NCBI GenBank assembly: GCA_003193925.1 | Contig: PSPG01000005.1 | Location: forward strand, 1,645-65,644 | DNA length: 64,000 nt | Direction of reading: 5' to 3' | Origin: Candidatus Thalassarchaeum betae | GTDB taxonomy: Archaea; Thermoplasmatota; Poseidoniia; Poseidoniales; Thalassarchaeaceae | In this document: piece by piece, positions 1 to 64,000 of the stretch | Layout: each line of letters begins with the position of its first letter | Position numbering within the stretch: the first letter of the stretch is position 1 | Made by a program: the position numbers and the translations under genes | Notes under the pieces: model-generated | The model's input: only the letters and a program-made list of their open reading frames with translations | Told to the model about the DNA's origin: nothing | The model's database searches: none

Positions 1-81
1 GACCAGGCTACCCTCTGTGCCTACCCATTTTAGGGCTACGAACGAACCACTGTTCTCACCGAAAGCGAACCAGTGGGTTTA

Positions 82-95
82 GACTCACGAGAGTC
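82..95. repeat. Dispersed palindrome, copy 1
   Basis: The sequence is GACTCACGAGAGTC, with arms GACTC/GAGTC around a 4-base centre. Flanking GGTTTA and ATCAACC weakly extend the pairing. It lies 28 bases beyond the stop codon of the minus-strand DUF3592-like gene. The same 10-base core GACTCACGAG recurs at four other intergenic sites before 4 kb. Inference: a terminator or RNA-stability hairpin. Confidence 0.6.
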
Positions 96-123
96 TATCA
101 ACCAGAATTGCTTAGTTGATGCT

Positions 124-750
124 CTATTCCTTACTTTCATCACTCGAAAGGTCGGTTATCTCTCCATTGATTCCGATTATCTTACCCGCTACAAATGCCC
201 AAGGCCCAAACGATGGGCCGAACACACCTCTCAAAGCGATTACGATTCCCACCAATATGAATACACTAGGGGCTAATTTAGGACCATATACCTCGAATAT
301 CATTCTGTATGTAAAACCAGGATAAACGTCTATTTCAGACGGATCATCAGGGTTGTATGCAACCGATTCCAGGTCCAGATAATATTCGCTATCCTGTAAG
401 CATTGGGTTTGCCACGGGTCCACCCCTCCAGAGCCTCCCTGTGTTTGTTCTGACTCCCCATGCACATTGAAGTCACAACTGAAGGTAGAATTGTACTCGG
501 CGCCATCAACAGAATAATTGTAGAAAAATATTTGTGTGCCCTCATCCGCAGTATAATCTTGTCCGATAGCTAGGACCTCGGTTTCGGGCCAATCCTTTGA
601 ATCCCATTCGTCCATGACATAAAATCCACCAAAAAAGGCAACAGCGCCTATTGCCATTAAAATGATAAACAATCCAATTGAAACAAACACGAAATCCGGT
701 CCACGTCCAATATCGGTGCTGGCTTCATCACGATATTCACTATTCGCCAT
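124..750 (-). CDS. DUF3592-like membrane protein
   Basis: About 208 residues of unknown function. A transmembrane segment (FVSIGLFIILMAIGAVAFFG, roughly residues 22-41) is followed by an extracytoplasmic domain and a second hydrophobic segment near residue 165 (SVFILVGIVIALRGVFG). The central part follows the DUF3592 plan: a WPETEV-type entry, a YNYSVDGAEY strand, and a YNPDDPSEIDVYPG segment. The start ATG at 750 is chosen because GGGGAGA lies just upstream; an in-frame ATG eight codons earlier (774) is less well placed. It seems monocistronic. Two cysteines in the external domain could form a disulphide. The domain assignment is from motif recall only. Confidence 0.7.
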   Translation of the reverse strand: MANSEYRDEASTDIGRGPDFVFVSIGLFIILMAIGAVAFFGGFYVMDEWDSKDWPETEVLAIGQDYTADEGTQIFFYNYSVDGAEYNSTFSCDFNVHGESEQTQGGSGGVDPWQTQCLQDSEYYLDLESVAYNPDDPSEIDVYPGFTYRMIFEVYGPKLAPSVFILVGIVIALRGVFGPSFGPWAFVAGKIIGINGEITDLSSDESKE

Positions 751-856
751 AATTCTCTCCCCGCCATTCCACATTTTATTATTCCTCGTTTGGCTAATGT
801 CTCACCAACTGTTTGAACTAACTCGGCCCCCCAGACAGGGAATGAGGTGTCGAGCG

Positions 857-964
857 ATGGTCAGACTGGACTACATCGAGGGCACGCTGCTGTGGTTCGG
901 ATTCCTTGCGATTGTGGTCCTCGTACTCGCACTGACTGTGGTTTTGTTCTGGCAGTCGGTGTAG
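857..964 (+). CDS. Small single-span membrane protein
   Basis: A 35-residue reading frame: a short polar start (MVRLDYIEGT) followed by one strongly hydrophobic helix (LLWFGFLAIVVLVLALTVVL) and a three-residue tail. GAGGTG lies seven bases before the ATG at 857, a good ribosome-binding site, which is why this start is preferred over the in-frame ATG at 842. It converges with the small gene at 1008-1217, and the palindrome at 993-1012 lies between them. No family is recognised. It could be a membrane microprotein; the frame is short, so conservation in relatives would decide it. Confidence 0.45.
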   Translation: MVRLDYIEGTLLWFGFLAIVVLVLALTVVLFWQSV

Positions 965-992
965 CGTCATGCGACCGCCTCCTGAACGAGGC

Positions 993-1012
993 GTTGACTC
1001 TCGTGAGTCAAC
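993..1012. repeat. Dispersed palindrome, copy 2 (8-bp stem)
   Basis: GTTGACTCTCGTGAGTCAAC: perfect 8-base arms (GTTGACTC/GAGTCAAC) around TCGT, the best hairpin of the family. It sits between two convergent small genes and overlaps the stop codon of the minus-strand one. Inference: a bidirectional terminator. Confidence 0.65.
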
Positions 1013-1217
1013 CGCGGGGGATTGGGTTGTGAGGTTGTGAATCTGATTCTGGAGCCTCGTCCTCCCAATAAGTCGGGTTCCAGGAAATATCTCCACCGGC
1101 AAAACCCACCATCCCACAGCGGATGCAGGCTACTCTGAAGAGGATGTAGTCCTCGGAGCACTGCACAATCTCTTCCTCATTGGGCTCTAGGTATTCGTGT
1201 TCGCATTCACCAAGCAT
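1008..1217 (-). CDS. Small putative zinc-binding protein
   Basis: A 69-residue frame beginning MLGECEHEYLEPNEEE. It has four regularly placed cysteines (CEH, QC, then CIRC at about residues 31-34), suggesting a small zinc-binding fold, and an acidic C-terminal tail. The body (EDYILFRVACIRCGMVGF) reads like a real protein, whereas the frame upstream of this ATG does not. No clear ribosome-binding site or TATA box was found upstream. The family is not recognised. The alternative is a chance frame, which the cysteine pattern makes less likely. Confidence 0.45.
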   Translation of the reverse strand: MLGECEHEYLEPNEEEIVQCSEDYILFRVACIRCGMVGFAGGDISWNPTYWEDEAPESDSQPHNPIPRG

Positions 1218-1279
1218 GAGGGCGGACTTGAATGGCCGGCTAATGAATGAGAACAGGGGGGGCGGGGTGAATGTGAATC

Positions 1280-1300
1280 CTCGTGAGTCCGGAAGCTCAG
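1280..1300. repeat. Left arm of 21-bp inverted repeat
   Basis: These 21 bases are the exact reverse complement of 2156-2176, so the two arms bracket the SDR gene and its promoter. The first ten bases, CTCGTGAGTC, are also copy 3 of the dispersed palindrome core found elsewhere in the first 4 kb. No transposase or integrase is encoded between the arms. Confidence 0.75.
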
Positions 1301-1317
1301 AGGTACAGACCAATGAA

Positions 1318-1328
1318 CATAAAATACG
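1318..1328 (+). promoter_or_regulatory. TATA box of the SDR gene
   Basis: CATAAAATACG is centred about 26 bases before the ATG at 1348, the archaeal TATA-to-transcription-start distance. The transcript would therefore begin at or next to the start codon (leaderless). A very similar box (ACAAAATAC) lies 26 bases before the ATG at 20413. Confidence 0.6.
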
Positions 1329-1347
1329 ACTCCCCATAAGTTCGAGC

Positions 1348-2109
1348 ATGAATCGAGAGAGAGCTTTGGTTACTGGCGCATCGAGTGGAATCGGGCGAGA
1401 AATTGCGAGAGTGCTGGCGGCGCAGGATTGCGACTTGGTGATATGCGCCAGGAGACGAACGGAGCTCGAAGCCCTCGCTGAGGAACTCACGACCTCACAC
1501 GGCACGACCGTTGAGGTCGTCACAGCAGATCTGTCCGGCTCAGCGGGTGTAGAGGAACTCATCAGAAGAGCAGGTGACGTCGACATCCTGGTGAACAATG
1601 CTGGTTTTGGAACGTCAGGTAATCACATAGACCTTGATGTGAAGGGCGAATTGGCGATGGTCGACCTCAATGTTCGGACTCTGACTCACCTATCTCACCA
1701 CTATGGGAAACAGATGGCTGCGAAGAAGTCGGGCAGAATTCTAAATGTTGCTTCGATCGCTGCTTTCCAACCCGGGCCGAGCATGGCAACCTACTGCGCA
1801 ACGAAGTCCTATGTCCTGAGCTACTCCCGCGCGCTGCGCCACGAACTCAAGCCCAAGGGTGTCTCCGTCACCGCTCTCTGCCCCGGTCCCGTAGTTACTG
1901 GATTCCAGAAGGCTGCAGGATTGAATATGGGATCGATGGTGATGATGAGCGCCGTCAGTGCCCACAAGGTAGCGGCTGTAGGTGTCAAGGCGATGCGGAA
2001 AGGGCGGCGTGAGGTGATTCCTGGCCTGATGAACAAGCCTATGCCGCTGATTACCCGGCTCACCCCTGTCCGGATGCAACTCGCTATCATGGATAGCGTG
2101 CTCAAATGA
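1348..2109 (+). CDS. Short-chain dehydrogenase/reductase
   Basis: A 253-residue classical SDR, an NAD(P)-dependent oxidoreductase with a Rossmann fold; the substrate cannot be predicted. Visible motifs are the cofactor loop TGASSGIG near residue 7, NNAGFG, and the catalytic triad Ser136, Tyr149, Lys153 (YCATK). The proline-glycine segment CPGPVVTGF follows. The start at 1348 fits both the family N-terminus and the TATA box 26 bases upstream; the longer in-frame extension to 1180 is unlike the family. The gene stands alone and is framed by a perfect 21-bp inverted repeat, suggesting that it may have moved or inverted as a unit. Confidence 0.88.
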   Translation: MNRERALVTGASSGIGREIARVLAAQDCDLVICARRRTELEALAEELTTSHGTTVEVVTADLSGSAGVEELIRRAGDVDILVNNAGFGTSGNHIDLDVKGELAMVDLNVRTLTHLSHHYGKQMAAKKSGRILNVASIAAFQPGPSMATYCATKSYVLSYSRALRHELKPKGVSVTALCPGPVVTGFQKAAGLNMGSMVMMSAVSAHKVAAVGVKAMRKGRREVIPGLMNKPMPLITRLTPVRMQLAIMDSVLK

Positions 2110-2155
2110 ACCACTAACGCCTCCAGGACGGGTCGGATATCGTGGATCTAAACCC

Positions 2156-2180
2156 CTGAGCTTCCGGACTCACGAGAGTC
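2156..2180. repeat. Right arm of inverted repeat plus palindrome copy 4
   Basis: Bases 2156-2176 match the reverse complement of 1280-1300 without mismatch. The element continues into a complete GACTCACGAGAGTC palindrome (2167-2180), 58 bases after the SDR stop codon, and is followed by AAACCC and a pyrimidine-rich stretch. That is a plausible terminator for the SDR transcript. Confidence 0.7.
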
Positions 2181-2274
2181 AAACCCTTTCTTCAAAGGGT
2201 TCCACGATGCTTTTCTTTTTTCTGTCGAGGTCAAGATAAGCGGGGTTCATTGACTCCGCCGCCCTCCGGTCATC

Positions 2275-2439
2275 ATGGACGTGGACGCCATAGGGGGCTT
2301 GTTCGGCGGGATGATCGGCTGCTGCATGGGGCTGACAGTCGGCGCGTTGGTCGGTGGCGTCTTCGGTGCCGTCCTGACCGGCGGCCTGCTCGGTGCGGTG
2401 CTCGGCGCCACGGCCTTCGGATTCCTGCGGAGGGGATGA
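2275..2439 (+). CDS. Glycine-rich small membrane protein
   Basis: A 54-residue frame (MDVDAIGGLFGGMIGCCMGL and onward) made almost entirely of small and hydrophobic residues with repeated GxxxG spacing: a glycine-zipper-like hairpin of two membrane helices ending in FLRRG. It is followed after three bases by the SnoaL-like gene, and its own last codons (GGAGGGGATGAG) supply the ribosome-binding site of that gene, so the two are probably co-translated. No specific family is recognised. Glycine-zipper peptides often insert into membranes; a role here is speculation. Confidence 0.6.
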   Translation: MDVDAIGGLFGGMIGCCMGLTVGALVGGVFGAVLTGGLLGAVLGATAFGFLRRG

Positions 2440-2442
2440 GAG

Positions 2443-2916
2443 ATGGCCCTGGAGGGAGATTCGGAATTCGAAGACCGGCATGCCGCAGCGCGAGAGCTGC
2501 TCGAGCGACCGCTCGACCCTGCTGAATATGACGCCATTCGGGACCTCTGGAAAGCGCACTCGCTGGCGGAGGACGACCGGGATATCGAGGGGCTGCTGTC
2601 GACATTGACGCCCGACTGCCGCTACGAGTTGCCGCAGCTCGACCGCACTTTTGAGGGGCATGAGGGCGCGACCGAGTTCTACGAGCGACTGCTGGGGGCA
2701 TTCCCCGACATCGATTTCCGCCTCACTAGCATCGTCATCGGTCCGCAGGGCGTGGTTGAGGAGGCGCGTGTCACCGGCACGCACGAACAGGATTGGCTGG
2801 GTTTCCAGGCCACCAACGAGGAGGTCGAGTTCCAAGTCGTAATATTCTTCCCGTGGAATCCGGAGGAACGACTGTTCAGCGGCGAACGGGTCTGGTTCAG
2901 CTTCGAAAAGTGGTGA
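2443..2916 (+). CDS. SnoaL-like (NTF2-fold) protein
   Basis: 157 residues. The order of elements matches SnoaL/NTF2-like proteins: an N-terminal helix region with IRDLWKAHSLAEDDRDIEGL, the strand LTPDCRYELPQ, the helix EGATEFYERLLGAFPDIDF, and then three long strands ending VEFQVVIFFPW. Such proteins are small cone-shaped barrels that bind or isomerise hydrophobic compounds; many are uncharacterised, so no reaction is assigned. It directly follows the glycine-rich membrane peptide and converges with the hemolysin III gene, 26 bases apart. Confidence 0.75.
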   Translation: MALEGDSEFEDRHAAARELLERPLDPAEYDAIRDLWKAHSLAEDDRDIEGLLSTLTPDCRYELPQLDRTFEGHEGATEFYERLLGAFPDIDFRLTSIVIGPQGVVEEARVTGTHEQDWLGFQATNEEVEFQVVIFFPWNPEERLFSGERVWFSFEKW

Positions 2917-2942
2917 CGGATAGCGCCCGCGAGGACGCAGTT

Positions 2943-3605
2943 TCAATGCGGTACGACCTCGGACAATACCGCGAAGTAATGGCTGATGCTTCCCGCGAGG
3001 ACGAACAAATGCCAGATGGCATGGTTGAATGGGATTCTCTTCGACAAGTAGAACACGACCCCGGTCGAGTAGAACACCCCACCGAGCAGAATCAGCCCCA
3101 ACCCGTCCCAGCCCACGGAGTCGAACAGCGGTTTGATCGCAATGACTGCAAGCCACCCCATTATGAGATAAGGCGCCGCTGAGACATAGTTCGGGACCCG
3201 ACGATTTGTGACTCTGATGACGATCCCGAGCACAGCGCAACCCCAGATGATGACGAAGAACGTCCAACCGATCCAACCACGGAGGTTCACCAGGACGAAG
3301 GGGGTGTAGGAACCAGCGATCAGCAGGTAAATCCCAATGTGATCAGCGATCCTCATCCTATGCTTCAATTCAAGATTCGTAACGGCATGATACAGGGTAG
3401 AGCAAAGGTAGCAAGCGATCATGCACAGACCGAAAGTCACGCACGACCACAGTTTCCACGGATCACCGGTCAGATACGCCTCGCCGGCAAGGAAGTACAG
3501 GCCTACGCTGGCTAGGATGACCCCCAGTCCATGGGTGATAACGTTCGCAATCTCCTCGTTGGGCGGATAATGGGAAACGTGCAACCTATGCAGCATTTCT
3601 CCCAT
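2943..3605 (-). CDS. Hemolysin III / PAQR family membrane protein
   Basis: 220 residues with seven predicted membrane helices. The PAQR/HlyIII metal-site motifs are present: a Ser and His in the second/third helix region (LCSTLYHAV), Asp in ADHIGIYLLIAGSYTPF, and paired histidines in NHAIWHLFVLAGSISHYF. These coordinate a metal at the cytosolic face in the family and suggest hydrolase-like activity on lipids, though archaeal members are uncharacterised. The start ATG at 3605 keeps the typical short N-terminus before NEEIANVITHGLG. Confidence 0.9.
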   Translation of the reverse strand: MGEMLHRLHVSHYPPNEEIANVITHGLGVILASVGLYFLAGEAYLTGDPWKLWSCVTFGLCMIACYLCSTLYHAVTNLELKHRMRIADHIGIYLLIAGSYTPFVLVNLRGWIGWTFFVIIWGCAVLGIVIRVTNRRVPNYVSAAPYLIMGWLAVIAIKPLFDSVGWDGLGLILLGGVFYSTGVVFYLSKRIPFNHAIWHLFVLAGSISHYFAVLSEVVPH

Positions 3606-3661
3606 CCATCATACCCCTAGAGACGTGTATCCCTTGAGAGTGTCAAAGTTACATTTACTTT

Positions 3662-3697
3662 ACTGTCTGCACCAGTGATGCACGTCGGCCAGACAGT
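3662..3697. promoter_or_regulatory. Inverted repeat between two minus-strand genes
   Basis: Perfect 8-base arms ACTGTCTG (3662-3669) and CAGACAGT (3690-3697) are separated by 20 bases. The element begins three bases past the end of the GDCCVxC gene and lies about 60 bases upstream of the hemolysin III start. It could be a terminator of the first gene or a regulator site of the second. Confidence 0.4.
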
Positions 3698-3699
3698 CC

Positions 3700-3882
3700 T
3701 TACTCAGCGGCCTTAGGCGGACACGACACATCGCCGAAGGAGCAGAAGACGCAGCAGTCGCCAGGGAGTGGCTTGAGTACGGTCCCACATCCTGAGCAGG
3801 GGTGGAAGAAGATGCACTGGTCGGTCGGCATCTCCAGTTTCTCGAGATGTCCGCACTCAGGGCACTTGAGGTTCGACTCCAC
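3700..3882 (-). CDS. GDCCVxC-motif zinc-ribbon protein
   Basis: 60 residues with eight cysteines. CPECG near the N-terminus and CSGCG in the middle form a probable zinc ribbon, followed by the signature GDCCVFCSFGDVSCPP. This matches the small GDCCVxC protein family, whose function is unknown; in bacteria members often sit near heavy-metal resistance genes (recalled, not checked). Here the neighbours are hemolysin III and a pirin, on the same strand but with separate spacing, so a shared operon is not evident. Confidence 0.85.
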   Translation of the reverse strand: MESNLKCPECGHLEKLEMPTDQCIFFHPCSGCGTVLKPLPGDCCVFCSFGDVSCPPKAAE

Positions 3883-3948
3883 CGACGTTTCGCCTCAGCC
3901 CGACGTTTGAATGATTGGTGAAATACCTATTCGTCGAGTTTCCAAACG

Positions 3949-3958
3949 CTCGTGAGTC
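3949..3958. repeat. Dispersed palindrome core, copy 5
   Basis: CTCGTGAGTC, the reverse complement of GACTCACGAG, lies six bases beyond the 3' end of the minus-strand pirin gene. The second arm is degraded (CGTTT replaces GAGTC). The position at a gene end matches three of the other four copies. Confidence 0.5.
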
Positions 3959-3964
3959 TGAACC

Positions 3965-4675
3965 TCACTGACCTATGAGGTCGAACAGGAGGAGGTAGCC
4001 TTGGTCGCTCCGGCCCTCGATTTCGACCTCGCCGCCCTCGACGATGTAGGCACCGTCGCCCGGCCCGTAGGCCTCCCCGTTCACAACGGCAGTGCCCTTC
4101 GCGACATGGAGGTACCCGACGCGCCCGGCGGCTATCATGTGGGACGCCTGGCTTTCATTGGTGAATGCGCCGCCGTACAGGTAGGCATCCTGATGGATAC
4201 GAAGCGCGCGCTCACCGCCCTCCGGGCTGACTAGGCAGGGCAGGGATTCTCCGATGAGGGGGTCAGCCTGCACCTGCTGGTAGCTCATCGGCAGGCCGTT
4301 CTCGTCGGGGCGTATCCAGATCTGGAGTAACTCCGTGGTTTCGTCCTCGAGGTGGTTCATCTCGGAATGGACGACGCCGATCCCGGCGGACATGATCTGG
4401 ATCTCGCCGGGCCGTATGACGCTGTGCGTCCCGCTGCTGTCCTCGTGCTCGATTGCGCCCGAGAGGACGATGGAGACGATTTCCATGTTGTCGTGGCCGT
4501 GTGCACCGAAGCCCCTGCCTCCCTCGATGCGGTCTTGATTCAACACCCGGAGGGGACCGATGCCGAGGTGGTGGGGCTCGTACCAGCGCGCGAACGAGAA
4601 GGAGTGGTACGCGTCGAGCCACCCGTGGTCGACATGGCCACGTTCGGCCGAGGGGTGGGGGACGAGGACGGTCAT
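3965..4675 (-). CDS. Pirin family protein
   Basis: 236 residues, bicupin. The N-terminal cupin contains the pirin signature: HSFSFARWYEPHHLGIGPLRVLNQDRI, then GFGAHGHDNMEIV, and HSEMN further on, providing the His/His/His/Glu metal site of pirins and YhhW-type quercetin 2,3-dioxygenases. The C-terminal cupin ends VEIEGRSDQGYLLLFDLIGQ. Some bacterial homologues cleave flavonols in vitro; the physiological substrate here is unknown. It is divergent from the six-gene operon starting at 4788, and the 112-base gap holds promoters for both. Confidence 0.92.
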   Translation of the reverse strand: MTVLVPHPSAERGHVDHGWLDAYHSFSFARWYEPHHLGIGPLRVLNQDRIEGGRGFGAHGHDNMEIVSIVLSGAIEHEDSSGTHSVIRPGEIQIMSAGIGVVHSEMNHLEDETTELLQIWIRPDENGLPMSYQQVQADPLIGESLPCLVSPEGGERALRIHQDAYLYGGAFTNESQASHMIAAGRVGYLHVAKGTAVVNGEAYGPGDGAYIVEGGEVEIEGRSDQGYLLLFDLIGQ

Positions 4676-4745
4676 GACTCGCGCTTACCCGGGTGTCCTT
4701 TTCAACCTATGAAATCGTGAAGCTGGTTGGATTGAAGATACGACC

Positions 4746-4755
4746 GAAAATAACG
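4746..4755 (+). promoter_or_regulatory. TATA box of the six-gene operon
   Basis: GAAAATAACG, preceded by CGACC, is centred about 26 bases before the expected transcription start near 4777, leaving an 11-base leader containing GGGGCAC before the ATG at 4788. Confidence 0.5.
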
Positions 4756-4787
4756 GGTATCTAAGGCCCCTCCGCGAAACGGGGCAC

Positions 4788-5510
4788 ATGGCCAAGCCGA
4801 GATTCGCATATTTGCTCCTGAAGGAGCACCCGTACGGCCGCGAGATGTTGCGGCAGATCCTCTCAGGGGGCTTCGTGCCGCAAATCATAATCGAGGAGGA
4901 CTCGGTGGTCGGCGACGAGGAGCGTGAGAAGTTCCTCAAGCGCATCGAGGGCAACCCGATAGCACCCTCGATCGCTGAACAAGCCGCCGAAAACGGCATC
5001 CCGCTCGTCACCGTCCCGATCCACAACTCGCCCGAGGTGATGCCTCACCTCGAAGGCATGGAGCTCGACCTCATCGTCTTCGGTGGCACCCGAATCATCC
5101 GTGGCGAAATTCTCGACTACCCCAAGGACGGGGTCATCAACGCGCATCCGGGTTTTCTCCCCGATTGCAGGGGCTCGGCCTCACCCGCGTGGTCGGTCTA
5201 CCACGACATCAGGATCGGCTCGACGTGCCACTTCTGCGACAACGGCATAGACACCGGCGAGATGCTGCTAAGGCGCGAAGTCCCGGTGAAGAGGGGCATG
5301 ACGTACGAGGATCTGTGCTACGAAACACTGGCTCTGGCTGGAGTCTTGATGAAGGAGGCATTGATGGCATACGAGGACGGCCGATGGGACGAGATGCGCC
5401 GACCACAAGGTGATAGCGAGCACCCTACCTTCCGCAATGCGTCGGATGAGGTGCTCGAGGTGGTTTACCAGAAACTTGGCGACCAGACATACGCTCATTA
5501 CGTGGATTAG
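4788..5510 (+). CDS. Formyltransferase-fold protein (Fmt/PurN-like)
   Basis: 240 residues. The formyl-transferase N-terminal domain is clear: GVINAHPGFLPDCRGSASPA, with catalytic Asn118 and His120, and IGSTCHFCDNGIDTGEML with Asp155, the Asn-His-Asp triad spaced as in Fmt and PurN. There is no C-terminal tRNA-binding domain of the Fmt type, and archaeal initiator tRNA is not formylated, so a small-molecule N-formyltransferase acting with formyl-tetrahydrofolate is more likely. First gene of an operon with an SDR, a flavin monooxygenase, an amidase-like enzyme, an aldehyde dehydrogenase and a KAS III. Confidence 0.85.
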   Translation: MAKPRFAYLLLKEHPYGREMLRQILSGGFVPQIIIEEDSVVGDEEREKFLKRIEGNPIAPSIAEQAAENGIPLVTVPIHNSPEVMPHLEGMELDLIVFGGTRIIRGEILDYPKDGVINAHPGFLPDCRGSASPAWSVYHDIRIGSTCHFCDNGIDTGEMLLRREVPVKRGMTYEDLCYETLALAGVLMKEALMAYEDGRWDEMRRPQGDSEHPTFRNASDEVLEVVYQKLGDQTYAHYVD

Positions 5511-5518
5511 GTGAGAAA

Positions 5519-6319
5519 ATGACAAATGAACTGCTCAGTGACGGATTTCCCTTCGCTGATGGCGTCCTGGACGGACGGACTGCTCTGGTTTGCGGTGCCT
5601 CGAAGGGCATCGGGCGGGCTTGCGCGCTGATGCTCGCTCGCGCAGGCGCTCGGGTGGTCGCCTGCGCGCGCTCCGCAGACGCTCTCGACTCGCTGGTCGC
5701 TGAAATGCACGGAGAGGGCCACGAGGCCGTGGCTCTCGACCTCGAGGACGTGGATGCGGTGCGCGAGGCCGTCGCCAGTCTCGGTACGATACACATTCTA
5801 TTGAACAACTCAGGGGGCCCTCCCGGTGGACCTCTGCTGGAGAATACACTGGAGGATTTCGAAGGTCCGTTTCGGCGCCACCTTCACGCAGCTCACACCA
5901 TCACGCAAGCCCTGGTTCCCGGGATGGAAGAGGCTGGGACCGGGCGCATCGTCAACATCATCTCGACCTCAGTGCGCGAGCCGATCGACAACATCGGACT
6001 TTCCAACACGCTGCGCGGGGCGATGGCCTCGTGGGCCAAGTCGCTGTCACGCGAGCTGCCCCCCTGCGTGACCATCAACAACATCATGCCGGGGTTCACC
6101 GACACCGACCGGCTGGGCTCGCTGGCCGCATCGATCTCGGAGCACACGGGCAAGCCCGTCGAGGACGTTCGCGACGATTGGATGAGCGGGGTGCCCATCC
6201 AGCGTCTCATCGACCCCCTGGAGACCGCTGCTGCGGTCACTTGGCTCTGCTTGCCCAGCAGTGGCGCTGTTCGCGGCATCAGTCTGGCAGTCGATGGCGG
6301 GAGAATGCGTTCAATTTGA
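5519..6319 (+). CDS. SDR-family protein with atypical active site
   Basis: 266 residues, FabG-like. The Rossmann loop CGASKGIG and the NNSGGPPGGP segment are intact, and the C-terminus ends in the usual VDGG. The catalytic YxxxK is missing: the aligned segment reads LSNTLRGAM, placing Ser162 at the tyrosine and Arg166 at the lysine. A known SDR subgroup related to beta-ketoacyl-ACP reductase shows the same change, so it may not be an ordinary reductase. GGTGAG eight bases before the ATG gives a good start. It follows the formyltransferase by eight bases and precedes the monooxygenase by 14. Confidence 0.85.
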   Translation: MTNELLSDGFPFADGVLDGRTALVCGASKGIGRACALMLARAGARVVACARSADALDSLVAEMHGEGHEAVALDLEDVDAVREAVASLGTIHILLNNSGGPPGGPLLENTLEDFEGPFRRHLHAAHTITQALVPGMEEAGTGRIVNIISTSVREPIDNIGLSNTLRGAMASWAKSLSRELPPCVTINNIMPGFTDTDRLGSLAASISEHTGKPVEDVRDDWMSGVPIQRLIDPLETAAAVTWLCLPSSGAVRGISLAVDGGRMRSI

Positions 6320-6333
6320 ATGGGGGTCCCGCT

Positions 6334-7575
6334 GTGCGGTTCGACATCTTCTTCTCGATCTCGCAGACCCCGGACACCTCCGGCTACACCCCTTCCGAAA
6401 GCGAGATGTTCGCCGGCTTCTTCGATCAGGTCGAGCTCGCCGACGAACTGGGGTTCGGTGTCGGTTGGGTCGCTCAGGCCCACCTCTCCACCGAGGTCCA
6501 GAAGCGCAACAACGAGCCTGTGGTCCCTCACTTCCCCGGCGAGGTCGGGCTGTGCACCGATTTCTTCCAGGTCGCTCAGACCATGTTCGCGCGCACCGAG
6601 CGAATGGAGGTCGGCAGCGCGGTGATGTCCATCCTAGGCTCGGGCGGTCCGATCGCGCAAGCCGAGCGCGTCGGGGCGTTCCTCGCCCTGCACGGCCTCG
6701 ACCCGTCTGAGTCCCGCCGTCTGCACGTAGGATTCTCAGCCGGCCGCTTCGAGTTCATGGCGCGCCCCTATGGCATCGTTCCGCGCGACGTGGTCGAGGA
6801 GGCAGCATGGCCGGCCCTGCGCGGCCAGATCTTCGCAGAAGCCTCTGAGATTTTCCTGCGCCTGCTGAACGGCGAGGTCATCTCCAGCGACATGATTCGG
6901 CCCACGGTCCTGACCCGAGCCAACTTCCGCTCGGACGAAGATTGGGGGAGAGTACAGCTGGCCGCGGTCGAATGCCGGGGCCTCGATGTGGCACCCGACG
7001 AGGTGCCCATCGATCCAAGGTATTCGTTTGAGGAGATCAAGACGATCCCGCAGGAGTGGCGCCGAGAGTTGCTCAACCTCGTGCTGGGCAGCCACGACTC
7101 GAAGCTACAGGCCGAGGTGAACAAGCTGAGGCCGGTCCAAGTGTTCAATCTCAGCATCACGCCGCCTCACATCATCGAACAGACCCATGACAGGTTCAGG
7201 GAGCACTACCACCCTGATGGAGGCCCATGGGAGCGCAGCATGATGCCGCGCACCATCATGGTCTTCGTCAACGACGAGGAGGGGCTCACTCCAGACGAGC
7301 AGGATGCTGCAGCGATGGAGGAGGCGAAAGCCGCGCTTTCGACCTACTGGAGCGCTTTGGAGGGTACGATTGACCCCGCCAAGGTCGAGCGGGCGACGGA
7401 CAATGCTGTGATCGGCAACGTCGAGCGTGTCGGCCAGCAGATTCTCGAGAGATTCCATCCCGACGACCGCCTGATGTGCTGGTTCGACTTCTTCAACCAC
7501 GACAGCGAGCGCGTCAAGAGGAACATGACGGCGTTCATGACCAAGGTCGCACCGCGTGTCAACGGAGGCGCCTGA
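6334..7575 (+). CDS. Luciferase-like (LLM) flavin monooxygenase
   Basis: 413 residues. N-terminal MRFDIFFSISQTP, then FFDQVELADELGFGVGWVAQAHL, a long conserved core with QAERVGAFLALHGLDP and RLHVGFSAGRFEFMARPYGI, and a C-terminal helix with NVERVGQQILERFHPDDRLMCWFDF: the bacterial-luciferase-like TIM barrel that uses reduced FMN and oxygen. No in-frame ATG exists near the family N-terminus. GTG at 6334, preceded by GGGGGT, is the chosen start. Known relatives oxidise aldehydes, alkanesulfonates or open N-heterocyclic rings; the substrate here is unknown. Middle gene of the operon. Confidence 0.88.
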   Translation: MRFDIFFSISQTPDTSGYTPSESEMFAGFFDQVELADELGFGVGWVAQAHLSTEVQKRNNEPVVPHFPGEVGLCTDFFQVAQTMFARTERMEVGSAVMSILGSGGPIAQAERVGAFLALHGLDPSESRRLHVGFSAGRFEFMARPYGIVPRDVVEEAAWPALRGQIFAEASEIFLRLLNGEVISSDMIRPTVLTRANFRSDEDWGRVQLAAVECRGLDVAPDEVPIDPRYSFEEIKTIPQEWRRELLNLVLGSHDSKLQAEVNKLRPVQVFNLSITPPHIIEQTHDRFREHYHPDGGPWERSMMPRTIMVFVNDEEGLTPDEQDAAAMEEAKAALSTYWSALEGTIDPAKVERATDNAVIGNVERVGQQILERFHPDDRLMCWFDFFNHDSERVKRNMTAFMTKVAPRVNGGA

Positions 7576-7576
7576 G

Positions 7577-8764
7577 ATGAGCGAGGACGACAGCGGCCGG
7601 CCATCCAGCGTGACCCCCGGCAGACCGGGCTCGGCCATCTACCCGACAAACCCACTGGGCGAGCAGCATGAGGGCATCGCCACCGGGCGTGACGTCGAGT
7701 GGGAGCCGTTGGTCGACTTCCGTCGCATGGACATCTCCGAGAACACCATCCACGGCGCCATCTCTTGGGCCCACGGCACCGAGATCGTCCACTCCTTCGG
7801 CGGTAACGTGCTGATCTACGGGCGCTCGATGATGAAACCGCTGATGATGAAGACCTTCCAAGAGGCGCTGGCCGCAGAGAGCTTGAGCTGGGAGCAGAAG
7901 GCCATCGCCTGCTCCTCGCACAACGGCGACACCGAGCACGTGGCTGCCGCGCAATCGCTTCTGACCGAATCCGAATGGGGGCTGATGCAGTGCCCCCTCG
8001 ACGTCCCGCTCATCCAATTCGGCCGTCAGGTCAGACGTCCCCGCCGCTGGTTCCACACCTGCTCGGGAGAGCACGCGGCGATGCTCAAGGCGCTGCGCAG
8101 GATGGGAATAAACCGGGCTGGTTACACCCTTCCGAGCGCGCCTTGGTTCCCGATGTACCTCGATGTGCTTCGCCGGATTATGGACAAGCCAGACTGGGAG
8201 CCACAGAGGGTGGCCAAGGACGGATGCGGGCTGCCGACCGTCTCGAACACAGTGGACGAGCTCGCAGTGATGTTCGCCGGCCTCGTCCGGGAGAAGGACG
8301 AGGATTGGATCTGGGAGGCGATGAACAGGCACCCGGACCTGATTGGCGGCTTCAACAGACTCGACTCGACTTGCCTGAAGGCGGGCGACGGGCAGTTGCT
8401 CGCGAAGGAGGGCGCGGACGGCCTGCTCGGTCTCTCGATCATACACCCCGACTGGCCGAACGGGCTCGGCATCGTCATCAAGATCGCACATGGCTGGAAC
8501 AGCCAAGCGACCTGGTACGTCGCACGTGCGGTCCTAGGAGTGCTGGGAATCCACCTGCGCAACCCCTACCCGCTCTATCGCCAGAAGGCGTTCATCGTCC
8601 CGGGGATAGTGCCGCCGCAGTATCTCGACGAGCTCGAGGGCGTCGTCACATGGGACGAGTGGGACCCCGACAGAGACCGCTTCACGCTAGACTGGAAGGA
8701 GTACTCCACGGCGATGACCAGGGCGGACCCGTTCTCCAATGAGGGCTCCGAGATGGAGGACTGA
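7577..8764 (+). CDS. L-asparaginase II family amidohydrolase
   Basis: 395 residues. Asparaginase II (PF06089) hallmarks are YGRSMMKPLMMKTF, IACSSHNGDTEHVAAAQSLL, FHTCSGEHAAMLKALRRMG and KDGCGLPTVSNTVDELA. The family resembles plant/rhizobial asparaginase rather than the bacterial type I/II enzymes. A canonical member would hydrolyse asparagine to aspartate and ammonia, but in this catabolic context another amide may be the substrate. The start at 7577 lies one base after the monooxygenase stop, with GGAGGCG upstream; an ATG at 7556 would overlap the previous gene. Confidence 0.88.
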   Translation: MSEDDSGRPSSVTPGRPGSAIYPTNPLGEQHEGIATGRDVEWEPLVDFRRMDISENTIHGAISWAHGTEIVHSFGGNVLIYGRSMMKPLMMKTFQEALAAESLSWEQKAIACSSHNGDTEHVAAAQSLLTESEWGLMQCPLDVPLIQFGRQVRRPRRWFHTCSGEHAAMLKALRRMGINRAGYTLPSAPWFPMYLDVLRRIMDKPDWEPQRVAKDGCGLPTVSNTVDELAVMFAGLVREKDEDWIWEAMNRHPDLIGGFNRLDSTCLKAGDGQLLAKEGADGLLGLSIIHPDWPNGLGIVIKIAHGWNSQATWYVARAVLGVLGIHLRNPYPLYRQKAFIVPGIVPPQYLDELEGVVTWDEWDPDRDRFTLDWKEYSTAMTRADPFSNEGSEMED

Positions 8765-8765
8765 C

Positions 8766-10205
8766 ATGGACGACCTGCGCAACTACATCGGTGGGCAGTT
8801 CGTCGCTCACTCCAGTAGCCAGTGGCTGGACAACCTCGAACCCGCGACGGGCTCGCACATCTGCCGCGTACCGCTGTCCGATGCGTCCGACATCGACGCT
8901 GCCGTCGCTGCCGCTCGCGCCGCCCAGCCCGCCTGGGGCGCGCTGAGCCACTCCGAGCGTGCCGACTGGCTGGACCGCATCGCTGACGCGCTCGAAGCGC
9001 GCTACGAGGAGGTCGCCACGCTGGAGAGTCGCGACACCGGCAAGCCGATCACCCTCGCCCGAGGGGTGGACGCCCACCGCTCGGTGTCCAACTTTCGCTT
9101 CTTCGCCGGGATGCTGCGCGAGCACGAGCACGAGATCTTCGAGATGGCGAACGCGACCAACTACGTCATCAACAAGCCGGTGGGGGTCGGTGCTCTGATC
9201 ACCCCGTGGAACCTACCACTCTACCTGCTCTCTTGGAAGGTGGCTCCCGCCATCGGCATGGGTAACACCGTGGTGTGCAAGCCAAGCGAACTGACCCCGC
9301 TGACCGCTGACCTGCTGATGCGGGTCATAGACGAGGTCAGCCTGCCTGCCGGCGTGGTCAACCTCGTCCACGGCGACGGCGCGGGCGCTGGCGCGCCTCT
9401 GGTCGCCGACTCTGACGTCGACCTAGTATCATTCACCGGCGGGACGGCCACCGGGGAGAAGGTGGCGGCATCGGCCGCTCCGGCTTTCAAGAAACTCAGC
9501 CTCGAGCTCGGCGGCAAGAACTCGAGCATCGTCTTCGCCGACTGCGACATGGAATCCACTGTGGCAGGGGTCGTGCGCGCGGGCTTCCTGAACCAGGGCC
9601 AAGTCTGCCTGTGCGGCTCTAGAGTGCTGGTGGAGGACTCAGCCTACGACGAGTTCCGAGACCGCTTCGTCGAAGCCGTCGAGGAGATGCGAATCGGTGA
9701 CCCCTCTGACGAAGCCACCGACCTCGGCGCACTCATCTCCGAGTCTCACCTCGCCAAGGTGCAGGGCTACGTCGAACTGGCAAAGCGGGAGGGCGGGGCC
9801 CTGCTGACCGGAGGCACGTCCTGTGTACCATCCGGCTTCGAGGGCGGCAACTGGATGGCCCCCACGGTCATCGAGGGCCTGAGCCCGGACTCGCGCTGCG
9901 CCACCGAGGAGATCTTCGGGCCGGTCGTCACGATTCACCCGTTCAGCAGTGAGGACGAGGCGGTGGCCATCGCCAACAACACCCGATACGGACTGGCCGG
10001 AAGCGTCTGGACGAGTGACCTCGACAAGGGCAGGAGGGTCTCCGAGGCCATCGACACCGGGATGGTCTGGGTCAACACCTGGCTCCACCGGGACCTGCGC
10101 GTCCCGTTCGGTGGCGTCAAGGACAGCGGAGTGGGCCGTGAGGGCGGCAAATGGAGCCTGGGATTCTTCTCCGAGGCCATGAACGTCTGTGTCAAGCACG
10201 ACTGA
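8766..10205 (+). CDS. Aldehyde dehydrogenase, muconic-semialdehyde type
   Basis: 479 residues, NAD(P)-dependent aldehyde dehydrogenase. The cofactor-binding VCKPSELTPLTA and FTGGTATGEK are present, with general base Glu247 (LELGGKNSS) and nucleophile Cys281 (NQGQVCLCG). The segments GQVCLCGSRVLVEDSAYDEF, DLGALISESHLAKVQGYV and PFGGVKDSGVGREGG are closest, from memory, to 2-aminomuconic/2-hydroxymuconic semialdehyde dehydrogenase (ALDH8A1, XylG/DmpC). That points to oxidation of a ring-cleavage semialdehyde, but no ring-cleavage dioxygenase is in the window. GGAGG precedes the ATG, one base after the previous stop. Confidence 0.88.
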   Translation: MDDLRNYIGGQFVAHSSSQWLDNLEPATGSHICRVPLSDASDIDAAVAAARAAQPAWGALSHSERADWLDRIADALEARYEEVATLESRDTGKPITLARGVDAHRSVSNFRFFAGMLREHEHEIFEMANATNYVINKPVGVGALITPWNLPLYLLSWKVAPAIGMGNTVVCKPSELTPLTADLLMRVIDEVSLPAGVVNLVHGDGAGAGAPLVADSDVDLVSFTGGTATGEKVAASAAPAFKKLSLELGGKNSSIVFADCDMESTVAGVVRAGFLNQGQVCLCGSRVLVEDSAYDEFRDRFVEAVEEMRIGDPSDEATDLGALISESHLAKVQGYVELAKREGGALLTGGTSCVPSGFEGGNWMAPTVIEGLSPDSRCATEEIFGPVVTIHPFSSEDEAVAIANNTRYGLAGSVWTSDLDKGRRVSEAIDTGMVWVNTWLHRDLRVPFGGVKDSGVGREGGKWSLGFFSEAMNVCVKHD

Positions 10206-10248
10206 TGCAGCAAGAGTGAAAGTCCGCTCTTGGGCGAAGCGGTCCAGC

Positions 10249-11229
10249 ATGGCACCTGCGGGCATCGTCGGCTTGGGCGCATACGTGCCCCCCAAGGTCA
10301 TGACCAACGACGACTGGGCTGAGATCTTAGACACCAGCGACGAGTGGATCGCCGCCAAGACCGGGATCAAGGAGCGCAGGATCGCCGCGGAAGACGTCTG
10401 CACCAGCGACCTCGCGGTCGTCGCCTGCGAGCAGGCCATGGACGAAGCCGGGATCGGACCCGAGGATGTTGACATGCTCATCCTCGCTACCTCCTCACCC
10501 GACGTGCCACTCTCCTCGACAGCCGGCATCACACAGCACAAGCTCGGCTGCCCCAAGGCGGCGGCATTCGACATCAACGCGGTGTGCGCCGGCTGGGTAC
10601 AAGCGCTCGACGTCGGCGCGCGCTTCGCGGGCACCCCGGGATACGACAACGTGCTGGTCGTGGGCGCCGAGGTCTACAGCCGAATACTCAACTGGGAGGA
10701 TCGCACGACGTGCGTCCTCTTCGGCGACGGTGCCGGGGCAGCGGTCCTGCAGGAGGTGGGCGAAGACAGGGGCCTGCTCGGAAGCTGGATGATGTCCGAC
10801 GGCGCCGGAGCTGAGGTCATCGTGATCCCGGCGGGCGGAGTCAAGAAGCCGATTCCGTCCCCGGGCTTCGAGGACGGGGACCAGTACTTCCACATGGATG
10901 GGCCTGCTGTGTGGGACTTCGCCACCGAGGCTTTCCCTCAGGCGGTTCGTGGCGTTCTCGAGCGGGTCGGTCACTCACTGGACGACGTCGCCCTGATCAT
11001 CGCGCATCAGGCCAATCTGAACATCATCAAGGCGGGTATGGAGAATCTCGGGCTGCCGATGGAAAAGACGTTCACGAACCTGCACAAGTACGGCAACACC
11101 GCCGGCGCCAGTGTGCCCATCGCTTTGCGTGAGGCGCGCGATGAGGGACTGATAGAATCGGGGGACCTAGTTGTCACAGTGGCCTTCGGCGGCGGCCTAG
11201 CCTGGGGTGCAAATGCGATTATCTGGTGA
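10249..11229 (+). CDS. fabH: 3-oxoacyl-ACP synthase III (KAS III)
   Basis: 326 residues, the usual KAS III length. The catalytic triad is complete: Cys113 (VCAGWVQ), His253 (IIAHQANLNI) and Asn283 (KYGNTAGAS). The N-terminus AGIVGLGAYVPPKVMTN and TSDEWIAAKTGIKERRI are typical FabH. It performs a Claisen condensation between an acyl-CoA and malonyl-ACP, or another starter condensation. Bacterial-type FabH is unusual in archaea. Last gene of the operon, 43 bases after the dehydrogenase; the ATG at 10249 matches the family start better than 10189, which overlaps the upstream gene. Confidence 0.9.
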   Translation: MAPAGIVGLGAYVPPKVMTNDDWAEILDTSDEWIAAKTGIKERRIAAEDVCTSDLAVVACEQAMDEAGIGPEDVDMLILATSSPDVPLSSTAGITQHKLGCPKAAAFDINAVCAGWVQALDVGARFAGTPGYDNVLVVGAEVYSRILNWEDRTTCVLFGDGAGAAVLQEVGEDRGLLGSWMMSDGAGAEVIVIPAGGVKKPIPSPGFEDGDQYFHMDGPAVWDFATEAFPQAVRGVLERVGHSLDDVALIIAHQANLNIIKAGMENLGLPMEKTFTNLHKYGNTAGASVPIALREARDEGLIESGDLVVTVAFGGGLAWGANAIIW

Positions 11230-11312
11230 GTCGGGGTGCATCTTTTAGAATACCCACCCCGGAATCCGCAGACAGTTTAGATGAAGTAGTATGAGTGTGG
11301 CGCAGTCAAAAT

Positions 11313-11504
11313 ATGCCTCAGGGTACAGTAAAGTGGTTTAACAGAGTAAAAGGATTCGGATTCATAGAACAGGAAGACGGTGAGGACCTCTTCGTTCACA
11401 AGACTGCGGTCGAGGGGACGATCGCGGATGGCGACGCCGTCGAGTTCGAAGTCGGCGAGGGGCCGAAGGGACCCAATGCCGTCAACGTCCGTAAAGTAGA
11501 GTGA
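11313..11504 (+). CDS. csp: Cold shock domain protein
   Basis: 63 residues, a single OB-fold cold shock domain. It begins [20 protein letters not shown] with the nucleic-acid motifs KGFGFI (RNP1) and DLFVH (RNP2), and ends at the domain boundary. Such proteins bind single-stranded RNA/DNA and melt structures at low temperature. They are common in bacteria and patchy in archaea. It is monocistronic and is followed at once by a pair of hairpins shared with the convergent giant gene. ATG 11313 is chosen because the six residues of the longer frame precede the family start. Confidence 0.95.
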
Positions 11505-11505
11505 T

Positions 11506-11539
11506 TCGCTGTCTTAGCGACTCAGTGGGCACCCACTGA
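11506..11539. terminator. Bidirectional terminator hairpins
   Basis: Two adjacent inverted repeats lie between convergent genes: TCGCT/AGCGA with a 5-base loop (11506-11520), then perfect 8-base arms TCAGTGGG/CCCACTGA around CA (11522-11539). They lie between the cold shock stop (11504) and the stop of the giant minus-strand gene (11545). Confidence 0.6.
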
Positions 11540-11544
11540 TTCGG

Positions 11545-14500
11545 CTACTCGAGGGGCTTCCATGAACCGGTGGCCGCATCGAAGGTCATGACGCTTCCAT
11601 CCGGGTCCTGGGCGAAGACCGTGCCCGAGTCGTCGACCCAGACCAACTGGCCCTGCTCGTTCAGTTTAGCGTGGGCCGGCGCCGAAGACCGCTCGAGCTC
11701 CTCCTCCAGCTCCTGGAGGAACTGGTCGGTATCGGCAGTCTCCTCCGTCATCGGCTCGGTTTCCTCCATGGGCTCCGACTCCTGCATCGCCCGAGAATCA
11801 GCGGCCACGCTCTCGGTGTGCTCTGCGGCCTCGGTGATGGTCGGAGTGTCCTTGCGGCGCATCGCCATCCAGCCTCCGAGGCCCAGCACGAGAATGACGG
11901 CCAGAGCCCCGAACACGAATCCGTATTTCCCGAGCAGATCCTCCTCGAGGTGCTTTGTGGCGTCGTGGGGAAAGGCGTCGCCGTTGTCGCCGTAGCCGTC
12001 CCCGTCGGAGTCGGCCCACTCGGCGGCGTCGGTAGGGAACGCGTCGAGCGCGTCGTTGAAGCCGTCGTCGTCGGTGTCGGTGTCCTTCGGGTTGGTCCCC
12101 AGCTCGGCCTCCTGGGCGTCGGTGAGCCCGTCGTTGTCGTCATCGGGGTCCTCGTTGTCGCCCAGCCCGTCCATGTCGTTGTCGTACCACTCCTCGGGGT
12201 CGAACGGCAGGGCGTCGGCGTCGTCCGGGAAGCCGTCGTTGTCATCATCCGCATCCTCATCAGTATCCTTGCAACCGTCAGCGTCGTTGTCCGAGCCGGG
12301 GCTGCTGGACCATCCCATCAGGCCCAGAGGGCACAGGTCCATCCCGTCATCGATGCCGTCTCCGTCGTCGTCTGAGTCGACGACGTCGTGAGTCCTGTCT
12401 CCGTCGGTGTCCAGGTAGCAGTCGTCCTCTGAGTCGGCACCCACCTGCAGCGTGATATGGCTCTCCGGGCAGTTCTCCACGCTGCTGCTGCCGGTTCCTA
12501 CGGCATATGTGTCCAGGGGTGCTGGCAACTGCTCGGCCTGGCCCTCGTCGGGCACGTAGTGACCGAGCATCGCCTCCGAGCATGAGAGTTGGCCCACTGC
12601 AGACTGGTAGGCGCCCGGGCTGCAGGGTGTCTGTTCTGAACTGGCTTGGCCGTCGACGTAGTGCCCTGCGTCCGCGGCCAAGCAGCCGGCGGCACTGCCC
12701 GAGGCTGTGGACGGGTTGTAGGTCCCTGCGGGGCAGGGGGACTGGGAGGTCGAGCCGCTGTAGGTGACGAAGTACCCCGGGTCCGAGTCAAGGCAGGTGG
12801 TCTGGCCTGAGTTCGGCTGGTAGGTACCGGGAGCGCACTCGATCTGGTCGGCTAGGCCCGCGATGTCGGAGTAATGGCCGGGGCCGACGTCGATGCAGTC
12901 ATCGCGGTCGCCGGAGCCAGTCGCTGGATTGTACGTAGTTGGAGGGCACGGAGTCTGTGATGCCGAGCCATTGCTGTCGACGTAGTTGCCGGGCTCGGCG
13001 TCCAGACAACTGGAGGCGCCCGTATCAGGTTGGAAGGTCCCCAACTGGCACTGGGCTTGAGTGGTCGATTCCATGGCGGGGACGAAGTGACCCGGATCGG
13101 CATCGAGGCAGGAGTCCTGGCCGGTGATGGGCTGGTAGGTGCCCTCTGCGCATCCCGACTGCGAGGACATGCCCTCCGTCGAGGTGTAGTGGCCTGCGTC
13201 CGTGGAGACGCAGTTGGCGAGCGACGAGGCCCCGGAGTTCGGGTTGTAAGTCCCGGGCCGACAAGCCGTCTGCTGAGTCGCCCCGGTGCTGTCGACATAG
13301 TATCCGGGCGCGGCATCCATGCAGGCACTCTGAGCCGTGTCCGGGTTGTACGTCCCAAGGCTGCACGGAGTCTGTGCAGTCGCCCCTCCTGAGTCCACGT
13401 AGTTACCGGTGTCGGCGTCGAGGCACGAAGTCTGACCGGAGCCCGGCTGGTAGTGGCCAGTCGTGCACGGCGTCTGGTAAGACGAGCCCCCCATTGGCAC
13501 AGAGTTCCCGGGGTCTGCGGGCAGGCAGGCATCGGAACTGGAGGAGCCGGTCAGGGGATTGTAGGTCCCAGGCACGCAGGGAGTGGGCGATGTGGCCGCT
13601 GTGCTGTCGACATAGTAGCCGGCAGGCGAGTCGATGCACGAGGATGAGCCGTAGTTAGGCTGGAACGTCCCTATGTCGCACGCTGTCTGGTTGGCGGAGC
13701 CGGTGCTGCCGACATAGTAGCCTGGGTCTGCCAGATCGCATCTGTCCTGCCCAGCCAGTGGCTGGTAGGAGCCGATATCGCACGGAGTCTGGGTCGTGGA
13801 AGCCACGGTGTTGACGTAGTATCCGGGTGATGCGTTTAGGCAGAAGGATTGCCCCGTATTAGGCTGGTAGGTTCCAATGGGGCATGCCGTCTGGCTAGTT
13901 GAGTTGTAGTACAGGACGAAGTGTCCGGCCGATGCGTCGATGCAAGATGCCTGTCCGGTTGAGGGCTGGTAGGTGCCCGGGCTGCACGCCGTCTGGAAGG
14001 TCGCGGCAGTTGAGTCAACGTAGTAGCCGGCGTCGGCGTCGATGCATGAGGTCTGTCCGGTGTTGGGCTGATAGGTGCCTGTACTGCACGCAACGTCGTC
14101 GGTCGCCCCGGTGGTGTTGACGTAGTGCCCTGCGGCGGCGGGAGTCTGGTCTATGGCTGCAGACGTGTCAACGTAGTTCCCGAGGCTCGCCAGCAGGCAT
14201 GAGGACTGGGCCGTGATTGGCTGGAAACTTCCCGGGCTGCACTCAGTCTGGGTGGTGGAGCCGATGTCAGGCACGTAGTGTCCGGGAGATGCTTCTACGC
14301 ACGAGGATTGGTTGGAATAGGGTTGGTAGGTTCCCTCTGAGCACTGGTACTGCCCGGCACCAATCTCAACATCCACCGCCATCGAGGGGTTGCCGACGAC
14401 GGCTCCGTCAGCGGTGGAGAACAGCCAGACCTGCAGAGTGTACTGGCCTGTCCCGTTCCAAGGTGCGACCAGGATGTACAGGTCCGAGCTGGAGGAGAAG

Positions 14501-16416
14501 TTCGTGTTGTTGGTCGAGGTCTCGTCGTATGCCGTGGAGTAGCTGTAGTTCAGCAGGGTCAGGTTGTAGTCATAGATAGCGAGGTCGAAGTCGGCTCCAG
14601 TGGGGGAGGTCAGGCCCACGGCCACCCCCGAGTCCTTCGGTACTGACATCACGAACAGGTCCTGCACGTCACTGTTCGAATCGATGGATCCGTTATACTC
14701 GGCACTGTTGGCTGAGATGTTGAAGGCCGACGAGGAATAAGACCCGGCATCGCCGAAACTCGGGTTTGTGTAGTTGCCAGGTGAGCTGTCAACGCAGGAG
14801 GTCTGGCCCAAATTGGGCTGATAGGTGCCTGCAGAGCACAACGTCTGAGCGGTAGCCTGAGCGGAGGAGACGTAGTTTCCCGCCGATGCTGAGTAGCACA
14901 GTGGATAGCCCGACTCGGGTTGGTATGTCCCTGTCTGGCAAGGCTGGTGATACAAGGCACCCGACACAGCGAAGTGCCCGGGCTCAGCCTCGGTGCAAGT
15001 CAGTCGGCCCCATGAGCCGAGCTCGCAGTTCATCCACCTCGCTGGGTTGCTGGGATAGGGGTCGTCGGGCACGGGGACGCCGTCGCCATCGTCATCGCCT
15101 GACATGTGCGTGTCCAACGCATTCCGGGTGCCATCGCCGTCCATGTCCTGGTCTGAGTAGGCGATATCGGCGCCGTCTGCGAAGTTCATCGTATGCGGGA
15201 GCAGTATGTTGCCTGAGGTGCCGGTGAACTCACCTGACTGCTGGCCCCAGCATTGCAGCGAGTAGTTATCGAGGATCGCGCATGTCGCACCTGCTCCTGC
15301 GGAGAGGGCGATGGCGCTGCTGCCAGTGCTGAGGTTCACGTGCACGGGAGTGTTGCCGTTGTCTCCGTCACACCCGCTGGAGGGGATGACCGAACTGCAC
15401 GAGCCGTCGCCCCACTGGCCGTACGTGTTGACCCCCCAGCAGTTCATCGAGCCGTTGTCCAGTATCGCGCAGGTGTGGTCAGAGGTCCCGTCGATGGCGA
15501 CTGCGGTCCTGCCAGCGGCGAAGTCGATATGGACAGAACCGTTTGTGACAGTCCCAAACATCGCGGTGACTGTGTAGGACTGACCCCAGCAGTACACGGA
15601 GCCGTTCTCGAAGATAGCGCAGGCGCCGTATCCCGGTGTGGCTATGGCGACGGCTCGCATTCCTGTTGAGTGATTGACCTCTACTGGCACATTGCTGTGG
15701 ATGGTGGTCCCGTCCCCGAGAACTCCGTAGAAGTTGCCCCCCCAGCACTTGATTGCGCCGGTGTTCGTTACCGCGCACGTGGAATCGATTCCAGCTGAGA
15801 GGGCTACAGCAGTGGTGTTGGTTCCTAGGTCAACGCTCACAGGTGCGTTCCTGTTTGCATTGGAACCGTCCCCGAGCTGCCCGACGTTGTTCCTTCCCCA
15901 GCACATGACTGAGCCGTCGTCCAGTATCGCGCAATTGTGGGTGTTACCGTCCGAGATCGCAGCGGCCATCCTGTCGCCGAGATCGACTGTGCCGTTGCTC
16001 AGTGAGAAGGAGCCCAGACCGAGCTGTCCGTAGTTGTTGACCCCTGTGCATCGGAGGCTGTAGTTGTCGAGTATCGCGCAAGAGCCCGCAATTGACACGA
16101 TGTCATCGGCGGTATAGACCGGGTTGCTGCTGTTGTTTGTAGAAGCGAAGGTGACGCGGGTGCCGTTGTCCAGCACTAAGGTAGGAGAGCCTGAGTTGAG
16201 TTCGAAGACGGAGTTGGAGAATACCGATCCCCTTTCCGAGCCGGCCTGGTTCAACGTGCTCGGGCCGCCGGGGGTGTCGGCTCGTCCGGGGGTGTCATCG
16301 AGTTCGGGCGGCTCGACTGTCGAGGCCACGAATGCCGAGGCGGACACACCGAGGAAGAGCAAGCATATCGAGGCGGCCACGAGTCGGTTGGCCGGAGTTT
16401 GTTTTCGTACTCGCAT
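11545..16416 (-). CDS. Giant surface protein: RCC1, cysteine-repeat and TSP3 domains
   Basis: About 1,620 residues, exported and anchored. In order: signal peptide (NRLVAASICLLFLGVSASAF); RCC1-type propeller repeats to about residue 450 (CAILDDGSVMCWGRNNVGQL); a PPC-like beta domain near 560-675; a run of about 18 cysteine modules on both sides of it (GTYQPNTGQTSC form, GCC2/GCC3-like); thrombospondin type 3 acidic repeats (DDDGDGIDDGMDLCP) near 1315-1485; a membrane helix (FGALAVILVLGLGGWMAM); and a cytoplasmic tail ending DAATGSWKPLE. Likely a calcium-binding adhesin or environmental-interaction protein; the role is unknown. ATG 16416 begins the signal peptide neatly, but ATG 16437 and TTG 16452 are also in frame. 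Confidence 0.85.
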   Translation of the reverse strand: MRVRKQTPANRLVAASICLLFLGVSASAFVASTVEPPELDDTPGRADTPGGPSTLNQAGSERGSVFSNSVFELNSGSPTLVLDNGTRVTFASTNNSSNPVYTADDIVSIAGSCAILDNYSLRCTGVNNYGQLGLGSFSLSNGTVDLGDRMAAAISDGNTHNCAILDDGSVMCWGRNNVGQLGDGSNANRNAPVSVDLGTNTTAVALSAGIDSTCAVTNTGAIKCWGGNFYGVLGDGTTIHSNVPVEVNHSTGMRAVAIATPGYGACAIFENGSVYCWGQSYTVTAMFGTVTNGSVHIDFAAGRTAVAIDGTSDHTCAILDNGSMNCWGVNTYGQWGDGSCSSVIPSSGCDGDNGNTPVHVNLSTGSSAIALSAGAGATCAILDNYSLQCWGQQSGEFTGTSGNILLPHTMNFADGADIAYSDQDMDGDGTRNALDTHMSGDDDGDGVPVPDDPYPSNPARWMNCELGSWGRLTCTEAEPGHFAVSGALYHQPCQTGTYQPESGYPLCYSASAGNYVSSAQATAQTLCSAGTYQPNLGQTSCVDSSPGNYTNPSFGDAGSYSSSAFNISANSAEYNGSIDSNSDVQDLFVMSVPKDSGVAVGLTSPTGADFDLAIYDYNLTLLNYSYSTAYDETSTNNTNFSSSSDLYILVAPWNGTGQYTLQVWLFSTADGAVVGNPSMAVDVEIGAGQYQCSEGTYQPYSNQSSCVEASPGHYVPDIGSTTQTECSPGSFQPITAQSSCLLASLGNYVDTSAAIDQTPAAAGHYVNTTGATDDVACSTGTYQPNTGQTSCIDADAGYYVDSTAATFQTACSPGTYQPSTGQASCIDASAGHFVLYYNSTSQTACPIGTYQPNTGQSFCLNASPGYYVNTVASTTQTPCDIGSYQPLAGQDRCDLADPGYYVGSTGSANQTACDIGTFQPNYGSSSCIDSPAGYYVDSTAATSPTPCVPGTYNPLTGSSSSDACLPADPGNSVPMGGSSYQTPCTTGHYQPGSGQTSCLDADTGNYVDSGGATAQTPCSLGTYNPDTAQSACMDAAPGYYVDSTGATQQTACRPGTYNPNSGASSLANCVSTDAGHYTSTEGMSSQSGCAEGTYQPITGQDSCLDADPGHFVPAMESTTQAQCQLGTFQPDTGASSCLDAEPGNYVDSNGSASQTPCPPTTYNPATGSGDRDDCIDVGPGHYSDIAGLADQIECAPGTYQPNSGQTTCLDSDPGYFVTYSGSTSQSPCPAGTYNPSTASGSAAGCLAADAGHYVDGQASSEQTPCSPGAYQSAVGQLSCSEAMLGHYVPDEGQAEQLPAPLDTYAVGTGSSSVENCPESHITLQVGADSEDDCYLDTDGDRTHDVVDSDDDGDGIDDGMDLCPLGLMGWSSSPGSDNDADGCKDTDEDADDDNDGFPDDADALPFDPEEWYDNDMDGLGDNEDPDDDNDGLTDAQEAELGTNPKDTDTDDDGFNDALDAFPTDAAEWADSDGDGYGDNGDAFPHDATKHLEEDLLGKYGFVFGALAVILVLGLGGWMAMRRKDTPTITEAAEHTESVAADSRAMQESEPMEETEPMTEETADTDQFLQELEEELERSSAPAHAKLNEQGQLVWVDDSGTVFAQDPDGSVMTFDAATGSWKPLE

Positions 16417-16460
16417 TCGCCCGCCTCGCTGTCCCATTGCAGTTCCAACCAAAGAGATTC

Positions 16461-16476
16461 GTCGGACTAGTCCGAC
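16461..16476. promoter_or_regulatory. 16-bp perfect palindrome before the giant gene
   Basis: GTCGGACTAGTCCGAC is identical on both strands. It lies just downstream of a minus-strand TATA-like box (TAGAATA, 16484-16490), so it would overlap the predicted transcription start of the giant surface-protein gene. Candidate operator. The alternative is a terminator for the radical SAM gene ending at 16541. Confidence 0.5.
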
Positions 16477-16540
16477 AAGTGCCTATTCTAGCCAAAAAGC
16501 GAAACAGTTGGGAATATGACTATTGCTGTGCCACGGACGC

Positions 16541-18322
16541 TCATGCATCACAACTGAGCACTGAATCCGCTGTAGCAGGAAAGTTGAGTCTGGCAGCAGC
16601 GAATGCTGATTCCACCGAGTCGAACGTCACGCCCCTGGAAGCCGCTCTGGCGCGGGCGGAGACCAGTCTCCAAGCTCCCTTGCCGCCGATTCCCGGGATG
16701 GCCATGAACTGCTGCTGCGTGGCGGAGTTGACATCGAGGCCTACCTCGACCCCTGTGATGCTGCGCATGCCATGGCCCGTCACCAGTATGTCAGAGCCGG
16801 TCTCGAGGGGGATCTTGTAAGGGACTCCGACGAGAATCGGGTATGCTCCTATCTGCCGGCCGAAGGTGATTCCGGGCGCACCGTGGATGGATGCCTCGCG
16901 GTAACTCGGGTCGAGGACCTGCTCGGGCCTGCGGATGCGGTCGTTGTGCGCCTCCCACCAGACGTCCCTCAGGATGGTGCCGATCGGCAGCATCTCCTTG
17001 AGGAGCGGTCGGTCGATGCTCTCGCGCACCTCGCGCTTGAACTCGCGGAAGGTCTGCTCCGGGATCTCCTGAAAGCCCCTCCCCTCGACCTGCCGGATGT
17101 TGATCCTCCTCAGCCACAGGCCCTCGTTGCGCAGGCTTGCGAGCAACTCGAGGTTCATCCGATATGTCGCCTCGGTCTCGCCGTTGAGCCCGGCGATGAA
17201 ATTGAGTCCCGGCAGCAGCCTCGGCAGGCCCCTCTCGCCTCGCTGCCTGCCGTACTCGTTGACCAGTCGGATGGCGATCCGCAGTTGCTTGGGGTTGCAG
17301 TTCAGCCAGTTCTGCTCGTGCACCGTCGGGTCCGCCGACTCGAGCCCGAAAGAGAGTACTGCGCCATCGGAGAGTGTCTCGACAAGCGTCTTTGTGATCT
17401 CGGTCGAGGGCTCGATGCTCTCTGCGACTATCGAGGGATTGGCGTTGTCCACATGGAGGATGCCGAGTCTCTCGTCCTCGCGCGCACCATGCAGCACCTT
17501 GGCTATCGGCTCGGGGTCGGGAATCGGGTACTCGAGGTCCTCGACTCCTTCGGCGCGGTAGGTGTAGATGTCAGTCGCGCCGCCGATGCGCACATGCCTG
17601 ACTCCGGCATCCATCGCCGCGGTGAGCTCACCCAGGACGTCTTCCTCGCTGCGCCACAGTGGCAGCCCCTTCTTCGGCTCTATGCAGAACTTGCAGCCTC
17701 GCTTGAAGCGGACGCAGCCCTGGTAGAGCTCGATCTCGTAAGTCAGGGGGCCGGGAGTGCCGTCAGGCGCAGTCAGGTCAGGGTGCTCCATGACGGCCTT
17801 CGACGAGGCCCCGGCATGCGCCCATCTGGTCCATTGCTCGGGCGTCCTCCTCGCGTGACCCCATTCCCCGGTCGACAGGTAGTGGTCGAGACTCGCATCG
17901 GTGTCCTGGACCGCGCAGAAAAGGTTCGAGCGCAGCGGGGTCCAGCCGTCGTAGCGCCAGTGGCGGATTGCCCAGCCGCCGCACAGGACTGGCTGCCCGC
18001 TGGGCAGTATCGCGAGGACCTCGTCCATCTCGCGGCGGCTGATCGGGGTGCCTCTGACGTACTTGCCAGGCACCACAGCGCCTGCCAGCACCACCGCGCC
18101 GTCCAACTCGGACAGCTCGAGCTTGAGGGCATTCCTGTCCTCGGGCTCTGCCAGACGGGGCTTCTGGTACATCCGCCACTCATCGATGGTCATGTAGGTG
18201 TATGGGACGCCTCGGGCCTCCAGCACTCCGCAGATGTAACGTATGTGGAAACCGAGGTAGTTCGGCACCCCGAAGGCGGCAGGCTCGTCCTCGTAACCGT
18301 CGAGGACAAGCCATCCTTCCAT
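16541..18322 (-). CDS. Radical SAM protein with C-terminal helix-hairpin-helix
   Basis: 593 residues, resembling the archaeal COG1031 Fe-S oxidoreductases. An N-terminal Rossmann-like half (to about 190) precedes the radical SAM domain, which begins YEIELYQGCVRFKRGCKFCI; the cluster cysteines are spaced C-x6-C-x2-C rather than C-x3-C-x2-C. GGATDIYTY and LSFGLESADP are SAM-barrel strands. The C-terminal QFMAIPGIGGKGAWRLV is a helix-hairpin-helix motif, suggesting a nucleic acid substrate. An AT-rich box (GAATACTAGG on this strand, 18349-18358) lies about 31 bases before the ATG. The reaction is unknown. Confidence 0.85.
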   Translation of the reverse strand: MEGWLVLDGYEDEPAAFGVPNYLGFHIRYICGVLEARGVPYTYMTIDEWRMYQKPRLAEPEDRNALKLELSELDGAVVLAGAVVPGKYVRGTPISRREMDEVLAILPSGQPVLCGGWAIRHWRYDGWTPLRSNLFCAVQDTDASLDHYLSTGEWGHARRTPEQWTRWAHAGASSKAVMEHPDLTAPDGTPGPLTYEIELYQGCVRFKRGCKFCIEPKKGLPLWRSEEDVLGELTAAMDAGVRHVRIGGATDIYTYRAEGVEDLEYPIPDPEPIAKVLHGAREDERLGILHVDNANPSIVAESIEPSTEITKTLVETLSDGAVLSFGLESADPTVHEQNWLNCNPKQLRIAIRLVNEYGRQRGERGLPRLLPGLNFIAGLNGETEATYRMNLELLASLRNEGLWLRRINIRQVEGRGFQEIPEQTFREFKREVRESIDRPLLKEMLPIGTILRDVWWEAHNDRIRRPEQVLDPSYREASIHGAPGITFGRQIGAYPILVGVPYKIPLETGSDILVTGHGMRSITGVEVGLDVNSATQQQFMAIPGIGGKGAWRLVSARARAASRGVTFDSVESAFAAARLNFPATADSVLSCDA

Positions 18323-18348
18323 CGTAGCCCCGGTAAGGCGGCCGGTTT

Positions 18349-18358
18349 CCTAGTATTC
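18349..18358 (-). promoter_or_regulatory. TATA-like box of the radical SAM gene
   Basis: Read on the minus strand this is GAATACTAGG, followed by AAACCGG, about 31 bases before the start codon at 18322. It resembles the box before the METTL5-like gene (TTAGGTACTAG). Confidence 0.35.
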
Positions 18359-18367
18359 ACCGCTTCG

Positions 18368-19630
18368 CTAGTTTCGGCGCGGGCGCCTCTTGCGCTCCCT
18401 GCCGCCGCTGGGGTTGGACTCCTGCACGCTCATCTTGCGGCCGTGCAGCTTAGTGTTGTTGAGTTCCCTGATGGCTGCGAGGCCGGCCTTCTTGCTGGTG
18501 AATGTGACGAAGGCGAAGCCCCTCGAGCGTCCGGTCTCCCTGTCGGTGGCGATGTGGACCTCCTTCAGTTCGCCATGCGCCGAGAAGATCTCCCTCAGCT
18601 CGTCCTCGGTGGCATCGTAGGAGACTCCGCCCACGAACAGCTTGGCGCCCATCGCCTCACCTGCTCCCGCGCGTGCCGCGTTCATCACCTCGCGCTCCTT
18701 GGCGAGCTCGTCCCTCGAGGCCTTGCCGTCCTTGACCCTGTCCATGCAGTCCCGGCATCGAATCGGCTTGCCGGGAGTCGGTTTGAATGGAACTTGAGTC
18801 TTGGTTCCGCACAAGGTGCAGGTAGTCGGATGCATCTCGCGCCGCGGCCTGCCTCCTCCGGCGCCTCGTGACTGGGATGCCCGTGCACGGCGGGCCGAGG
18901 CCGGCATCTCGTGACTCATTCCACGGCGGTGATCGGCTACTGGGGAGAGGTAGGGGCGTGCGCCGTCGTGGCCGAGCAACGGCTCGGCCTCGGGCGACCA
19001 GCGCGCCCCGGGCCGGTTCAGTGACTGTATGTCCTCGCCGATGACATGCCCGTGGCCGAAGCCATTGGACAGGACCCTGTAACCGGTGTAGTCGCAGCGT
19101 GGGCATGCGACGTTGAAGTCGGGAGTCTCGCTGGAAGTCTCCAGGTCCTCTCCGCACTGCGGGCAGAGAGCGTGGAGGACTCCGAGCTCGGGGTCATCGC
19201 GGGTCGTGGCCTTGAGCATGGGGTCGAGCTCGACTATGCGCGCGCGGATGATGTCCCTCTTGCGCATGGCATCGCCGGCTGAGGGAAGGAAGCGGTCGAC
19301 GAAATTGGTGACGTAGATGTCAGCGAACAGTTTCAGTGCTGGGAGGTCCCTGTGCCCCCCGTCCTTGCCCTCGATGTGGAGCAGGCGGACCTCGGCGGTC
19401 TTGGGGTTGAGCCGATTGACCTCAGCGATGATCACATCGCCGATCTCGGGGGAGTTGACCGATGGCCTGATCGACTCCACTGACATCTTCCCGTTGCTTT
19501 GGACCAGGGTCCCTGTGACCACTGCGACGGCGCCCGATACATCATCGTGAATCCCATCGCCGGCCTCCACACCGTCGGGGATTGCGACGGAGGAGCCTGG
19601 TGTGACGAAGTCGCCTGCTGCAGCGGTCAT
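18368..19630 (-). CDS. csl4: Exosome Csl4 subunit fused to an RRM domain
   Basis: 420 residues. Residues 1 to about 180 are archaeal Csl4: PGSSVAIPDGVEAGDGI, IGDVIIAEVNRLNP, the S1-like RKRDIIRARIVELDP, and a zinc ribbon (CPQCG...CPRCD). Csl4 caps the archaeal exosome and recruits substrates for 3'-5' RNA decay. A disordered Arg/Gly/Pro segment follows, then CTLCGTKTQVPFKPTPGKPI...CRDC (a second zinc module), then a full RNA recognition motif (KLFVGGVSYDATEDELREIF, RGFAFVTF) ending in a basic tail. RRMs are rare in archaea. One uninterrupted frame supports a real fusion. Confidence 0.88.
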   Translation of the reverse strand: MTAAAGDFVTPGSSVAIPDGVEAGDGIHDDVSGAVAVVTGTLVQSNGKMSVESIRPSVNSPEIGDVIIAEVNRLNPKTAEVRLLHIEGKDGGHRDLPALKLFADIYVTNFVDRFLPSAGDAMRKRDIIRARIVELDPMLKATTRDDPELGVLHALCPQCGEDLETSSETPDFNVACPRCDYTGYRVLSNGFGHGHVIGEDIQSLNRPGARWSPEAEPLLGHDGARPYLSPVADHRRGMSHEMPASARRARASQSRGAGGGRPRREMHPTTCTLCGTKTQVPFKPTPGKPIRCRDCMDRVKDGKASRDELAKEREVMNAARAGAGEAMGAKLFVGGVSYDATEDELREIFSAHGELKEVHIATDRETGRSRGFAFVTFTSKKAGLAAIRELNNTKLHGRKMSVQESNPSGGRERKRRPRRN

Positions 19631-19686
19631 CGGCCCGCCGACCGGACAACTCCCTATGAACGGTCCGGAGGGATTGAGCCGCAGGC

Positions 19687-20301
19687 TCAGGGAGGTGTGA
19701 GCCGCCAGAAAGCGACTCTTGTGCGCCCCCGTTGGCGGCTGTGGTGCGAGTATGCCGCCGGGAGGGCGAAGTCAGCCTCGCCGTATCTCTCGGTAGACCA
19801 GTCCGAGGCCTCGAACAACGGCTCGATGTGACTGGCTTCGGCGCTGTGCAGAAGATGGGCAGGGAGGCCGGAAGACAGGATGGCGTCGAGGAAGGGGCGG
19901 TCTGCCTTGGCGGTCTGGCGGCCCCAGGGCGGGTTGCTGACGATCAAATCGGCAGCGCCAAGATCGACCGGGTCCGAGCCCAGCGTCGCGGAGACGATCT
20001 CGACGGACTCAGCAAGCCCCATCGACTCGGCGTTCGCCAGCGCCGCATCGCAAGCCCCTGGGTCGGCCTCCACGAGAATTGCTCGGCCCGCGCCCATCGC
20101 AAGCGCCCCCAGCCCGAGCACGCCGTTGCCCGCACCGAGGTCTGCCACGGTGCAGCCCTCGGTGAGGTCGCCGAACGCGGAGATGTCGGTGAGCCAGCGA
20201 GCCGCTAGGTCGCCGTCGGTGGTGTACTGCTCGAGCTCGACGGAGTCGCATGGGTGCGGAAGCAGGCCCGACAGCAGCATCCCGAGCCTGCGGACCCTCA
20301 T
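19687..20301 (-). CDS. METTL5-like RNA N6-adenine methyltransferase
   Basis: 204 residues. After MRVRRLGMLLSGLLP comes the METTL5/COG2263 hallmark VELEQYTTDGDLAARWL, the SAM-binding VADLGAGNGVLGLGAL, and the catalytic VSNPPWG (NPPF/W type for exocyclic amino groups). Eukaryotic METTL5 makes m6A in small-subunit rRNA; a similar rRNA role is inferred. The start at 20301 is preferred because the family begins here and an AT-rich box lies about 23 bases upstream; the frame also extends upstream to 20370. It precedes the Csl4-RRM gene on the same strand by 56 bases, so two RNA-metabolism genes may share a transcript. Confidence 0.88.
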   Translation of the reverse strand: MRVRRLGMLLSGLLPHPCDSVELEQYTTDGDLAARWLTDISAFGDLTEGCTVADLGAGNGVLGLGALAMGAGRAILVEADPGACDAALANAESMGLAESVEIVSATLGSDPVDLGAADLIVSNPPWGRQTAKADRPFLDAILSSGLPAHLLHSAEASHIEPLFEASDWSTERYGEADFALPAAYSHHSRQRGRTRVAFWRLTPP

Positions 20302-20311
20302 GGGCTCGCTA

Positions 20312-20340
20312 GGGCCGCTAGTACCTAAGAACCAATTCAG
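20312..20340 (-). promoter_or_regulatory. METTL5 promoter segment, repeated at 23041
   Basis: Contains TTAGGTACTAG on the minus strand, about 23 bases before the ATG at 20301. The 29-base segment recurs in the same orientation at 23041-23069 with four mismatches, so the TSP3 surface-protein gene is flanked by near-identical copies. Confidence 0.5.
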
Positions 20341-20382
20341 CGACTCTCCTGAGCGACCACCTCCCAACATGCGGGCAGAGGC

Positions 20383-20391
20383 ACAAAATAC
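20383..20391 (+). promoter_or_regulatory. TATA box of the TSP3 surface protein
   Basis: ACAAAATAC is centred 26 bases before the ATG at 20413, predicting a leaderless transcript, and supports that ATG over the TTG at 20398. Confidence 0.55.
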
Positions 20392-20412
20392 GATGGGTTG
20401 TTCGCCCGATGC

Positions 20413-23025
20413 ATGACTTCCTCGGCCAGAGGTAGGGCCCGAACATCGATGCTCATTCTGACGATGTTCCTGACGAGCGCCTTCCTCGCTGTGTCACCCA
20501 CTGCCATCGCAGAAGGTGGCGCACGCTCGTCACACACCTACGTCGAGCAATTCGGTGCCGGCTTCAACGAGACGGTCATCGCCACAGACAGTGACGACCT
20601 CAACGTCCCGCGAGACCTCGAATTCCACCCTAGTTCGTCCCGGCAAAACGAACTCTGGGTCATAAATCGCGCCACTGACAGCGTCACCATCATACACAGT
20701 GCAGGCCTAGCAGGCCAGTCTAGCGAGAACAGGCAGGACGCATACGGCAACCACTTCATGGAGGAGGTCAGCGCATTCGCCTTCGGACAAGACCATTCCG
20801 AGTTCGACTACATCTTCGCCTCGGCCCAAGAAACCCGCAACACGTACAACGGCCAGCAACCACCGAACAATTTCATGGGGCCGGCACTCTGGCCTTCGTC
20901 GCTCTCCCACTTCGCCATGGAGAACCAGCAACCAGGCGGACGCTTGGGTAGCCACCTCGACATGCTGCACGAGAGTCCGAACGGGATGGGCATCGCCCAC
21001 GACTCGGGCAACGCCTACTGGTACAACGACGGCTACTACGGTGAATTGGTGTATTACGACTTCCACGACGACCACAATACCGGTGGAGATGACCACGACG
21101 ACGGTGTCGTTCGACGCTACACCGAGATCACCCCCACACGCAGAGCAGGCGTCCCCGGTCACATGGTACTCGACAAGGCGAATGGAATCCTCTACATCGC
21201 CGACACCGGGGCTGGCCGAGTTCTCTGGGTCAACACCGACGACCCCACCACCACGACGGCGGACATCATGGGTTCGAGCACGCAGAAGGACTCGGAGCTG
21301 GCAGAGTACAGCGAGATCACCGACGTGGAATGGGGTGTCCTCGTCCCCAGCCTTTCCTCTCCTTCCGGCATCGCCCTGCACGGTGACACGCTCTTCGTAT
21401 CGCAAAACGGCAACGGGAAGATCAGCGCCTACGAGCTTGCAAATGACGGCAAGAGCGGCACTCACATGCAGACAGTCGACACCAACGCCAACTCAATCAT
21501 GGGCCTTGAGGTAGGACCGGGCGACAAACTCTGGTACGTCGACGCGGGATTGAACCGTGTCATCAGAATCGACCCCTTCCCCGACGCCGACATCGATGGC
21601 ATCCGCGACAGCCTCGACGACTGCCCGGTGACCTATGGCACCAGCACAGAGGACCGTCTCGGGTGCCCTGACACGGACGATGACGGCTGGTCCGACGATG
21701 GTGACGCATTCATGTTCGACATCACCCAATGGGCCGATCGCGACTCCGACGGGTACGGCGACAACCCCCCGCCCGCCAGCGCCCCCGACGACTGCCCCGA
21801 TGTCTGGGGCAACTCGACCCTGGACAGTCTGGGTTGCCTGGACGGCGATGGTGACGGCTGGTCTGAGGCCAGCGACACCTATCCGAACGACAAACTGCTG
21901 TGGTCGGATGATGACGGGGATGGCTACGCCGACCAATCGGGGACTGACCTCTCCGACGACTGCCCCGGAGTGGCCGGGACCTCGATCTGGGGTCTATTAG
22001 GCTGCATCGACACCGATGGCGACGGTTGGGCGGACACCGAGGACGAGTATCCAATGGATGTCTCGCAGTGGCGTGACACCGACGAGGATGGATACGGCGA
22101 CAACGGTGAGGGCACAGACGGTGACCTCTGCCCCTTGCAAGAGGGCTACTCGACCATCGACCGTCTCGGCTGTCCCGATGCTGACGAGGACGGTTATTCC
22201 GACCCGGCGGACGCATGGACCGTGGATGACGGCGCTGACGCATTCCCCAGTGACGACTCGCAGTGGCGAGACTCGGATTTGGACGGATTCGGTGACAATC
22301 CCGCACCTGCCAACATGGCCGACGTCTGCCCGGTGACCTATGGCACCAGCACAGAGGACCGCCTCGGGTGCCCTGACACGGACGATGACGGCTGGTCAGA
22401 CGATGGTGATGCATTCGCGTTCGACATCACCCAGTGGGCCGATGGCGACTCCGACGGGTACGGCGACAACCCCGCGCCCGCGAGCGCCCCCGACGGCTGC
22501 CCCGAAGTCTGGGGCAACTCGACCCTGGACAGTCTGGGTTGCCTGGACGGCGACGGTGACGGCTGGTCTGAGGCCAGCGATCCCTATCCGAACGACAAAC
22601 TGCTGTGGTCGGATGATGACGGGGATGGCTACGCCGACCAATCGGGGACCGACCTCTCCGACGACTGCCCCGGAGTGGCTGGAGCCTCGATCGAGGACCG
22701 ACTAGGCTGCATCGACACCGATGGCGACGGTTGGTCCGACGAGGCCGACTACTATCCAGCAGACGCGGAGCGTCACGTCAAGAGCAACCTCCCGATGATC
22801 GTACTCATCGCGGCAATCGTCGCAGGGACAGCTACATTGCTGATTCTGCGCCGAAGGTCGAGAAGAACCGCCTCGCATGCCCTCGGGCAACCCCCAATCG
22901 CTCCACCGCCCGCACCCGCGGCGGTACAGCAGGCCCCGCCCAGACCCGCCGGTGGCCTACCGCCGGGATGGACTGAGGAGCAGTGGGAATACTACGGACA
23001 AGAGTGGCTCGACGGCGACAACTGA
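20413..23025 (+). CDS. Secreted propeller/TSP3-repeat surface protein
   Basis: 870 residues. A signal peptide (MLILTMFLTSAFLAVSPTAIA) is followed by an NHL-like beta-propeller to about residue 395 (GHMVLDKANGILYIADTGAG, SGIALHGDTLFVSQ), then thrombospondin type 3 repeats (DTDDDGWSDDGDAF; DDCPGVAGTS) to about 795, a membrane helix (PMIVLIAAIVAGTATLLIL), and a cytoplasmic tail ending GWTEEQWEYYGQEWLDGDN. TSP3 repeats bind calcium. The repeat region contains a 409-bp exact-spacing duplication (21621-22029 and 22326-22734), evidence of recent expansion. It is probably a ligand-binding surface protein; the ligand is unknown. Confidence 0.85.
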   Translation: MTSSARGRARTSMLILTMFLTSAFLAVSPTAIAEGGARSSHTYVEQFGAGFNETVIATDSDDLNVPRDLEFHPSSSRQNELWVINRATDSVTIIHSAGLAGQSSENRQDAYGNHFMEEVSAFAFGQDHSEFDYIFASAQETRNTYNGQQPPNNFMGPALWPSSLSHFAMENQQPGGRLGSHLDMLHESPNGMGIAHDSGNAYWYNDGYYGELVYYDFHDDHNTGGDDHDDGVVRRYTEITPTRRAGVPGHMVLDKANGILYIADTGAGRVLWVNTDDPTTTTADIMGSSTQKDSELAEYSEITDVEWGVLVPSLSSPSGIALHGDTLFVSQNGNGKISAYELANDGKSGTHMQTVDTNANSIMGLEVGPGDKLWYVDAGLNRVIRIDPFPDADIDGIRDSLDDCPVTYGTSTEDRLGCPDTDDDGWSDDGDAFMFDITQWADRDSDGYGDNPPPASAPDDCPDVWGNSTLDSLGCLDGDGDGWSEASDTYPNDKLLWSDDDGDGYADQSGTDLSDDCPGVAGTSIWGLLGCIDTDGDGWADTEDEYPMDVSQWRDTDEDGYGDNGEGTDGDLCPLQEGYSTIDRLGCPDADEDGYSDPADAWTVDDGADAFPSDDSQWRDSDLDGFGDNPAPANMADVCPVTYGTSTEDRLGCPDTDDDGWSDDGDAFAFDITQWADGDSDGYGDNPAPASAPDGCPEVWGNSTLDSLGCLDGDGDGWSEASDPYPNDKLLWSDDDGDGYADQSGTDLSDDCPGVAGASIEDRLGCIDTDGDGWSDEADYYPADAERHVKSNLPMIVLIAAIVAGTATLLILRRRSRRTASHALGQPPIAPPPAPAAVQQAPPRPAGGLPPGWTEEQWEYYGQEWLDGDN
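21621..22029 (+). repeat. 409-bp internal direct duplication, first copy
   Basis: Aligns base for base without gaps to 22326-22734 (offset 705) with only scattered substitutions. Both copies encode the same series of TSP3 repeats, which points to a segmental duplication inside the gene. Confidence 0.85.
22326..22734 (+). repeat. 409-bp internal direct duplication, second copy
   Basis: Second copy of 21621-22029, same frame and strand. The 296 bases between the copies encode further TSP3-type sequence that is not part of the duplication. Confidence 0.85.
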
Positions 23026-23040
23026 TGTCGGAGAGCCATC

Positions 23041-23069
23041 GGGCCGCTAATACCCATGAACCGATTCAG
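23041..23069. repeat. 29-bp near-copy of the METTL5 promoter segment
   Basis: Differs from 20312-20340 at four of 29 positions. It lies 15 bases after the TSP3-protein stop codon. No convincing gene starts from it on either strand; the minus-strand reading opens only a 15-codon frame. Confidence 0.55.
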
Positions 23070-23132
23070 TGGTTTGCTGGGTTCCCAATCCATATTTCTC
23101 AGAGTTGAAATACCGCCAAGTCGAAGGGTACT

Positions 23133-24185
23133 ATGAGCGCGATGTCGGAGATGCTGTCATATGGCCTTCTAGCTCTGGTTATCGGCCTGGTGATACTAAT
23201 CGTCTACGCCCTCTCACTACTCAAGGCGATACAACAGGAGTCGTCTGTCATTCGTGATCAGGCCACCCTAATCCATACACAGGGGGAAGTGCAGAAGGAG
23301 GCGATTGGAAATCTGGATTTCACAGTAAAACCAGAGATGATCTCAGCTGGAATCGGCCAGAGCCAAGCGGTCATCACCAAGGGCATCCAAGCTGGGCTGG
23401 ACGATGCCAAGTTCGGTGAGCGAATCGGCGCTATTGACACCAATGCAGCAGCAATCCTCAGCGCGAACGCCCAGATTCTGACGCTGTTCCAGGGTGGAGG
23501 CCATGAAGCCTCTGGCTGGGCTGAGATAGAACTGGAGAAGTTGCTGAAGGACAAGTTCAGCGATGTGAAGATTCGCAAGCGAGTGGCGAAACTTGACGGC
23601 GCTGTGCCCGATGCTCACCTCGAACTGTCCAATGGAGATATCCTGTGCATTGACTCGAAGTTTCCCCTCGGGACGTTTAGCCGTATGGCAGCAGAACCCG
23701 ACGGCCGCAAGCGCAAGCCGCTACAGGAAGCTTTCATCAAAGCCCTGCGTGGACACATCGACAAGGTTGCGCAGACCTACGTCAAGCCCGAGAAGGGCAC
23801 CACGGAAGTCGCCTACATGTATATCGGCTCGGAAGCGGTGTATCACCATCTCATCAATCCTATGAACGAGTCGGAGTCGAGTCTCATCAGGGATGCTGCG
23901 GGCACAGGTGTAATCGTTTGCTCCCCATCGACATTGATGGCCAACATGCATCTTGTTCGGATAGCGGAGCAGGCTATGGGCATCTCAGAGCATACGGGGG
24001 AGATTGTCGCTGGCCACAAGCAACTGCGTAAGGACCTCGACGACCTGAAGAACATCTGGATGACCCTGATGAACCAGATTAAGGACTCCTACAACAATCG
24101 GGCCAAGGTGCAGGATGCCATCGACTCGCTCGAGCGCATCGTGAAGTCACTAGAGAGCCTCGACTTGAGTGGGGATGAAGACTGA
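23133..24185 (+). CDS. rmuC: RmuC-type DNA recombination protein
   Basis: 350 residues. An N-terminal membrane helix (YGLLALVIGLVILIVYALSLL) leads to a coiled stretch and then the RmuC nuclease-like domain: GWAEIELEKLLKDKF, VPDAHLELSNGDILCIDSKF, HIDKVAQTYVKPEKGTTEV, YIGSEAVYHHL and SPSTLMANMHLVRIAEQ. Bacterial RmuC limits inversion at short inverted repeats. The IDSKF strand is the PD-(D/E)XK-like core. A box GAAATACC is about 24 bases before the ATG, consistent with a leaderless start. The M23 peptidase gene follows after 18 bases. Confidence 0.9.
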   Translation: MSAMSEMLSYGLLALVIGLVILIVYALSLLKAIQQESSVIRDQATLIHTQGEVQKEAIGNLDFTVKPEMISAGIGQSQAVITKGIQAGLDDAKFGERIGAIDTNAAAILSANAQILTLFQGGGHEASGWAEIELEKLLKDKFSDVKIRKRVAKLDGAVPDAHLELSNGDILCIDSKFPLGTFSRMAAEPDGRKRKPLQEAFIKALRGHIDKVAQTYVKPEKGTTEVAYMYIGSEAVYHHLINPMNESESSLIRDAAGTGVIVCSPSTLMANMHLVRIAEQAMGISEHTGEIVAGHKQLRKDLDDLKNIWMTLMNQIKDSYNNRAKVQDAIDSLERIVKSLESLDLSGDED

Positions 24186-24203
24186 GGGGCCCCTCGCGAC
24201 TAC

Positions 24204-24785
24204 ATGGTCGATTGGTCGGCTCACGAGTACCGCGCCGTGGTCCACCTGCCGGAGGACTACACGATCCTCGACCTGAGCGGCGGAACCTGGACTCCGCCGA
24301 ATACAGAGTACAGCGTCGGCAAGTACGACGAGGTCCGCCCTAACATGTACAACACCGAGCTGTTCGGCGGAACTCGCCTGATTCACATGGGAATCGACAT
24401 CGGCGGACCGGTAGGGACTCCGTGCATGGCCTTCGCTGACGGCGGGGTCTCCCACTTCGGCTACAACCCGGAACCGGGTGATTACGGCAACGTCGTCATC
24501 ATCAGGCACGACATAGATGGGACTCCGGTGTGGGCGCTCTACGGCCATATGGACGCGGTCTCGATCGAAGGAAAGACAGTGGGTCAGAAGGTGAGTGCGG
24601 GCGAGGAGATAGCCTGGTTCGGAGCCCGCCACGAGAACGGCGGCTGGGAGCCGCACCTCCACCTCCAGCTCTCGCTCGTCGAGCCTGAGACACATGACCT
24701 CCCCGGGGTCGTCGCACCCGAGGACAGGGAGCAGGCGCTGCTCGACTACCCCGACCCGAGGCTGGTCCTCGGGCCGCTCTACTGA
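24204..24785 (+). CDS. M23-family metallopeptidase-like protein
   Basis: 193 residues. The LytM/M23 zinc-site pattern is complete: His61 and Asp65 (HMGIDIGGPVGTP), His115 (YGHMD), and His151/His153 (PHLHLQL). DYGNVVIIRHDIDG and WFGARHENGGWEP are typical of the soluble members. In bacteria M23 enzymes cut peptidoglycan cross-bridges; archaea of this group lack peptidoglycan, and no signal peptide is visible, so an intracellular peptidase or non-catalytic role is more likely. It is possibly co-transcribed with rmuC and overlaps the convergent PGI/PMI gene by seven bases. Confidence 0.88.
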   Translation: MVDWSAHEYRAVVHLPEDYTILDLSGGTWTPPNTEYSVGKYDEVRPNMYNTELFGGTRLIHMGIDIGGPVGTPCMAFADGGVSHFGYNPEPGDYGNVVIIRHDIDGTPVWALYGHMDAVSIEGKTVGQKVSAGEEIAWFGARHENGGWEPHLHLQLSLVEPETHDLPGVVAPEDREQALLDYPDPRLVLGPLY

Positions 24786-25822
24786 ATGCTCGCCAAGTGC
24801 ACCTTGAGCGAGTCTATCGCAGCCATCTCAGAGGGATCCCTTCCGTTCAGCAGCGCGAGCGCGATCGACACCCAGTCGGTGACGTGAGCTGCGTAGAGCA
24901 GCCGCTCGAGCAGGCTGGAGCCCTCGCACTCGATGCGCCAAACGATCTCGGTCTCGATGTTATCCAGCATCCAGCCCATGCGCGCTCGCGCGCGCGAGCG
25001 CGTGCTGTCGGATGTGAATGCGATGAGCCCTCGGGATGATGTGTCTTCTGCGGACCATGCTACGATCTCGTTGTGGTTCATCTCGGGAACCTCTGCGGGG
25101 TGCGCGAACGCCGCCGAGTTCTCGTTCAGCTGGCAGGCGAAGCGATACGCGGCCGGACCGAGTTCGGTGGGTGCCACGATTCCGACCTCGCGTCCGGCTA
25201 TGGAGCGAGCCATCGTCTCGGACATGCCGTCGCCATCAATCAGATCAGCGTCAGCTGAAGCAGCCCTGAGGCGCTCGACCATCGCTGCCCTCTCATCCCC
25301 GCTAGGCGCGGCGAGCAGGCCCAGTGCCCAGCAGGCGGCGAGCTGGGTGCCGAGGATGTGGCCGAATGCCGAGCGTGGCATCTGGCCGCCGGGGACTGCG
25401 AGCGAAACGGAGTCGTCGCTGCCATCGAGCAGTTCCGCGAGTTGTCCGCCCGAGCACACGCCCACCACGGTGCCGCCGGACTCGAGAGCCTCGCGCACAC
25501 CATCCAGGGTCTCCTCGGTGTTGCCCGAGTAGGAAGTGGCCAGAACCAGCCATTCGGGGCCCCACCAGCTCGGCAGGCCGTAGTCGCCCCATACGACGAA
25601 GGGAAGGCCGCCCTCCGCGTCGGCCAGTGCCTTGAGGAAGCGCCCTCCTGCCCCGGAGCCGCCCATGCCGAGGCAGAGGACGCCGCTCCAGTCGGAGTCG
25701 TCCTCGATGCCGACCTCGGCTGCCATCGCGGCCTCGAGGTCGTCTGCGAAACTGCGAGTGAGCCCGGCCATACCACTGGCATCTAGCTCGGCGAGCAGGG
25801 AGGCCATGTCACTCTCGCCCAT
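24779..25822 (-). CDS. Bifunctional phosphoglucose/phosphomannose isomerase
   Basis: 347 residues, archaeal PGI/PMI of the SIS-domain type. It interconverts glucose-6-phosphate or mannose-6-phosphate with fructose-6-phosphate. Seen: CLGMGGSGAGGRFLKAL (first sugar-phosphate loop), LATSYSGNTEETLDGV (second loop), NENSAAFAHPAEVPEMNHNE with the family's catalytic Glu and His, and a C-terminal SIS half. The start at 25822 is two bases after the NMD3 stop and preceded by GAGGTG, so it is translated from the NMD3 transcript; the longer frame to 25861 overlaps NMD3. Confidence 0.92.
   Translation of the reverse strand: MGESDMASLLAELDASGMAGLTRSFADDLEAAMAAEVGIEDDSDWSGVLCLGMGGSGAGGRFLKALADAEGGLPFVVWGDYGLPSWWGPEWLVLATSYSGNTEETLDGVREALESGGTVVGVCSGGQLAELLDGSDDSVSLAVPGGQMPRSAFGHILGTQLAACWALGLLAAPSGDERAAMVERLRAASADADLIDGDGMSETMARSIAGREVGIVAPTELGPAAYRFACQLNENSAAFAHPAEVPEMNHNEIVAWSAEDTSSRGLIAFTSDSTRSRARARMGWMLDNIETEIVWRIECEGSSLLERLLYAAHVTDWVSIALALLNGRDPSEMAAIDSLKVHLASIQ
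24981..25002. repeat. 22-bp perfect palindrome inside the PGI/PMI gene
   Basis: CGCGCTCGCGC joined to its own reverse complement. It encodes the alternating SRARAR stretch of the isomerase, so coding constraint may explain it. Confidence 0.7.
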
Positions 25823-25824
25823 GC

Positions 25825-26877
25825 TCACACCTCGTTGACTGCTCCCGGCAACGCCAGCCATGCTCCGTCTATGAAGCCGATGCGCAGGCGTGAGGCGGTG
25901 CCGTCGTCGTCGTACGGGAACGCCACCGTGACCATCTTGTAGTCCGTCGGGTCCATCACCTCGGCGGCGGAGCTGTCGCGGTTCATGACCTCCACATCGT
26001 GCTGCTCCTTAGTCGGGCACACGACTGTCGACTTCTCCATGTCACGCCATGATACCCCGGTTCGCTCGAACCGATCCAGTCTGCGCAGGCTCGGGCCGTC
26101 CTTCTGCCAACCGTCGATGAGCCAGAACTGCTGTCTGAATCTTATGACATCCCTTAGCCCGTAGGCTGGCTTGCGGTAGCTGAGGGTGAGTCTGGTCACG
26201 TCGATGCCGTCGCTGGTGCCGACTACAGATGATGTCTCTTTGATCCTCCCCCCGAACCTCCTGACCAGTCTGCGCCCCCAGTTCTTGGCCATGGCCTTCG
26301 AGCCGAGCTGTAGGTCCCAGCCCCCAGTCACCGGCCCCTCATTGGTGACGAAGAACATGGGATCCGGCTCCATGTTCTCGATCATCTCATCCAGCGTCGC
26401 CCTGAGTTCCTTGAGCTCGGCGTCGTCCAAGCGTCGCCCAGCAGAGCGGAGTTGGACGGTGGCTTCGAAGTAAGAGCCGGCCTTTCGCGCGCAGGCCGGG
26501 CAGACGGCGTTGCTCGTCTGGAGCAGAATCGAGTGCTGATCTTCGAACTCGTACCCCTCGATGGATCCCTTGACATCCACGTGGAGTCGGTTCGTCCTGT
26601 CATCGATGGCTTCGACGGCGAAGTCGACATCGACTTGCTTGGCCCGCTCCTCGGTGACCAGGTTCTCGCGGATTCGCAGGTCGGCGATGATATCGGGGTC
26701 CATCTCGGACCATCGTCCTCTGACCTCATAGGAGTCGCATTTGGAGCAGCGTGACTGCTGGATTATCTCAGGTATCTTGGACAGCGTCGTGCGCTGCCTC
26801 ATGCATGCCTCACACATCCTCTCGGAGGTGAGTGGCGGGGGCGCCCCGCAGACGATGCAGAAGGCTCCGGCTGGCAT
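25825..26877 (-). CDS. nmd3: NMD3-family ribosome assembly protein
   Basis: 350 residues. It opens with zinc knuckles (FCIVCG, CEAC, CSKC) and then the NMD3 core: NAVCPACARKAGSYFEATVQLR, EPDPMFFVTNEGPVTGGWDLQLGSKAMA, and FGGRIKETSSVVGTSDG. In eukaryotes NMD3 is the 60S export adaptor; archaeal forms lack the export tail and are thought to act in 50S assembly, as here. First gene of an nmd3-PGI/PMI pair. The upstream 65 bases to the ccmD stop are AT-richer and probably hold its promoter. Confidence 0.92.
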   Translation of the reverse strand: MPAGAFCIVCGAPPPLTSERMCEACMRQRTTLSKIPEIIQQSRCSKCDSYEVRGRWSEMDPDIIADLRIRENLVTEERAKQVDVDFAVEAIDDRTNRLHVDVKGSIEGYEFEDQHSILLQTSNAVCPACARKAGSYFEATVQLRSAGRRLDDAELKELRATLDEMIENMEPDPMFFVTNEGPVTGGWDLQLGSKAMAKNWGRRLVRRFGGRIKETSSVVGTSDGIDVTRLTLSYRKPAYGLRDVIRFRQQFWLIDGWQKDGPSLRRLDRFERTGVSWRDMEKSTVVCPTKEQHDVEVMNRDSSAAEVMDPTDYKMVTVAFPYDDDGTASRLRIGFIDGAWLALPGAVNEV

Positions 26878-26942
26878 GATGCTCCCTGCTCTCCGCTCAG
26901 CCCGCCCGTTTCAAGGGTTCCCGGAGGGAAAAAATGGGTAAA

Positions 26943-27092
26943 TCACTCGATTTCGTCGTCTGAGAGGACGTCCTCGGCAGCCGCGAGACGCGCGTCGAGG
27001 TCAGCCAACCTGCTGAACAGTCGGTAGACGTAGACACCTATCAGGCCAATGAGAGCGAAGTACACGACAGCAAGTTCGGTCAGCCCGGTCAA
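26943..27092 (-). CDS. ccmD: CcmD-like heme exporter subunit
   Basis: 49 residues, below usual gene-calling limits. One membrane helix (LAVVYFALIGLIGVYVY) is followed by a basic-acidic helix (RLFSRLADLDARLAAAEDVL), the standard CcmD plan; CcmD helps release holo-CcmE from CcmABC. The only suitable start is TTG at 27092, which overlaps the ccmC stop in TTGA and has GAGGAGGCGG four bases upstream, so it is translationally coupled to ccmC. Position in the ccm cluster and topology support the call; sequence similarity is inherently weak in this family. Confidence 0.7.
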   Translation of the reverse strand: MTGLTELAVVYFALIGLIGVYVYRLFSRLADLDARLAAAEDVLSDDEIE

Positions 27093-27802
27093 TGTACCGC
27101 CTCCTCGTCGAGAAGACGCTGCAAGCGGCCCAGTCTTGATTCCATCTGGTGGACGGTGTCAGTAAGCAGGGCGAAGCCCGCGAAGAGCAGGAAGAACGAG
27201 ACGAAGCCAAGAATCAGGACCATCATTATCTCGGGCGCCAGCCCGGCTTCCTCGCTCTCGATGATGATGATTCCGGGATGGCGCTCCTGGTACCAAGTCG
27301 TCGCCAGAGCGGTAATGGGGACCAGAGCGAAGCCAAACAGCCCGACGGCTGCGATGGTGTCTCTGGTGTCCTGACCGTCGGGCTGAGAGTTGCGAGCGAG
27401 CACTAGGAAGAGGGCGACCGCGGTGAGGAGCCCGTATGTATTCAGCCTCAGGTCGCCCCAGTCCCACGGCACGCCCCACTCTGCCGAGCCCCAGATGGGA
27501 CCAGAGATTACCACACCCAAGCCGAACAGCAGCCCGAGGTCCGAGCCGGTGCATATGAGCCTCCACCCCATGTCCGAGCGGCGCATGTACCAAGTCACTG
27601 AGCCGACGAAGAGCACGCAGAAGGCGAGGAACGAGGACCAAGCGAAGGGAACGTGCCAGAACAGTATCCGGTAGGCCTCAGGCGCTTTCCACGCCTCCGC
27701 ATCGACTTCCGGCGCCCACAGGAAGCCGAGCAGAACCGTGGCCGCTGCACCTGTCAGGCCGAGGGCTGTCAGCGTCTTGCCCCTCGTTCCAGCAGATGAC
27801 AT
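27089..27802 (-). CDS. ccmC: Cytochrome c maturation protein CcmC
   Basis: 237 residues with six membrane helices. CcmC carries heme to CcmE. The tryptophan-rich external segment WGSAEWGVPWDWGDLRL is intact, and the flanking axial histidine regions are recognisable: YRILFWHVPFAWSSFLAF and, later, ATTWYQERHPG. Located between the fused CcmA-CcmB gene (38 bases upstream) and ccmD (overlapping), a c-type cytochrome maturation operon consistent with an aerobic respiratory chain. CcmE, F, G and H are not in the window. Confidence 0.92.
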   Translation of the reverse strand: MSSAGTRGKTLTALGLTGAAATVLLGFLWAPEVDAEAWKAPEAYRILFWHVPFAWSSFLAFCVLFVGSVTWYMRRSDMGWRLICTGSDLGLLFGLGVVISGPIWGSAEWGVPWDWGDLRLNTYGLLTAVALFLVLARNSQPDGQDTRDTIAAVGLFGFALVPITALATTWYQERHPGIIIIESEEAGLAPEIMMVLILGFVSFFLLFAGFALLTDTVHQMESRLGRLQRLLDEEAVH

Positions 27803-27840
27803 GATCTACGGAATCTGCTCCCTGTCATGAATGCTCGTCT

Positions 27841-29253
27841 TCAGGCCTCAGGCAGGAACACCGCGACAGCCCAGACCAGTGCGGAAGTCAGGCTCGCAAT
27901 CAGGCAGGTCACCAGCGGGTCGCCCATACCCAGCCCGAACGACATGCCGTCGGTCATGATTGTCGAAAGTGCATCCGTCAACTCGAGGAAGGGCCAGACC
28001 AGCACCAAGAGGAGGAGGGAGGCGGCTGCGGCACTGGCTCGGCGGAGGTCTGCTACGAGCAGGTGCAATGCGGCTGCTGCGATGGCGACGTCGAGCATGG
28101 CGACCGCAGGCAGCCAGAGCCATCGCAGAACCTCTGACGATGCGTCGGAATCGAAAGAGCCGGCCAGCACGAACCACGATAGGTAGGTCAGTGGAATCGG
28201 CAGAATGAGAGACGCTCCGACCAGCGAATTCGCAGGACGTGTCATCGGGCCGACGACCGCAGACCACCAGCGCCCGCAGTCGGCCTCAGCCAAGCGCCTG
28301 ACCAGAGCGGGCGAGACTACGGCTGTGATGAACGCGGGAACGAGGACCAGCGCGGCCAGCATGTCGTTGCCCGCGTGACTCAGGTCGAGTTCGCCTACGA
28401 GAGCGTATGCGAGGAGCATCGCCACGATTGCCGGTACGGCCCGCCCGACGGTGTCTATGGGATTGCGCATCTCCATCCTCAAGGCCCACCTCATCAGCGA
28501 GCCGAGCGTGCTGGGCTCGGAAGAGCCGTCGGGTTGGGGGAGTTGTGCGGGCACTCCTTGGGACTCGCCGGTAGACTCTGTCAGCATGCCTCCCTCGACG
28601 CTGACCACGCGGTCGGCGCATCGGATCACCTCCGCATCGTGAGTAGCGACGAGGACTCCGTGGCCCATGGAGGCCAAAGCCTTCAGCCAGCCTGCCAGAA
28701 GCGCTCTGGCGGACTCGTCCAGCCCCTCCGAGGGCTCGTCGAGCAGGGCGACCCGAGAATCCCCGCAGAGCGCAGCGGGAGCGAGTCCGCACAGTACTGC
28801 CAGGCGACGGCGCAGGCCCCCTGACAACTGTGATATCCTGTCCGCACGCCTGTGCTCCAACCCCCATGCGGACAGCATCTCGGCCATCTTCGCTTCGTCA
28901 GAGAGGCTTCCAGCGACGCATAGTGCGGTGGCGAGCCTCTCCTCGACGTTCTCCTCACCGCACATCCCGTCGCTCTGGAGGGTGAGTCCCATCGGCGGGA
29001 GAGCGGTCCTGCGGCCATCCGAGTCACGCACGACTCGCTGAGAGCCTGTCCCAGAGCGCCAGCTGACGCTCCCTGAGGTGAGAGGAAGCAGCCCGGCGCA
29101 GGCCTCGAGCAGTGTAGTCTTGCCAGAGCCGTTGGGCCCGACCAAAGCCACTACCTCCCCTTCGCTCAGATGGAAATCGACATCTTTCAGGACCGTTCGC
29201 GGGCCCCGATGCACTTCGATGCCCGATGCCAGCAGCAGAGTGCCTTGTTCCAC
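27841..29253 (-). CDS. ccmAB: CcmA-CcmB fusion, heme-maturation ABC transporter
   Basis: 470 residues in one frame. Residues 1 to about 220 are an ABC ATPase (Walker A GPNGSGKTTL, signature QLSGGLRRR, Walker B VALLDEPSEGLD, H-loop VATHD). Residues about 250-470 hold six hydrophobic segments resembling CcmB (RWALRMEMRNPIDTVGRAV entry; terminal LIASLTSALVWAVAVFL). In bacteria CcmA and CcmB are separate; together they use ATP to release holo-CcmE. Start is GTG at 29253. Its position directly before ccmC supports CcmB over other export permeases, although the permease half is divergent. Confidence 0.8.
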   Translation of the reverse strand: MEQGTLLLASGIEVHRGPRTVLKDVDFHLSEGEVVALVGPNGSGKTTLLEACAGLLPLTSGSVSWRSGTGSQRVVRDSDGRRTALPPMGLTLQSDGMCGEENVEERLATALCVAGSLSDEAKMAEMLSAWGLEHRRADRISQLSGGLRRRLAVLCGLAPAALCGDSRVALLDEPSEGLDESARALLAGWLKALASMGHGVLVATHDAEVIRCADRVVSVEGGMLTESTGESQGVPAQLPQPDGSSEPSTLGSLMRWALRMEMRNPIDTVGRAVPAIVAMLLAYALVGELDLSHAGNDMLAALVLVPAFITAVVSPALVRRLAEADCGRWWSAVVGPMTRPANSLVGASLILPIPLTYLSWFVLAGSFDSDASSEVLRWLWLPAVAMLDVAIAAAALHLLVADLRRASAAAASLLLLVLVWPFLELTDALSTIMTDGMSFGLGMGDPLVTCLIASLTSALVWAVAVFLPEA

Positions 29254-29342
29254 GCGAGCCCGAAGGTGGGCTATCGTTTGAGTAGTTCCATCACGGGGTC
29301 GAAGCGGCTATTCGCTCAAGCCGCGCGGCTTGGAAGGGCTAC

Positions 29343-30377
29343 ATGGGAGTCGAGTGGGCTGACTTAGCGGGCAGCGACCTGATTGTGGTCGGGATATTGG
29401 TCGCAGTTGCGCTCGCACCCTACGTCTCCGCGGTGCGCGGCGAAACCAGCCTGGCGCTGGCCACCGTGCTCTCGCTGATGCTCGTGACCTTCGTGCAGTT
29501 CGCACATTCGGTAATGACCGGAGTCCCGATCCACTTCGCGTGGATGATCGACCTCTTCGGCATCAAGCCCCACCTCATGGGAGACCCTCTCGAGTCGTAC
29601 AGGATGGTGTCTGCTGCGTGGCTCCACGCCGACTGGGTCCATGTCCTGGGCAACATACTGGTGATCGCATTGGTCGGGGTTCCGCTGGAGCAGAGGCTGG
29701 GCGGACGCAGGTGGATGGCCGTGTACTTCCTCGGGTTCGTCGGAGGCAACGCAGCTTGGATCCTGTCGCATCCCGAGTCGTCGGCTCCGGCCATCGGGGC
29801 CAGTGGCGCTGCATTCGGGCTGCTGGGGGCTTACATGGCCTGCTGGCCCGAGGACAAGATTGAGTTTCCTCTGCTGTTCTTCATCCGGGCTTGGCCGGTC
29901 TGGCTGATCGTCTTCATCAGGCTGGGTCTGGAGGTCTGGCAGATGTATTCGCTACAAGCTGGGACCGCTGGCGAGTCGAACATAGCCCACATGGCCCATG
30001 CCGGCGGCTTCTTCGTGGCGTATCTGCTGGCAAGGCCAATCGCCAGAGGGGCTCCCAGCTCGCTCGACTCGCCGCAGGAATCGGCCACTGGACCGGCGCG
30101 GGCGGAAGCCATCAGGGCACAGGCCAAGGAGAGTATGGGAAGCCTCGATGACGACCCTTGGGCGGCGGTTGAGAAACCGCTGCAGGGCGGGGCTGCTCGA
30201 ATACTGAGGAGGCTGCGAGAGGAGGGCGATGAATTGGAGACCCGCAGAGCCTGGTTAGAGGAGCTCTCCGAGCACACCATCTGCCCTGTCTGCGATGGCG
30301 AGATGATTACCGAGATAAGGGGCGAGAACTGCAGGTTGCGCTGCGCCCTGGTCGGCTCTCACGTCAAGTGGCCCTGA
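29343..30377 (+). CDS. Rhomboid intramembrane serine protease with zinc-ribbon tail
   Basis: 344 residues. The rhomboid core has the catalytic dyad Ser154 (GASGAAFG) and His219 (AHAGGFFVAYL), with HADWVHVLGNILVI containing the conserved HxxxN and LEQRLGGRRW. A cytoplasmic C-terminal extension of about 110 residues ends CPVCDGEMITEIRGENCRLRC, a possible zinc ribbon. Rhomboids cleave single-pass proteins within the membrane. Immediately upstream of the large subtilase, whose C-terminus also carries a zinc ribbon. It is divergent from ccmAB; an AT-rich box GCTATTCG lies about 30 bases before the ATG. Confidence 0.9.
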   Translation: MGVEWADLAGSDLIVVGILVAVALAPYVSAVRGETSLALATVLSLMLVTFVQFAHSVMTGVPIHFAWMIDLFGIKPHLMGDPLESYRMVSAAWLHADWVHVLGNILVIALVGVPLEQRLGGRRWMAVYFLGFVGGNAAWILSHPESSAPAIGASGAAFGLLGAYMACWPEDKIEFPLLFFIRAWPVWLIVFIRLGLEVWQMYSLQAGTAGESNIAHMAHAGGFFVAYLLARPIARGAPSSLDSPQESATGPARAEAIRAQAKESMGSLDDDPWAAVEKPLQGGAARILRRLREEGDELETRRAWLEELSEHTICPVCDGEMITEIRGENCRLRCALVGSHVKWP

Positions 30378-30409
30378 ACGGATGCATCGAGTAATCCCGG
30401 ACAGGTTGG

Positions 30410-30447
30410 GATTATACCCCATCCGAGTTTGGCTCTCAGGGAGAGCC
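30410..30447 (+). promoter_or_regulatory. Subtilase promoter with palindrome abutting the start codon
   Basis: A TATA-like box GATTATACC (30410-30418) predicts initiation near 30440. The bases just before the ATG form GGCTCTC-AGG-GAGAGCC (30431-30447), perfect 7-base arms ending directly at the start codon. Because it would straddle the transcription start, an operator is more plausible than an RNA hairpin. Confidence 0.5.
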
Positions 30448-33400
30448 ATGGTTCTGAGCAGGCACCCGGCAGCCCCTCTGATTGCGGTCGCGCTTCTGCT
30501 CGTCATGGACTTCTCGATGGGTGCAGGCGCCATGATAGCCACCTCCGACATCACTGACGAGGGGGGCGGTAAGGCCCCCCAGTCCAACGCCAACCTCCCT
30601 CCTCCGCTGATGTGCGGCGAAGAGGAATGCCCTCAGAAGGACCGTTCCCCGGGCTTCCCCGCCGGGGATGCCGGATGGCCAGTCGAGGACCCCGGATGGT
30701 GGTTCGGGTACTGGTATGACCTCGACTCGGACGGCATGGACGACCGGTTGCAGCGAATCATCGCGGGAGAGCGGGTTTCTGTCTCCACCACATCGATAAT
30801 CGGTGCTGACGGGCTGCCGACGGTCGCCATAGTGGTCGACTACTCATGGCATCCGGGACCCACCGACATCCAAGCCATCAAGGCGGTCTTGTACGAACAC
30901 GGCTGGAGCGCGCAGGGCTCCTGGTTCGATGTCCTCCACATCCTCGACTCCATCGTCATCGACCATGTCCCTGTGAGTTCGCTGATAGACATCTGGGGTC
31001 TGGAGGGAGTGGTAATGATCGAGGAGCAGAACGTCATAGTGCCACTGCTAGACAAGGCCACTCGCGGCTCGAAGGTCCGTGACTCGGACGTCTTTGACGA
31101 GACGATGCGCGACTTCGGCTACGACGGCTCGGGCGTCGTCATCGCGATCCTAGACTCCGGGGTGGACAACGAGCACTTCTCGCTGGACGACTTCTCGGAC
31201 GACAACAATGACAACGAGAAGGACCCGGATGAGCTGCCTGATCCGAAGTGGATAGCAGGCTGCGATGCGACCTCGTGGAACTCGCAGGACTGCGACGACG
31301 GCGATAACGACCCGGACGACGGTGATGGCCACGGCACTCACGTTGCTGGAATCGCCTTGGGTACCGGGGATGAGCGGAGGATCAACCAGGGCTATGCGCC
31401 CGGCTCCTACCTGGTCGATGTCAAAGTCATGAGCGATGCGGGCGCTACTAATTCCGCTGCAACCCTGAGGGGCATACAATGGGTGATTGACAACGCCGAC
31501 AGAGACTGGGGCAACAACGAGTCCAGCGAGGGCATCGACGTGATGTCGATGTCCTTCGGTGCGGGCAGCGACCCACAGGGCGATGACCCGGGCGACAATG
31601 GCTCCAACGCGGAAGCCAGAGCAGTGGACGAAGCGAGCGATGCAGGAATAGTCTGCATCGCCGCCATCGGCAACGACGGACGTCGCAGGATAACCTCCGT
31701 GGGAGCTGCTGACACCGCCATCACGGTAGGTGCGATCGATGACGAGAACACGATTAAGCGCGGTGATGACATGATTGCCTCCTACTCCAACTCAGGTCCG
31801 AGGGAGGACGACGGAGACGACAACGAATGGGACGAGCTGAAGCCCACCGTCGTCGCGCCCGGATCCAGTATCATGTCCGCTCAGCACGCTGCTTCAAGCA
31901 GCGGTATCCCGGGGGCTCCCAGACCTCTGGCTGAGGACAGTTACACCCAGATGACAGGCACCAGCATGTCGGCTCCGGCTGTAGCCGGGTTCGTCGCCGT
32001 CATGCTGCAGATAGACGATGGTCTCGAGCCGCAGGAGGTCAAGGACCTGTTGCAAAACAACTCGGAGACCCGCGGCTCCCCATCCATGCCGAGCATCACC
32101 GACAAGTGGAACGATCATTACGGATTCGGTATCATTGATGGCAATATGATCCTCGAAGCGATACTCGGAGGAGGGATCGACCCCGATCCGGGTAACGGAA
32201 CTGAGCCGCCCCCACCTGGCTCGGGCGACTGGGTGGTCTTCGAGAATCCCGAGGAGGAATCCTGGTTGGTGGAGGGCGAGACCTACAGCGCTCGAGGCCA
32301 TATCGACGAGGATGCCGAGACCAACGGTACCATCGAGGAGGTCGCGGTCAGGATCTCGTACACTCACAGGCCCGAGGGCGAGCCGAAGAGAGAGGTCGTC
32401 CTGCTCGACTGGCACGCTGCTCAGGGGTCGACCAACTGGACCACTCCGTTCACCCTGCCCGAGTTCACCGAGGACGAGATCAACGTCCTCGAGGTGATCC
32501 TCGAAGCCCAGGCGAGGAACCAGTTCGACCAGTGGAGCGACGTCGCCGAGCAGAAGCACGAGGTCGGGCTGGTCGAGGTCACGATGGGTGGTCCGAGCGG
32601 TCAGAATCCCGTATCTGGGAACGTCAACGTCTACGGGACTTGGGAGTCGGTGAACGGCGGGACCGTCCAATGGAGACTCGGCACCGGTTCATGGGAGACC
32701 GCTCAGACCTTCGGCGGCAGCGGCAGCGGCAATGGCGACTGGTCTGTCACGTGGAACACCGAGGAGATCGGCGACGGCTTCTATAGGCTCTCGGTCAGGA
32801 TGATCAGCGGCGACGGTGTACGCTCCGACGAGGTCCGCAGGACCGTTGAGGTCGACAACGATCCGCCGGCACCCGACCTGATGTTCAGGACTGGACTGTC
32901 GGTCGAGGAGTACGGCATCCCGCTTTCTGAGACCTACGTCAACACATTCCTCGAGATCCGTACCGAGATACGCAACGACGGCGACCTAGCGGCCTCGAAC
33001 CTAGCCATCTCACTCTATGAAGACGGGGCTCGGAAGGACCAGATGGTGCTGCCGAGCATAGACAGCGGTGACATCGTCGAGATAGTGCTGTACTGGAACC
33101 CAGACACTGTAGGCGACAAGGTCGTCATGGTGTCCCTCGACCCCGCCGACACTATCGAGGAGATCGATGAGACCAACAACGAGCAGTCGATCACCTTCCC
33201 AGTTATCCAGAGGCCGCAGGGCATTGACCTTGCCTTCCGCGAGGGCGCTGTTCGCACCGAGCCCACCATCCCGCGCCCGCACGAGCAGTTCCTGATCACC
33301 GCGAGGGTCGACAACCTCGGCTCATCCGATGCGACCAGCGTGGGGGCGATGCTGGAGATCATGACCGAGCTAGGTTGGGAGCTGGTCTCATCGACCGCGA

Positions 33401-35214
33401 TATCGCTGGTCGCCGGTCAGGGCGCATCGCAGATATCGTTCGCCCACCGAGCGAACGAGTCGGGGCCACTAGACGTGCGAATAACCCTCTCAGGCTCGAC
33501 CTTGGCCGACCTCGACTGGAGCAACAACCAAGTCGAGGCCACCATTCTGGTCGACGAGTCGACCCTGTCCGGCGCGAGGGCGATGAACTTCGAATCGGGC
33601 GAGGTCCCGGTGAAGGTCGTCGACCTCGATGACGAGGGGCTCGTCATCACCGAGAAGGACGGCCGGTTGAGGCTGTACAGACTGAACTCAAACCTCGGCA
33701 CTACAGCCTGCACCAATGTGCTGGAGGACGTGTGGTCGGGCGACATCGCGATCTGGAGCACTGAGGACGGGGTGGCCCATGTGGTCTGGACGAGGAGGTT
33801 TCTCGATTCAGAAGGCTACTTCCAGCAGACGCTGAGCTACTCGACGATAGACGCGACCTGCCAGATGACGCCCATTCAGGATCTTATGGATCCGATTCTG
33901 CTGTCTGACGGCAAGTACTGGGGAATCGACGTCGATGTCGATGGCTCGGATGTCTTGGTTGCAGGCTACCATCGTGACCTCTCCACCGGGGGCACATACG
34001 AGGACCTGACCAGCGTCTTCCTGCTCCACGCCGATGCTCCCACCAAGTCCTCGGACTGGGAGTTGACGCCAAACGTGATCGGCGAGATAGACCTCGCCCC
34101 AGGCGCCGACCCCGTGGACGTGGAGTTCGGTGAAGACGATGGCGCTCACCTCCTCTACCAGTCGATCAGAAGCGACTCGACCGGTATTGAGAGGCTTGGA
34201 CTATGGTACGCTCACGGACTCGTGGAGCAGTCCCCATGGGCGTTCAAGAAGGCCATCGGTGACGAGGCCTCACTAGGGTGTATGAAGGTCCTGATCATCG
34301 ACGATGAGGAGCGCATCGTAGCAGCCTGGAGGGAGGGCGACGACCACGAGTCGGATCTGGTGGTGATTGTAACTGACTCGTCGTTTGAAGCCGTCGATAA
34401 CCTCAGTCGCAGATACCCTGCAAGGGGTATTGGCACAATCGAGATGATCGAGGTGGAGCGAGGCGTCCAGGTGTTCTTCGACATGGTCGGGCCGACAGGT
34501 CCGCAAGTCCAGTACGGGATGATAGACGCCGAAGACGGTTGGCTGGGAATCTCAAATCGCCTGAACCTAGGATACCTCTACCTCGTCGACCGGTCCCCTG
34601 ACAGCAGCGAGACCATCATCATCCACACCTCGGCCAGTGGGTGGCAGATCAGGGCCCTGATCGACGACGATTCTGACGGAGGGGGCGGCTCGCTCCTAGA
34701 GCAGGTTCGACACGCGCTGGGACTCGATGAGCAGAACTTCAAGATCCTGCTCGGGGGCTTCGCCATCACCATCCTCGTCCTGTGCGCCATAATCCTGACG
34801 ACCCTCTCCGCCAGAGCAGTCAGGTGGATGAAGGGCCGCAGGAGGACCGAGGCTTCTGGGACGGTGATGCTGGAGGAGGATGTGGTCGACGTCATCGACG
34901 AGGATGACATCGCCGTCACCACCAGTGAGGTGACTGATGCGCAGCTCGTGGAGCTGGTCGACATCAATGAGGGAGCCGGGGATCGACGCGAGCGCAGAGA
35001 GAGAAGGAGCCAGATGGCAGCCGCTCCCGAGCCGCTGCCTCCCGTCCCGGCACCCGACGCTCCAGAGGCACCACCGGAAGGGGCGCTGGTTCCGCCGGAG
35101 TTGCCGCCTCTGAACCGCCCGGTGATGTGCCCCAGTTGCTCAAGCAGGTTCGAGGCCCCCTCCGATGTGAAGATGGCAAAGTGCCCCGTGTGCGACGGGC
35201 GCATCGACCTCTGA
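30448..35214 (+). CDS. Large membrane-anchored subtilisin-like protease
   Basis: 1,588 residues. A signal peptide (LIAVALLLVMDFSMGAGA) and propeptide-like region lead to the S8 peptidase domain with Asp236 (ILDSGVD), His295 (GHGTHVAG) and Ser506 (GTSMSAPAVAG). The catalytic domain carries acidic Asp-rich insertions, likely calcium-binding. Then come beta domains and two CARDB-type domains (FLEIRTEIRNDGDLAASNL; FLITARVDNLGSSDATSV), a further beta-rich domain, a membrane helix near 1431-1455, a charged cytoplasmic tail and a final zinc ribbon (CPSCSSRF...CPVCDG). It probably degrades extracellular protein while tethered. ATG 30448 is chosen over 30382 from the TATA position. Confidence 0.9.
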   Translation: MVLSRHPAAPLIAVALLLVMDFSMGAGAMIATSDITDEGGGKAPQSNANLPPPLMCGEEECPQKDRSPGFPAGDAGWPVEDPGWWFGYWYDLDSDGMDDRLQRIIAGERVSVSTTSIIGADGLPTVAIVVDYSWHPGPTDIQAIKAVLYEHGWSAQGSWFDVLHILDSIVIDHVPVSSLIDIWGLEGVVMIEEQNVIVPLLDKATRGSKVRDSDVFDETMRDFGYDGSGVVIAILDSGVDNEHFSLDDFSDDNNDNEKDPDELPDPKWIAGCDATSWNSQDCDDGDNDPDDGDGHGTHVAGIALGTGDERRINQGYAPGSYLVDVKVMSDAGATNSAATLRGIQWVIDNADRDWGNNESSEGIDVMSMSFGAGSDPQGDDPGDNGSNAEARAVDEASDAGIVCIAAIGNDGRRRITSVGAADTAITVGAIDDENTIKRGDDMIASYSNSGPREDDGDDNEWDELKPTVVAPGSSIMSAQHAASSSGIPGAPRPLAEDSYTQMTGTSMSAPAVAGFVAVMLQIDDGLEPQEVKDLLQNNSETRGSPSMPSITDKWNDHYGFGIIDGNMILEAILGGGIDPDPGNGTEPPPPGSGDWVVFENPEEESWLVEGETYSARGHIDEDAETNGTIEEVAVRISYTHRPEGEPKREVVLLDWHAAQGSTNWTTPFTLPEFTEDEINVLEVILEAQARNQFDQWSDVAEQKHEVGLVEVTMGGPSGQNPVSGNVNVYGTWESVNGGTVQWRLGTGSWETAQTFGGSGSGNGDWSVTWNTEEIGDGFYRLSVRMISGDGVRSDEVRRTVEVDNDPPAPDLMFRTGLSVEEYGIPLSETYVNTFLEIRTEIRNDGDLAASNLAISLYEDGARKDQMVLPSIDSGDIVEIVLYWNPDTVGDKVVMVSLDPADTIEEIDETNNEQSITFPVIQRPQGIDLAFREGAVRTEPTIPRPHEQFLITARVDNLGSSDATSVGAMLEIMTELGWELVSSTAISLVAGQGASQISFAHRANESGPLDVRITLSGSTLADLDWSNNQVEATILVDESTLSGARAMNFESGEVPVKVVDLDDEGLVITEKDGRLRLYRLNSNLGTTACTNVLEDVWSGDIAIWSTEDGVAHVVWTRRFLDSEGYFQQTLSYSTIDATCQMTPIQDLMDPILLSDGKYWGIDVDVDGSDVLVAGYHRDLSTGGTYEDLTSVFLLHADAPTKSSDWELTPNVIGEIDLAPGADPVDVEFGEDDGAHLLYQSIRSDSTGIERLGLWYAHGLVEQSPWAFKKAIGDEASLGCMKVLIIDDEERIVAAWREGDDHESDLVVIVTDSSFEAVDNLSRRYPARGIGTIEMIEVERGVQVFFDMVGPTGPQVQYGMIDAEDGWLGISNRLNLGYLYLVDRSPDSSETIIIHTSASGWQIRALIDDDSDGGGGSLLEQVRHALGLDEQNFKILLGGFAITILVLCAIILTTLSARAVRWMKGRRRTEASGTVMLEEDVVDVIDEDDIAVTTSEVTDAQLVELVDINEGAGDRRERRERRSQMAAAPEPLPPVPAPDAPEAPPEGALVPPELPPLNRPVMCPSCSSRFEAPSDVKMAKCPVCDGRIDL

Positions 35215-35223
35215 GGTACTTCT

Positions 35224-35865
35224 GTGACACTGTTGCTTCTCGCCTCGGCTTCCCAACGGAGGCACTCCTGGCTCAGTGACAGACTGGATGGGACCGGCAC
35301 GAGAATCACAACCCGGCCCCTTGTCTCCGCGGAGCCGGGGCCCGGTGCAGGCTTGGAGGTCGGAGTGCAGGCTGAGGCCACTTGCCTCGCTAAAGCCGAG
35401 GCGGCTGCCATGGAGATGACCCTGTCTGGCGACTCGGGTTTCGACCTAGTCGTGGTCGCCGACACCCTAGTCGAGGATCCAGAGGACCCGCTGGTGGCAA
35501 TGGGCAAGCCAGATGACGTGGTCGCTGCGGCAGCGATGCTCCTGAGGCTCTCAGGCCGCAGGCATCGCGTGTGGTCCTCCACCGCCCTCCTGTACCCGCC
35601 GGACGGGCAGCGCGAGGGGACTGAGATGCTGCACAGGGGCTGGAGCGCAGACGTCTGGACGGATTCCGCGCTGGTCGAGTTCGAGGAGCTGAGCGAGGAC
35701 CAGCTGGTCGAGCTGGTTCGCAGTGAGTCGTGGCTTGGCAAGGCGGGAGCGTACGACCTCGCGGGCCGAGCCAGCCAGCATGCCAGACTCATCGAGGGCT
35801 CCGAGGTAACTGTTCTCGGCTTCGCTACCTCGGCGATGGACGCACTGCTCGGGTTGCTCGACTAG
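35224..35865 (+). CDS. Maf-like nucleotide pyrophosphatase
   Basis: 213 residues. The Maf pattern is LLLASASQRRHSWL at the N-terminus, VVVADTLV, GKPDDVVAAAAMLLRLSG, and ESWLGKAGAYDLAGRA. Maf proteins hydrolyse (d)NTPs, often modified pyrimidine nucleotides or dTTP/UTP, cleaning the nucleotide pool. GTG start at 35224 with GAGGT upstream, nine bases after the subtilase. The insertion between ASASQRR and VVVADT is shorter than usual and the EPG-rich loop is unusual. The last four bases overlap the convergent NifU-like gene. Confidence 0.85.
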   Translation: MTLLLLASASQRRHSWLSDRLDGTGTRITTRPLVSAEPGPGAGLEVGVQAEATCLAKAEAAAMEMTLSGDSGFDLVVVADTLVEDPEDPLVAMGKPDDVVAAAAMLLRLSGRRHRVWSSTALLYPPDGQREGTEMLHRGWSADVWTDSALVEFEELSEDQLVELVRSESWLGKAGAYDLAGRASQHARLIEGSEVTVLGFATSAMDALLGLLD

Positions 35866-36359
35866 ACGAACACGACGCCGCCGTGCTTGAGCACGAAGTC
35901 GCGCTGGAGCTCGTCGAACCACTCCAGCATAGCCACGGTGAAGCGCACGGCGATGACCTCTTGGTCCATCAGAAGGTCGTCTTGGATCCCTTTGAGCGTG
36001 CCGGGGGCAGCGCCGCAGGACACGCAAGCGCCATCCAAGTCTAGAATCAGCGACAGTGCCGAGCCCCCGCTGTGCATCTCCTCGATATCCGCCCCGGTGA
36101 CCACCAGACCTCCGCCGTGGCCGTCCAGAGCGGCCCTCACCGGACCTAGCCTGGCCATCAGTGCCGGCACCAAGTCGGAGTTGTCGCTCTCGACCAGTTC
36201 GACCAGAGAGAGCGCCTCGAGACGAGCGATCTCAACTGGGTCGTGAGCCTCGGTCACCCTCCTCTCGGCCTCCTTCTGCATCCCAGCCTTAATCTGAGCC
36301 CGATAGGTCTCCTCAAGGCTGTCAGACAGGGGCTGGGAGCCATCTTCGCCTAACTTCAT
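35862..36359 (-). CDS. NifU C-terminal domain Fe-S scaffold protein
   Basis: 165 residues. The N-terminal half is helical without a recognised domain. The C-terminal half is a NifU/Nfu domain: LGPVRAALDGHGGGLVVTGAD, then LDGACVSCGAAPGTLKGIQDDL with the CxxC that carries a transient [4Fe-4S] cluster. It is divergent from sufCBD across a 96-base spacer holding a DtxR-type palindrome, so it likely works with that system. ATG 36359 is chosen because an AT-rich box (CCTAAAATC on this strand) lies about 27 bases upstream; a GTG at 36365 is also in frame. Confidence 0.85.
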   Translation of the reverse strand: MKLGEDGSQPLSDSLEETYRAQIKAGMQKEAERRVTEAHDPVEIARLEALSLVELVESDNSDLVPALMARLGPVRAALDGHGGGLVVTGADIEEMHSGGSALSLILDLDGACVSCGAAPGTLKGIQDDLLMDQEVIAVRFTVAMLEWFDELQRDFVLKHGGVVFV

Positions 36360-36384
36360 CACCACGCCGAGGTGGTAATCTGAT

Positions 36385-36400
36385 TTTAGGGTGACCTAAA
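36385..36400. promoter_or_regulatory. DtxR/IdeR-like operator between nfu and suf
   Basis: TTTAGG-GTGA-CCTAAA: perfect 6-base arms around a 4-base centre, resembling the TTAGG...CCTAA half-sites of DtxR/IdeR/SirR metalloregulators. It overlaps the predicted TATA box of the NifU-like gene and lies about 56 bases before sufC, so iron-dependent control of both directions is plausible. Confidence 0.55.
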
Positions 36401-36455
36401 CTCAAAGCAGACGTTCAAAAGGGACCTAGTTTGGCTCAGTGACGAGGGACACAGT

Positions 36456-37232
36456 GTGAGTCGTGACGCTCCCCTACTGGAGATTCGAAACCTGCATGCT
36501 GGAATCGACGATACGCCGATTCTCAAGGGCGTCGACATCACGATAAATCCGGGTGAGATCCATGCCATAATGGGACGAAACGGGAGCGGCAAGACAACCG
36601 CCGCGAACATCATCATGGGGCACCCAGACTACAAGGTCGAGAAGGGGGATGTGCTGCTCTCCGGAGAGGACCTGCTGGAGCTCGAGCCGTGGGAGAGAGC
36701 ACGCAAGGGCGTATTCCTCTGCTTCCAGTACCCACAGGCCGTCCCGGGACTGCAGGTCGGTAACTTCCTCAGGAAGTCCCTTGCCAGCATCAAGGGCGAG
36801 GAAGCCGCCAAGGGCACGAAGTTCAGAAAAACCCTGAAGGATGCCATGGAGGCTCTCGACATTCCTCGCAGCTTCCTCTCGAGGTACGTCAACGACGGTT
36901 TCAGCGGAGGTGAGAAGAAGCGCTTCGAGATCCTCCAACTGCTCATCCTGCAACCGAAGCTGGCAGTGTTGGATGAGACCGACAGCGGCCTTGACATAGA
37001 TGGCATCAGAATCGTCGCTGCCGGAATCAATTCGGCCATCAGGGGGACTGACTCAGGAGCCCTGATCATCACCCACTACTCAAGAATCCTCGAATACGTC
37101 CAGCCGGACAAGGTCCACGTTCTGATGGGAGGTCGGATAGTTGCTACAGGAGGCCCTGAACTCGCCATAAAACTAGAAGAACGAGGATACGAGTGGTTGG
37201 ACTCGAAGGCGGAGGCGGAGGGACTAGCATGA
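36456..37232 (+). CDS. sufC: SufC Fe-S cluster assembly ATPase
   Basis: 258 residues. ABC-type ATPase with Walker [14 protein letters not shown], the SufC-specific signature [16 protein letters not shown] and Walker [16 protein letters not shown], followed by the H-loop IITHYSRIL. SufC energises the SufBC2D scaffold for cluster assembly. The GTG start at 36456 lies about 26 bases after a weak AT box (CCTAGTTTGG), suggesting a leaderless transcript. The stop overlaps the sufB start in ATGA. Confidence 0.96.
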
Positions 37233-38644
37233 TGCCATCCAACCAGGAAGCACGGGAGACCGTCGGGGACTACAAGGCCGGATGGCACGATCCGGAGGAC
37301 TCCACCATCCGCTTCGACTTCGGGCTCTCCGAGCAGGTCGTCAGGGACATCTCGGCCATCAAGGAAGAGCCGCAGTGGATGACCGACATCCGCGTCAAGG
37401 CGTACCACCACTTCATGGAGCGCCCGATGCCCACATGGGGTTCCACCGAGTTGCTCAACTCGATCGAGTTCGACAAGATCTGCTACTTCCTGCGCTCGGG
37501 CGAGGGCACTGAGACGGACTGGGATGACGTTCCAGAGGACATCCGCAACACCTTCAACAGACTAGGCATACCCGAGGCCGAGCAGAAGTGGCTCTCGGGA
37601 GTGACAGCCCAGTACGAGTCGGAGGCCGTCTACCACAGCATCCGCGACGACCTCGAGGAGCAGGGTGTCATCTTCCTCGACATGGATAGCGGTCTGCGCG
37701 AGTACCCTGACATCGTGAAGAAATACTTCTGCAGCCTCATCCCATACCAGGACAACAAGTTCAGCGCGCTCAACACCGCCGTATGGTCGGGAGGCTCGTT
37801 CATCTACGTCCCCAAGGGGGTCCACGTCGAGATGCCGGTGCAGGCCTACTTCCGCATCAACGCCAAGAACATGGGTCAGTTCGAACGCACGCTTATCATC
37901 GCCGACGAAGACTCATCGATTCACTACGTCGAGGGCTGCACCGCCCCGACCTACTCAACCGATTCGCTGCACAGCGCCGTCGTTGAGCTATTCGCGCTGC
38001 CCGGCGCATACATCCGCTACACCACGATCCAGAACTGGTCGAACAACGTCTACAACCTAGTCACCAAGCGCGGCATCGCACACGAGAACTCGACCATCGA
38101 ATGGGTCGACGGCAACATCGGATCGAAGTTGACGATGAAGTACCCCGCAGTGATCCTCAAGGGCGAAGGCTCGCACGCGGAAGTCATCTCTGTAGCCTAC
38201 GCCGGCGAAGGAATGCGTCAGGACGCCGGAGCGAAGGTGCATCATCTGGCGTCGAACACCACCAGCAAGATCCTCTCCAAGAGCATCAGCAAGGACGGCG
38301 GCCGCGGAAGCTACCGGGGCATGGTGACGGTGAGCAAGAAGGCAGACAACTGCAAGGTGAGCGTCGTCTGTGACGCACTCATTCTCGACGGGCAAAGCCG
38401 CTCCGACACCTATCCCACGATGGAGATCAAGAACCCCTCGTGCCGCTGCGAACACGAAGCATCGGTCAGCAAGGTGAGCGACGACCAGTTGTTCTACCTG
38501 ATGAGCCGCGGGCACACAGAAGACAAGGCGCTGGCACTGATCGTCAATGGATTCTTCGAGCCATTCGTCCGCGAACTGCCGATGGAATACGCCGTCGAGC
38601 TCAACCAGCTGATGGCCCTCGAGATGGAAGGCAGTATAGGCTGA
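37229..38644 (+). CDS. sufB: SufB Fe-S cluster scaffold
   Basis: 471 residues. SufB core features: [74 protein letters not shown], and the C-terminal [20 protein letters not shown]. It forms the complex with SufC and SufD on which [4Fe-4S] clusters are built. ATG 37229 overlaps the sufC stop and has GGAGGGA upstream; the in-frame ATG-ATG leaves a one-codon ambiguity. Confidence 0.96.
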
Positions 38645-38659
38645 TGGCGGGGTGAGCCA

Positions 38660-39769
38660 TTGGACGCCGCCGCAGAGTACCTGTCCCTCGACGAGCCCGA
38701 CAGGTCCAACCATCTCTGGAAGTACACGCCATGGCGCAGGGTTCATCCCACCGGTGACATCACCAGCATCCCGGACGGCATTGGATCGCCCCGACTCAGG
38801 CTCATCGGCCTAGACGGAGGCGATGCACCCGATGGCATCCGACTGCAGGAGGGAGTGTCTTCGGTCTCCGTACTGCCGCAGAGCGATGTCGTCACGAGTT
38901 CGTTCTTGCAGGCTGTTTCAGCAAGTTCGCAATGGACCCTACATGTCGAGCCAAACTTCTCCTCGCAACACCCTGTGATGCTCGACATCGATGCGGGTGA
39001 CTCAACCTCCGTCCTGCATCTGGTACTAGACGTGGGGCGCTTGTCCGAGTTGGAACTGATCACGCGGGTGAGTGGTTCCGGGGAGTGGTTCGGCTTCCTG
39101 CGTACAGGCGAGATCGGAGAGGGCAGTATCCTCAACGACGTGGTAGTCTGCGTGCAGGACGGGGGGACCTTGCTCCGGGTCGATTCGATAGCAATCGGCA
39201 GGGACGCGCAGGTGCGCGCGGGAACTGTCTGTTCCGGCTCCGAGCGGACCAAAGCGGACCTGCGCTACCGGATGGGCGAGCCCGGAGGAAACCTCAGGAT
39301 CCTGGGCTCGGTGCTCTCGTCTGATGGGATGCATCTGGACCACCACTTGGAGATACACCACGATGCGCCCGAGACGTTCAGCCGGCTGGCCTGGAACTCC
39401 GCATGTGGGGGCAAGAGCAGGACTGTAGGGACGGGGATGCTCAGGGTCGCCGACGGCTCACGCGGGACGGATGCCGCTCAGCTCTTCCACAACCTGCTCC
39501 TCTCCAAGGACGCTGAGGCGGACTCGATCCCCGAGTTGGAGGTCCTCGAGCACGAGGTCGTCGGATGCGGTCATGGGACGGCCAACGGGCCCATCGACGA
39601 GGACCAACTGTTCTACCTCGAGACCAGGGGCTTCGACCCCTCCGACGCGAGGGGTTCCCTGATCGCCGCATTCCTGAACTCGACCCTGTCCGAGATGGGA
39701 AGCGAGGCCCTGCACGGCTGGCTGGTCAGGCTGCTGGCCTCTGAGTTGGAGTCACTGGGCGCCCCCTGA
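38660..39769 (+). CDS. sufD: SufD Fe-S assembly protein
   Basis: 369 residues, more divergent than SufB. The N-terminal EPDRSNHLWKYTPWRRVHP is typical SufD (W-x-Y-T), and the C-terminal HGTANGPIDEDQLFYLETRG with a final helix places it in the SufBD family. It starts with TTG at 38660, with GGGGTGAG five bases upstream; no ATG fits. Third gene of sufCBD, 15 bases after sufB. No SufS or SufE/U follows in this window, so the sulphur donor must be elsewhere. Confidence 0.9.
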   Translation: MDAAAEYLSLDEPDRSNHLWKYTPWRRVHPTGDITSIPDGIGSPRLRLIGLDGGDAPDGIRLQEGVSSVSVLPQSDVVTSSFLQAVSASSQWTLHVEPNFSSQHPVMLDIDAGDSTSVLHLVLDVGRLSELELITRVSGSGEWFGFLRTGEIGEGSILNDVVVCVQDGGTLLRVDSIAIGRDAQVRAGTVCSGSERTKADLRYRMGEPGGNLRILGSVLSSDGMHLDHHLEIHHDAPETFSRLAWNSACGGKSRTVGTGMLRVADGSRGTDAAQLFHNLLLSKDAEADSIPELEVLEHEVVGCGHGTANGPIDEDQLFYLETRGFDPSDARGSLIAAFLNSTLSEMGSEALHGWLVRLLASELESLGAP

Positions 39770-39781
39770 GGCAGCAAGCGA

Positions 39782-40567
39782 TTAGGCCGAGCGGTCCCTA
39801 TAACTCGACAGAAGGGCTGTCATCAGAAGACCGGCGGCTGCGCCGAACATCATTCCCTGTTCCTCCATCCCAGAGCCGGCCAAGTCCCGAAAGGCGAGTG
39901 TCATGGCCCCCGTCATCGGCACCACGAAGACGACGAATCGCCCGAGCCACTCCTTTGGAGTAGGGGCCCTGCCCATTGGCCTGAGGGTGACTGAACTGGA
40001 CTTCTGGATGACCTGCCATTCCGCCTTCTGGGCGTCAACCCTGAGCCTCTGCAGGACTGCGGGCCTGATTCCGGGGTCGGCCGAGCCCACGTGCAGCGTC
40101 TCGCCTCGGCCGGTCACCAGCTTCAGCCTGCCTAGGTCGGCCCTGCGCTCGAGAAGCCTCTCGGTCAGTGCCGCGGCAGAGGGCGCATCGAGGCCGTGCA
40201 GGTCGACCACCAGCACCCCTCTGTCTCGTCTGACCTGCTCCTCGACGGTCCAAGCCGTCCCCGAGCCACTCCTTGGAGCCCTCTCCTCGATTGGTGAGAG
40301 GATGGCTCGGACCTTGGTCACCTCCTGCTTCCTTTCGGCCTCGACGTTGCGGCCTGAGCGCGACGACTCGGCCATTCTGTAGTACGCGAATGTGGTGACG
40401 ATGACCCCGCCGGCAAGGCCAGCCACGATGCCAGAGCGCACAGACCCCATCACATCCGGACTGTCTAGGCCACTGAGGAAGATGGCGACGAAAGTGGCCA
40501 TGACCGCGACCATCGAGCCTACTACCCCGCCGAGCCATGCAGCATCGCGGAACCCGAGGTCGGCCAT
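39782..40567 (-). CDS. Membrane protein with an Smr-like domain
   Basis: 261 residues. Two N-terminal membrane helices (residues about 12-32 and 42-62) are followed by a cytoplasmic domain with VLVVDLHGLDAPSAAALTERL near residue 121 and KLVTGRGETL, the DLHG and TGRG motifs of Smr domains (nicking or RNA-cleaving endonucleases). Two further helices (FVVFVVPMTGAMTLAF; MMFGAAAGLLMTALL) close the protein. A membrane-embedded Smr domain is not an arrangement I recognise. Convergent with sufD, divergent from the DUF2085 gene. Confidence 0.7.
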   Translation of the reverse strand: MADLGFRDAAWLGGVVGSMVAVMATFVAIFLSGLDSPDVMGSVRSGIVAGLAGGVIVTTFAYYRMAESSRSGRNVEAERKQEVTKVRAILSPIEERAPRSGSGTAWTVEEQVRRDRGVLVVDLHGLDAPSAAALTERLLERRADLGRLKLVTGRGETLHVGSADPGIRPAVLQRLRVDAQKAEWQVIQKSSSVTLRPMGRAPTPKEWLGRFVVFVVPMTGAMTLAFRDLAGSGMEEQGMMFGAAAGLLMTALLSSYRDRSA

Positions 40568-40659
40568 GGTGGTCGGAGCACGGGGTTGCTCAAGAGTCCG
40601 AGGGTTGGAATCAGGGTTACCGAAGCAGCATTCATCAGGGGCGAGCCGCTGGGAGAAAT

Positions 40660-41409
40660 GTGGGAGTTCTAGCTAATGGGCTCGGAGATCGGGTCAGGGA
40701 AGTCAAAGTCAGCAGAGTCCTGGTAGCCGCCGCTGGCGGATACCTGCTTCTGATGTTCATAGCGCCTCTGGCGATGCCCGAGGGAACGGTACCTGAGCTC
40801 TCCGGACGCGCCAACACATTCGACTACGCCACCGCGAGCGGGTGGGGGAACCAGGATAACGGCGAGGGTGCGAGTGTGGGGCACGACCAATCGGCTCACG
40901 GCGGGACATTCGCTTGGACGGAGTTAAACCCGGTATGGGGATTCGTGTACGCCGTCGGTGACCTGAACTGCCACCAGAAGTACGAGCGCTCATGGAAGAT
41001 CAACGGGAATCAGATGCCGATGTGCACCCGGGACGTTGGAATCATCTTCGGATTCGTGGTCGGTGCCGCCTTGTTCGGATGGCGCGGCCTCAACCGCTGG
41101 ACGGTTCGCGACACCTTCCTCTCGATATTCCCGAACGAGAGGCTGGAGCCCGTTTACTTGAGCGACAGGAGGATGACGGCCATGCTCGCGATCATCGGAC
41201 TGGGGCTGCTGCCGATGGCAGTTGACGGGTTCACCCAGATGTTGACCGACTACGAGTCCACCCACCTCATCAGGCTGGTCACCGGCTTCGCAGCCGGGCT
41301 GGTTGTCGGCTGGTGGTTCTCATCCTCGCTGTCCGCCCGGACCAAGTACTTCGGGGATGACCCACGCCTAGTGGTCCTGCCGGCCGACGCAAGACTAGTG
41401 ACCAAGTGA
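40660..41409 (+). CDS. DUF2085 family membrane protein
   Basis: About 249 residues with around four membrane helices. The DUF2085 signature is intact: LNCHQKYERSWKINGNQMPM-CTRDVGIIFGF (a Cys-His-Gln-Arg-Ser set followed by Cys-x-Arg-Asp-x-Gly). Cys/His residues at the membrane surface suggest metal or redox chemistry, but function is unknown. The frame has no good ATG; GTG at 40660, with GGGAGA four bases before, gives a natural N-terminus shortly before the first helix. It ends one base before the convergent thymidylate kinase gene. Confidence 0.8.
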   Translation: MGVLANGLGDRVREVKVSRVLVAAAGGYLLLMFIAPLAMPEGTVPELSGRANTFDYATASGWGNQDNGEGASVGHDQSAHGGTFAWTELNPVWGFVYAVGDLNCHQKYERSWKINGNQMPMCTRDVGIIFGFVVGAALFGWRGLNRWTVRDTFLSIFPNERLEPVYLSDRRMTAMLAIIGLGLLPMAVDGFTQMLTDYESTHLIRLVTGFAAGLVVGWWFSSSLSARTKYFGDDPRLVVLPADARLVTK

Positions 41410-42762
41410 TCACACGGTCTTGCCCTGCCACCAGGAAACCAGCCCGCTGGCCCCAGCGGGGTTCGAAGCTCCTTCTATGCCGCAGCCGAGCAACGCGATA
41501 CGCTCCAGAGTGTCGCGCACGGCAGCCGGATGCCGACCTGACCTGACTATCTGGCCCATGGCGAAGCGGAGATGGGTATCGGGATTGACTGCAATCCACT
41601 TCGAGATAGCTTCCCTGAGTGGCCAAATCGCCAGCACCAGCGTCCCCGCGGTGCGATATCGCTCCTTCAACTGCGAGCGGGGGGCATCGCGTCCGAGCAG
41701 GGCCCGGTGCTTGTGCACCCAGTCTGTGCGCTCGTGGAGGAACTTGACGAGCCTCTGCGTATGGCGCTCGGACACAGCCCTGACGGGGCCGAGCGCTCTA
41801 CGCAGCTCCGCCACATCGGCGGATGGCATCAGAGCGAGAGTGCCGCAGATGGCAGACATGGAATGCGAGAGGATGCTCTTGGGAACGTCGACCCTAGCAT
41901 CCTCGCTGACGCGCTCCAACGCTGCGTCGTGCTCGTTCTGGGCCTCCTTGAGTGTCTTCCACGGCGCTCTGCCGTCCAACCATCCCTCTTTGGTGAGAGT
42001 CTGCTCGACGCCCAGTCCAATCAGTGTGGTCTGGCCCTTGGAGGCGTGGAGCAGTCGCCTCAGGAGGTGCCTCTCGACGACCTCGGTGTCGACATTCAAA
42101 GGAGCTGGTCTGGAGTGGACGAACTTCCGGATCCTGCTGATCAGAGCCCGGCGGAACTCGGCCTCGGTGCCCTCGTTCAGAACAGGTCCGATGACAGCCC
42201 CCATATCGAATGGAGTGGGCATCTCCAACTCGCCTGACAGCAGCGAGGTGTAGCCCCGCCTGATGCGCTGCTGCAGCTCCGTCGTCTCGAAGTACTCCTC
42301 CTTCTCCGTCAGCGCCCTCAGGCTCCCTGTCTTGATCCTCTTCAATGCGACCTCGGGATCGCAGTCGACCCAGATGCAGAGGTCGGGAACAAGGGCCGCC
42401 GAGTTCATGTGGGCGACCCTGTCGACCCCGAGCCCGCCGACGACCCCCTGATAGACGAGTGAGGAGTGGATGTTCCGCTCGCTGACCACTGCCCTGCCCT
42501 CCTCGAGGCGAGGCAGTATCCAGCCGTGAGAGTGATCCACCCTGTCGGCTGCGAACAGGCCGGCCTCCTGCTCAGGGGTCATGGTCTGCCTTCGCACCGC
42601 GTCTATTGCGAGACGGCCGAGCGGATGCTCCCTCCTAGGCTCCCCGGTCGCCTCGACTGAGGTGAACGAGAACTCCTTGCTGAGGACCTCTGAAACGACC
42701 TTGGTCGCCACTCCCTTGCCGCTCCCATCACCGCCCTCTATCGTTATCAGATACACGGGCAA
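41410..42762 (-). CDS. tmk: Thymidylate kinase with long C-terminal extension
   Basis: 450 residues, about twice the usual 200-215. The N-terminal 210 residues are Tmk: P-loop EGGDGSGKGVATKV, ATGEPRREHPLG, VVSERNIHSSLVYQGVVGG (the family DR is ER here), VDCDPEVALKRI and a lid with LRALTEKEEYFE. It phosphorylates dTMP to dTDP. The remaining 235 residues are helix-rich (RRLLHASKGQTTLIGLG...SWWQGKTV) and match nothing I know. Last gene of a three-gene minus-strand operon with the cyclotransferase and a membrane protein. Confidence 0.85.
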   Translation of the reverse strand: MPVYLITIEGGDGSGKGVATKVVSEVLSKEFSFTSVEATGEPRREHPLGRLAIDAVRRQTMTPEQEAGLFAADRVDHSHGWILPRLEEGRAVVSERNIHSSLVYQGVVGGLGVDRVAHMNSAALVPDLCIWVDCDPEVALKRIKTGSLRALTEKEEYFETTELQQRIRRGYTSLLSGELEMPTPFDMGAVIGPVLNEGTEAEFRRALISRIRKFVHSRPAPLNVDTEVVERHLLRRLLHASKGQTTLIGLGVEQTLTKEGWLDGRAPWKTLKEAQNEHDAALERVSEDARVDVPKSILSHSMSAICGTLALMPSADVAELRRALGPVRAVSERHTQRLVKFLHERTDWVHKHRALLGRDAPRSQLKERYRTAGTLVLAIWPLREAISKWIAVNPDTHLRFAMGQIVRSGRHPAAVRDTLERIALLGCGIEGASNPAGASGLVSWWQGKTV

Positions 42763-42770
42763 ACCTCAAA

Positions 42771-43520
42771 CTAATCCTCTGTGTAGTCTGTGAACTGATC
42801 CCTAGCGAGATGCGTCATGCCCATGCCGAGGAGTATGAACAACGGACCTAGGAATAGCATGCCTCGACTCCACAGTCCGAAGAATGAGAGCCACCAGGTG
42901 CGTCGGTAGTGATCGCCGCGGTAGGCCTCCAGACCGCCCACCATCCCTGCGAGCCCGGCCAGCAGCGTCAATCCAGCGATGGTGGTTCCGATGAGCACCG
43001 ACTCGCCGAGATGGCTCTCGCCGGTCATGTCGTACTCGTACAGCCCGTCTCCCGGAGTCAGAGTGACGGAAATCTGAGCGTGGTCCCCGGGAACCAGCAG
43101 TATCCGAACGGTAACGTTCCCGGGGTGGTCGACAAGCAGCGTCGAAGAGCGTCTGGGAACGTCCTCGACCGAGAAACGCCCGCCTGAGTCGGTGATGTCG
43201 TGGCCTATCTCCAGGTCGTCGAAATCGAGGACGCTCACCCTGACGCCCTCAACCGGGTCGCCGCCCGTGGTGTTGTCCTCCAACGCCGTGCTCACTATGC
43301 CATTGACATTGGCGACCCCATCGGAGCTGTCCAGTTGGCCACTCAGAATCTCGCCGACGTCGGCGGATATCAGAGCGACTCCAAGAATTGCTCCAAGCAG
43401 GCTGCCGACGAATATCATCAACGCCCCCGCCACCCTAGTGGCTGGGTCTATCGAGAGGTCATGCAGCCAGAGTTCCATGGCGCTGTAATCGTCGAACTCG
43501 TCGTCGCTCGAGTCGTTCAT
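42771..43520 (-). CDS. Membrane protein with carboxypeptidase-regulatory-like domain
   Basis: 249 residues. A cytoplasmic acidic N-terminus precedes a membrane helix (VAGALMIFVGSLLGAILGVAL), and the external domain reads VNGIVSTALEDNTTGG...VEGVRVSVLDFDDLEIGHDITDSGGRFSVEDVP, the CarboxypepD_reg-like pre-albumin fold (a transthyretin-like beta sandwich). Two to three more helices follow (LIGTTIAGLTLLAGLAGMVGG; MLFLGPLFILLGMGMTHL). No enzymatic motif. Its start overlaps the cyclotransferase stop (ATGA), and it is eight bases from tmk. Confidence 0.65.
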   Translation of the reverse strand: MNDSSDDEFDDYSAMELWLHDLSIDPATRVAGALMIFVGSLLGAILGVALISADVGEILSGQLDSSDGVANVNGIVSTALEDNTTGGDPVEGVRVSVLDFDDLEIGHDITDSGGRFSVEDVPRRSSTLLVDHPGNVTVRILLVPGDHAQISVTLTPGDGLYEYDMTGESHLGESVLIGTTIAGLTLLAGLAGMVGGLEAYRGDHYRRTWWLSFFGLWSRGMLFLGPLFILLGMGMTHLARDQFTDYTED

Positions 43521-44515
43521 CGGGCTTCACCTGCCTCTTGCTCCCCCTCGCTGGGAGCTGGCGGCTGTTCAGTTTGCCGCCTGAGGAGGAGCAGCATCAG
43601 GAAGTGGATTATCGCGCCCAGCGCGCGCATCGAGCTGAGGATGACGACCAGCGCCGCGATGAGCAGGACCGGCCAGATCGACGTGAGAATCCTCGAGACA
43701 TCCGAATCGGTGATGTCATCCTCGACGAGCTCCTGGCCCGACTCGAAACTCACTAGGTGCATCGACGACCAGTTCTTCCCGGTGACCAGGAAGGCGTCCT
43801 GCTCGGAGACGTAAGCGATGCCGTTCAGGACCTCGTTGGATCCGCCTGACTCTGATTCAGCCAACTGCGATGCGTCGACGGTGAACTCCACTGCTCCCGA
43901 AGTTGAGTTGATCGCCAGGATGGAGTCGCTGCCCAAGACATTGGCGTAGATCATCCCCCCGACGCACTCCAGCTCGTTGAGCAGGCTCGCCTCCTGACCG
44001 TCGAGAGTGACGAGGAGGGTGCTCTGGACAGTGAAGTCGGACGGGTCCCTGAGGGCCAGCTCGGAAGTGCCGTTGGACATCACCAGGAACTCGCCATTGT
44101 AGCACAGTCCCCAGCCCTCGCCAGAGTACGTGTGATTGCCGACGACTTCGAAAGTCTCGATGTCGAAGACCAGAGCGATCCCCTCCTTCCAAGTCAGCAT
44201 CACGATGGTATCTCCGAGGATAGTGATCCCCTCTCCGAACAGACTCTGATCGAGTTGCGTCTGACGCAGCACCTCCCCGCTCGAGGGATCCACCTCCCTT
44301 AGGCTTGAATGGCCATACAGTCCGGTGCTCTCGTACAGGGAGCCACCGTGCATCTCGAATCCCTGAGTGAATGCCTCGTCGTCATGGGAATGTGACGAGA
44401 TAACGTGTAACTCGGCCGCGTCTGAGCCACCGGAAGCAGCAACCGGACTGGGCAGCAGAAGCAGTGCGACGAGCAGGCCCGGGGAGACACGCAGCGCCGT
44501 GCTAGGCCAAATCAT
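43517..44515 (-). CDS. Glutaminyl-peptide cyclotransferase, membrane anchored
   Basis: 332 residues. A signal peptide (GLLVALLLLPSPVAA) is followed by a five-bladed propeller of the plant/bacterial glutamine cyclotransferase type: DEAFTQGFEMHGGSLYESTGLYGHSSLREVD, LFGEGITILGDTIVMLTWKEG, GEGWGLCYNGEFLVMSNGT, NELECVGGMIYANV and EVLNGIAYVSEQDAFLVTGK. It converts N-terminal Gln to pyroglutamate on exported proteins, protecting them from aminopeptidases. C-terminal hydrophobic helices (IWPVLLIAALVVILSSM) anchor it. ATG 44515 fits the AT box 28 bases upstream; ATG 44533 is the alternative. Confidence 0.85.
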   Translation of the reverse strand: MIWPSTALRVSPGLLVALLLLPSPVAASGGSDAAELHVISSHSHDDEAFTQGFEMHGGSLYESTGLYGHSSLREVDPSSGEVLRQTQLDQSLFGEGITILGDTIVMLTWKEGIALVFDIETFEVVGNHTYSGEGWGLCYNGEFLVMSNGTSELALRDPSDFTVQSTLLVTLDGQEASLLNELECVGGMIYANVLGSDSILAINSTSGAVEFTVDASQLAESESGGSNEVLNGIAYVSEQDAFLVTGKNWSSMHLVSFESGQELVEDDITDSDVSRILTSIWPVLLIAALVVILSSMRALGAIIHFLMLLLLRRQTEQPPAPSEGEQEAGEAR

Positions 44516-44537
44516 GTACGAACGGCGCTCCATCGAT

Positions 44538-44547
44538 GTTAAAATAG
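44538..44547. promoter_or_regulatory. Shared AT-rich box of two divergent surface-protein genes
   Basis: GTTAAAATAG lies between the cyclotransferase (start 44515, minus) and the metalloprotease (start 44592, plus). Its spacing suits a TATA box for the minus gene (about 28 bases to ATG) and, for the plus gene, a short leader carrying the GGAGTG ribosome-binding site. Confidence 0.4.
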
Positions 44548-44591
44548 GTCTTTGAGCGGATTGAACCTGAAAGCAACACGGAGTGTTGAAC

Positions 44592-47500
44592 ATGGCTGCA
44601 ACTAGAACGGCGGCATCGCGGAGAGTACCTCTGCTGCTCATCGCCACCATGCTCCTGTCCCTCCTGACCCCAATGGCTCTAGCAGAGCCTGAGTCTGATG
44701 ATTCGATGCTAGAAGTCATGTCGGGTGACCTGACGGACTTTACTCCCTCTATTGAGGGCAAGCGGTACATGTTCACCGACGCTGCCGAGCCCGTCTTCTC
44801 GGCCACCAGCTTCCTCAAGATGGAGTGGAGGGACGCGGGCTACCCGGGACTCATCCTGCCTTTCTCGCCAGGCTACCTCAACTCAAGGTCCTCGACCCGC
44901 ACTTGCGAGAACGCTTGGAGCCAGGGTGAATCAGGCAACATCTCTACTGCTAGCGGGACGGTTGCCGTGACAGTGCAAAAGATCTCGGCGAACTCGGCCA
45001 TACTGGTGGAGGACGGGCAGATCATTCCGTCGACCACCGTCAATGACATCGTCTCGACCTGGGAGTCGACCATCTACCCTACCGACACCTCGTACTTCGG
45101 CACCCCTCCGGACGTCGACAACAACTGCCAGATCGAAATCGTCCTGATCTCGATCGACGGCGCGGGGGGCACTGGGGGATACTACTCCCCCGGAATCTCA
45201 TCCGTCAGGGAGTCGGTCTTCGTCGACGTCGATGACTTGAGTTGGAGGAACACCATTCTCGCGCACGAGTTCGAGCACCTACTACACAACGCTCGTGACC
45301 CCTACGAGTACCTGTGGATCGACGAGGGCGCGGCCGACATGGCTGTCTACCTCTGCTTCGGAGTCACGGGCACGCTGACCGGGCACGCCAACGCGTGGTC
45401 GCAAGACAGCAGCCTCAGTGTGAGGTGGTGGAACGGCAGAATTGCCGACTACGGTGCCGGCTTCATGTTCCTGATGTACCTCGCAGACAAGCTCGGTGGA
45501 GGGGCCGCGATACAGCGCCTCGTTGCCGACACCGCCACCGGGGGGGTCGCTATCGAGAACCTCGCGCAGAGCCCCGAGACAGGCTCTACTGCCATCGGGA
45601 CCACGATGAGCGAAATCTATGCCAACTTCAGCGCCGCCGTCTCTCTGGACAGCGCGCAGGGAGCCTTCGGGTTCTCGAACCTCGACCTGACCACAGGATG
45701 CATCGCCGCGTACATCTGCAAAGCCCAGATGAGCGGTTACAACGACCAGTGGGTGGACGGCTGGAACAGCTCCAGCCAGACCATCGAGGGTTGGGGGATG
45801 AGGGCCTACAAGTTCACCCAAGGCTCCGGGGCTCCGCTCAATCTGATGGTGCAACCGACACAGTTCGGCTTCGACGGCGCCATCATGGCCAAGGATGCTG
45901 ACACGGGTACATGGTCGATGAGCAGCCTGAGGATGGACTCGGGCACTGGAGCCGGGACGGGGCTCGTTCACGGCTTCGGCAACACCACCGACGAGGTGTG
46001 GCTGCTGACATGGTACGAGTCCATGGTCAGCGACTGCGACTACAACTACGCCAGTTGCGGCATCACCACCGGAACTTACCCCACCGCGTCGCTGACAGTC
46101 TACGCCGGTCTCATCACGGACCCGGCTGAGGTGTCGATCGATACCATCATGTCCTTTGACAGGGATGGCAACAACCTTGACGACAGCGTCCGGATCGACC
46201 TCGAGGTGGTCTCGAACGCGTTCTTCGAGATACTCGAGGTCACAGTCGAAGCCTACGTCAACAACACGCTGACCGACTCTGTGGTGTTCGACATCACCGC
46301 CGGCAACAGCGTACCCTCTCCGAGGAGCGTCTGGTTCACGCCGCCCTCCTCGGGCGACTGGACCTTTGGAATCAGGGTCCGCGATATCACCGGAGAGGTC
46401 GTCGACCAAGCCTTCGCCCTGCCTATGACTATTGCTAACATGGAGCCGATCGCCTCCGGTTCGATGTCCACCTCGATTACTCAAACGTGGCTCCCAGTGA
46501 GCATGTTCGGCTCGGGCTACGACTCATGGGGCTTCGGTCAGCTCAACGGTACTTTCAGCCACAACGAGACGCCCACTGGGTACGTCTGGGACCTCGGTGA
46601 CAACAACTCCTCTGGACTGAAGAACCCCGTCCACTCATACCTCAATCCGGGGAACTACCAGATTGTGCTGGTCGTACAGGACCAAGGGGGCTACTACTCC
46701 GAGCCGCAGTCGTGGAACATCTCAGTCAGTGACATCTCCGACCCGGTCCCGGAGATCTCGGTAGACGGGGTGGTGATGATCGACGATCTGGTGCTGCTGA
46801 CCGACCAGAGGGTGCAGTTCTCAGCCAGAGGGACCACGGACAACCTCCCACTGGAGCAACTCGATTTCACCTGGGACTGGGGCGATGGCCAGTCGGAGTA
46901 CGGTCAAGGCCTGGCTGAGGCCGGGCACTCGTGGGTCGACGGCAGTGCCGATGGGATCATCTACACGCTCATCCTGACCGTTGATGACGGCAACCACATC
47001 GTCGAGCATTCGCTGTACATCAGAGTGCTGAACCGCCTGCCCAAGCAGGTCTTCGACGAGCCACTCCAAACCTACACACTGACACCGCTGACAATGCCTA
47101 CCGTATTCGAGGACTCTGACGGGATGATCGTGGAGTACAACTGGTACTTCGAGGGCGGCGTCAACCTCGGTGGCTCGGGAATGAGTCTGACCTCCAACTT
47201 CTCCGCTACCGAGTCGGTGCTCCAGAACCCGAGCGTCGGATGGCTCGAGCCCGGCATGAAGAACGTCACCATCGAAGTCACAGATGACGATGGCAACTCC
47301 TCGATCGCCACCCTCTGGGTGCAGGTCCTGAACCAGCGGCCCGTGGCCGTCTTCTCGAGACCTGCGGACGGCACTGTCGACACCGTCTACACCTTCGAAA
47401 GCGCCTCCTTCGATCCGGACGGCGACACCACCCTGCTTCAGACGATATGGGAGATCTCCGAGCTCGACGAACCGGTGCACAACGTCTCCTCGGTCAGCCA

Positions 47501-48698
47501 CACCTTCCTCGAGCCCGGATTATACACTATCAGCCTCACAGTCATCGACGACAGGGGCCTGTCGTCGGCCACCAAGTCATACTCAATCAGGATTGAGAAC
47601 CCGCTGCCGGTGCCTGCGCTCACCTTCAGCTGCCCAAGCATCAACGGCACCGTGCTGGATGGCATCCCAGAGGACGAAGGAGTCGTCGTCTGGCAAATCC
47701 CGCACACCCCCGATGGCGGCGCATTCGTCGCACCCGGGGACCCGATCAGGTTCGACGGCTCGGGGAGCTACGACGCCGACCCCCTGTTCACCGGAAGGAC
47801 ATCCACCGACTCGAACGACCCCGAGTGGAACGGCATCGTCTCGTGGATCTGGGACTTCGGCGACGCCAGTCCGTCGGCCCATGGCCCCGTGGTCTGGCAT
47901 GCCTACGAGATACCGGGGGCCTACACAGTCACCCTGACCGTCGTCGACGGATTCGAGGGCGGCGAGACCAACACCACCTCGATGACCGTGTACGTCTCCA
48001 GGGCGCCTATCATCCTGACCAACGACCCGATCTCAGCCGATTACGTCAGCATCGGCGATCTGGTCCTCCTGAATGCCAGCGCCACCGACGCCGACCTGAC
48101 GGACGGCATAGAAGCCTGGCTCGATGTCGATGCCTCAGACGACAGCGACGGCGACGGCGATCCCACCAACGACCAGGACAGGCCCCTCACCGGTATCCTG
48201 ACCGTCAGATGGGACCTCAACGCCATGCAGGACGCCAATCTGGATGGCGACTTACGCAACGACTGGCTATGGGTCAATCAGACGTGGAACCAGGCCGGCG
48301 AGATCAGGATTGTGATGCAGGTCTGCGATGGAGTCGCTGTCTGCTCTTCCAGAGACTACGTCATCACCGTGCTGGCCCTTCAGGAGGATGACCGTCCCAA
48401 GTCTCTGGCTGACCTGACGTGGAGGGACCTGGTCCCGAACAAGGCGAGTGCGGGCCTGCTGGCCCTCGTAGCGGCCGTCCTGATTCTCGGGTGGTTTGTC
48501 ATGCGAGAGAAGGACGAGGACGAACTGGACGCCGAGGGGATGCTTGAGACCTACGACGTCGCTGAGGTGGAGGCCGAAGGGGGGCTTCCGGGGATGGACC
48601 AGCACAAGCCCCCTCCCCAACCGAAGTACCTGACGGTCGAAGAGCGAAGAGACAAGGAGTCCGGATACATCCGACCCATCCGGACGAGGAGGCGCTGA
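44592..48698 (+). CDS. Large surface metalloprotease with PKD domains
   Basis: 1,368 residues. Signal peptide (VPLLLIATMLLSLLTPMALA); a metallopeptidase-like domain with HEFEH at His225-Glu226-His229 and EGAADMA downstream, resembling the gluzincin layout of immune-inhibitor/M6-type proteases; then several PKD or PKD-like domains (YVWDLGDNNSSGLKNPVHSY, FTWDWGDGQSEYGQ, WIWDFGDASPSAHGPVVWHA); acidic DSDGDGDPTNDQD; a membrane helix (ASAGLLALVAAVLILGWFVM); and a cytoplasmic tail ending in basic RRR. ATG 44592 follows GGAGTG by six bases. The exact peptidase family is unsure. Confidence 0.82.
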   Translation: MAATRTAASRRVPLLLIATMLLSLLTPMALAEPESDDSMLEVMSGDLTDFTPSIEGKRYMFTDAAEPVFSATSFLKMEWRDAGYPGLILPFSPGYLNSRSSTRTCENAWSQGESGNISTASGTVAVTVQKISANSAILVEDGQIIPSTTVNDIVSTWESTIYPTDTSYFGTPPDVDNNCQIEIVLISIDGAGGTGGYYSPGISSVRESVFVDVDDLSWRNTILAHEFEHLLHNARDPYEYLWIDEGAADMAVYLCFGVTGTLTGHANAWSQDSSLSVRWWNGRIADYGAGFMFLMYLADKLGGGAAIQRLVADTATGGVAIENLAQSPETGSTAIGTTMSEIYANFSAAVSLDSAQGAFGFSNLDLTTGCIAAYICKAQMSGYNDQWVDGWNSSSQTIEGWGMRAYKFTQGSGAPLNLMVQPTQFGFDGAIMAKDADTGTWSMSSLRMDSGTGAGTGLVHGFGNTTDEVWLLTWYESMVSDCDYNYASCGITTGTYPTASLTVYAGLITDPAEVSIDTIMSFDRDGNNLDDSVRIDLEVVSNAFFEILEVTVEAYVNNTLTDSVVFDITAGNSVPSPRSVWFTPPSSGDWTFGIRVRDITGEVVDQAFALPMTIANMEPIASGSMSTSITQTWLPVSMFGSGYDSWGFGQLNGTFSHNETPTGYVWDLGDNNSSGLKNPVHSYLNPGNYQIVLVVQDQGGYYSEPQSWNISVSDISDPVPEISVDGVVMIDDLVLLTDQRVQFSARGTTDNLPLEQLDFTWDWGDGQSEYGQGLAEAGHSWVDGSADGIIYTLILTVDDGNHIVEHSLYIRVLNRLPKQVFDEPLQTYTLTPLTMPTVFEDSDGMIVEYNWYFEGGVNLGGSGMSLTSNFSATESVLQNPSVGWLEPGMKNVTIEVTDDDGNSSIATLWVQVLNQRPVAVFSRPADGTVDTVYTFESASFDPDGDTTLLQTIWEISELDEPVHNVSSVSHTFLEPGLYTISLTVIDDRGLSSATKSYSIRIENPLPVPALTFSCPSINGTVLDGIPEDEGVVVWQIPHTPDGGAFVAPGDPIRFDGSGSYDADPLFTGRTSTDSNDPEWNGIVSWIWDFGDASPSAHGPVVWHAYEIPGAYTVTLTVVDGFEGGETNTTSMTVYVSRAPIILTNDPISADYVSIGDLVLLNASATDADLTDGIEAWLDVDASDDSDGDGDPTNDQDRPLTGILTVRWDLNAMQDANLDGDLRNDWLWVNQTWNQAGEIRIVMQVCDGVAVCSSRDYVITVLALQEDDRPKSLADLTWRDLVPNKASAGLLALVAAVLILGWFVMREKDEDELDAEGMLETYDVAEVEAEGGLPGMDQHKPPPQPKYLTVEERRDKESGYIRPIRTRRR

Positions 48699-48700
48699 GC

Positions 48701-49606
48701 GTGAGGAACAGCCCTAGGAAACTCATTGCGGCCCTGATCAACCTCTGCCTGCTCCTACCCACAGTCGCGGTGTTCACCGCCGTCATCGCGGCTCCGATCG
48801 CATCAGCAGAGGCTACCTGCGACGTACCGGCGAGCAACATCCCCGGAATCGACCGGTACTTCGACGAGCACAGCGTCGAGGATGGCGGAATATGGTGGTG
48901 GCATGAGGGTGGGGGCAATGACCTCAGGTCCCTCGATGTTGATTTCAGCACCGAGATGACGATTCAGAACGACAGCGCCAACGCCGTCAGCATGGAGCTG
49001 GTGCCGGGTTACCAGTACACGTTCTGCATCTACCTGAGCCCGGACCAGGACTCTCCGCCCAACATGGGGGCGATCGGCGATGTCTACCTGATGACCGAGA
49101 GCAACTGGAACCGCTATGCCACCAGTTACAATGATCGCGAGTGGACCGAACTCGAGGAGGACCTGGAAAACGTGCCAGTCGAATGGCGGGACCTATTCGT
49201 CTGGCTCCCATTCAGGGACGTGCACGCTTACGAGAGCGTCTCCAGCGAGGTCTTCTCTGTGGCGATCGACTCCAGCGGCTCGCTGTGGTCGTCGGTCGAC
49301 TGGTTCGAGAGCGGGGACGAGAAGTACTACCTCGTCGTGGACGGCTGGGACAATGACAGGAGCACGGACAGAGGTGCGGCCGGAGGTACCATGAATGTCG
49401 AGATACTCGTCGATGTCGAGGAGAGAACGACGCTGCCGAATTTCATCGCCTACATCCTCATCGCGGCTCTGCCTCTGGCTTGCATCATAGCCCCCATGGT
49501 CATACACAGCCGATACATGTCAACGGGAATCAGCGAGGAAGATGGGGACCTCCGCCAAGTGCCCTACTTGGAAGACGAGAGCGATGAACGCGATGGCGAA
49601 GACTAA
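48701..49606 (+). CDS. Exported single-anchor protein of unknown function
   Basis: 301 residues. A signal peptide (LIAALINLCLLLPTVAVFTAVIAAPIASA) precedes an acidic, tyrosine/tryptophan-rich external domain (GGIWWWHEGGGNDLRSLDVD; WLPFRDVHAYESVSSEVF), a C-terminal membrane helix (FIAYILIAALPLACIIAPMVI) and a short acidic tail. It resembles a single PPC-like or jelly-roll beta domain, but no family is certain. The GTG start is two bases after the metalloprotease stop, so the two are co-transcribed; it may be a partner of that protein at the surface. Overlaps the convergent aroD by four bases. Confidence 0.75.
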   Translation: MRNSPRKLIAALINLCLLLPTVAVFTAVIAAPIASAEATCDVPASNIPGIDRYFDEHSVEDGGIWWWHEGGGNDLRSLDVDFSTEMTIQNDSANAVSMELVPGYQYTFCIYLSPDQDSPPNMGAIGDVYLMTESNWNRYATSYNDREWTELEEDLENVPVEWRDLFVWLPFRDVHAYESVSSEVFSVAIDSSGSLWSSVDWFESGDEKYYLVVDGWDNDRSTDRGAAGGTMNVEILVDVEERTTLPNFIAYILIAALPLACIIAPMVIHSRYMSTGISEEDGDLRQVPYLEDESDERDGED

Positions 49607-50424
49607 CCAGTCTCATACTCCAGTAACTGCCATGCGGTCTGCAAATCGGATGCGTTGATCCTCCCCTGCCTCGAAAGGTGCCATCCGGATTCCATAGTCG
49701 TGTAGACCATGGCCTGTCCCAGCAGGGGTGCGTGAATCCGAGTCCAGTCGCCCCCTGAGCCTGTCCCCATTATCGCGTTGGGGGTGCCTGAGCCATTGAG
49801 TTGCCAAGCAGCCTCGAAGAGGCGCAGGCCATCATGTCGGCCCAAGGTCCGGTAGCACATCTTCACCATCTCGCCGGCATCGGAGTTGTCCACCACGTCC
49901 TGGATGATCTCCGATGCCGATGGTGGCTGCTCCGAGGAGTGCTGGGAAGCGATGACTCGAGTCTTATCCCCGGCTGCATCGACCAGTGCCTTGCGTGGCT
50001 TGGACTCCATGTCCACCTCGAGATCGATCCAGCTCACGCCGCTCTCGATACCAGCCTTCAGGACCTCAATGCGCTGTCCCTCGTCGCCGGGATAATGCCC
50101 TCCCTGACGCTCTGGGCGGCATGTCAGCACCACGGGTAGCTCGATGCCCTGCTTGAGGAAAGCAAGCGCTGTGTGGACGTCCACCGAGTCCAATGGCTGC
50201 GGTATCATCTCGGGCTCGACGAACTTGGGGCGCTCTCGCTCTCCCTTGCCGTTCCCCTTCTCTTTCTCGGAAGGATCGGGGTCGGGCATCTGCTCGACCA
50301 CCCAGAGTTTGTCCAGACGGACCTCCACGAGATCAGCTCCGGCGGCCGTGGCCCTCGCGGCGTCCTTCAGCATCTCATCGACCGTGCACCCATTGAGTGT
50401 CACGCAGATGAGAGGTCGAGCCAT
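49603..50424 (-). CDS. aroD: 3-Dehydroquinate dehydratase, type I
   Basis: 273 residues. Type I DHQase, shikimate step 3, acting by Schiff base. Seen: ICVTLNG, ADLVEVRLDKL, VVLTCRPERQGGHYPGDEG, WIDLEVD, the catalytic His in VIASQHSSEQPPSA, and Lys in GEMVKMCYRT. A charged insertion after the first EVRLDK strand (EKEKGNGKGERERPKF region) is longer than in bacterial enzymes. Another shikimate gene, aroA, lies on the other side of gyrBA on the opposite strand. Confidence 0.9.
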   Translation of the reverse strand: MARPLICVTLNGCTVDEMLKDAARATAAGADLVEVRLDKLWVVEQMPDPDPSEKEKGNGKGERERPKFVEPEMIPQPLDSVDVHTALAFLKQGIELPVVLTCRPERQGGHYPGDEGQRIEVLKAGIESGVSWIDLEVDMESKPRKALVDAAGDKTRVIASQHSSEQPPSASEIIQDVVDNSDAGEMVKMCYRTLGRHDGLRLFEAAWQLNGSGTPNAIMGTGSGGDWTRIHAPLLGQAMVYTTMESGWHLSRQGRINASDLQTAWQLLEYETG

Positions 50425-50539
50425 TCGCCCGCCCCACCTTAGCGTTCTGTTTAACCGTGTCGTGAGGAGAAAGCAGGCCTAAGGCCTGAAATCGGTCGAA
50501 TATCCCCATTTTTCGCTGTTTTTGAGGTCCCCAGAAGGA

Positions 50540-50553
50540 GGGTTGAAGAACCC
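50540..50553 (+). promoter_or_regulatory. Upstream hairpin in the gyrB leader region
   Basis: GGGTT-GAAG-AACCC, 5-base arms with a tetraloop, flanked by further G and C runs (GGAGGG/CCCCCC) that can extend the stem with mismatches. It lies 52 bases before the gyrB ATG at 50605. Confidence 0.4.
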
Positions 50554-50580
50554 CCCAAGCACACGGTTGTACAGGTATGC

Positions 50581-52575
<1,995 letters not shown>

Positions 52576-52583
52576 GTGGTAGA

Positions 52584-55280
<2,697 letters not shown>

Positions 55281-55294
55281 GGGAAACCGCTCGG

Positions 55295-55305
55295 CTTAAG
55301 CGATT
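55295..55305 (+). promoter_or_regulatory. AT-rich promoter box of tRNA-Ser
   Basis: CTTAAGCGATT lies about 28 bases before the mature 5' end of the tRNA at 55327, the expected distance for an archaeal TATA element. Confidence 0.4.
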
Positions 55306-55326
55306 AACGCGGGTGGCCAGAGCGCT

Positions 55327-55413
55327 GCGGCAGTCGCATAGCCTGGCCATTGCGCTGGATTGCTAATCCAGTGGTGTTTCACCTCGGGAGTTCGAATCTC
55401 CCCTGCCGCGCCA
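55327..55413 (+). tRNA. tRNA-Ser (anticodon GCU), CCA encoded
   Basis: The acceptor stem GCGGCAG pairs with CTGCCGC. The D stem is GCA/TGC, the anticodon stem CTGGA/TCCAG holds the loop TTGCTAA (anticodon GCT), the long variable arm is TGGTGTTTCACC (class II, as for serine), and the T arm is GGGAG-TTCGAAT-CTCCC. The discriminator G is at 55410 and the terminal CCA (55411-55413) is in the DNA. It reads AGC/AGU codons. No intron is evident. Confidence 0.95.
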
Positions 55414-55549
55414 CCTCATTCATGGCAGTCTTCATGCGCTGAGCCGGCACACTCCCAGCGTGGACTGGGACGGTGAGTCGGACTACGGCAACTGGATCAG
55501 GGGCTAGTCGCATACGAGGTTTCAACCGAACGCCGCCCATGGCGGTGGC

Positions 55550-56734
55550 ATGCTGAGCATCGAGCCGATGGATCTGCACGGCCCCATCGACTGGGCGCTG
55601 CCGCCATCGAAGAGCCACATGATGCGCTGGCTCGCCCTCGCCGCGCAGGCCGAGGGCGAGACCGTCCTGAGCTTCGACGGCGAGCCGGGCGAGGACGTGC
55701 TCTCGATGGCCGAGTGCCTGCGGCAACTGGGTGCCGGTATCGAACAGAGTGCCTCGCAGTGGAGCGTCACCGGCGTCGGTGCGGACGGATTCAGCGAGCC
55801 CGAGGGGGTGCTGGACTGCGGCAACTCCGGGACTGCCGCTCGCTTCCTGACCGCAATCGCGGCTGGACTGGCATCGGCTGTCGCGCTGGACGGTGACGCC
55901 TCCCTGAGGCGGCGCGATTTGTCGGCTCTGAACAGCGCACTTCGCGAGTTCGGGTGCGAGATCTCCTCGGATGCCGTGCCCCTGTCGGTGAATGGCCCGG
56001 CCCGTACGGGCAGAGCCTACCTCGAGGTCGGCTCGTCCAGCCAGCCCCTCTCCGCTCTCCTCCTCGCCTCTCCGGGGTACTCGGCGCGTCTCCATCTAGG
56101 TATGTCCGAGGGGTCTGTGAGCCGCGGCTACTCCCGGCTCTCTTTCGAGCTGGCAGCGCTGTGCGGCTCTCCGAACAGGCTCGACGGCGACGTTGTGGTG
56201 ATCGAGCCGTGGCGTGTCTCGACGCCCCCTGCTGTCAGCATCCCCGAGGAGGTAAGCCTGCTGCCGATGGCGATGCTGATGTCCGAGCTGCATGACGCCG
56301 AAGTGGAAGTGCGCGGCTCGGGCATCGAACTCACGCCGGCACTGATGGCCTTGGCCGAACAAGAGAGCGAACTGGACCTGCGTGACGAGAGCGATGTCAT
56401 CACCCCTGCGGCGGCGCTGCTCGCTCTGGGCCGAGGGGGTCGAATCACGGGCGCGGCCCACTCGAGGGGCAAGGAGTCGGACAGGATACTCGGGACGGTC
56501 GGGCTGCTGGCCGCCTTCGGCATGGCGTCCAGCGCGACGGGGGATGGCATCGAGGTCCCGGGCGGGCAGGTCCCGGCGAGGCCGGAGTCACCGGTCCAGA
56601 CGCATGGTGACCATCGTATCGCAATGACGGCGATGGTGCTGGCCAGCAAGGTCGGAGGCAGCATCGTCAACCCGGAGATCAGCGCCGTCACCGACCCGGG
56701 TTTCATCGAGCGATTGACGGGATTGGGAGACTAG
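55550..56734 (+). CDS. aroA: EPSP synthase (3-phosphoshikimate 1-carboxyvinyltransferase)
   Basis: 394 residues, somewhat short for AroA. It transfers enolpyruvyl from PEP to shikimate-3-phosphate. Key segments: LPPSKSHMMRWLALAA (substrate Lys/Ser), LDCGNSGTAARFLTAIAAG (the GNSGTAxR motif), SSQPLSALLLASPGY, SRGKESDRI and THGDHRIAMTAMVLA. GGCGGTGG precedes the ATG. The 136 bases between the tRNA and this gene hold no recognised feature. The EamA transporter starts 12 bases downstream on the same strand. Confidence 0.93.
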   Translation: MLSIEPMDLHGPIDWALPPSKSHMMRWLALAAQAEGETVLSFDGEPGEDVLSMAECLRQLGAGIEQSASQWSVTGVGADGFSEPEGVLDCGNSGTAARFLTAIAAGLASAVALDGDASLRRRDLSALNSALREFGCEISSDAVPLSVNGPARTGRAYLEVGSSSQPLSALLLASPGYSARLHLGMSEGSVSRGYSRLSFELAALCGSPNRLDGDVVVIEPWRVSTPPAVSIPEEVSLLPMAMLMSELHDAEVEVRGSGIELTPALMALAEQESELDLRDESDVITPAAALLALGRGGRITGAAHSRGKESDRILGTVGLLAAFGMASSATGDGIEVPGGQVPARPESPVQTHGDHRIAMTAMVLASKVGGSIVNPEISAVTDPGFIERLTGLGD

Positions 56735-56746
56735 TCGGGGAATAAC

Positions 56747-57715
56747 ATGTCGAAGAGCGGCGGCAACCTCGTAACCCACTTCCTCCTCTTGCTGGTGGTC
56801 ATCATCTGGGGCTCCTCATGGGCCGTGGGAAGGATTCTCAGCAGCGGACTGGATTCAGAGAGACCGGCCACTCTGGACCCGGCGACGGCGGCATGGCTGA
56901 GGTACGCCGTGGTCGTGCTGATGTTCTTCGCATGGTGCGCCTACAAGTCGCTCACGGGTGATAGGGTCAGAGCCCTGCCGCCCGATCGCAACACTTGGAG
57001 GTCGGTGCTTTGGATAGGCTTCTTCGGAGTGATGATCTACCAGTTGCTGTTCATGCACGGGATGAAGTGGACGGCGGCGGGTGACGCCTCGCTGATCATC
57101 CCAATCAACCCGGTCTTCACCGTGCTGCTGGCGGCTCCGATGCTCGGCCAGCCCATATCGAGGAAGATGGCGCTGGGACTGTTCTTCGGAATCACCGGCG
57201 TGGCCGCGGTCGTGGGCTGGAGCCCCAATGTGGACATCCCGTTCGAGCACCGCCTGCTCGGTGATGCGATGGTCGTCTTCGCGGCCCTGTCGTGGGCCAC
57301 GACGACCAACCTGACCAAGCGCATCCTGCAGAGGCGGCGCGACGAGGCCGGGGCATCGGCCCTCGAGATAGTGATCTGGTACTCCTTCGCCGGCTGGGTC
57401 ATGCTGACGCCGTGGATGCTGTACGAGCTGTGGGGCGCGCCGCTTCCTGCGCCCACAACTGTCGAATGGGCCTCGATTCTCTACCTCGGCTCGTTCTCCA
57501 CCGTCCTCGCCTACGTCTGGTTCGCGATGGGCATAGACAGGCTCGGGCCGACGGCAGCGGCGTCGTACGTCTTCCTCGTGCCGGTCTTCGGCATACTCAC
57601 CGGCTGGGCGCTGCTCGACGAAAGCATCGGAGTCTCGATGCTGGTCGGCTTCGTGCTCATCGTGGTCGGGGTCCGCGTAGTGCAGCGCGAAAGCGCGAGG
57701 CTGAGAACCGATTGA
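56747..57715 (+). CDS. EamA/DMT-family transporter
   Basis: 322 residues with ten membrane helices in two EamA repeats. The first begins LLLVVIIWGSSWAVGRIL; the inner loops contain FFGVMIYQLLFMHGMKWTAAGDASLI and the second repeat SILYLGSFSTVLAYVWFAMGIDRLGPTAAASYVFLVPVFG. Family members export amino acids or other metabolites. Coupling to aroA (12 bases) may suggest an aromatic compound, but this is speculation. Confidence 0.9.
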   Translation: MSKSGGNLVTHFLLLLVVIIWGSSWAVGRILSSGLDSERPATLDPATAAWLRYAVVVLMFFAWCAYKSLTGDRVRALPPDRNTWRSVLWIGFFGVMIYQLLFMHGMKWTAAGDASLIIPINPVFTVLLAAPMLGQPISRKMALGLFFGITGVAAVVGWSPNVDIPFEHRLLGDAMVVFAALSWATTTNLTKRILQRRRDEAGASALEIVIWYSFAGWVMLTPWMLYELWGAPLPAPTTVEWASILYLGSFSTVLAYVWFAMGIDRLGPTAAASYVFLVPVFGILTGWALLDESIGVSMLVGFVLIVVGVRVVQRESARLRTD

Positions 57716-57741
57716 GGGAACGCCTCCGGTGTTGCCTCATC

Positions 57742-57750
57742 ATTAAATAG
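57742..57750 (+). promoter_or_regulatory. TATA box of the L10e gene
   Basis: ATTAAATAG is centred 26 bases before a predicted start near 57772. The resulting leader contains the ribosome-binding site GAGGTAGGT just before the ATG at 57784. Confidence 0.6.
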
Positions 57751-57783
57751 AGGGGGTCGTTGGGCGGCCAACGAGGTAGGTAA

Positions 57784-58323
57784 ATGGCACGCATGCCAGG
57801 CAGTATGTATCGTCAGATCAAGGGTCAGGCGTACACCCGGAGAGAGTACTCCGGCGGAGTCCCGAACAATCGCATACTGCGCTACTTCATGGGTGACCGC
57901 AAGGCGGCGGAGGCAGGTCAGTTCGACATCATCGTCGAGCTGTCCGCTGACAACGCATGCCAGGTTCGCGACACCGCTCTGGAGGCGACTCGACAAGTGG
58001 CCAACGCGACTATCAGGAAGGTTGCCGGAGACATGGGCTACGCCCTGCGCATGCACACCTACCCGCACCAGATCCTGCGCCAGAACAAGCAGGCCACCGG
58101 GGCCGGCGCGGACCGCGTCTCGCTGGGGATGCGCCAGTCATACGGGAAGAACGTGGGCACTGCCGCGCGGGTCCGGCCGGGTCAGACGCTGGTCTCCATC
58201 CAGACCATCCCAGAGCACTACCTGGTGGCCCGGGACGCACTGCGAAAGGCACGCTGCAAGCTCCCTACGCCATGCACTATCAGGCTCGTCAAGGGCGCCG
58301 AGCATTTGCAGGGGCTAGTGTGA
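57784..58323 (+). CDS. rpl10e: Ribosomal protein L10e/uL16
   Basis: 179 residues. Archaeal L10e, the uL16 homologue near the A site of the large subunit. It begins MARMPGSMYRQIKGQAYTRR and includes FDIIVELSADNACQVRDTALEATRQVAN, MHTYPHQILRQNKQATGAGADRVSLGMR and VRPGQTLVSIQT. A clear TATA box and GAGGTAGGT precede it. It heads a run of same-strand genes (HGPRT, Dph2). Confidence 0.96.
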   Translation: MARMPGSMYRQIKGQAYTRREYSGGVPNNRILRYFMGDRKAAEAGQFDIIVELSADNACQVRDTALEATRQVANATIRKVAGDMGYALRMHTYPHQILRQNKQATGAGADRVSLGMRQSYGKNVGTAARVRPGQTLVSIQTIPEHYLVARDALRKARCKLPTPCTIRLVKGAEHLQGLV

Positions 58324-58335
58324 GGTTGAGGGGCC

Positions 58336-58914
58336 ATGTCGCCCTCTGACCCTCTGACCGTACTGCAGGACTCACTGCGTGGAGCGCCGATCATCTGGAA
58401 GGGCGAGTACCCGTACTTCATCCACCCGATCTCCGATGGCATCCCGCGCATGGAGGCCGACGTGCTGCGCGCCACCTGCGACCTCATCGTCGAGATGGTA
58501 GACTGGTCCGAGATCGACCTCATCGTCAGCGTCGAGGCGATGGGGCTGCCCCTGCTCGCCGTGGTCGGGGACGCCACCGGCAAGCCCACCGTGGTGATCC
58601 GCAAGCGCTCGTACGGCATGGAGGGCGAGGTCCGCGTCGACGTCTCGACCGGCTACTCCCAGTCCACCGCCTACATCAACGACATCAAGTCAGGCGAGAG
58701 GCTCCTCATAGTCGACGACGTGATCTCCACCGGCGGCACCCTAGAGCCACTGCTCGAGGCGCTCGAGGGGATGGGCGCCGTGCTGCAGGACGTCGTCGTG
58801 GCCATCGAGAAGGGCGAGGGCCGAGAGCGATTGGCGCGAGAGCGCCCGGACTGGCCGATACGCACGCTCGCGCGCATCGACATCGTCGACGGCAGGGTCG
58901 AGATCCTAGGGTGA
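58336..58914 (+). CDS. hpt: Hypoxanthine/guanine phosphoribosyltransferase (archaeal type)
   Basis: 192 residues, about the usual archaeal HGPRTase length. Contains VSVEAMGLPLLAVVGDATGKP, IRKRSYGMEGEVRVDV, TGYSQSTAYINDIKSGERLL and the PRPP-binding loop LLIVDDVISTGGTLEPL. It converts hypoxanthine or guanine and PRPP to IMP or GMP. An adenine specificity cannot be fully excluded, since the family is close to Apt. It is 12 bases after the L10e gene. Confidence 0.9.
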   Translation: MSPSDPLTVLQDSLRGAPIIWKGEYPYFIHPISDGIPRMEADVLRATCDLIVEMVDWSEIDLIVSVEAMGLPLLAVVGDATGKPTVVIRKRSYGMEGEVRVDVSTGYSQSTAYINDIKSGERLLIVDDVISTGGTLEPLLEALEGMGAVLQDVVVAIEKGEGRERLARERPDWPIRTLARIDIVDGRVEILG

Positions 58915-58965
58915 AGCGTCCTATCAGATGAAATAGCGGCCGCCTGACCGCGGAGCGGGCGGAAT

Positions 58966-60075
58966 ATGGATCTGGAGCGTCACGACTTCCAGCTCGACGA
59001 GCTCGTCGAGAGAATCAAGGCGAACGACAACAGGCTGGTGGCACTGCAGGTCCCCGAGGGCCTCAAGATGCAGGCCCTCGAGATGATGGACACCATCGAG
59101 GACGGATCGGGAGCGCAGGTCATCCTGGCCGCTGACCCGTGCTACGGCGCGTGTGACCTCGTCCACGACAAGATGCGGTCGATGGGCGTCGAGTTGGTGG
59201 CCCACATGGGTCACAGCCAGATGAACATCGACTCTGGCATGCCGACGCACTTCATCCCCGTCACCTACGACGGTGACCCGGAGTTGGCCCCGGCCCTCCC
59301 CTTCCTGGAGCGGCATCGGGCAATCGCCCGATCCCGACTGGACTCGGTAGCGCAGGAAGAGGAGTTGGATGATGCCGCTGCGAAGCAGCGCTTCCTCGAT
59401 GCGGTCGGGCGCGTGGCCCCCCTGACGGGCACGAGGCTCGGACTGGTGGGCTCGATACAGCACCTCCACCTCCTGCCCGATTTCAAGGAGAGGCTCGAGA
59501 AGGCGGGCTTCGAGGTGGAGATACCGTCGGGGGGCGAGAGGCTCACTTTCCCCGGTCAGGTGCTCGGATGCAACTACTCGGGGGACGACCCCTCGATCGG
59601 TCACTACCTCTTCCTCGGCTCGGGCGACTTCCACCCCATCGGCCTGGTCCTCCACACCGGCAAGCCCCTCGCCATGCTGGACCCATACAGCGGGGATGCG
59701 ACCGAGATGTCCTTCGAGCGCATCGAGCGCATCCTGCGCCAGCGCTTCGGTCTAATAATGGCCGTCGACGGGGCCAAGACGTTCGGCATCCTGATTGGTG
59801 AGAAACCGGGGCAGATGCGCCGCAACCTAGCCATCCGGATGAAGCGGCTTCTCGAGAAGCACGGTCGCAAGGGGTACCTGCTGGCGCTGGACCACATCAG
59901 CCCAGACCTCATCGACTTCTACCCGGTTGACGCCTTCGTCAACACCGCCTGCCCGCGAATAGCGATCGACGACTCGGTGAAGTACGCCAAGCCGCTCATC
60001 ACCCCGTACGAGCTCGAGGTCGCGCTCGGTGAGAAGGAATGGCAGAGCGGATACCAGTTCGACGAGATTCCTTGA
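58966..60075 (+). CDS. dph2: Diphthamide synthase subunit Dph2
   Basis: 369 residues. A non-canonical radical SAM enzyme that moves the 3-amino-3-carboxypropyl group to a histidine of elongation factor 2. The three dispersed cluster cysteines are visible in AADPCYGACDLVHD, GQVLGCNYSG and FVNTACPRIAIDDSVKY. VALQVPEGLKMQALEMMDTI is the family start. It precedes orc1/cdc6 on the same strand. Confidence 0.94.
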   Translation: MDLERHDFQLDELVERIKANDNRLVALQVPEGLKMQALEMMDTIEDGSGAQVILAADPCYGACDLVHDKMRSMGVELVAHMGHSQMNIDSGMPTHFIPVTYDGDPELAPALPFLERHRAIARSRLDSVAQEEELDDAAAKQRFLDAVGRVAPLTGTRLGLVGSIQHLHLLPDFKERLEKAGFEVEIPSGGERLTFPGQVLGCNYSGDDPSIGHYLFLGSGDFHPIGLVLHTGKPLAMLDPYSGDATEMSFERIERILRQRFGLIMAVDGAKTFGILIGEKPGQMRRNLAIRMKRLLEKHGRKGYLLALDHISPDLIDFYPVDAFVNTACPRIAIDDSVKYAKPLITPYELEVALGEKEWQSGYQFDEIP

Positions 60076-60122
60076 GCACGCGCGCGCAGCAGACGGGCGT
60101 ATGCGTGCGCGCTGCTCCAAAT

Positions 60123-61325
60123 ATGTCTAATAACGATGTGAGCACGAGTCGCATGATGGCCGACTACCTCGACAGAATCGGAGCGGGCAAGGTCCTGCTG
60201 GACAGAGCGCCGTTCTCGTTCGACTGGACCCCGCCCGCTTTGGTCGGCCGCGATACCGAGCTGCGCGAGTTGGCCTCGATGTTCACCGGGATGGAGAGTC
60301 ACGGGGTCAGCAGCAGGGCCGTGATCACCGGCCCAGTGGGCTCCGGGAAGACCGTGATGACGCGACGCTTCGGAGAGGACTTGCAGCGCATGCTCGACGG
60401 GCGCAGGAAGATCATCCTAGCGCACGTCAACTGCCGCAACCACCCGAGCACCTCGCAGGTCCTGCAGCAGATCGTGCTCTCCCTCGACTCCGGTCACCCC
60501 GAGCGCGGCTTCAGCTCCGGCGAGATCATCCAGTCCATCCGCCGCAACCTGAATGCGCACGACAGTCACCTGCTGCTGGTCCTCGACGAGGTCGATGCCC
60601 TGATCCGAAGGGAGAAATCCGACCTCATCTACAAACTGCTGAGGATCGACGAGGGGCGGGACCAACAGGGCTCCCTCTCGCTGATGCTGGTAAGCCAGGA
60701 CGTCTCTATGCTGAAGTTGTTCGAGGCCGCCATCATCTCGCGCCTCGGGGAGAGCAACATCCTGAATCTGCAGCCCTACGACGCGCCTGCGCTGATGGGC
60801 ATCGCCAGACAGCGCTACGAGGAGGCCTGCAAGCCTGGCTCAGTGGGCGATGACACTCTGGCCAAGATCGGCAGGTTCGCCGCTGACACCGGAGACGCGC
60901 GCCTCGCGATCGAGCTGCTGGAGGCGGCGATTCGCCGTGCTGAGAAGGCGGGTAGGGGTGATGTCCTGGTCGAGGACGTGCGGCCCAGCACCCTGCGGGC
61001 GGCCTCGGTCGAGCCGAGTCAGGTCGACAACCTGAGCAAGCACCAGAAGCTGGTCCTGCTCGGAATCTGCAGGCGCCTGAAGAAGGCCGACGAGATCTCC
61101 AGCGGCGACGCCCGGAAGCTGTACAACCTGGTTTGCGAGGAGTTCGAGGCTAGGCCTCGGAGCTACACCACGTTCTGGAAGCACCTCAAGGCGCTCGAGA
61201 CCCAAGGGCTGATCGAGACGAGGACGGCGAACGCATCGGTGGGGAGGGGCAGGACCCAGCACATCACGATGACCAACACCGCACCCGCTGTCCTAGAGAG
61301 TCGGATTGAGAAGGAATTCCAATGA
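60123..61325 (+). CDS. cdc6: Orc1/Cdc6 replication initiator
   Basis: 400 residues. AAA+ ATPase with LVGRDTELRELASMF, Walker A GPVGSGKTVMTRRF, Walker B LLLVLDEVDALI, sensor LMLVSQDVSML, ISRLGESNILNLQPY, and a C-terminal winged helix (FWKHLKALETQGLIETRTA) for origin DNA binding. Start ATG 60123 gives a normal short N-terminus; ATG 60153 is about 28 bases after an AT-rich box (AAATATGTCTAATAA) and would be the leaderless alternative. No repeated origin-recognition-box-like sequence is seen in the 47-base gap upstream. Confidence 0.93.
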   Translation: MSNNDVSTSRMMADYLDRIGAGKVLLDRAPFSFDWTPPALVGRDTELRELASMFTGMESHGVSSRAVITGPVGSGKTVMTRRFGEDLQRMLDGRRKIILAHVNCRNHPSTSQVLQQIVLSLDSGHPERGFSSGEIIQSIRRNLNAHDSHLLLVLDEVDALIRREKSDLIYKLLRIDEGRDQQGSLSLMLVSQDVSMLKLFEAAIISRLGESNILNLQPYDAPALMGIARQRYEEACKPGSVGDDTLAKIGRFAADTGDARLAIELLEAAIRRAEKAGRGDVLVEDVRPSTLRAASVEPSQVDNLSKHQKLVLLGICRRLKKADEISSGDARKLYNLVCEEFEARPRSYTTFWKHLKALETQGLIETRTANASVGRGRTQHITMTNTAPAVLESRIEKEFQ

Positions 61326-61331
61326 TGCGAA

Positions 61332-61348
61332 AAGCGCCGTAGGCGCTT
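61332..61348 (+). terminator. Terminator hairpin after orc1/cdc6
   Basis: AAGCGCC-GTA-GGCGCTT, perfect 7-base arms, begins seven bases after the stop codon and precedes the promoter of the S6e gene. Confidence 0.6.
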
Positions 61349-61357
61349 CCGAACCGC

Positions 61358-61365
61358 TCTTATAG
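61358..61365 (+). promoter_or_regulatory. TATA box of the S6e-aIF2 operon
   Basis: TCTTATAG lies about 27 bases before a predicted start near 61388. The short leader contains GAGGTG (61390-61395), six bases before the ATG at 61402. Confidence 0.55.
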
Positions 61366-61401
61366 GGGCCTTTTGTCGGGAGGCCGTCCGAGGTGACCGA
61401 A

Positions 61402-61899
61402 ATGGCAGCAGAGCAGGCCTTCAAGGCAGTGATCAACGACACTTCGCCATCGTCTGGCGGACGCGCCTTCGGCATCGACATCACCGGCTCGAACTACAAT
61501 CACTTCCTCGGCAAGAGGATCGGCGACACCGTCGACGGCATGTTCGTCGGCGAGGGGGACAAGTCACTCTCCGGCTACAAGCTGGAGATCACCGGCGGCT
61601 CTGACCTCACGGGCCGGCCCATGCGCCCCGAGCTCGCTGGCAGCGGCGTCAAGTCTGTGCTCATCACCGCTGGCATCGGATACAAGGGCAAGCGCTACGT
61701 CAAGAAGAGAGGCAAGATCTACCGGTACAAGTACGACGGTCTTCGCAGGCGACGAAACCTTCGCGGCAACGTGATCAGCCAAGACACCCGCCAGATCAAC
61801 CTGAAAATCACCGAGGCGGGCAATCGCTCCCTCGACGCCATCTTCGGCCTCGTCGAGGAGGCCCCCCCTGTCGAGGAGCCCTCTGGAGAAGAGGAGTGA
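61402..61899 (+). CDS. rps6e: Ribosomal protein S6e
   Basis: 165 residues. Small-subunit protein eS6: FKAVINDTSPSSGGRAFGID, LGKRIGDTVDG, LSGYKLEITGGSDLTGRPMR, a basic stretch GLRRRRNLRGNVIS and a final acidic tail. ATG 61402 follows GAGGTG by six bases; the GTG at 61393 is inside that site. Followed closely by aIF2-gamma, an arrangement common in archaea. Confidence 0.95.
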   Translation: MAAEQAFKAVINDTSPSSGGRAFGIDITGSNYNHFLGKRIGDTVDGMFVGEGDKSLSGYKLEITGGSDLTGRPMRPELAGSGVKSVLITAGIGYKGKRYVKKRGKIYRYKYDGLRRRRNLRGNVISQDTRQINLKITEAGNRSLDAIFGLVEEAPPVEEPSGEEE

Positions 61900-61919
61900 A
61901 TCGGCGGGAGGGATGAGGA

Positions 61920-63161
61920 CTGGCACAGAGTCTCCCCCGACAGCCCGAAGTCAACATAGGCATGGTCGGTCACGTCGACCACGGCAAGACTACCCTGACC
62001 CAGGCCCTCTCAGGAGTCTGGACAGACACTCACTCCGAGGAGAGAAAACGCGGCATAAGCATCAAGCTGGGATATGCGGACACGGCGTTCTACAAAACCG
62101 CTGACGGCAGGTTCTACGCCAAGGGCAAACACCCCGACGGCAAGGACGACGACGAAGGCGAACTGCTCCGCGTGGTGTCCTTCGTCGACGCCCCGGGCCA
62201 CGAGACTCTGATGGCAGTGATGATCTCCGGCGCCTCGATAATGGACGGTGCTATGCTGCTCATCGCGGCCACCGAGAAGTGCCCCCAGTCCCAGACCCGC
62301 GAGCATCTGGCAGCGTTGCAGATCGCCGGCATCGAGAACATCGTAGTGGTGCAGAACAAAATCGACATCGTGACCCGTGAGAGAGCCGTCGAGTCACACG
62401 GTGAAATCAAGGGATTCCTCGAGGGAACGATAGCCGAAGGCGCTCCGATTATCCCAGTCTCAGCCCACCACGACGTCAACCTCGACATCCTGATCCAAGC
62501 CATCGAGGACAGCATCCCGACGCCAGACCGCTCCTTGGACGAGGGTGGGCTGATGTACGTCGCGCGCTCGTTCGACACCAACCGCCCTGGCTCTAGGCCC
62601 GACAAGCTGCAGGGCGGAATCATCGGGGGCAGCATAGTCGCGGGCTCGTTCAGCGTCGGTGACTCGATCCTGATTGCACCCGGGCGCAGGGTGCAAGGAG
62701 GCGGCAAGACCGATTGGGAGCCGATTCGCACTACCATCGAGAGTGTCAGAGGGGGTGGACTCGCCCTCGAATCGGTCCACGCGGGAGGGCTTTGCGGCAT
62801 CGCTACTCCGATGGACCCGGTCTCGACCAAGGCCGACGAGCTATCCGGCCAAGTGATGGCGCGCGAGGGCGAACTTCCTCCCGTCTGGGAGAAGTTGGAC
62901 TTGGACCTGGAACTTCTGGAGAACATGGTCTCAGGGGGCGAGGGCGAGCCGGAGAAGGTCCGCCCGCTTCAGCCCAACGAGATGCTGATGGTCAACTCGG
63001 CCACGGCAACCAGCGTCGGAACCGTATCATCGATCAAGGGCAGCAAGGCGACTCTGCAACTGCGTCTGCCGATATGCGCCAAGCCCGGCAGCAGAATCAC
63101 CCTCTCACGACGTGTGGGCTCTCGCTGGAGACTTATCGGGCACGGCTCGATAGGGGGGTGA
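61920..63161 (+). CDS. eif2g: Translation initiation factor aIF2 gamma (start codon uncertain)
   Basis: About 413 residues. GTPase that delivers Met-tRNAi: G1 GHVDHGKTTL, G3 DAPGHETLMAVM, G4 QNKID, plus beta-barrel domains with AGGLCGIATPMDP and VNSATATSVG. The essential first strand PEVNIGMV lies before the first in-frame ATG (61962), and no ATG, GTG or TTG exists between it and the upstream stop at 61914. The only candidate is CTG at 61920, seven bases after GGGAGGG. Alternatively, one extra C in the run at 61934-61938 hides a frame starting at ATG 61913 (MRTGTESP then RQPEVN). Confidence 0.9.
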   Translation: MAQSLPRQPEVNIGMVGHVDHGKTTLTQALSGVWTDTHSEERKRGISIKLGYADTAFYKTADGRFYAKGKHPDGKDDDEGELLRVVSFVDAPGHETLMAVMISGASIMDGAMLLIAATEKCPQSQTREHLAALQIAGIENIVVVQNKIDIVTRERAVESHGEIKGFLEGTIAEGAPIIPVSAHHDVNLDILIQAIEDSIPTPDRSLDEGGLMYVARSFDTNRPGSRPDKLQGGIIGGSIVAGSFSVGDSILIAPGRRVQGGGKTDWEPIRTTIESVRGGGLALESVHAGGLCGIATPMDPVSTKADELSGQVMAREGELPPVWEKLDLDLELLENMVSGGEGEPEKVRPLQPNEMLMVNSATATSVGTVSSIKGSKATLQLRLPICAKPGSRITLSRRVGSRWRLIGHGSIGG

Positions 63162-63165
63162 TTCG

Positions 63166-63534
63166 ATGGTTCGCGTCCTAGTCGACGCGTGCGGATGGGC
63201 CGCGATGACGGATGCAGGATTGAATCTGGACGAGGGGATGAAGGACGTCGTCGGCGAGGCAGACCTCGTTGTCCTCGATAGCGTGCAGAGTGAGCTTGAG
63301 CTGCTGGTGCAGCAAAGGAGGAATCTCCTGCTCGAGCTCCTCGCAAGGCGCTCCGAGAGGATTCCAGACATCGAAGGAATGAGCCATCCGGACGAGATGC
63401 TGGTCCACTTGTCGAGTGCCAACGGCTGGCCGGTGCTGACGGTCGACCGTCGATTGAAAGAGAAGCTGGTGAACTCCGGGGGCTCGTACATCGAGGTCAC
63501 CTCGGGTCGGGCCCTGCGGCTGGTCGGCCTTTAG
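63166..63534 (+). CDS. PIN-domain protein (Fcf1/Utp24-like)
   Basis: 122 residues, a single PIN nuclease domain. Acidic residues appear in the expected order: RVLVDACGWAAM, VVLDSVQSELELL, and VLTVDRRLKEKLVNSGG. The gene follows aIF2-gamma by four bases, as in many archaea, where the neighbour is an Fcf1/Utp24-like putative rRNA-processing endonuclease; that role is inferred. A toxin function (VapC) is less likely because no antitoxin partner is present. GGGGTGA precedes the ATG. Confidence 0.88.
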   Translation: MVRVLVDACGWAAMTDAGLNLDEGMKDVVGEADLVVLDSVQSELELLVQQRRNLLLELLARRSERIPDIEGMSHPDEMLVHLSSANGWPVLTVDRRLKEKLVNSGGSYIEVTSGRALRLVGL

Positions 63535-63824
63535 GGCAGAGTGAACAGCCGGTCGTCCCCATGACCGTCCAGAAGGCCGATTCTTACCGCGGCGTCGAGC
63601 CAAGCGTGGGAGTAGTTGATCGCGCCGAAGGCGCTGACCAAGTCCCCTGACTCCATGAAGTGGCGAGCGTCCGCTGCGTAGTCATCGCACATCCTCATCA
63701 TCGAAGTCAGTCGCTGCTCGTCTTCAGCACCCTGTGCGCATGGAGTGGCTTTGGCTCTAGCCTCGGCGGTGAGAGCAAGGTGCTCTTCGATCTTCTCCCG
63801 CGTCACAGTGGCACTGTCGGACAT
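63531..63824 (-). CDS. DUF357 family protein
   Basis: 97 residues, all helical. The archaeal DUF357 pattern is visible in MCDDYAADARHFMESGDLVS and AFGAINYSHAWLDAAVRIGL (a two-helix unit resembling a HEPN-like four-helix bundle). Function is unknown. It starts eight bases after the upstream winged-helix gene on the same strand and overlaps the PIN gene by four bases, tail to tail. Confidence 0.85.
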   Translation of the reverse strand: MSDSATVTREKIEEHLALTAEARAKATPCAQGAEDEQRLTSMMRMCDDYAADARHFMESGDLVSAFGAINYSHAWLDAAVRIGLLDGHGDDRLFTLP

Positions 63825-63832
63825 TGGAGCAC

Positions 63833-64000
63833 CTAGGTCAATTCGAGTTCCAAGGATGCCGCATGACTGAGCTTGAACAGCCTCGTCCTGCCCTGCTTGC
63901 GCACCGAGAGCAAACCCGCCCTTCGCAAGCCGTTGTATATCTGCGACAATCGGGGGCGACCCACCTCGAGGAGCGCCTGCAACTCGGGGTCAGATGGCGA
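63833..64000 (-). CDS. Winged-helix regulator, 5' end outside the window
   Basis: Only the last 55 residues are in the window. They read ELQALLEVGRPRLSQIYNGL, then RRAGLLSVRKQGRTRLFKLS, a recognition helix followed by a beta wing, as in ArsR/MarR-type or archaeal HTH regulators. The stop codon TAG is at 63833-63835. It lies eight bases upstream of DUF357 and probably shares its transcript. The regulator class and ligand cannot be told from this fragment. Confidence 0.7.
   Translation of the reverse strand, partial: SPSDPELQALLEVGRPRLSQIYNGLRRAGLLSVRKQGRTRLFKLSHAASLELELT

Follow-up and report, generated by a model that had tools for sequence, protein, structure and literature searches.

A six-gene operon of Candidatus Thalassarchaeum betae probably encodes the upper and middle steps of a pathway for tryptophan catabolism, one that would run through 2-aminophenol and not through anthranilate or 3-hydroxyanthranilate; we put the probability of this reading at about two in three. 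In the predicted route, kynurenine would be split into aspartate and 2-aminophenol without kynureninase, by a luciferase-like flavin monooxygenase (LLM) and a class-3-asparaginase-like hydrolase (ASN). On balance we hold it probable that this kynureninase-free route belongs to the core of Marine Group II, is also present in Marine Group III and many bacterial phyla, and is a candidate source of 2-aminophenol for the ARO microcompartment. Sequence comparison supports the gene set and both ends of the pathway well, and the assignments of steps 1, 5 and 6, numbered as below, are backed by strong homology. We regard the pathway as a genuine and widespread form of tryptophan catabolism that has so far gone undescribed; in it we infer the two central reactions (steps 3 and 4, by LLM and ASN), the order of steps 2 to 4, the role of SDR, any transfer of the formyl group to tetrahydrofolate by FT and the exact substrate of RidA.

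The operon and its recurrence across genomes

The operon lies in a 64,000-nucleotide stretch of DNA that was analysed as a whole (the window) and comes from a Poseidoniales (Marine Group II) genome of 1.48 Mb in 23 contigs, 92% complete. Its six open reading frames, FT-SDR-LLM-ASN-ALDH-KAS III, are all on the + strand with intergenic gaps of 8, 14, 1, 1 and 43 bases. An earlier note on this DNA had described a single unit with gaps of 1-43 bases, and both the operon and its coordinates hold except for the start of KAS III, which was set in this analysis at the ATG at 10249. Pfam and NCBIfam profiles assigned the proteins to families only and to no known pathway with this six-gene set. The genes of the window and those found elsewhere in the same genome are as follows.

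FT, 4788-5510, + strand: formyltransferase-fold protein (PF00551), candidate deformylase of N-formylkynurenine with THF or water as formyl acceptor
SDR, 5519-6319, + strand: atypical short-chain dehydrogenase fold (PF00106), perhaps the FMN reductase for LLM
LLM, 6334-7575, + strand: luciferase-like flavin monooxygenase (PF00296) with a GTG start, proposed type II Baeyer-Villiger enzyme acting on kynurenine
ASN, 7577-8764, + strand: class-3-asparaginase-like hydrolase (PF06089), proposed to release 2-aminophenol from a beta-aspartyl ester or anilide
ALDH, 8766-10205, + strand: AmnC-like putative 2-aminomuconate-6-semialdehyde dehydrogenase (PF00171)
KAS III, 10249-11229, + strand: FabH-like protein (PF08545/PF08541), a rider outside the conserved core
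TDO, locus L190, 7749-8828, contig C1: probable tryptophan 2,3-dioxygenase (PF03301)
LigA-LigB-RidA operon, locus L189, 6834-9286, contig C21: RidA belongs to PF01042

Of 145 Poseidoniales genomes, 138 carry LLM. The gene order FT-SDR-LLM-ASN-ALDH was observed in 28 of 40 inspected Poseidoniales loci, representing both families, and the order and strand of SDR, LLM, ASN and ALDH were kept in all 40 except for three loci in which SDR had been relocated. Nine of the 40 carry in the FT position an alpha/beta-hydrolase of ~250 residues with an HGGFW motif, and FT and this hydrolase never co-occur at one locus. KAS III follows ALDH in 14 of the 40 loci, all from one family, and is missing from the other 26; it was not found in any bacterial or Marine Group III locus among the best 80 of 386 LLM relatives. 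Many Poseidoniales loci have a TPR protein between SDR and LLM.

The 386 LLM relatives were obtained in a scan of one genome per species, and the best 80 were taken further. Among these 80, the SDR-LLM-ASN-ALDH block was detected in Marine Group III and in contigs labelled as Planctomycetota, Myxococcota, Acidobacteria, Deltaproteobacteria, Latescibacterota, Krumholzibacteriota and Thermoplasmata, with about 45-72% identity to the genes of the window. Clustering of the neighbouring genes added TDO, two LigB-fold proteins, RidA and a KynB-type formamidase, and the cluster TDO-SDR-LLM-ASN-ALDH-LigA-LigB-RidA-formamidase (KFA) is complete in seven loci from several bacterial phyla. Five Marine Group III loci have the same order from TDO to RidA, with FT at the end instead of the formamidase. 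TDO adjoins LLM in about 25 non-Poseidoniales loci, again among the best 80 of 386 relatives, and LLM, ASN and ALDH overlap by a few bases in several bacteria. The recurrence of LLM and of the five-gene order within Poseidoniales is far beyond chance. The earlier note had named scattering of the genes in close relatives as an outcome that would speak against it; when this was examined, the genes proved to be syntenic both within the order and between phyla.

In a set of 41 loci, the pairwise distances of the five genes SDR, LLM, ASN, ALDH and LigA are correlated with one another (r=0.58-0.81), as expected for co-inherited genes, a pattern that shared species history also gives. In the phylum of locus L092, LLM occurs at an identity of at least 64% in 4 of 195 genomes (a fifth match has 41%), LigA is present in the same 4 and ASN in 3 of them. 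The chance of finding LigA in the same 4 of 195 would be ~2e-8 for independent genomes, which related genomes are not, and 3 of the 4 were already known through LLM. Against the proposed pathway, LLM without ASN was seen in actinomycetes and in two Planctomycetota-type loci. A search of plasmids returned a single lone LLM, from Streptomyces clavuligerus, with no cluster around it.

The predicted route, its two ends and the deformylation step

In the proposed pathway, TDO, encoded on another contig, would make N-formylkynurenine from tryptophan (step 1), and FT would take off the formyl group, with THF or water as acceptor, to leave kynurenine (step 2). LLM, with reduced FMN possibly supplied through SDR, would then oxidise kynurenine by placing an oxygen atom between the side-chain carbonyl and the ring; being an aryl alkyl ketone whose ring is electron-rich, kynurenine could serve as a Baeyer-Villiger substrate (step 3). 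The product would be the beta-(2-aminophenyl) ester of aspartate, with a possible rearrangement to N4-(2-hydroxyphenyl)asparagine. Attack of the ASN serine on the aspartate beta-carbonyl would release 2-aminophenol and L-aspartate (step 4). LigA/LigB, also encoded on another contig, would open the ring of 2-aminophenol to give 2-aminomuconate semialdehyde (step 5), which ALDH would oxidise to 2-aminomuconate (step 6) and RidA would deaminate to 4-oxalocrotonate (step 7).

TDO was found in 134 of 140 Poseidoniales genomes. LigB-fold proteins occur in 129 of the 140, among them every one of the 33 genomes that are at least 90% complete. The TDO of the host genome matches PF03301, its match to TIGR03036 lying below the cut-off of that model. 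The nearest match of LigA is the beta subunit of 2-aminophenol 1,6-dioxygenase (8ihg_A, E=2e-103) and that of LigB the alpha subunit (7txy_A, E=3e-41), with other extradiol enzymes far behind for both proteins. The iron-ligand-type residues H14/H63/E252 of LigA, and H196 as well, are invariant in 47 sequences. This strong homology indicates that LigA and LigB are probably the subunits of a 2-aminophenol 1,6-dioxygenase. The adjoining RidA belongs to a family (PF01042) that does not give its substrate. No decarboxylase, hydratase, aldolase or acetaldehyde dehydrogenase of the lower meta-cleavage path appeared in the loci inspected. ALDH scores 560 bits against TIGR03216, below the cut-off of 693, and the note's 'muconic-semialdehyde-type dehydrogenase' is borne out: the best matches in the PDB are 2-aminomuconate 6-semialdehyde dehydrogenases (AMSDH), with E values down to 2e-138. 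The equivalents of AMSDH R120/N169/E268/C302/R464 are invariant in 100 sequences, such that every checked residue is kept, including the catalytic Cys and Glu. In AMSDH, R120 and R464 bind the 2-amino-carboxylate end of the substrate (PMC4286809).

These assignments bear on the degradation logic of N-heterocycles or tryptophan derivatives that had been read from the window. A catabolic unit for a tryptophan derivative, with flavin-dependent oxygenation, hydrolysis of an aspartyl bond and oxidation of a semialdehyde, is retained from that proposal. Flavin-dependent ring opening is not; ring opening by LLM was ruled out once the 2-aminophenol 1,6-dioxygenase, which would open the ring, had been found elsewhere in the genome.

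FT is read as a deformylase because it occupies the place held by formamidases elsewhere. Its catalytic residues N118/H120/D155, the Asn-His-Asp set of formyltransferases, are invariant in 54 of 54 orthologues, and Marine Group III genomes carry an FT orthologue of 52-59% identity. Bacteria, and four Poseidoniales genomes without the cluster FT, yielded only distant Fmt-like matches. None of the 20 Poseidoniales and 5 Marine Group III genomes examined has a KynB-type PF04199 protein, and 30 of the remaining 33 genomes do; the KynB-type formamidase of the cluster scores 194 bits against TIGR03035 (cut-off 223). The HGGFW motif of the third protein occurs in the kynurenine formamidase of animals and yeast. 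FT, the HGGFW hydrolase and KynB are most simply read as three unrelated alternatives for one deformylation step.

From kynurenine to 2-aminophenol: proposed central chemistry and competing readings

With TDO at the top and a 2-aminophenol dioxygenase at the bottom, a conversion of kynurenine to 2-aminophenol is required between them. No match to kynureninase (TIGR01814) was found in the host genome (92% complete), and the curated cut-off of 246 bits was exceeded in only 3 of 58 LLM-bearing genomes, among them 1 of the 20 Poseidoniales genomes; the joint presence of kynureninase and LLM in this one genome speaks against the route. Since kynureninase is nearly always missing, kynurenine would have to reach 2-aminophenol by another way, and the conserved genes left for this gap are SDR, LLM and ASN. 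Should ASN stand in for kynureninase, each would be expected where the other is missing. An ASN orthologue of at least 60% identity was present in 12 of the 18 LLM genomes searched, the six without being those of L087, L095 and L097 and three actinomycetes. Four of these six were examined for kynureninase and all four gave a full-length match, at 216-398 bits, two of them above 246. In the comparison set of 54 other genomes, one was over the cut-off.

The structure model of LLM (pLDDT 91.6) aligns best with bacterial luciferase (8cbb/1luc, Z about 30; 30.4 for 8cbb), followed by the type II Baeyer-Villiger monooxygenases 5aec/4uwm at Z about 26 (5aec 26.0 over 323 residues, rmsd 4.0) and F420-dependent enzymes of the luciferase family at Z about 24. 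Proven type II Baeyer-Villiger monooxygenases are included in this family (PMC4631483). A Baeyer-Villiger activity of LLM is suggested by the logic of the pathway, as the modelled fold would suit other FMN and F420 enzymes too. Use of F420 seems unlikely, because the module occurs in many bacteria.

In ASN the equivalents of R47, S48, K51, S80 and K263 are conserved (102 sequences). The pairs Ser48-Lys51 and Ser80-Lys263 have assigned roles in class 3 asparaginases (PMC8602277, PMC12292245); in the enzyme ReAV, Ser48 attacks the beta-carbonyl of asparagine to form a beta-acyl enzyme and Arg47 holds the alpha-carboxylate (PMC12292245). The zinc-site positions Cys135-Lys138-Cys189 read C/E/C in 93 of 102 sequences and S/Q/D in 8 of 102, and Lys138 is never lysine. 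By analogy, cleavage of a beta-aspartyl 2-aminophenyl ester would be expected of a class 3 asparaginase.

SDR had rightly been called atypical: in 105-106 of 106 sequences, S162-N163-x-x-R166 stands where YxxxK would be expected; the NAD(P)-binding motif is present, and the catalytic Tyr and Lys are missing. It mostly lies directly upstream of LLM. A PF01613 flavin reductase was found neither in the host genome nor in six cluster-bearing bacteria, and on this ground a flavin reductase that feeds reduced FMN to LLM is a reasonable guess for SDR.

The same gene set would also fit a route from tryptophan to 2-aminophenol in which the side chain is lost otherwise: LLM might hydroxylate the ring or the ring-bearing carbon, ASN might act as a kynureninase-like C-C hydrolase, or SDR might carry out the cleavage. 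PF06089 enzymes resemble beta-lactamases and glutaminases, so that other acyl-transfer chemistry is conceivable (PMC8602277), and SDR is conserved with its role unexplained. However, in a C-C hydrolysis the serine hydrolase must expel an aryl carbanion, whereas prior insertion of oxygen provides a phenol leaving group, and the catalytic set of ASN is that of a beta-aspartyl acyl-enzyme; we judge such routes to be quite unlikely. A variant that is compatible with the main explanation has LLM act on N-formylkynurenine, with the formamidase, the hydrolase or FT working last, on N-formyl-2-aminophenol. TDO, LLM and the deformylases share clusters and gene order is silent on the order of the steps, but KynB-type enzymes are known as kynurenine formamidases and a free amino group favours aryl migration, and we regard late deformylation as unlikely.

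More distant is the view that the operon serves 2-aminophenol or catechol derived from another aromatic compound, with TDO as a mere neighbour and LLM and ASN processing an external amide. LigA, LigB, ALDH and RidA are indeed the known set for meta-cleavage of 2-aminophenol. The adjacency of TDO and LLM outside the order, the near-universal presence of TDO within it and the kynurenine-type formamidases in the same clusters nevertheless make this view very improbable. The earlier note took the formyltransferase and the condensing enzyme to point to assembly, and a six-gene biosynthetic module using KAS III and FT gains something from KAS III itself, a FabH-like protein (TIGR00747, 333 bits, above the cut-off) whose Cys-His-Asn set is conserved by eye and which begins 43 bases after ALDH. 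Yet the narrow spread of KAS III described above, with its absence from all bacterial clusters, rules it out as a core enzyme, and FT stands in the formamidase place, where it is exchanged for hydrolases. We give assembly hardly any credence and return to tryptophan catabolism through 2-aminophenol.

Significance and relation to known systems

Archaea of Marine Groups II and III abound in ocean plankton, and their use of dissolved organic matter has been argued from genomes; to our knowledge, none has been cultured. If our reading is true, a nearly universal and complete tryptophan-degrading route would be a concrete source of carbon and nitrogen for them. It would add a further way of breaking down kynurenine and give the asparaginase-like family a physiological substrate. 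Three unrelated enzymes would exchange for one another at a single step, and a candidate answer would be at hand for the source of 2-aminophenol in bacteria that do not meet nitrobenzene.

This source is of concern for the ARO microcompartment of Actinobacteria, found in Micromonosporales and Pseudonocardiales among others, which shares the 2-aminophenol dioxygenase and the semialdehyde dehydrogenase with the present pathway. According to the 2023 study of this compartment, the precursor of 2-aminophenol is unknown; tryptophan and kynurenine go unmentioned there, as do LLM, TDO and an asparaginase (PMC10470539). In actinomycetes, LLM relatives of 46-50% identity have TDO or tryptophan synthase (TrpA/TrpB) and microcompartment shell genes as neighbours (L073, L114, and L224 around L073). 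No LigA was present within the DNA read around these loci, and we do not call them ARO loci. Such neighbourhoods make a link between LLM and the ARO microcompartment worth testing and do not prove it.

The individual enzymes have known counterparts from which they differ in predicted function. LLM shares the luciferase fold and FMN type with bacterial luciferase and the type II enzyme 3,6-diketocamphane monooxygenase, at 14% identity in the structural alignment, and its predicted substrate is an aryl alkyl ketone amino acid. ASN, 60-90% alike among the pathway members, shares PF06089, both Ser-Lys pairs and the equivalents of Arg47 and Asp187 with the class 3 L-asparaginases ReAV and ReAIV, from which it is distant (E=1.6e-16) and differs in having Glu or Gln for the zinc ligand Lys138 and a larger predicted leaving group.

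At the level of pathways, the earlier note knew of none with this gene set, and we likewise found neither such a pathway nor a kynurenine-to-2-aminophenol route described in the open literature, a coverage outside which subscription journals and preprints lie. The known kynurenine pathways share the start with TDO and a deformylase, as well as the 2-aminomuconate semialdehyde dehydrogenase. They yield alanine with anthranilate or 3-hydroxyanthranilate, whereas aspartate and 2-aminophenol are predicted here and kynureninase is missing in nearly all genomes. A homologous cluster of known function, which the note had proposed to look for, exists for the lower half only. This is the AmnAB/AmnC/AmnD meta-cleavage pathway of nitrobenzene- and aminophenol-degrading Proteobacteria, with the same dioxygenase subunits and semialdehyde dehydrogenase and a perhaps equivalent, deaminase-like RidA, in which 2-aminophenol comes from nitrobenzene or uptake; here it would come from tryptophan via kynurenine through the upper path of LLM and ASN. 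As far as the open literature shows, this upper half is new and the lower half is the known meta-cleavage.

Genes around and within the operon

Three features flank the six-gene operon in the window:

3965-4675, - strand, cupin protein of the pirin/quercetinase type, oriented divergently to the six genes
11314-11504, short cold-shock-like frame, immediately downstream of the KAS III gene
11545-16452, - strand, cysteine-rich repeat protein of 1635 residues

The cold-shock-like frame is 92% alike in one genome of the same genus. The 1635-residue protein has calcium-binding-type aspartate repeats and a membrane anchor at its C-terminus, and a protein of this type adjoins the operon in relatives too. 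Many Poseidoniales encode a TPR-repeat protein of ~270-300 residues between the SDR and the luciferase-like monooxygenase (LLM) (for example L049 7725-8564), and this gene is absent between the two in the window.

Kynureninase in a Poseidoniales genome

A full kynureninase was found in one Poseidoniales genome, G013 (L198 6088-7329, contig G013:C29). The contig carrying it has matching GC, so the kynureninase and LLM routes may coexist in this genome.

LLM loci outside Poseidoniales

In Amycolatopsis antarctica (L074 7200-11250), LLM has as neighbours a TDO-like gene and a relative of the Poseidoniales HGGFW alpha/beta-hydrolase, itself an alpha/beta-hydrolase. The Streptomyces clavuligerus megaplasmid pCLA1 carries an LLM of 49% identity (L071 14001-15245), and no partner genes were found in the 29 kb read around it. 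SDR-LLM-ALDH is present on a contig titled Klebsiella pneumoniae MAG (L089), a species label that is probably wrong.

Two actinomycete loci combine LLM with bacterial microcompartment (BMC) shell genes:

L114 3985-15000, Pseudonocardia MAG
L224 14363-19483 together with L073, Paractinoplanes pyxinae

Both group LLM with TrpA/TrpB (tryptophan synthase) and BMC shell proteins, and also encode an ornithine-cyclodeaminase-like protein, PPDK/PEP-utiliser-like proteins and a HAD hydrolase; in P. pyxinae the set includes TDO. These gene sets possibly represent a tryptophan-related microcompartment.
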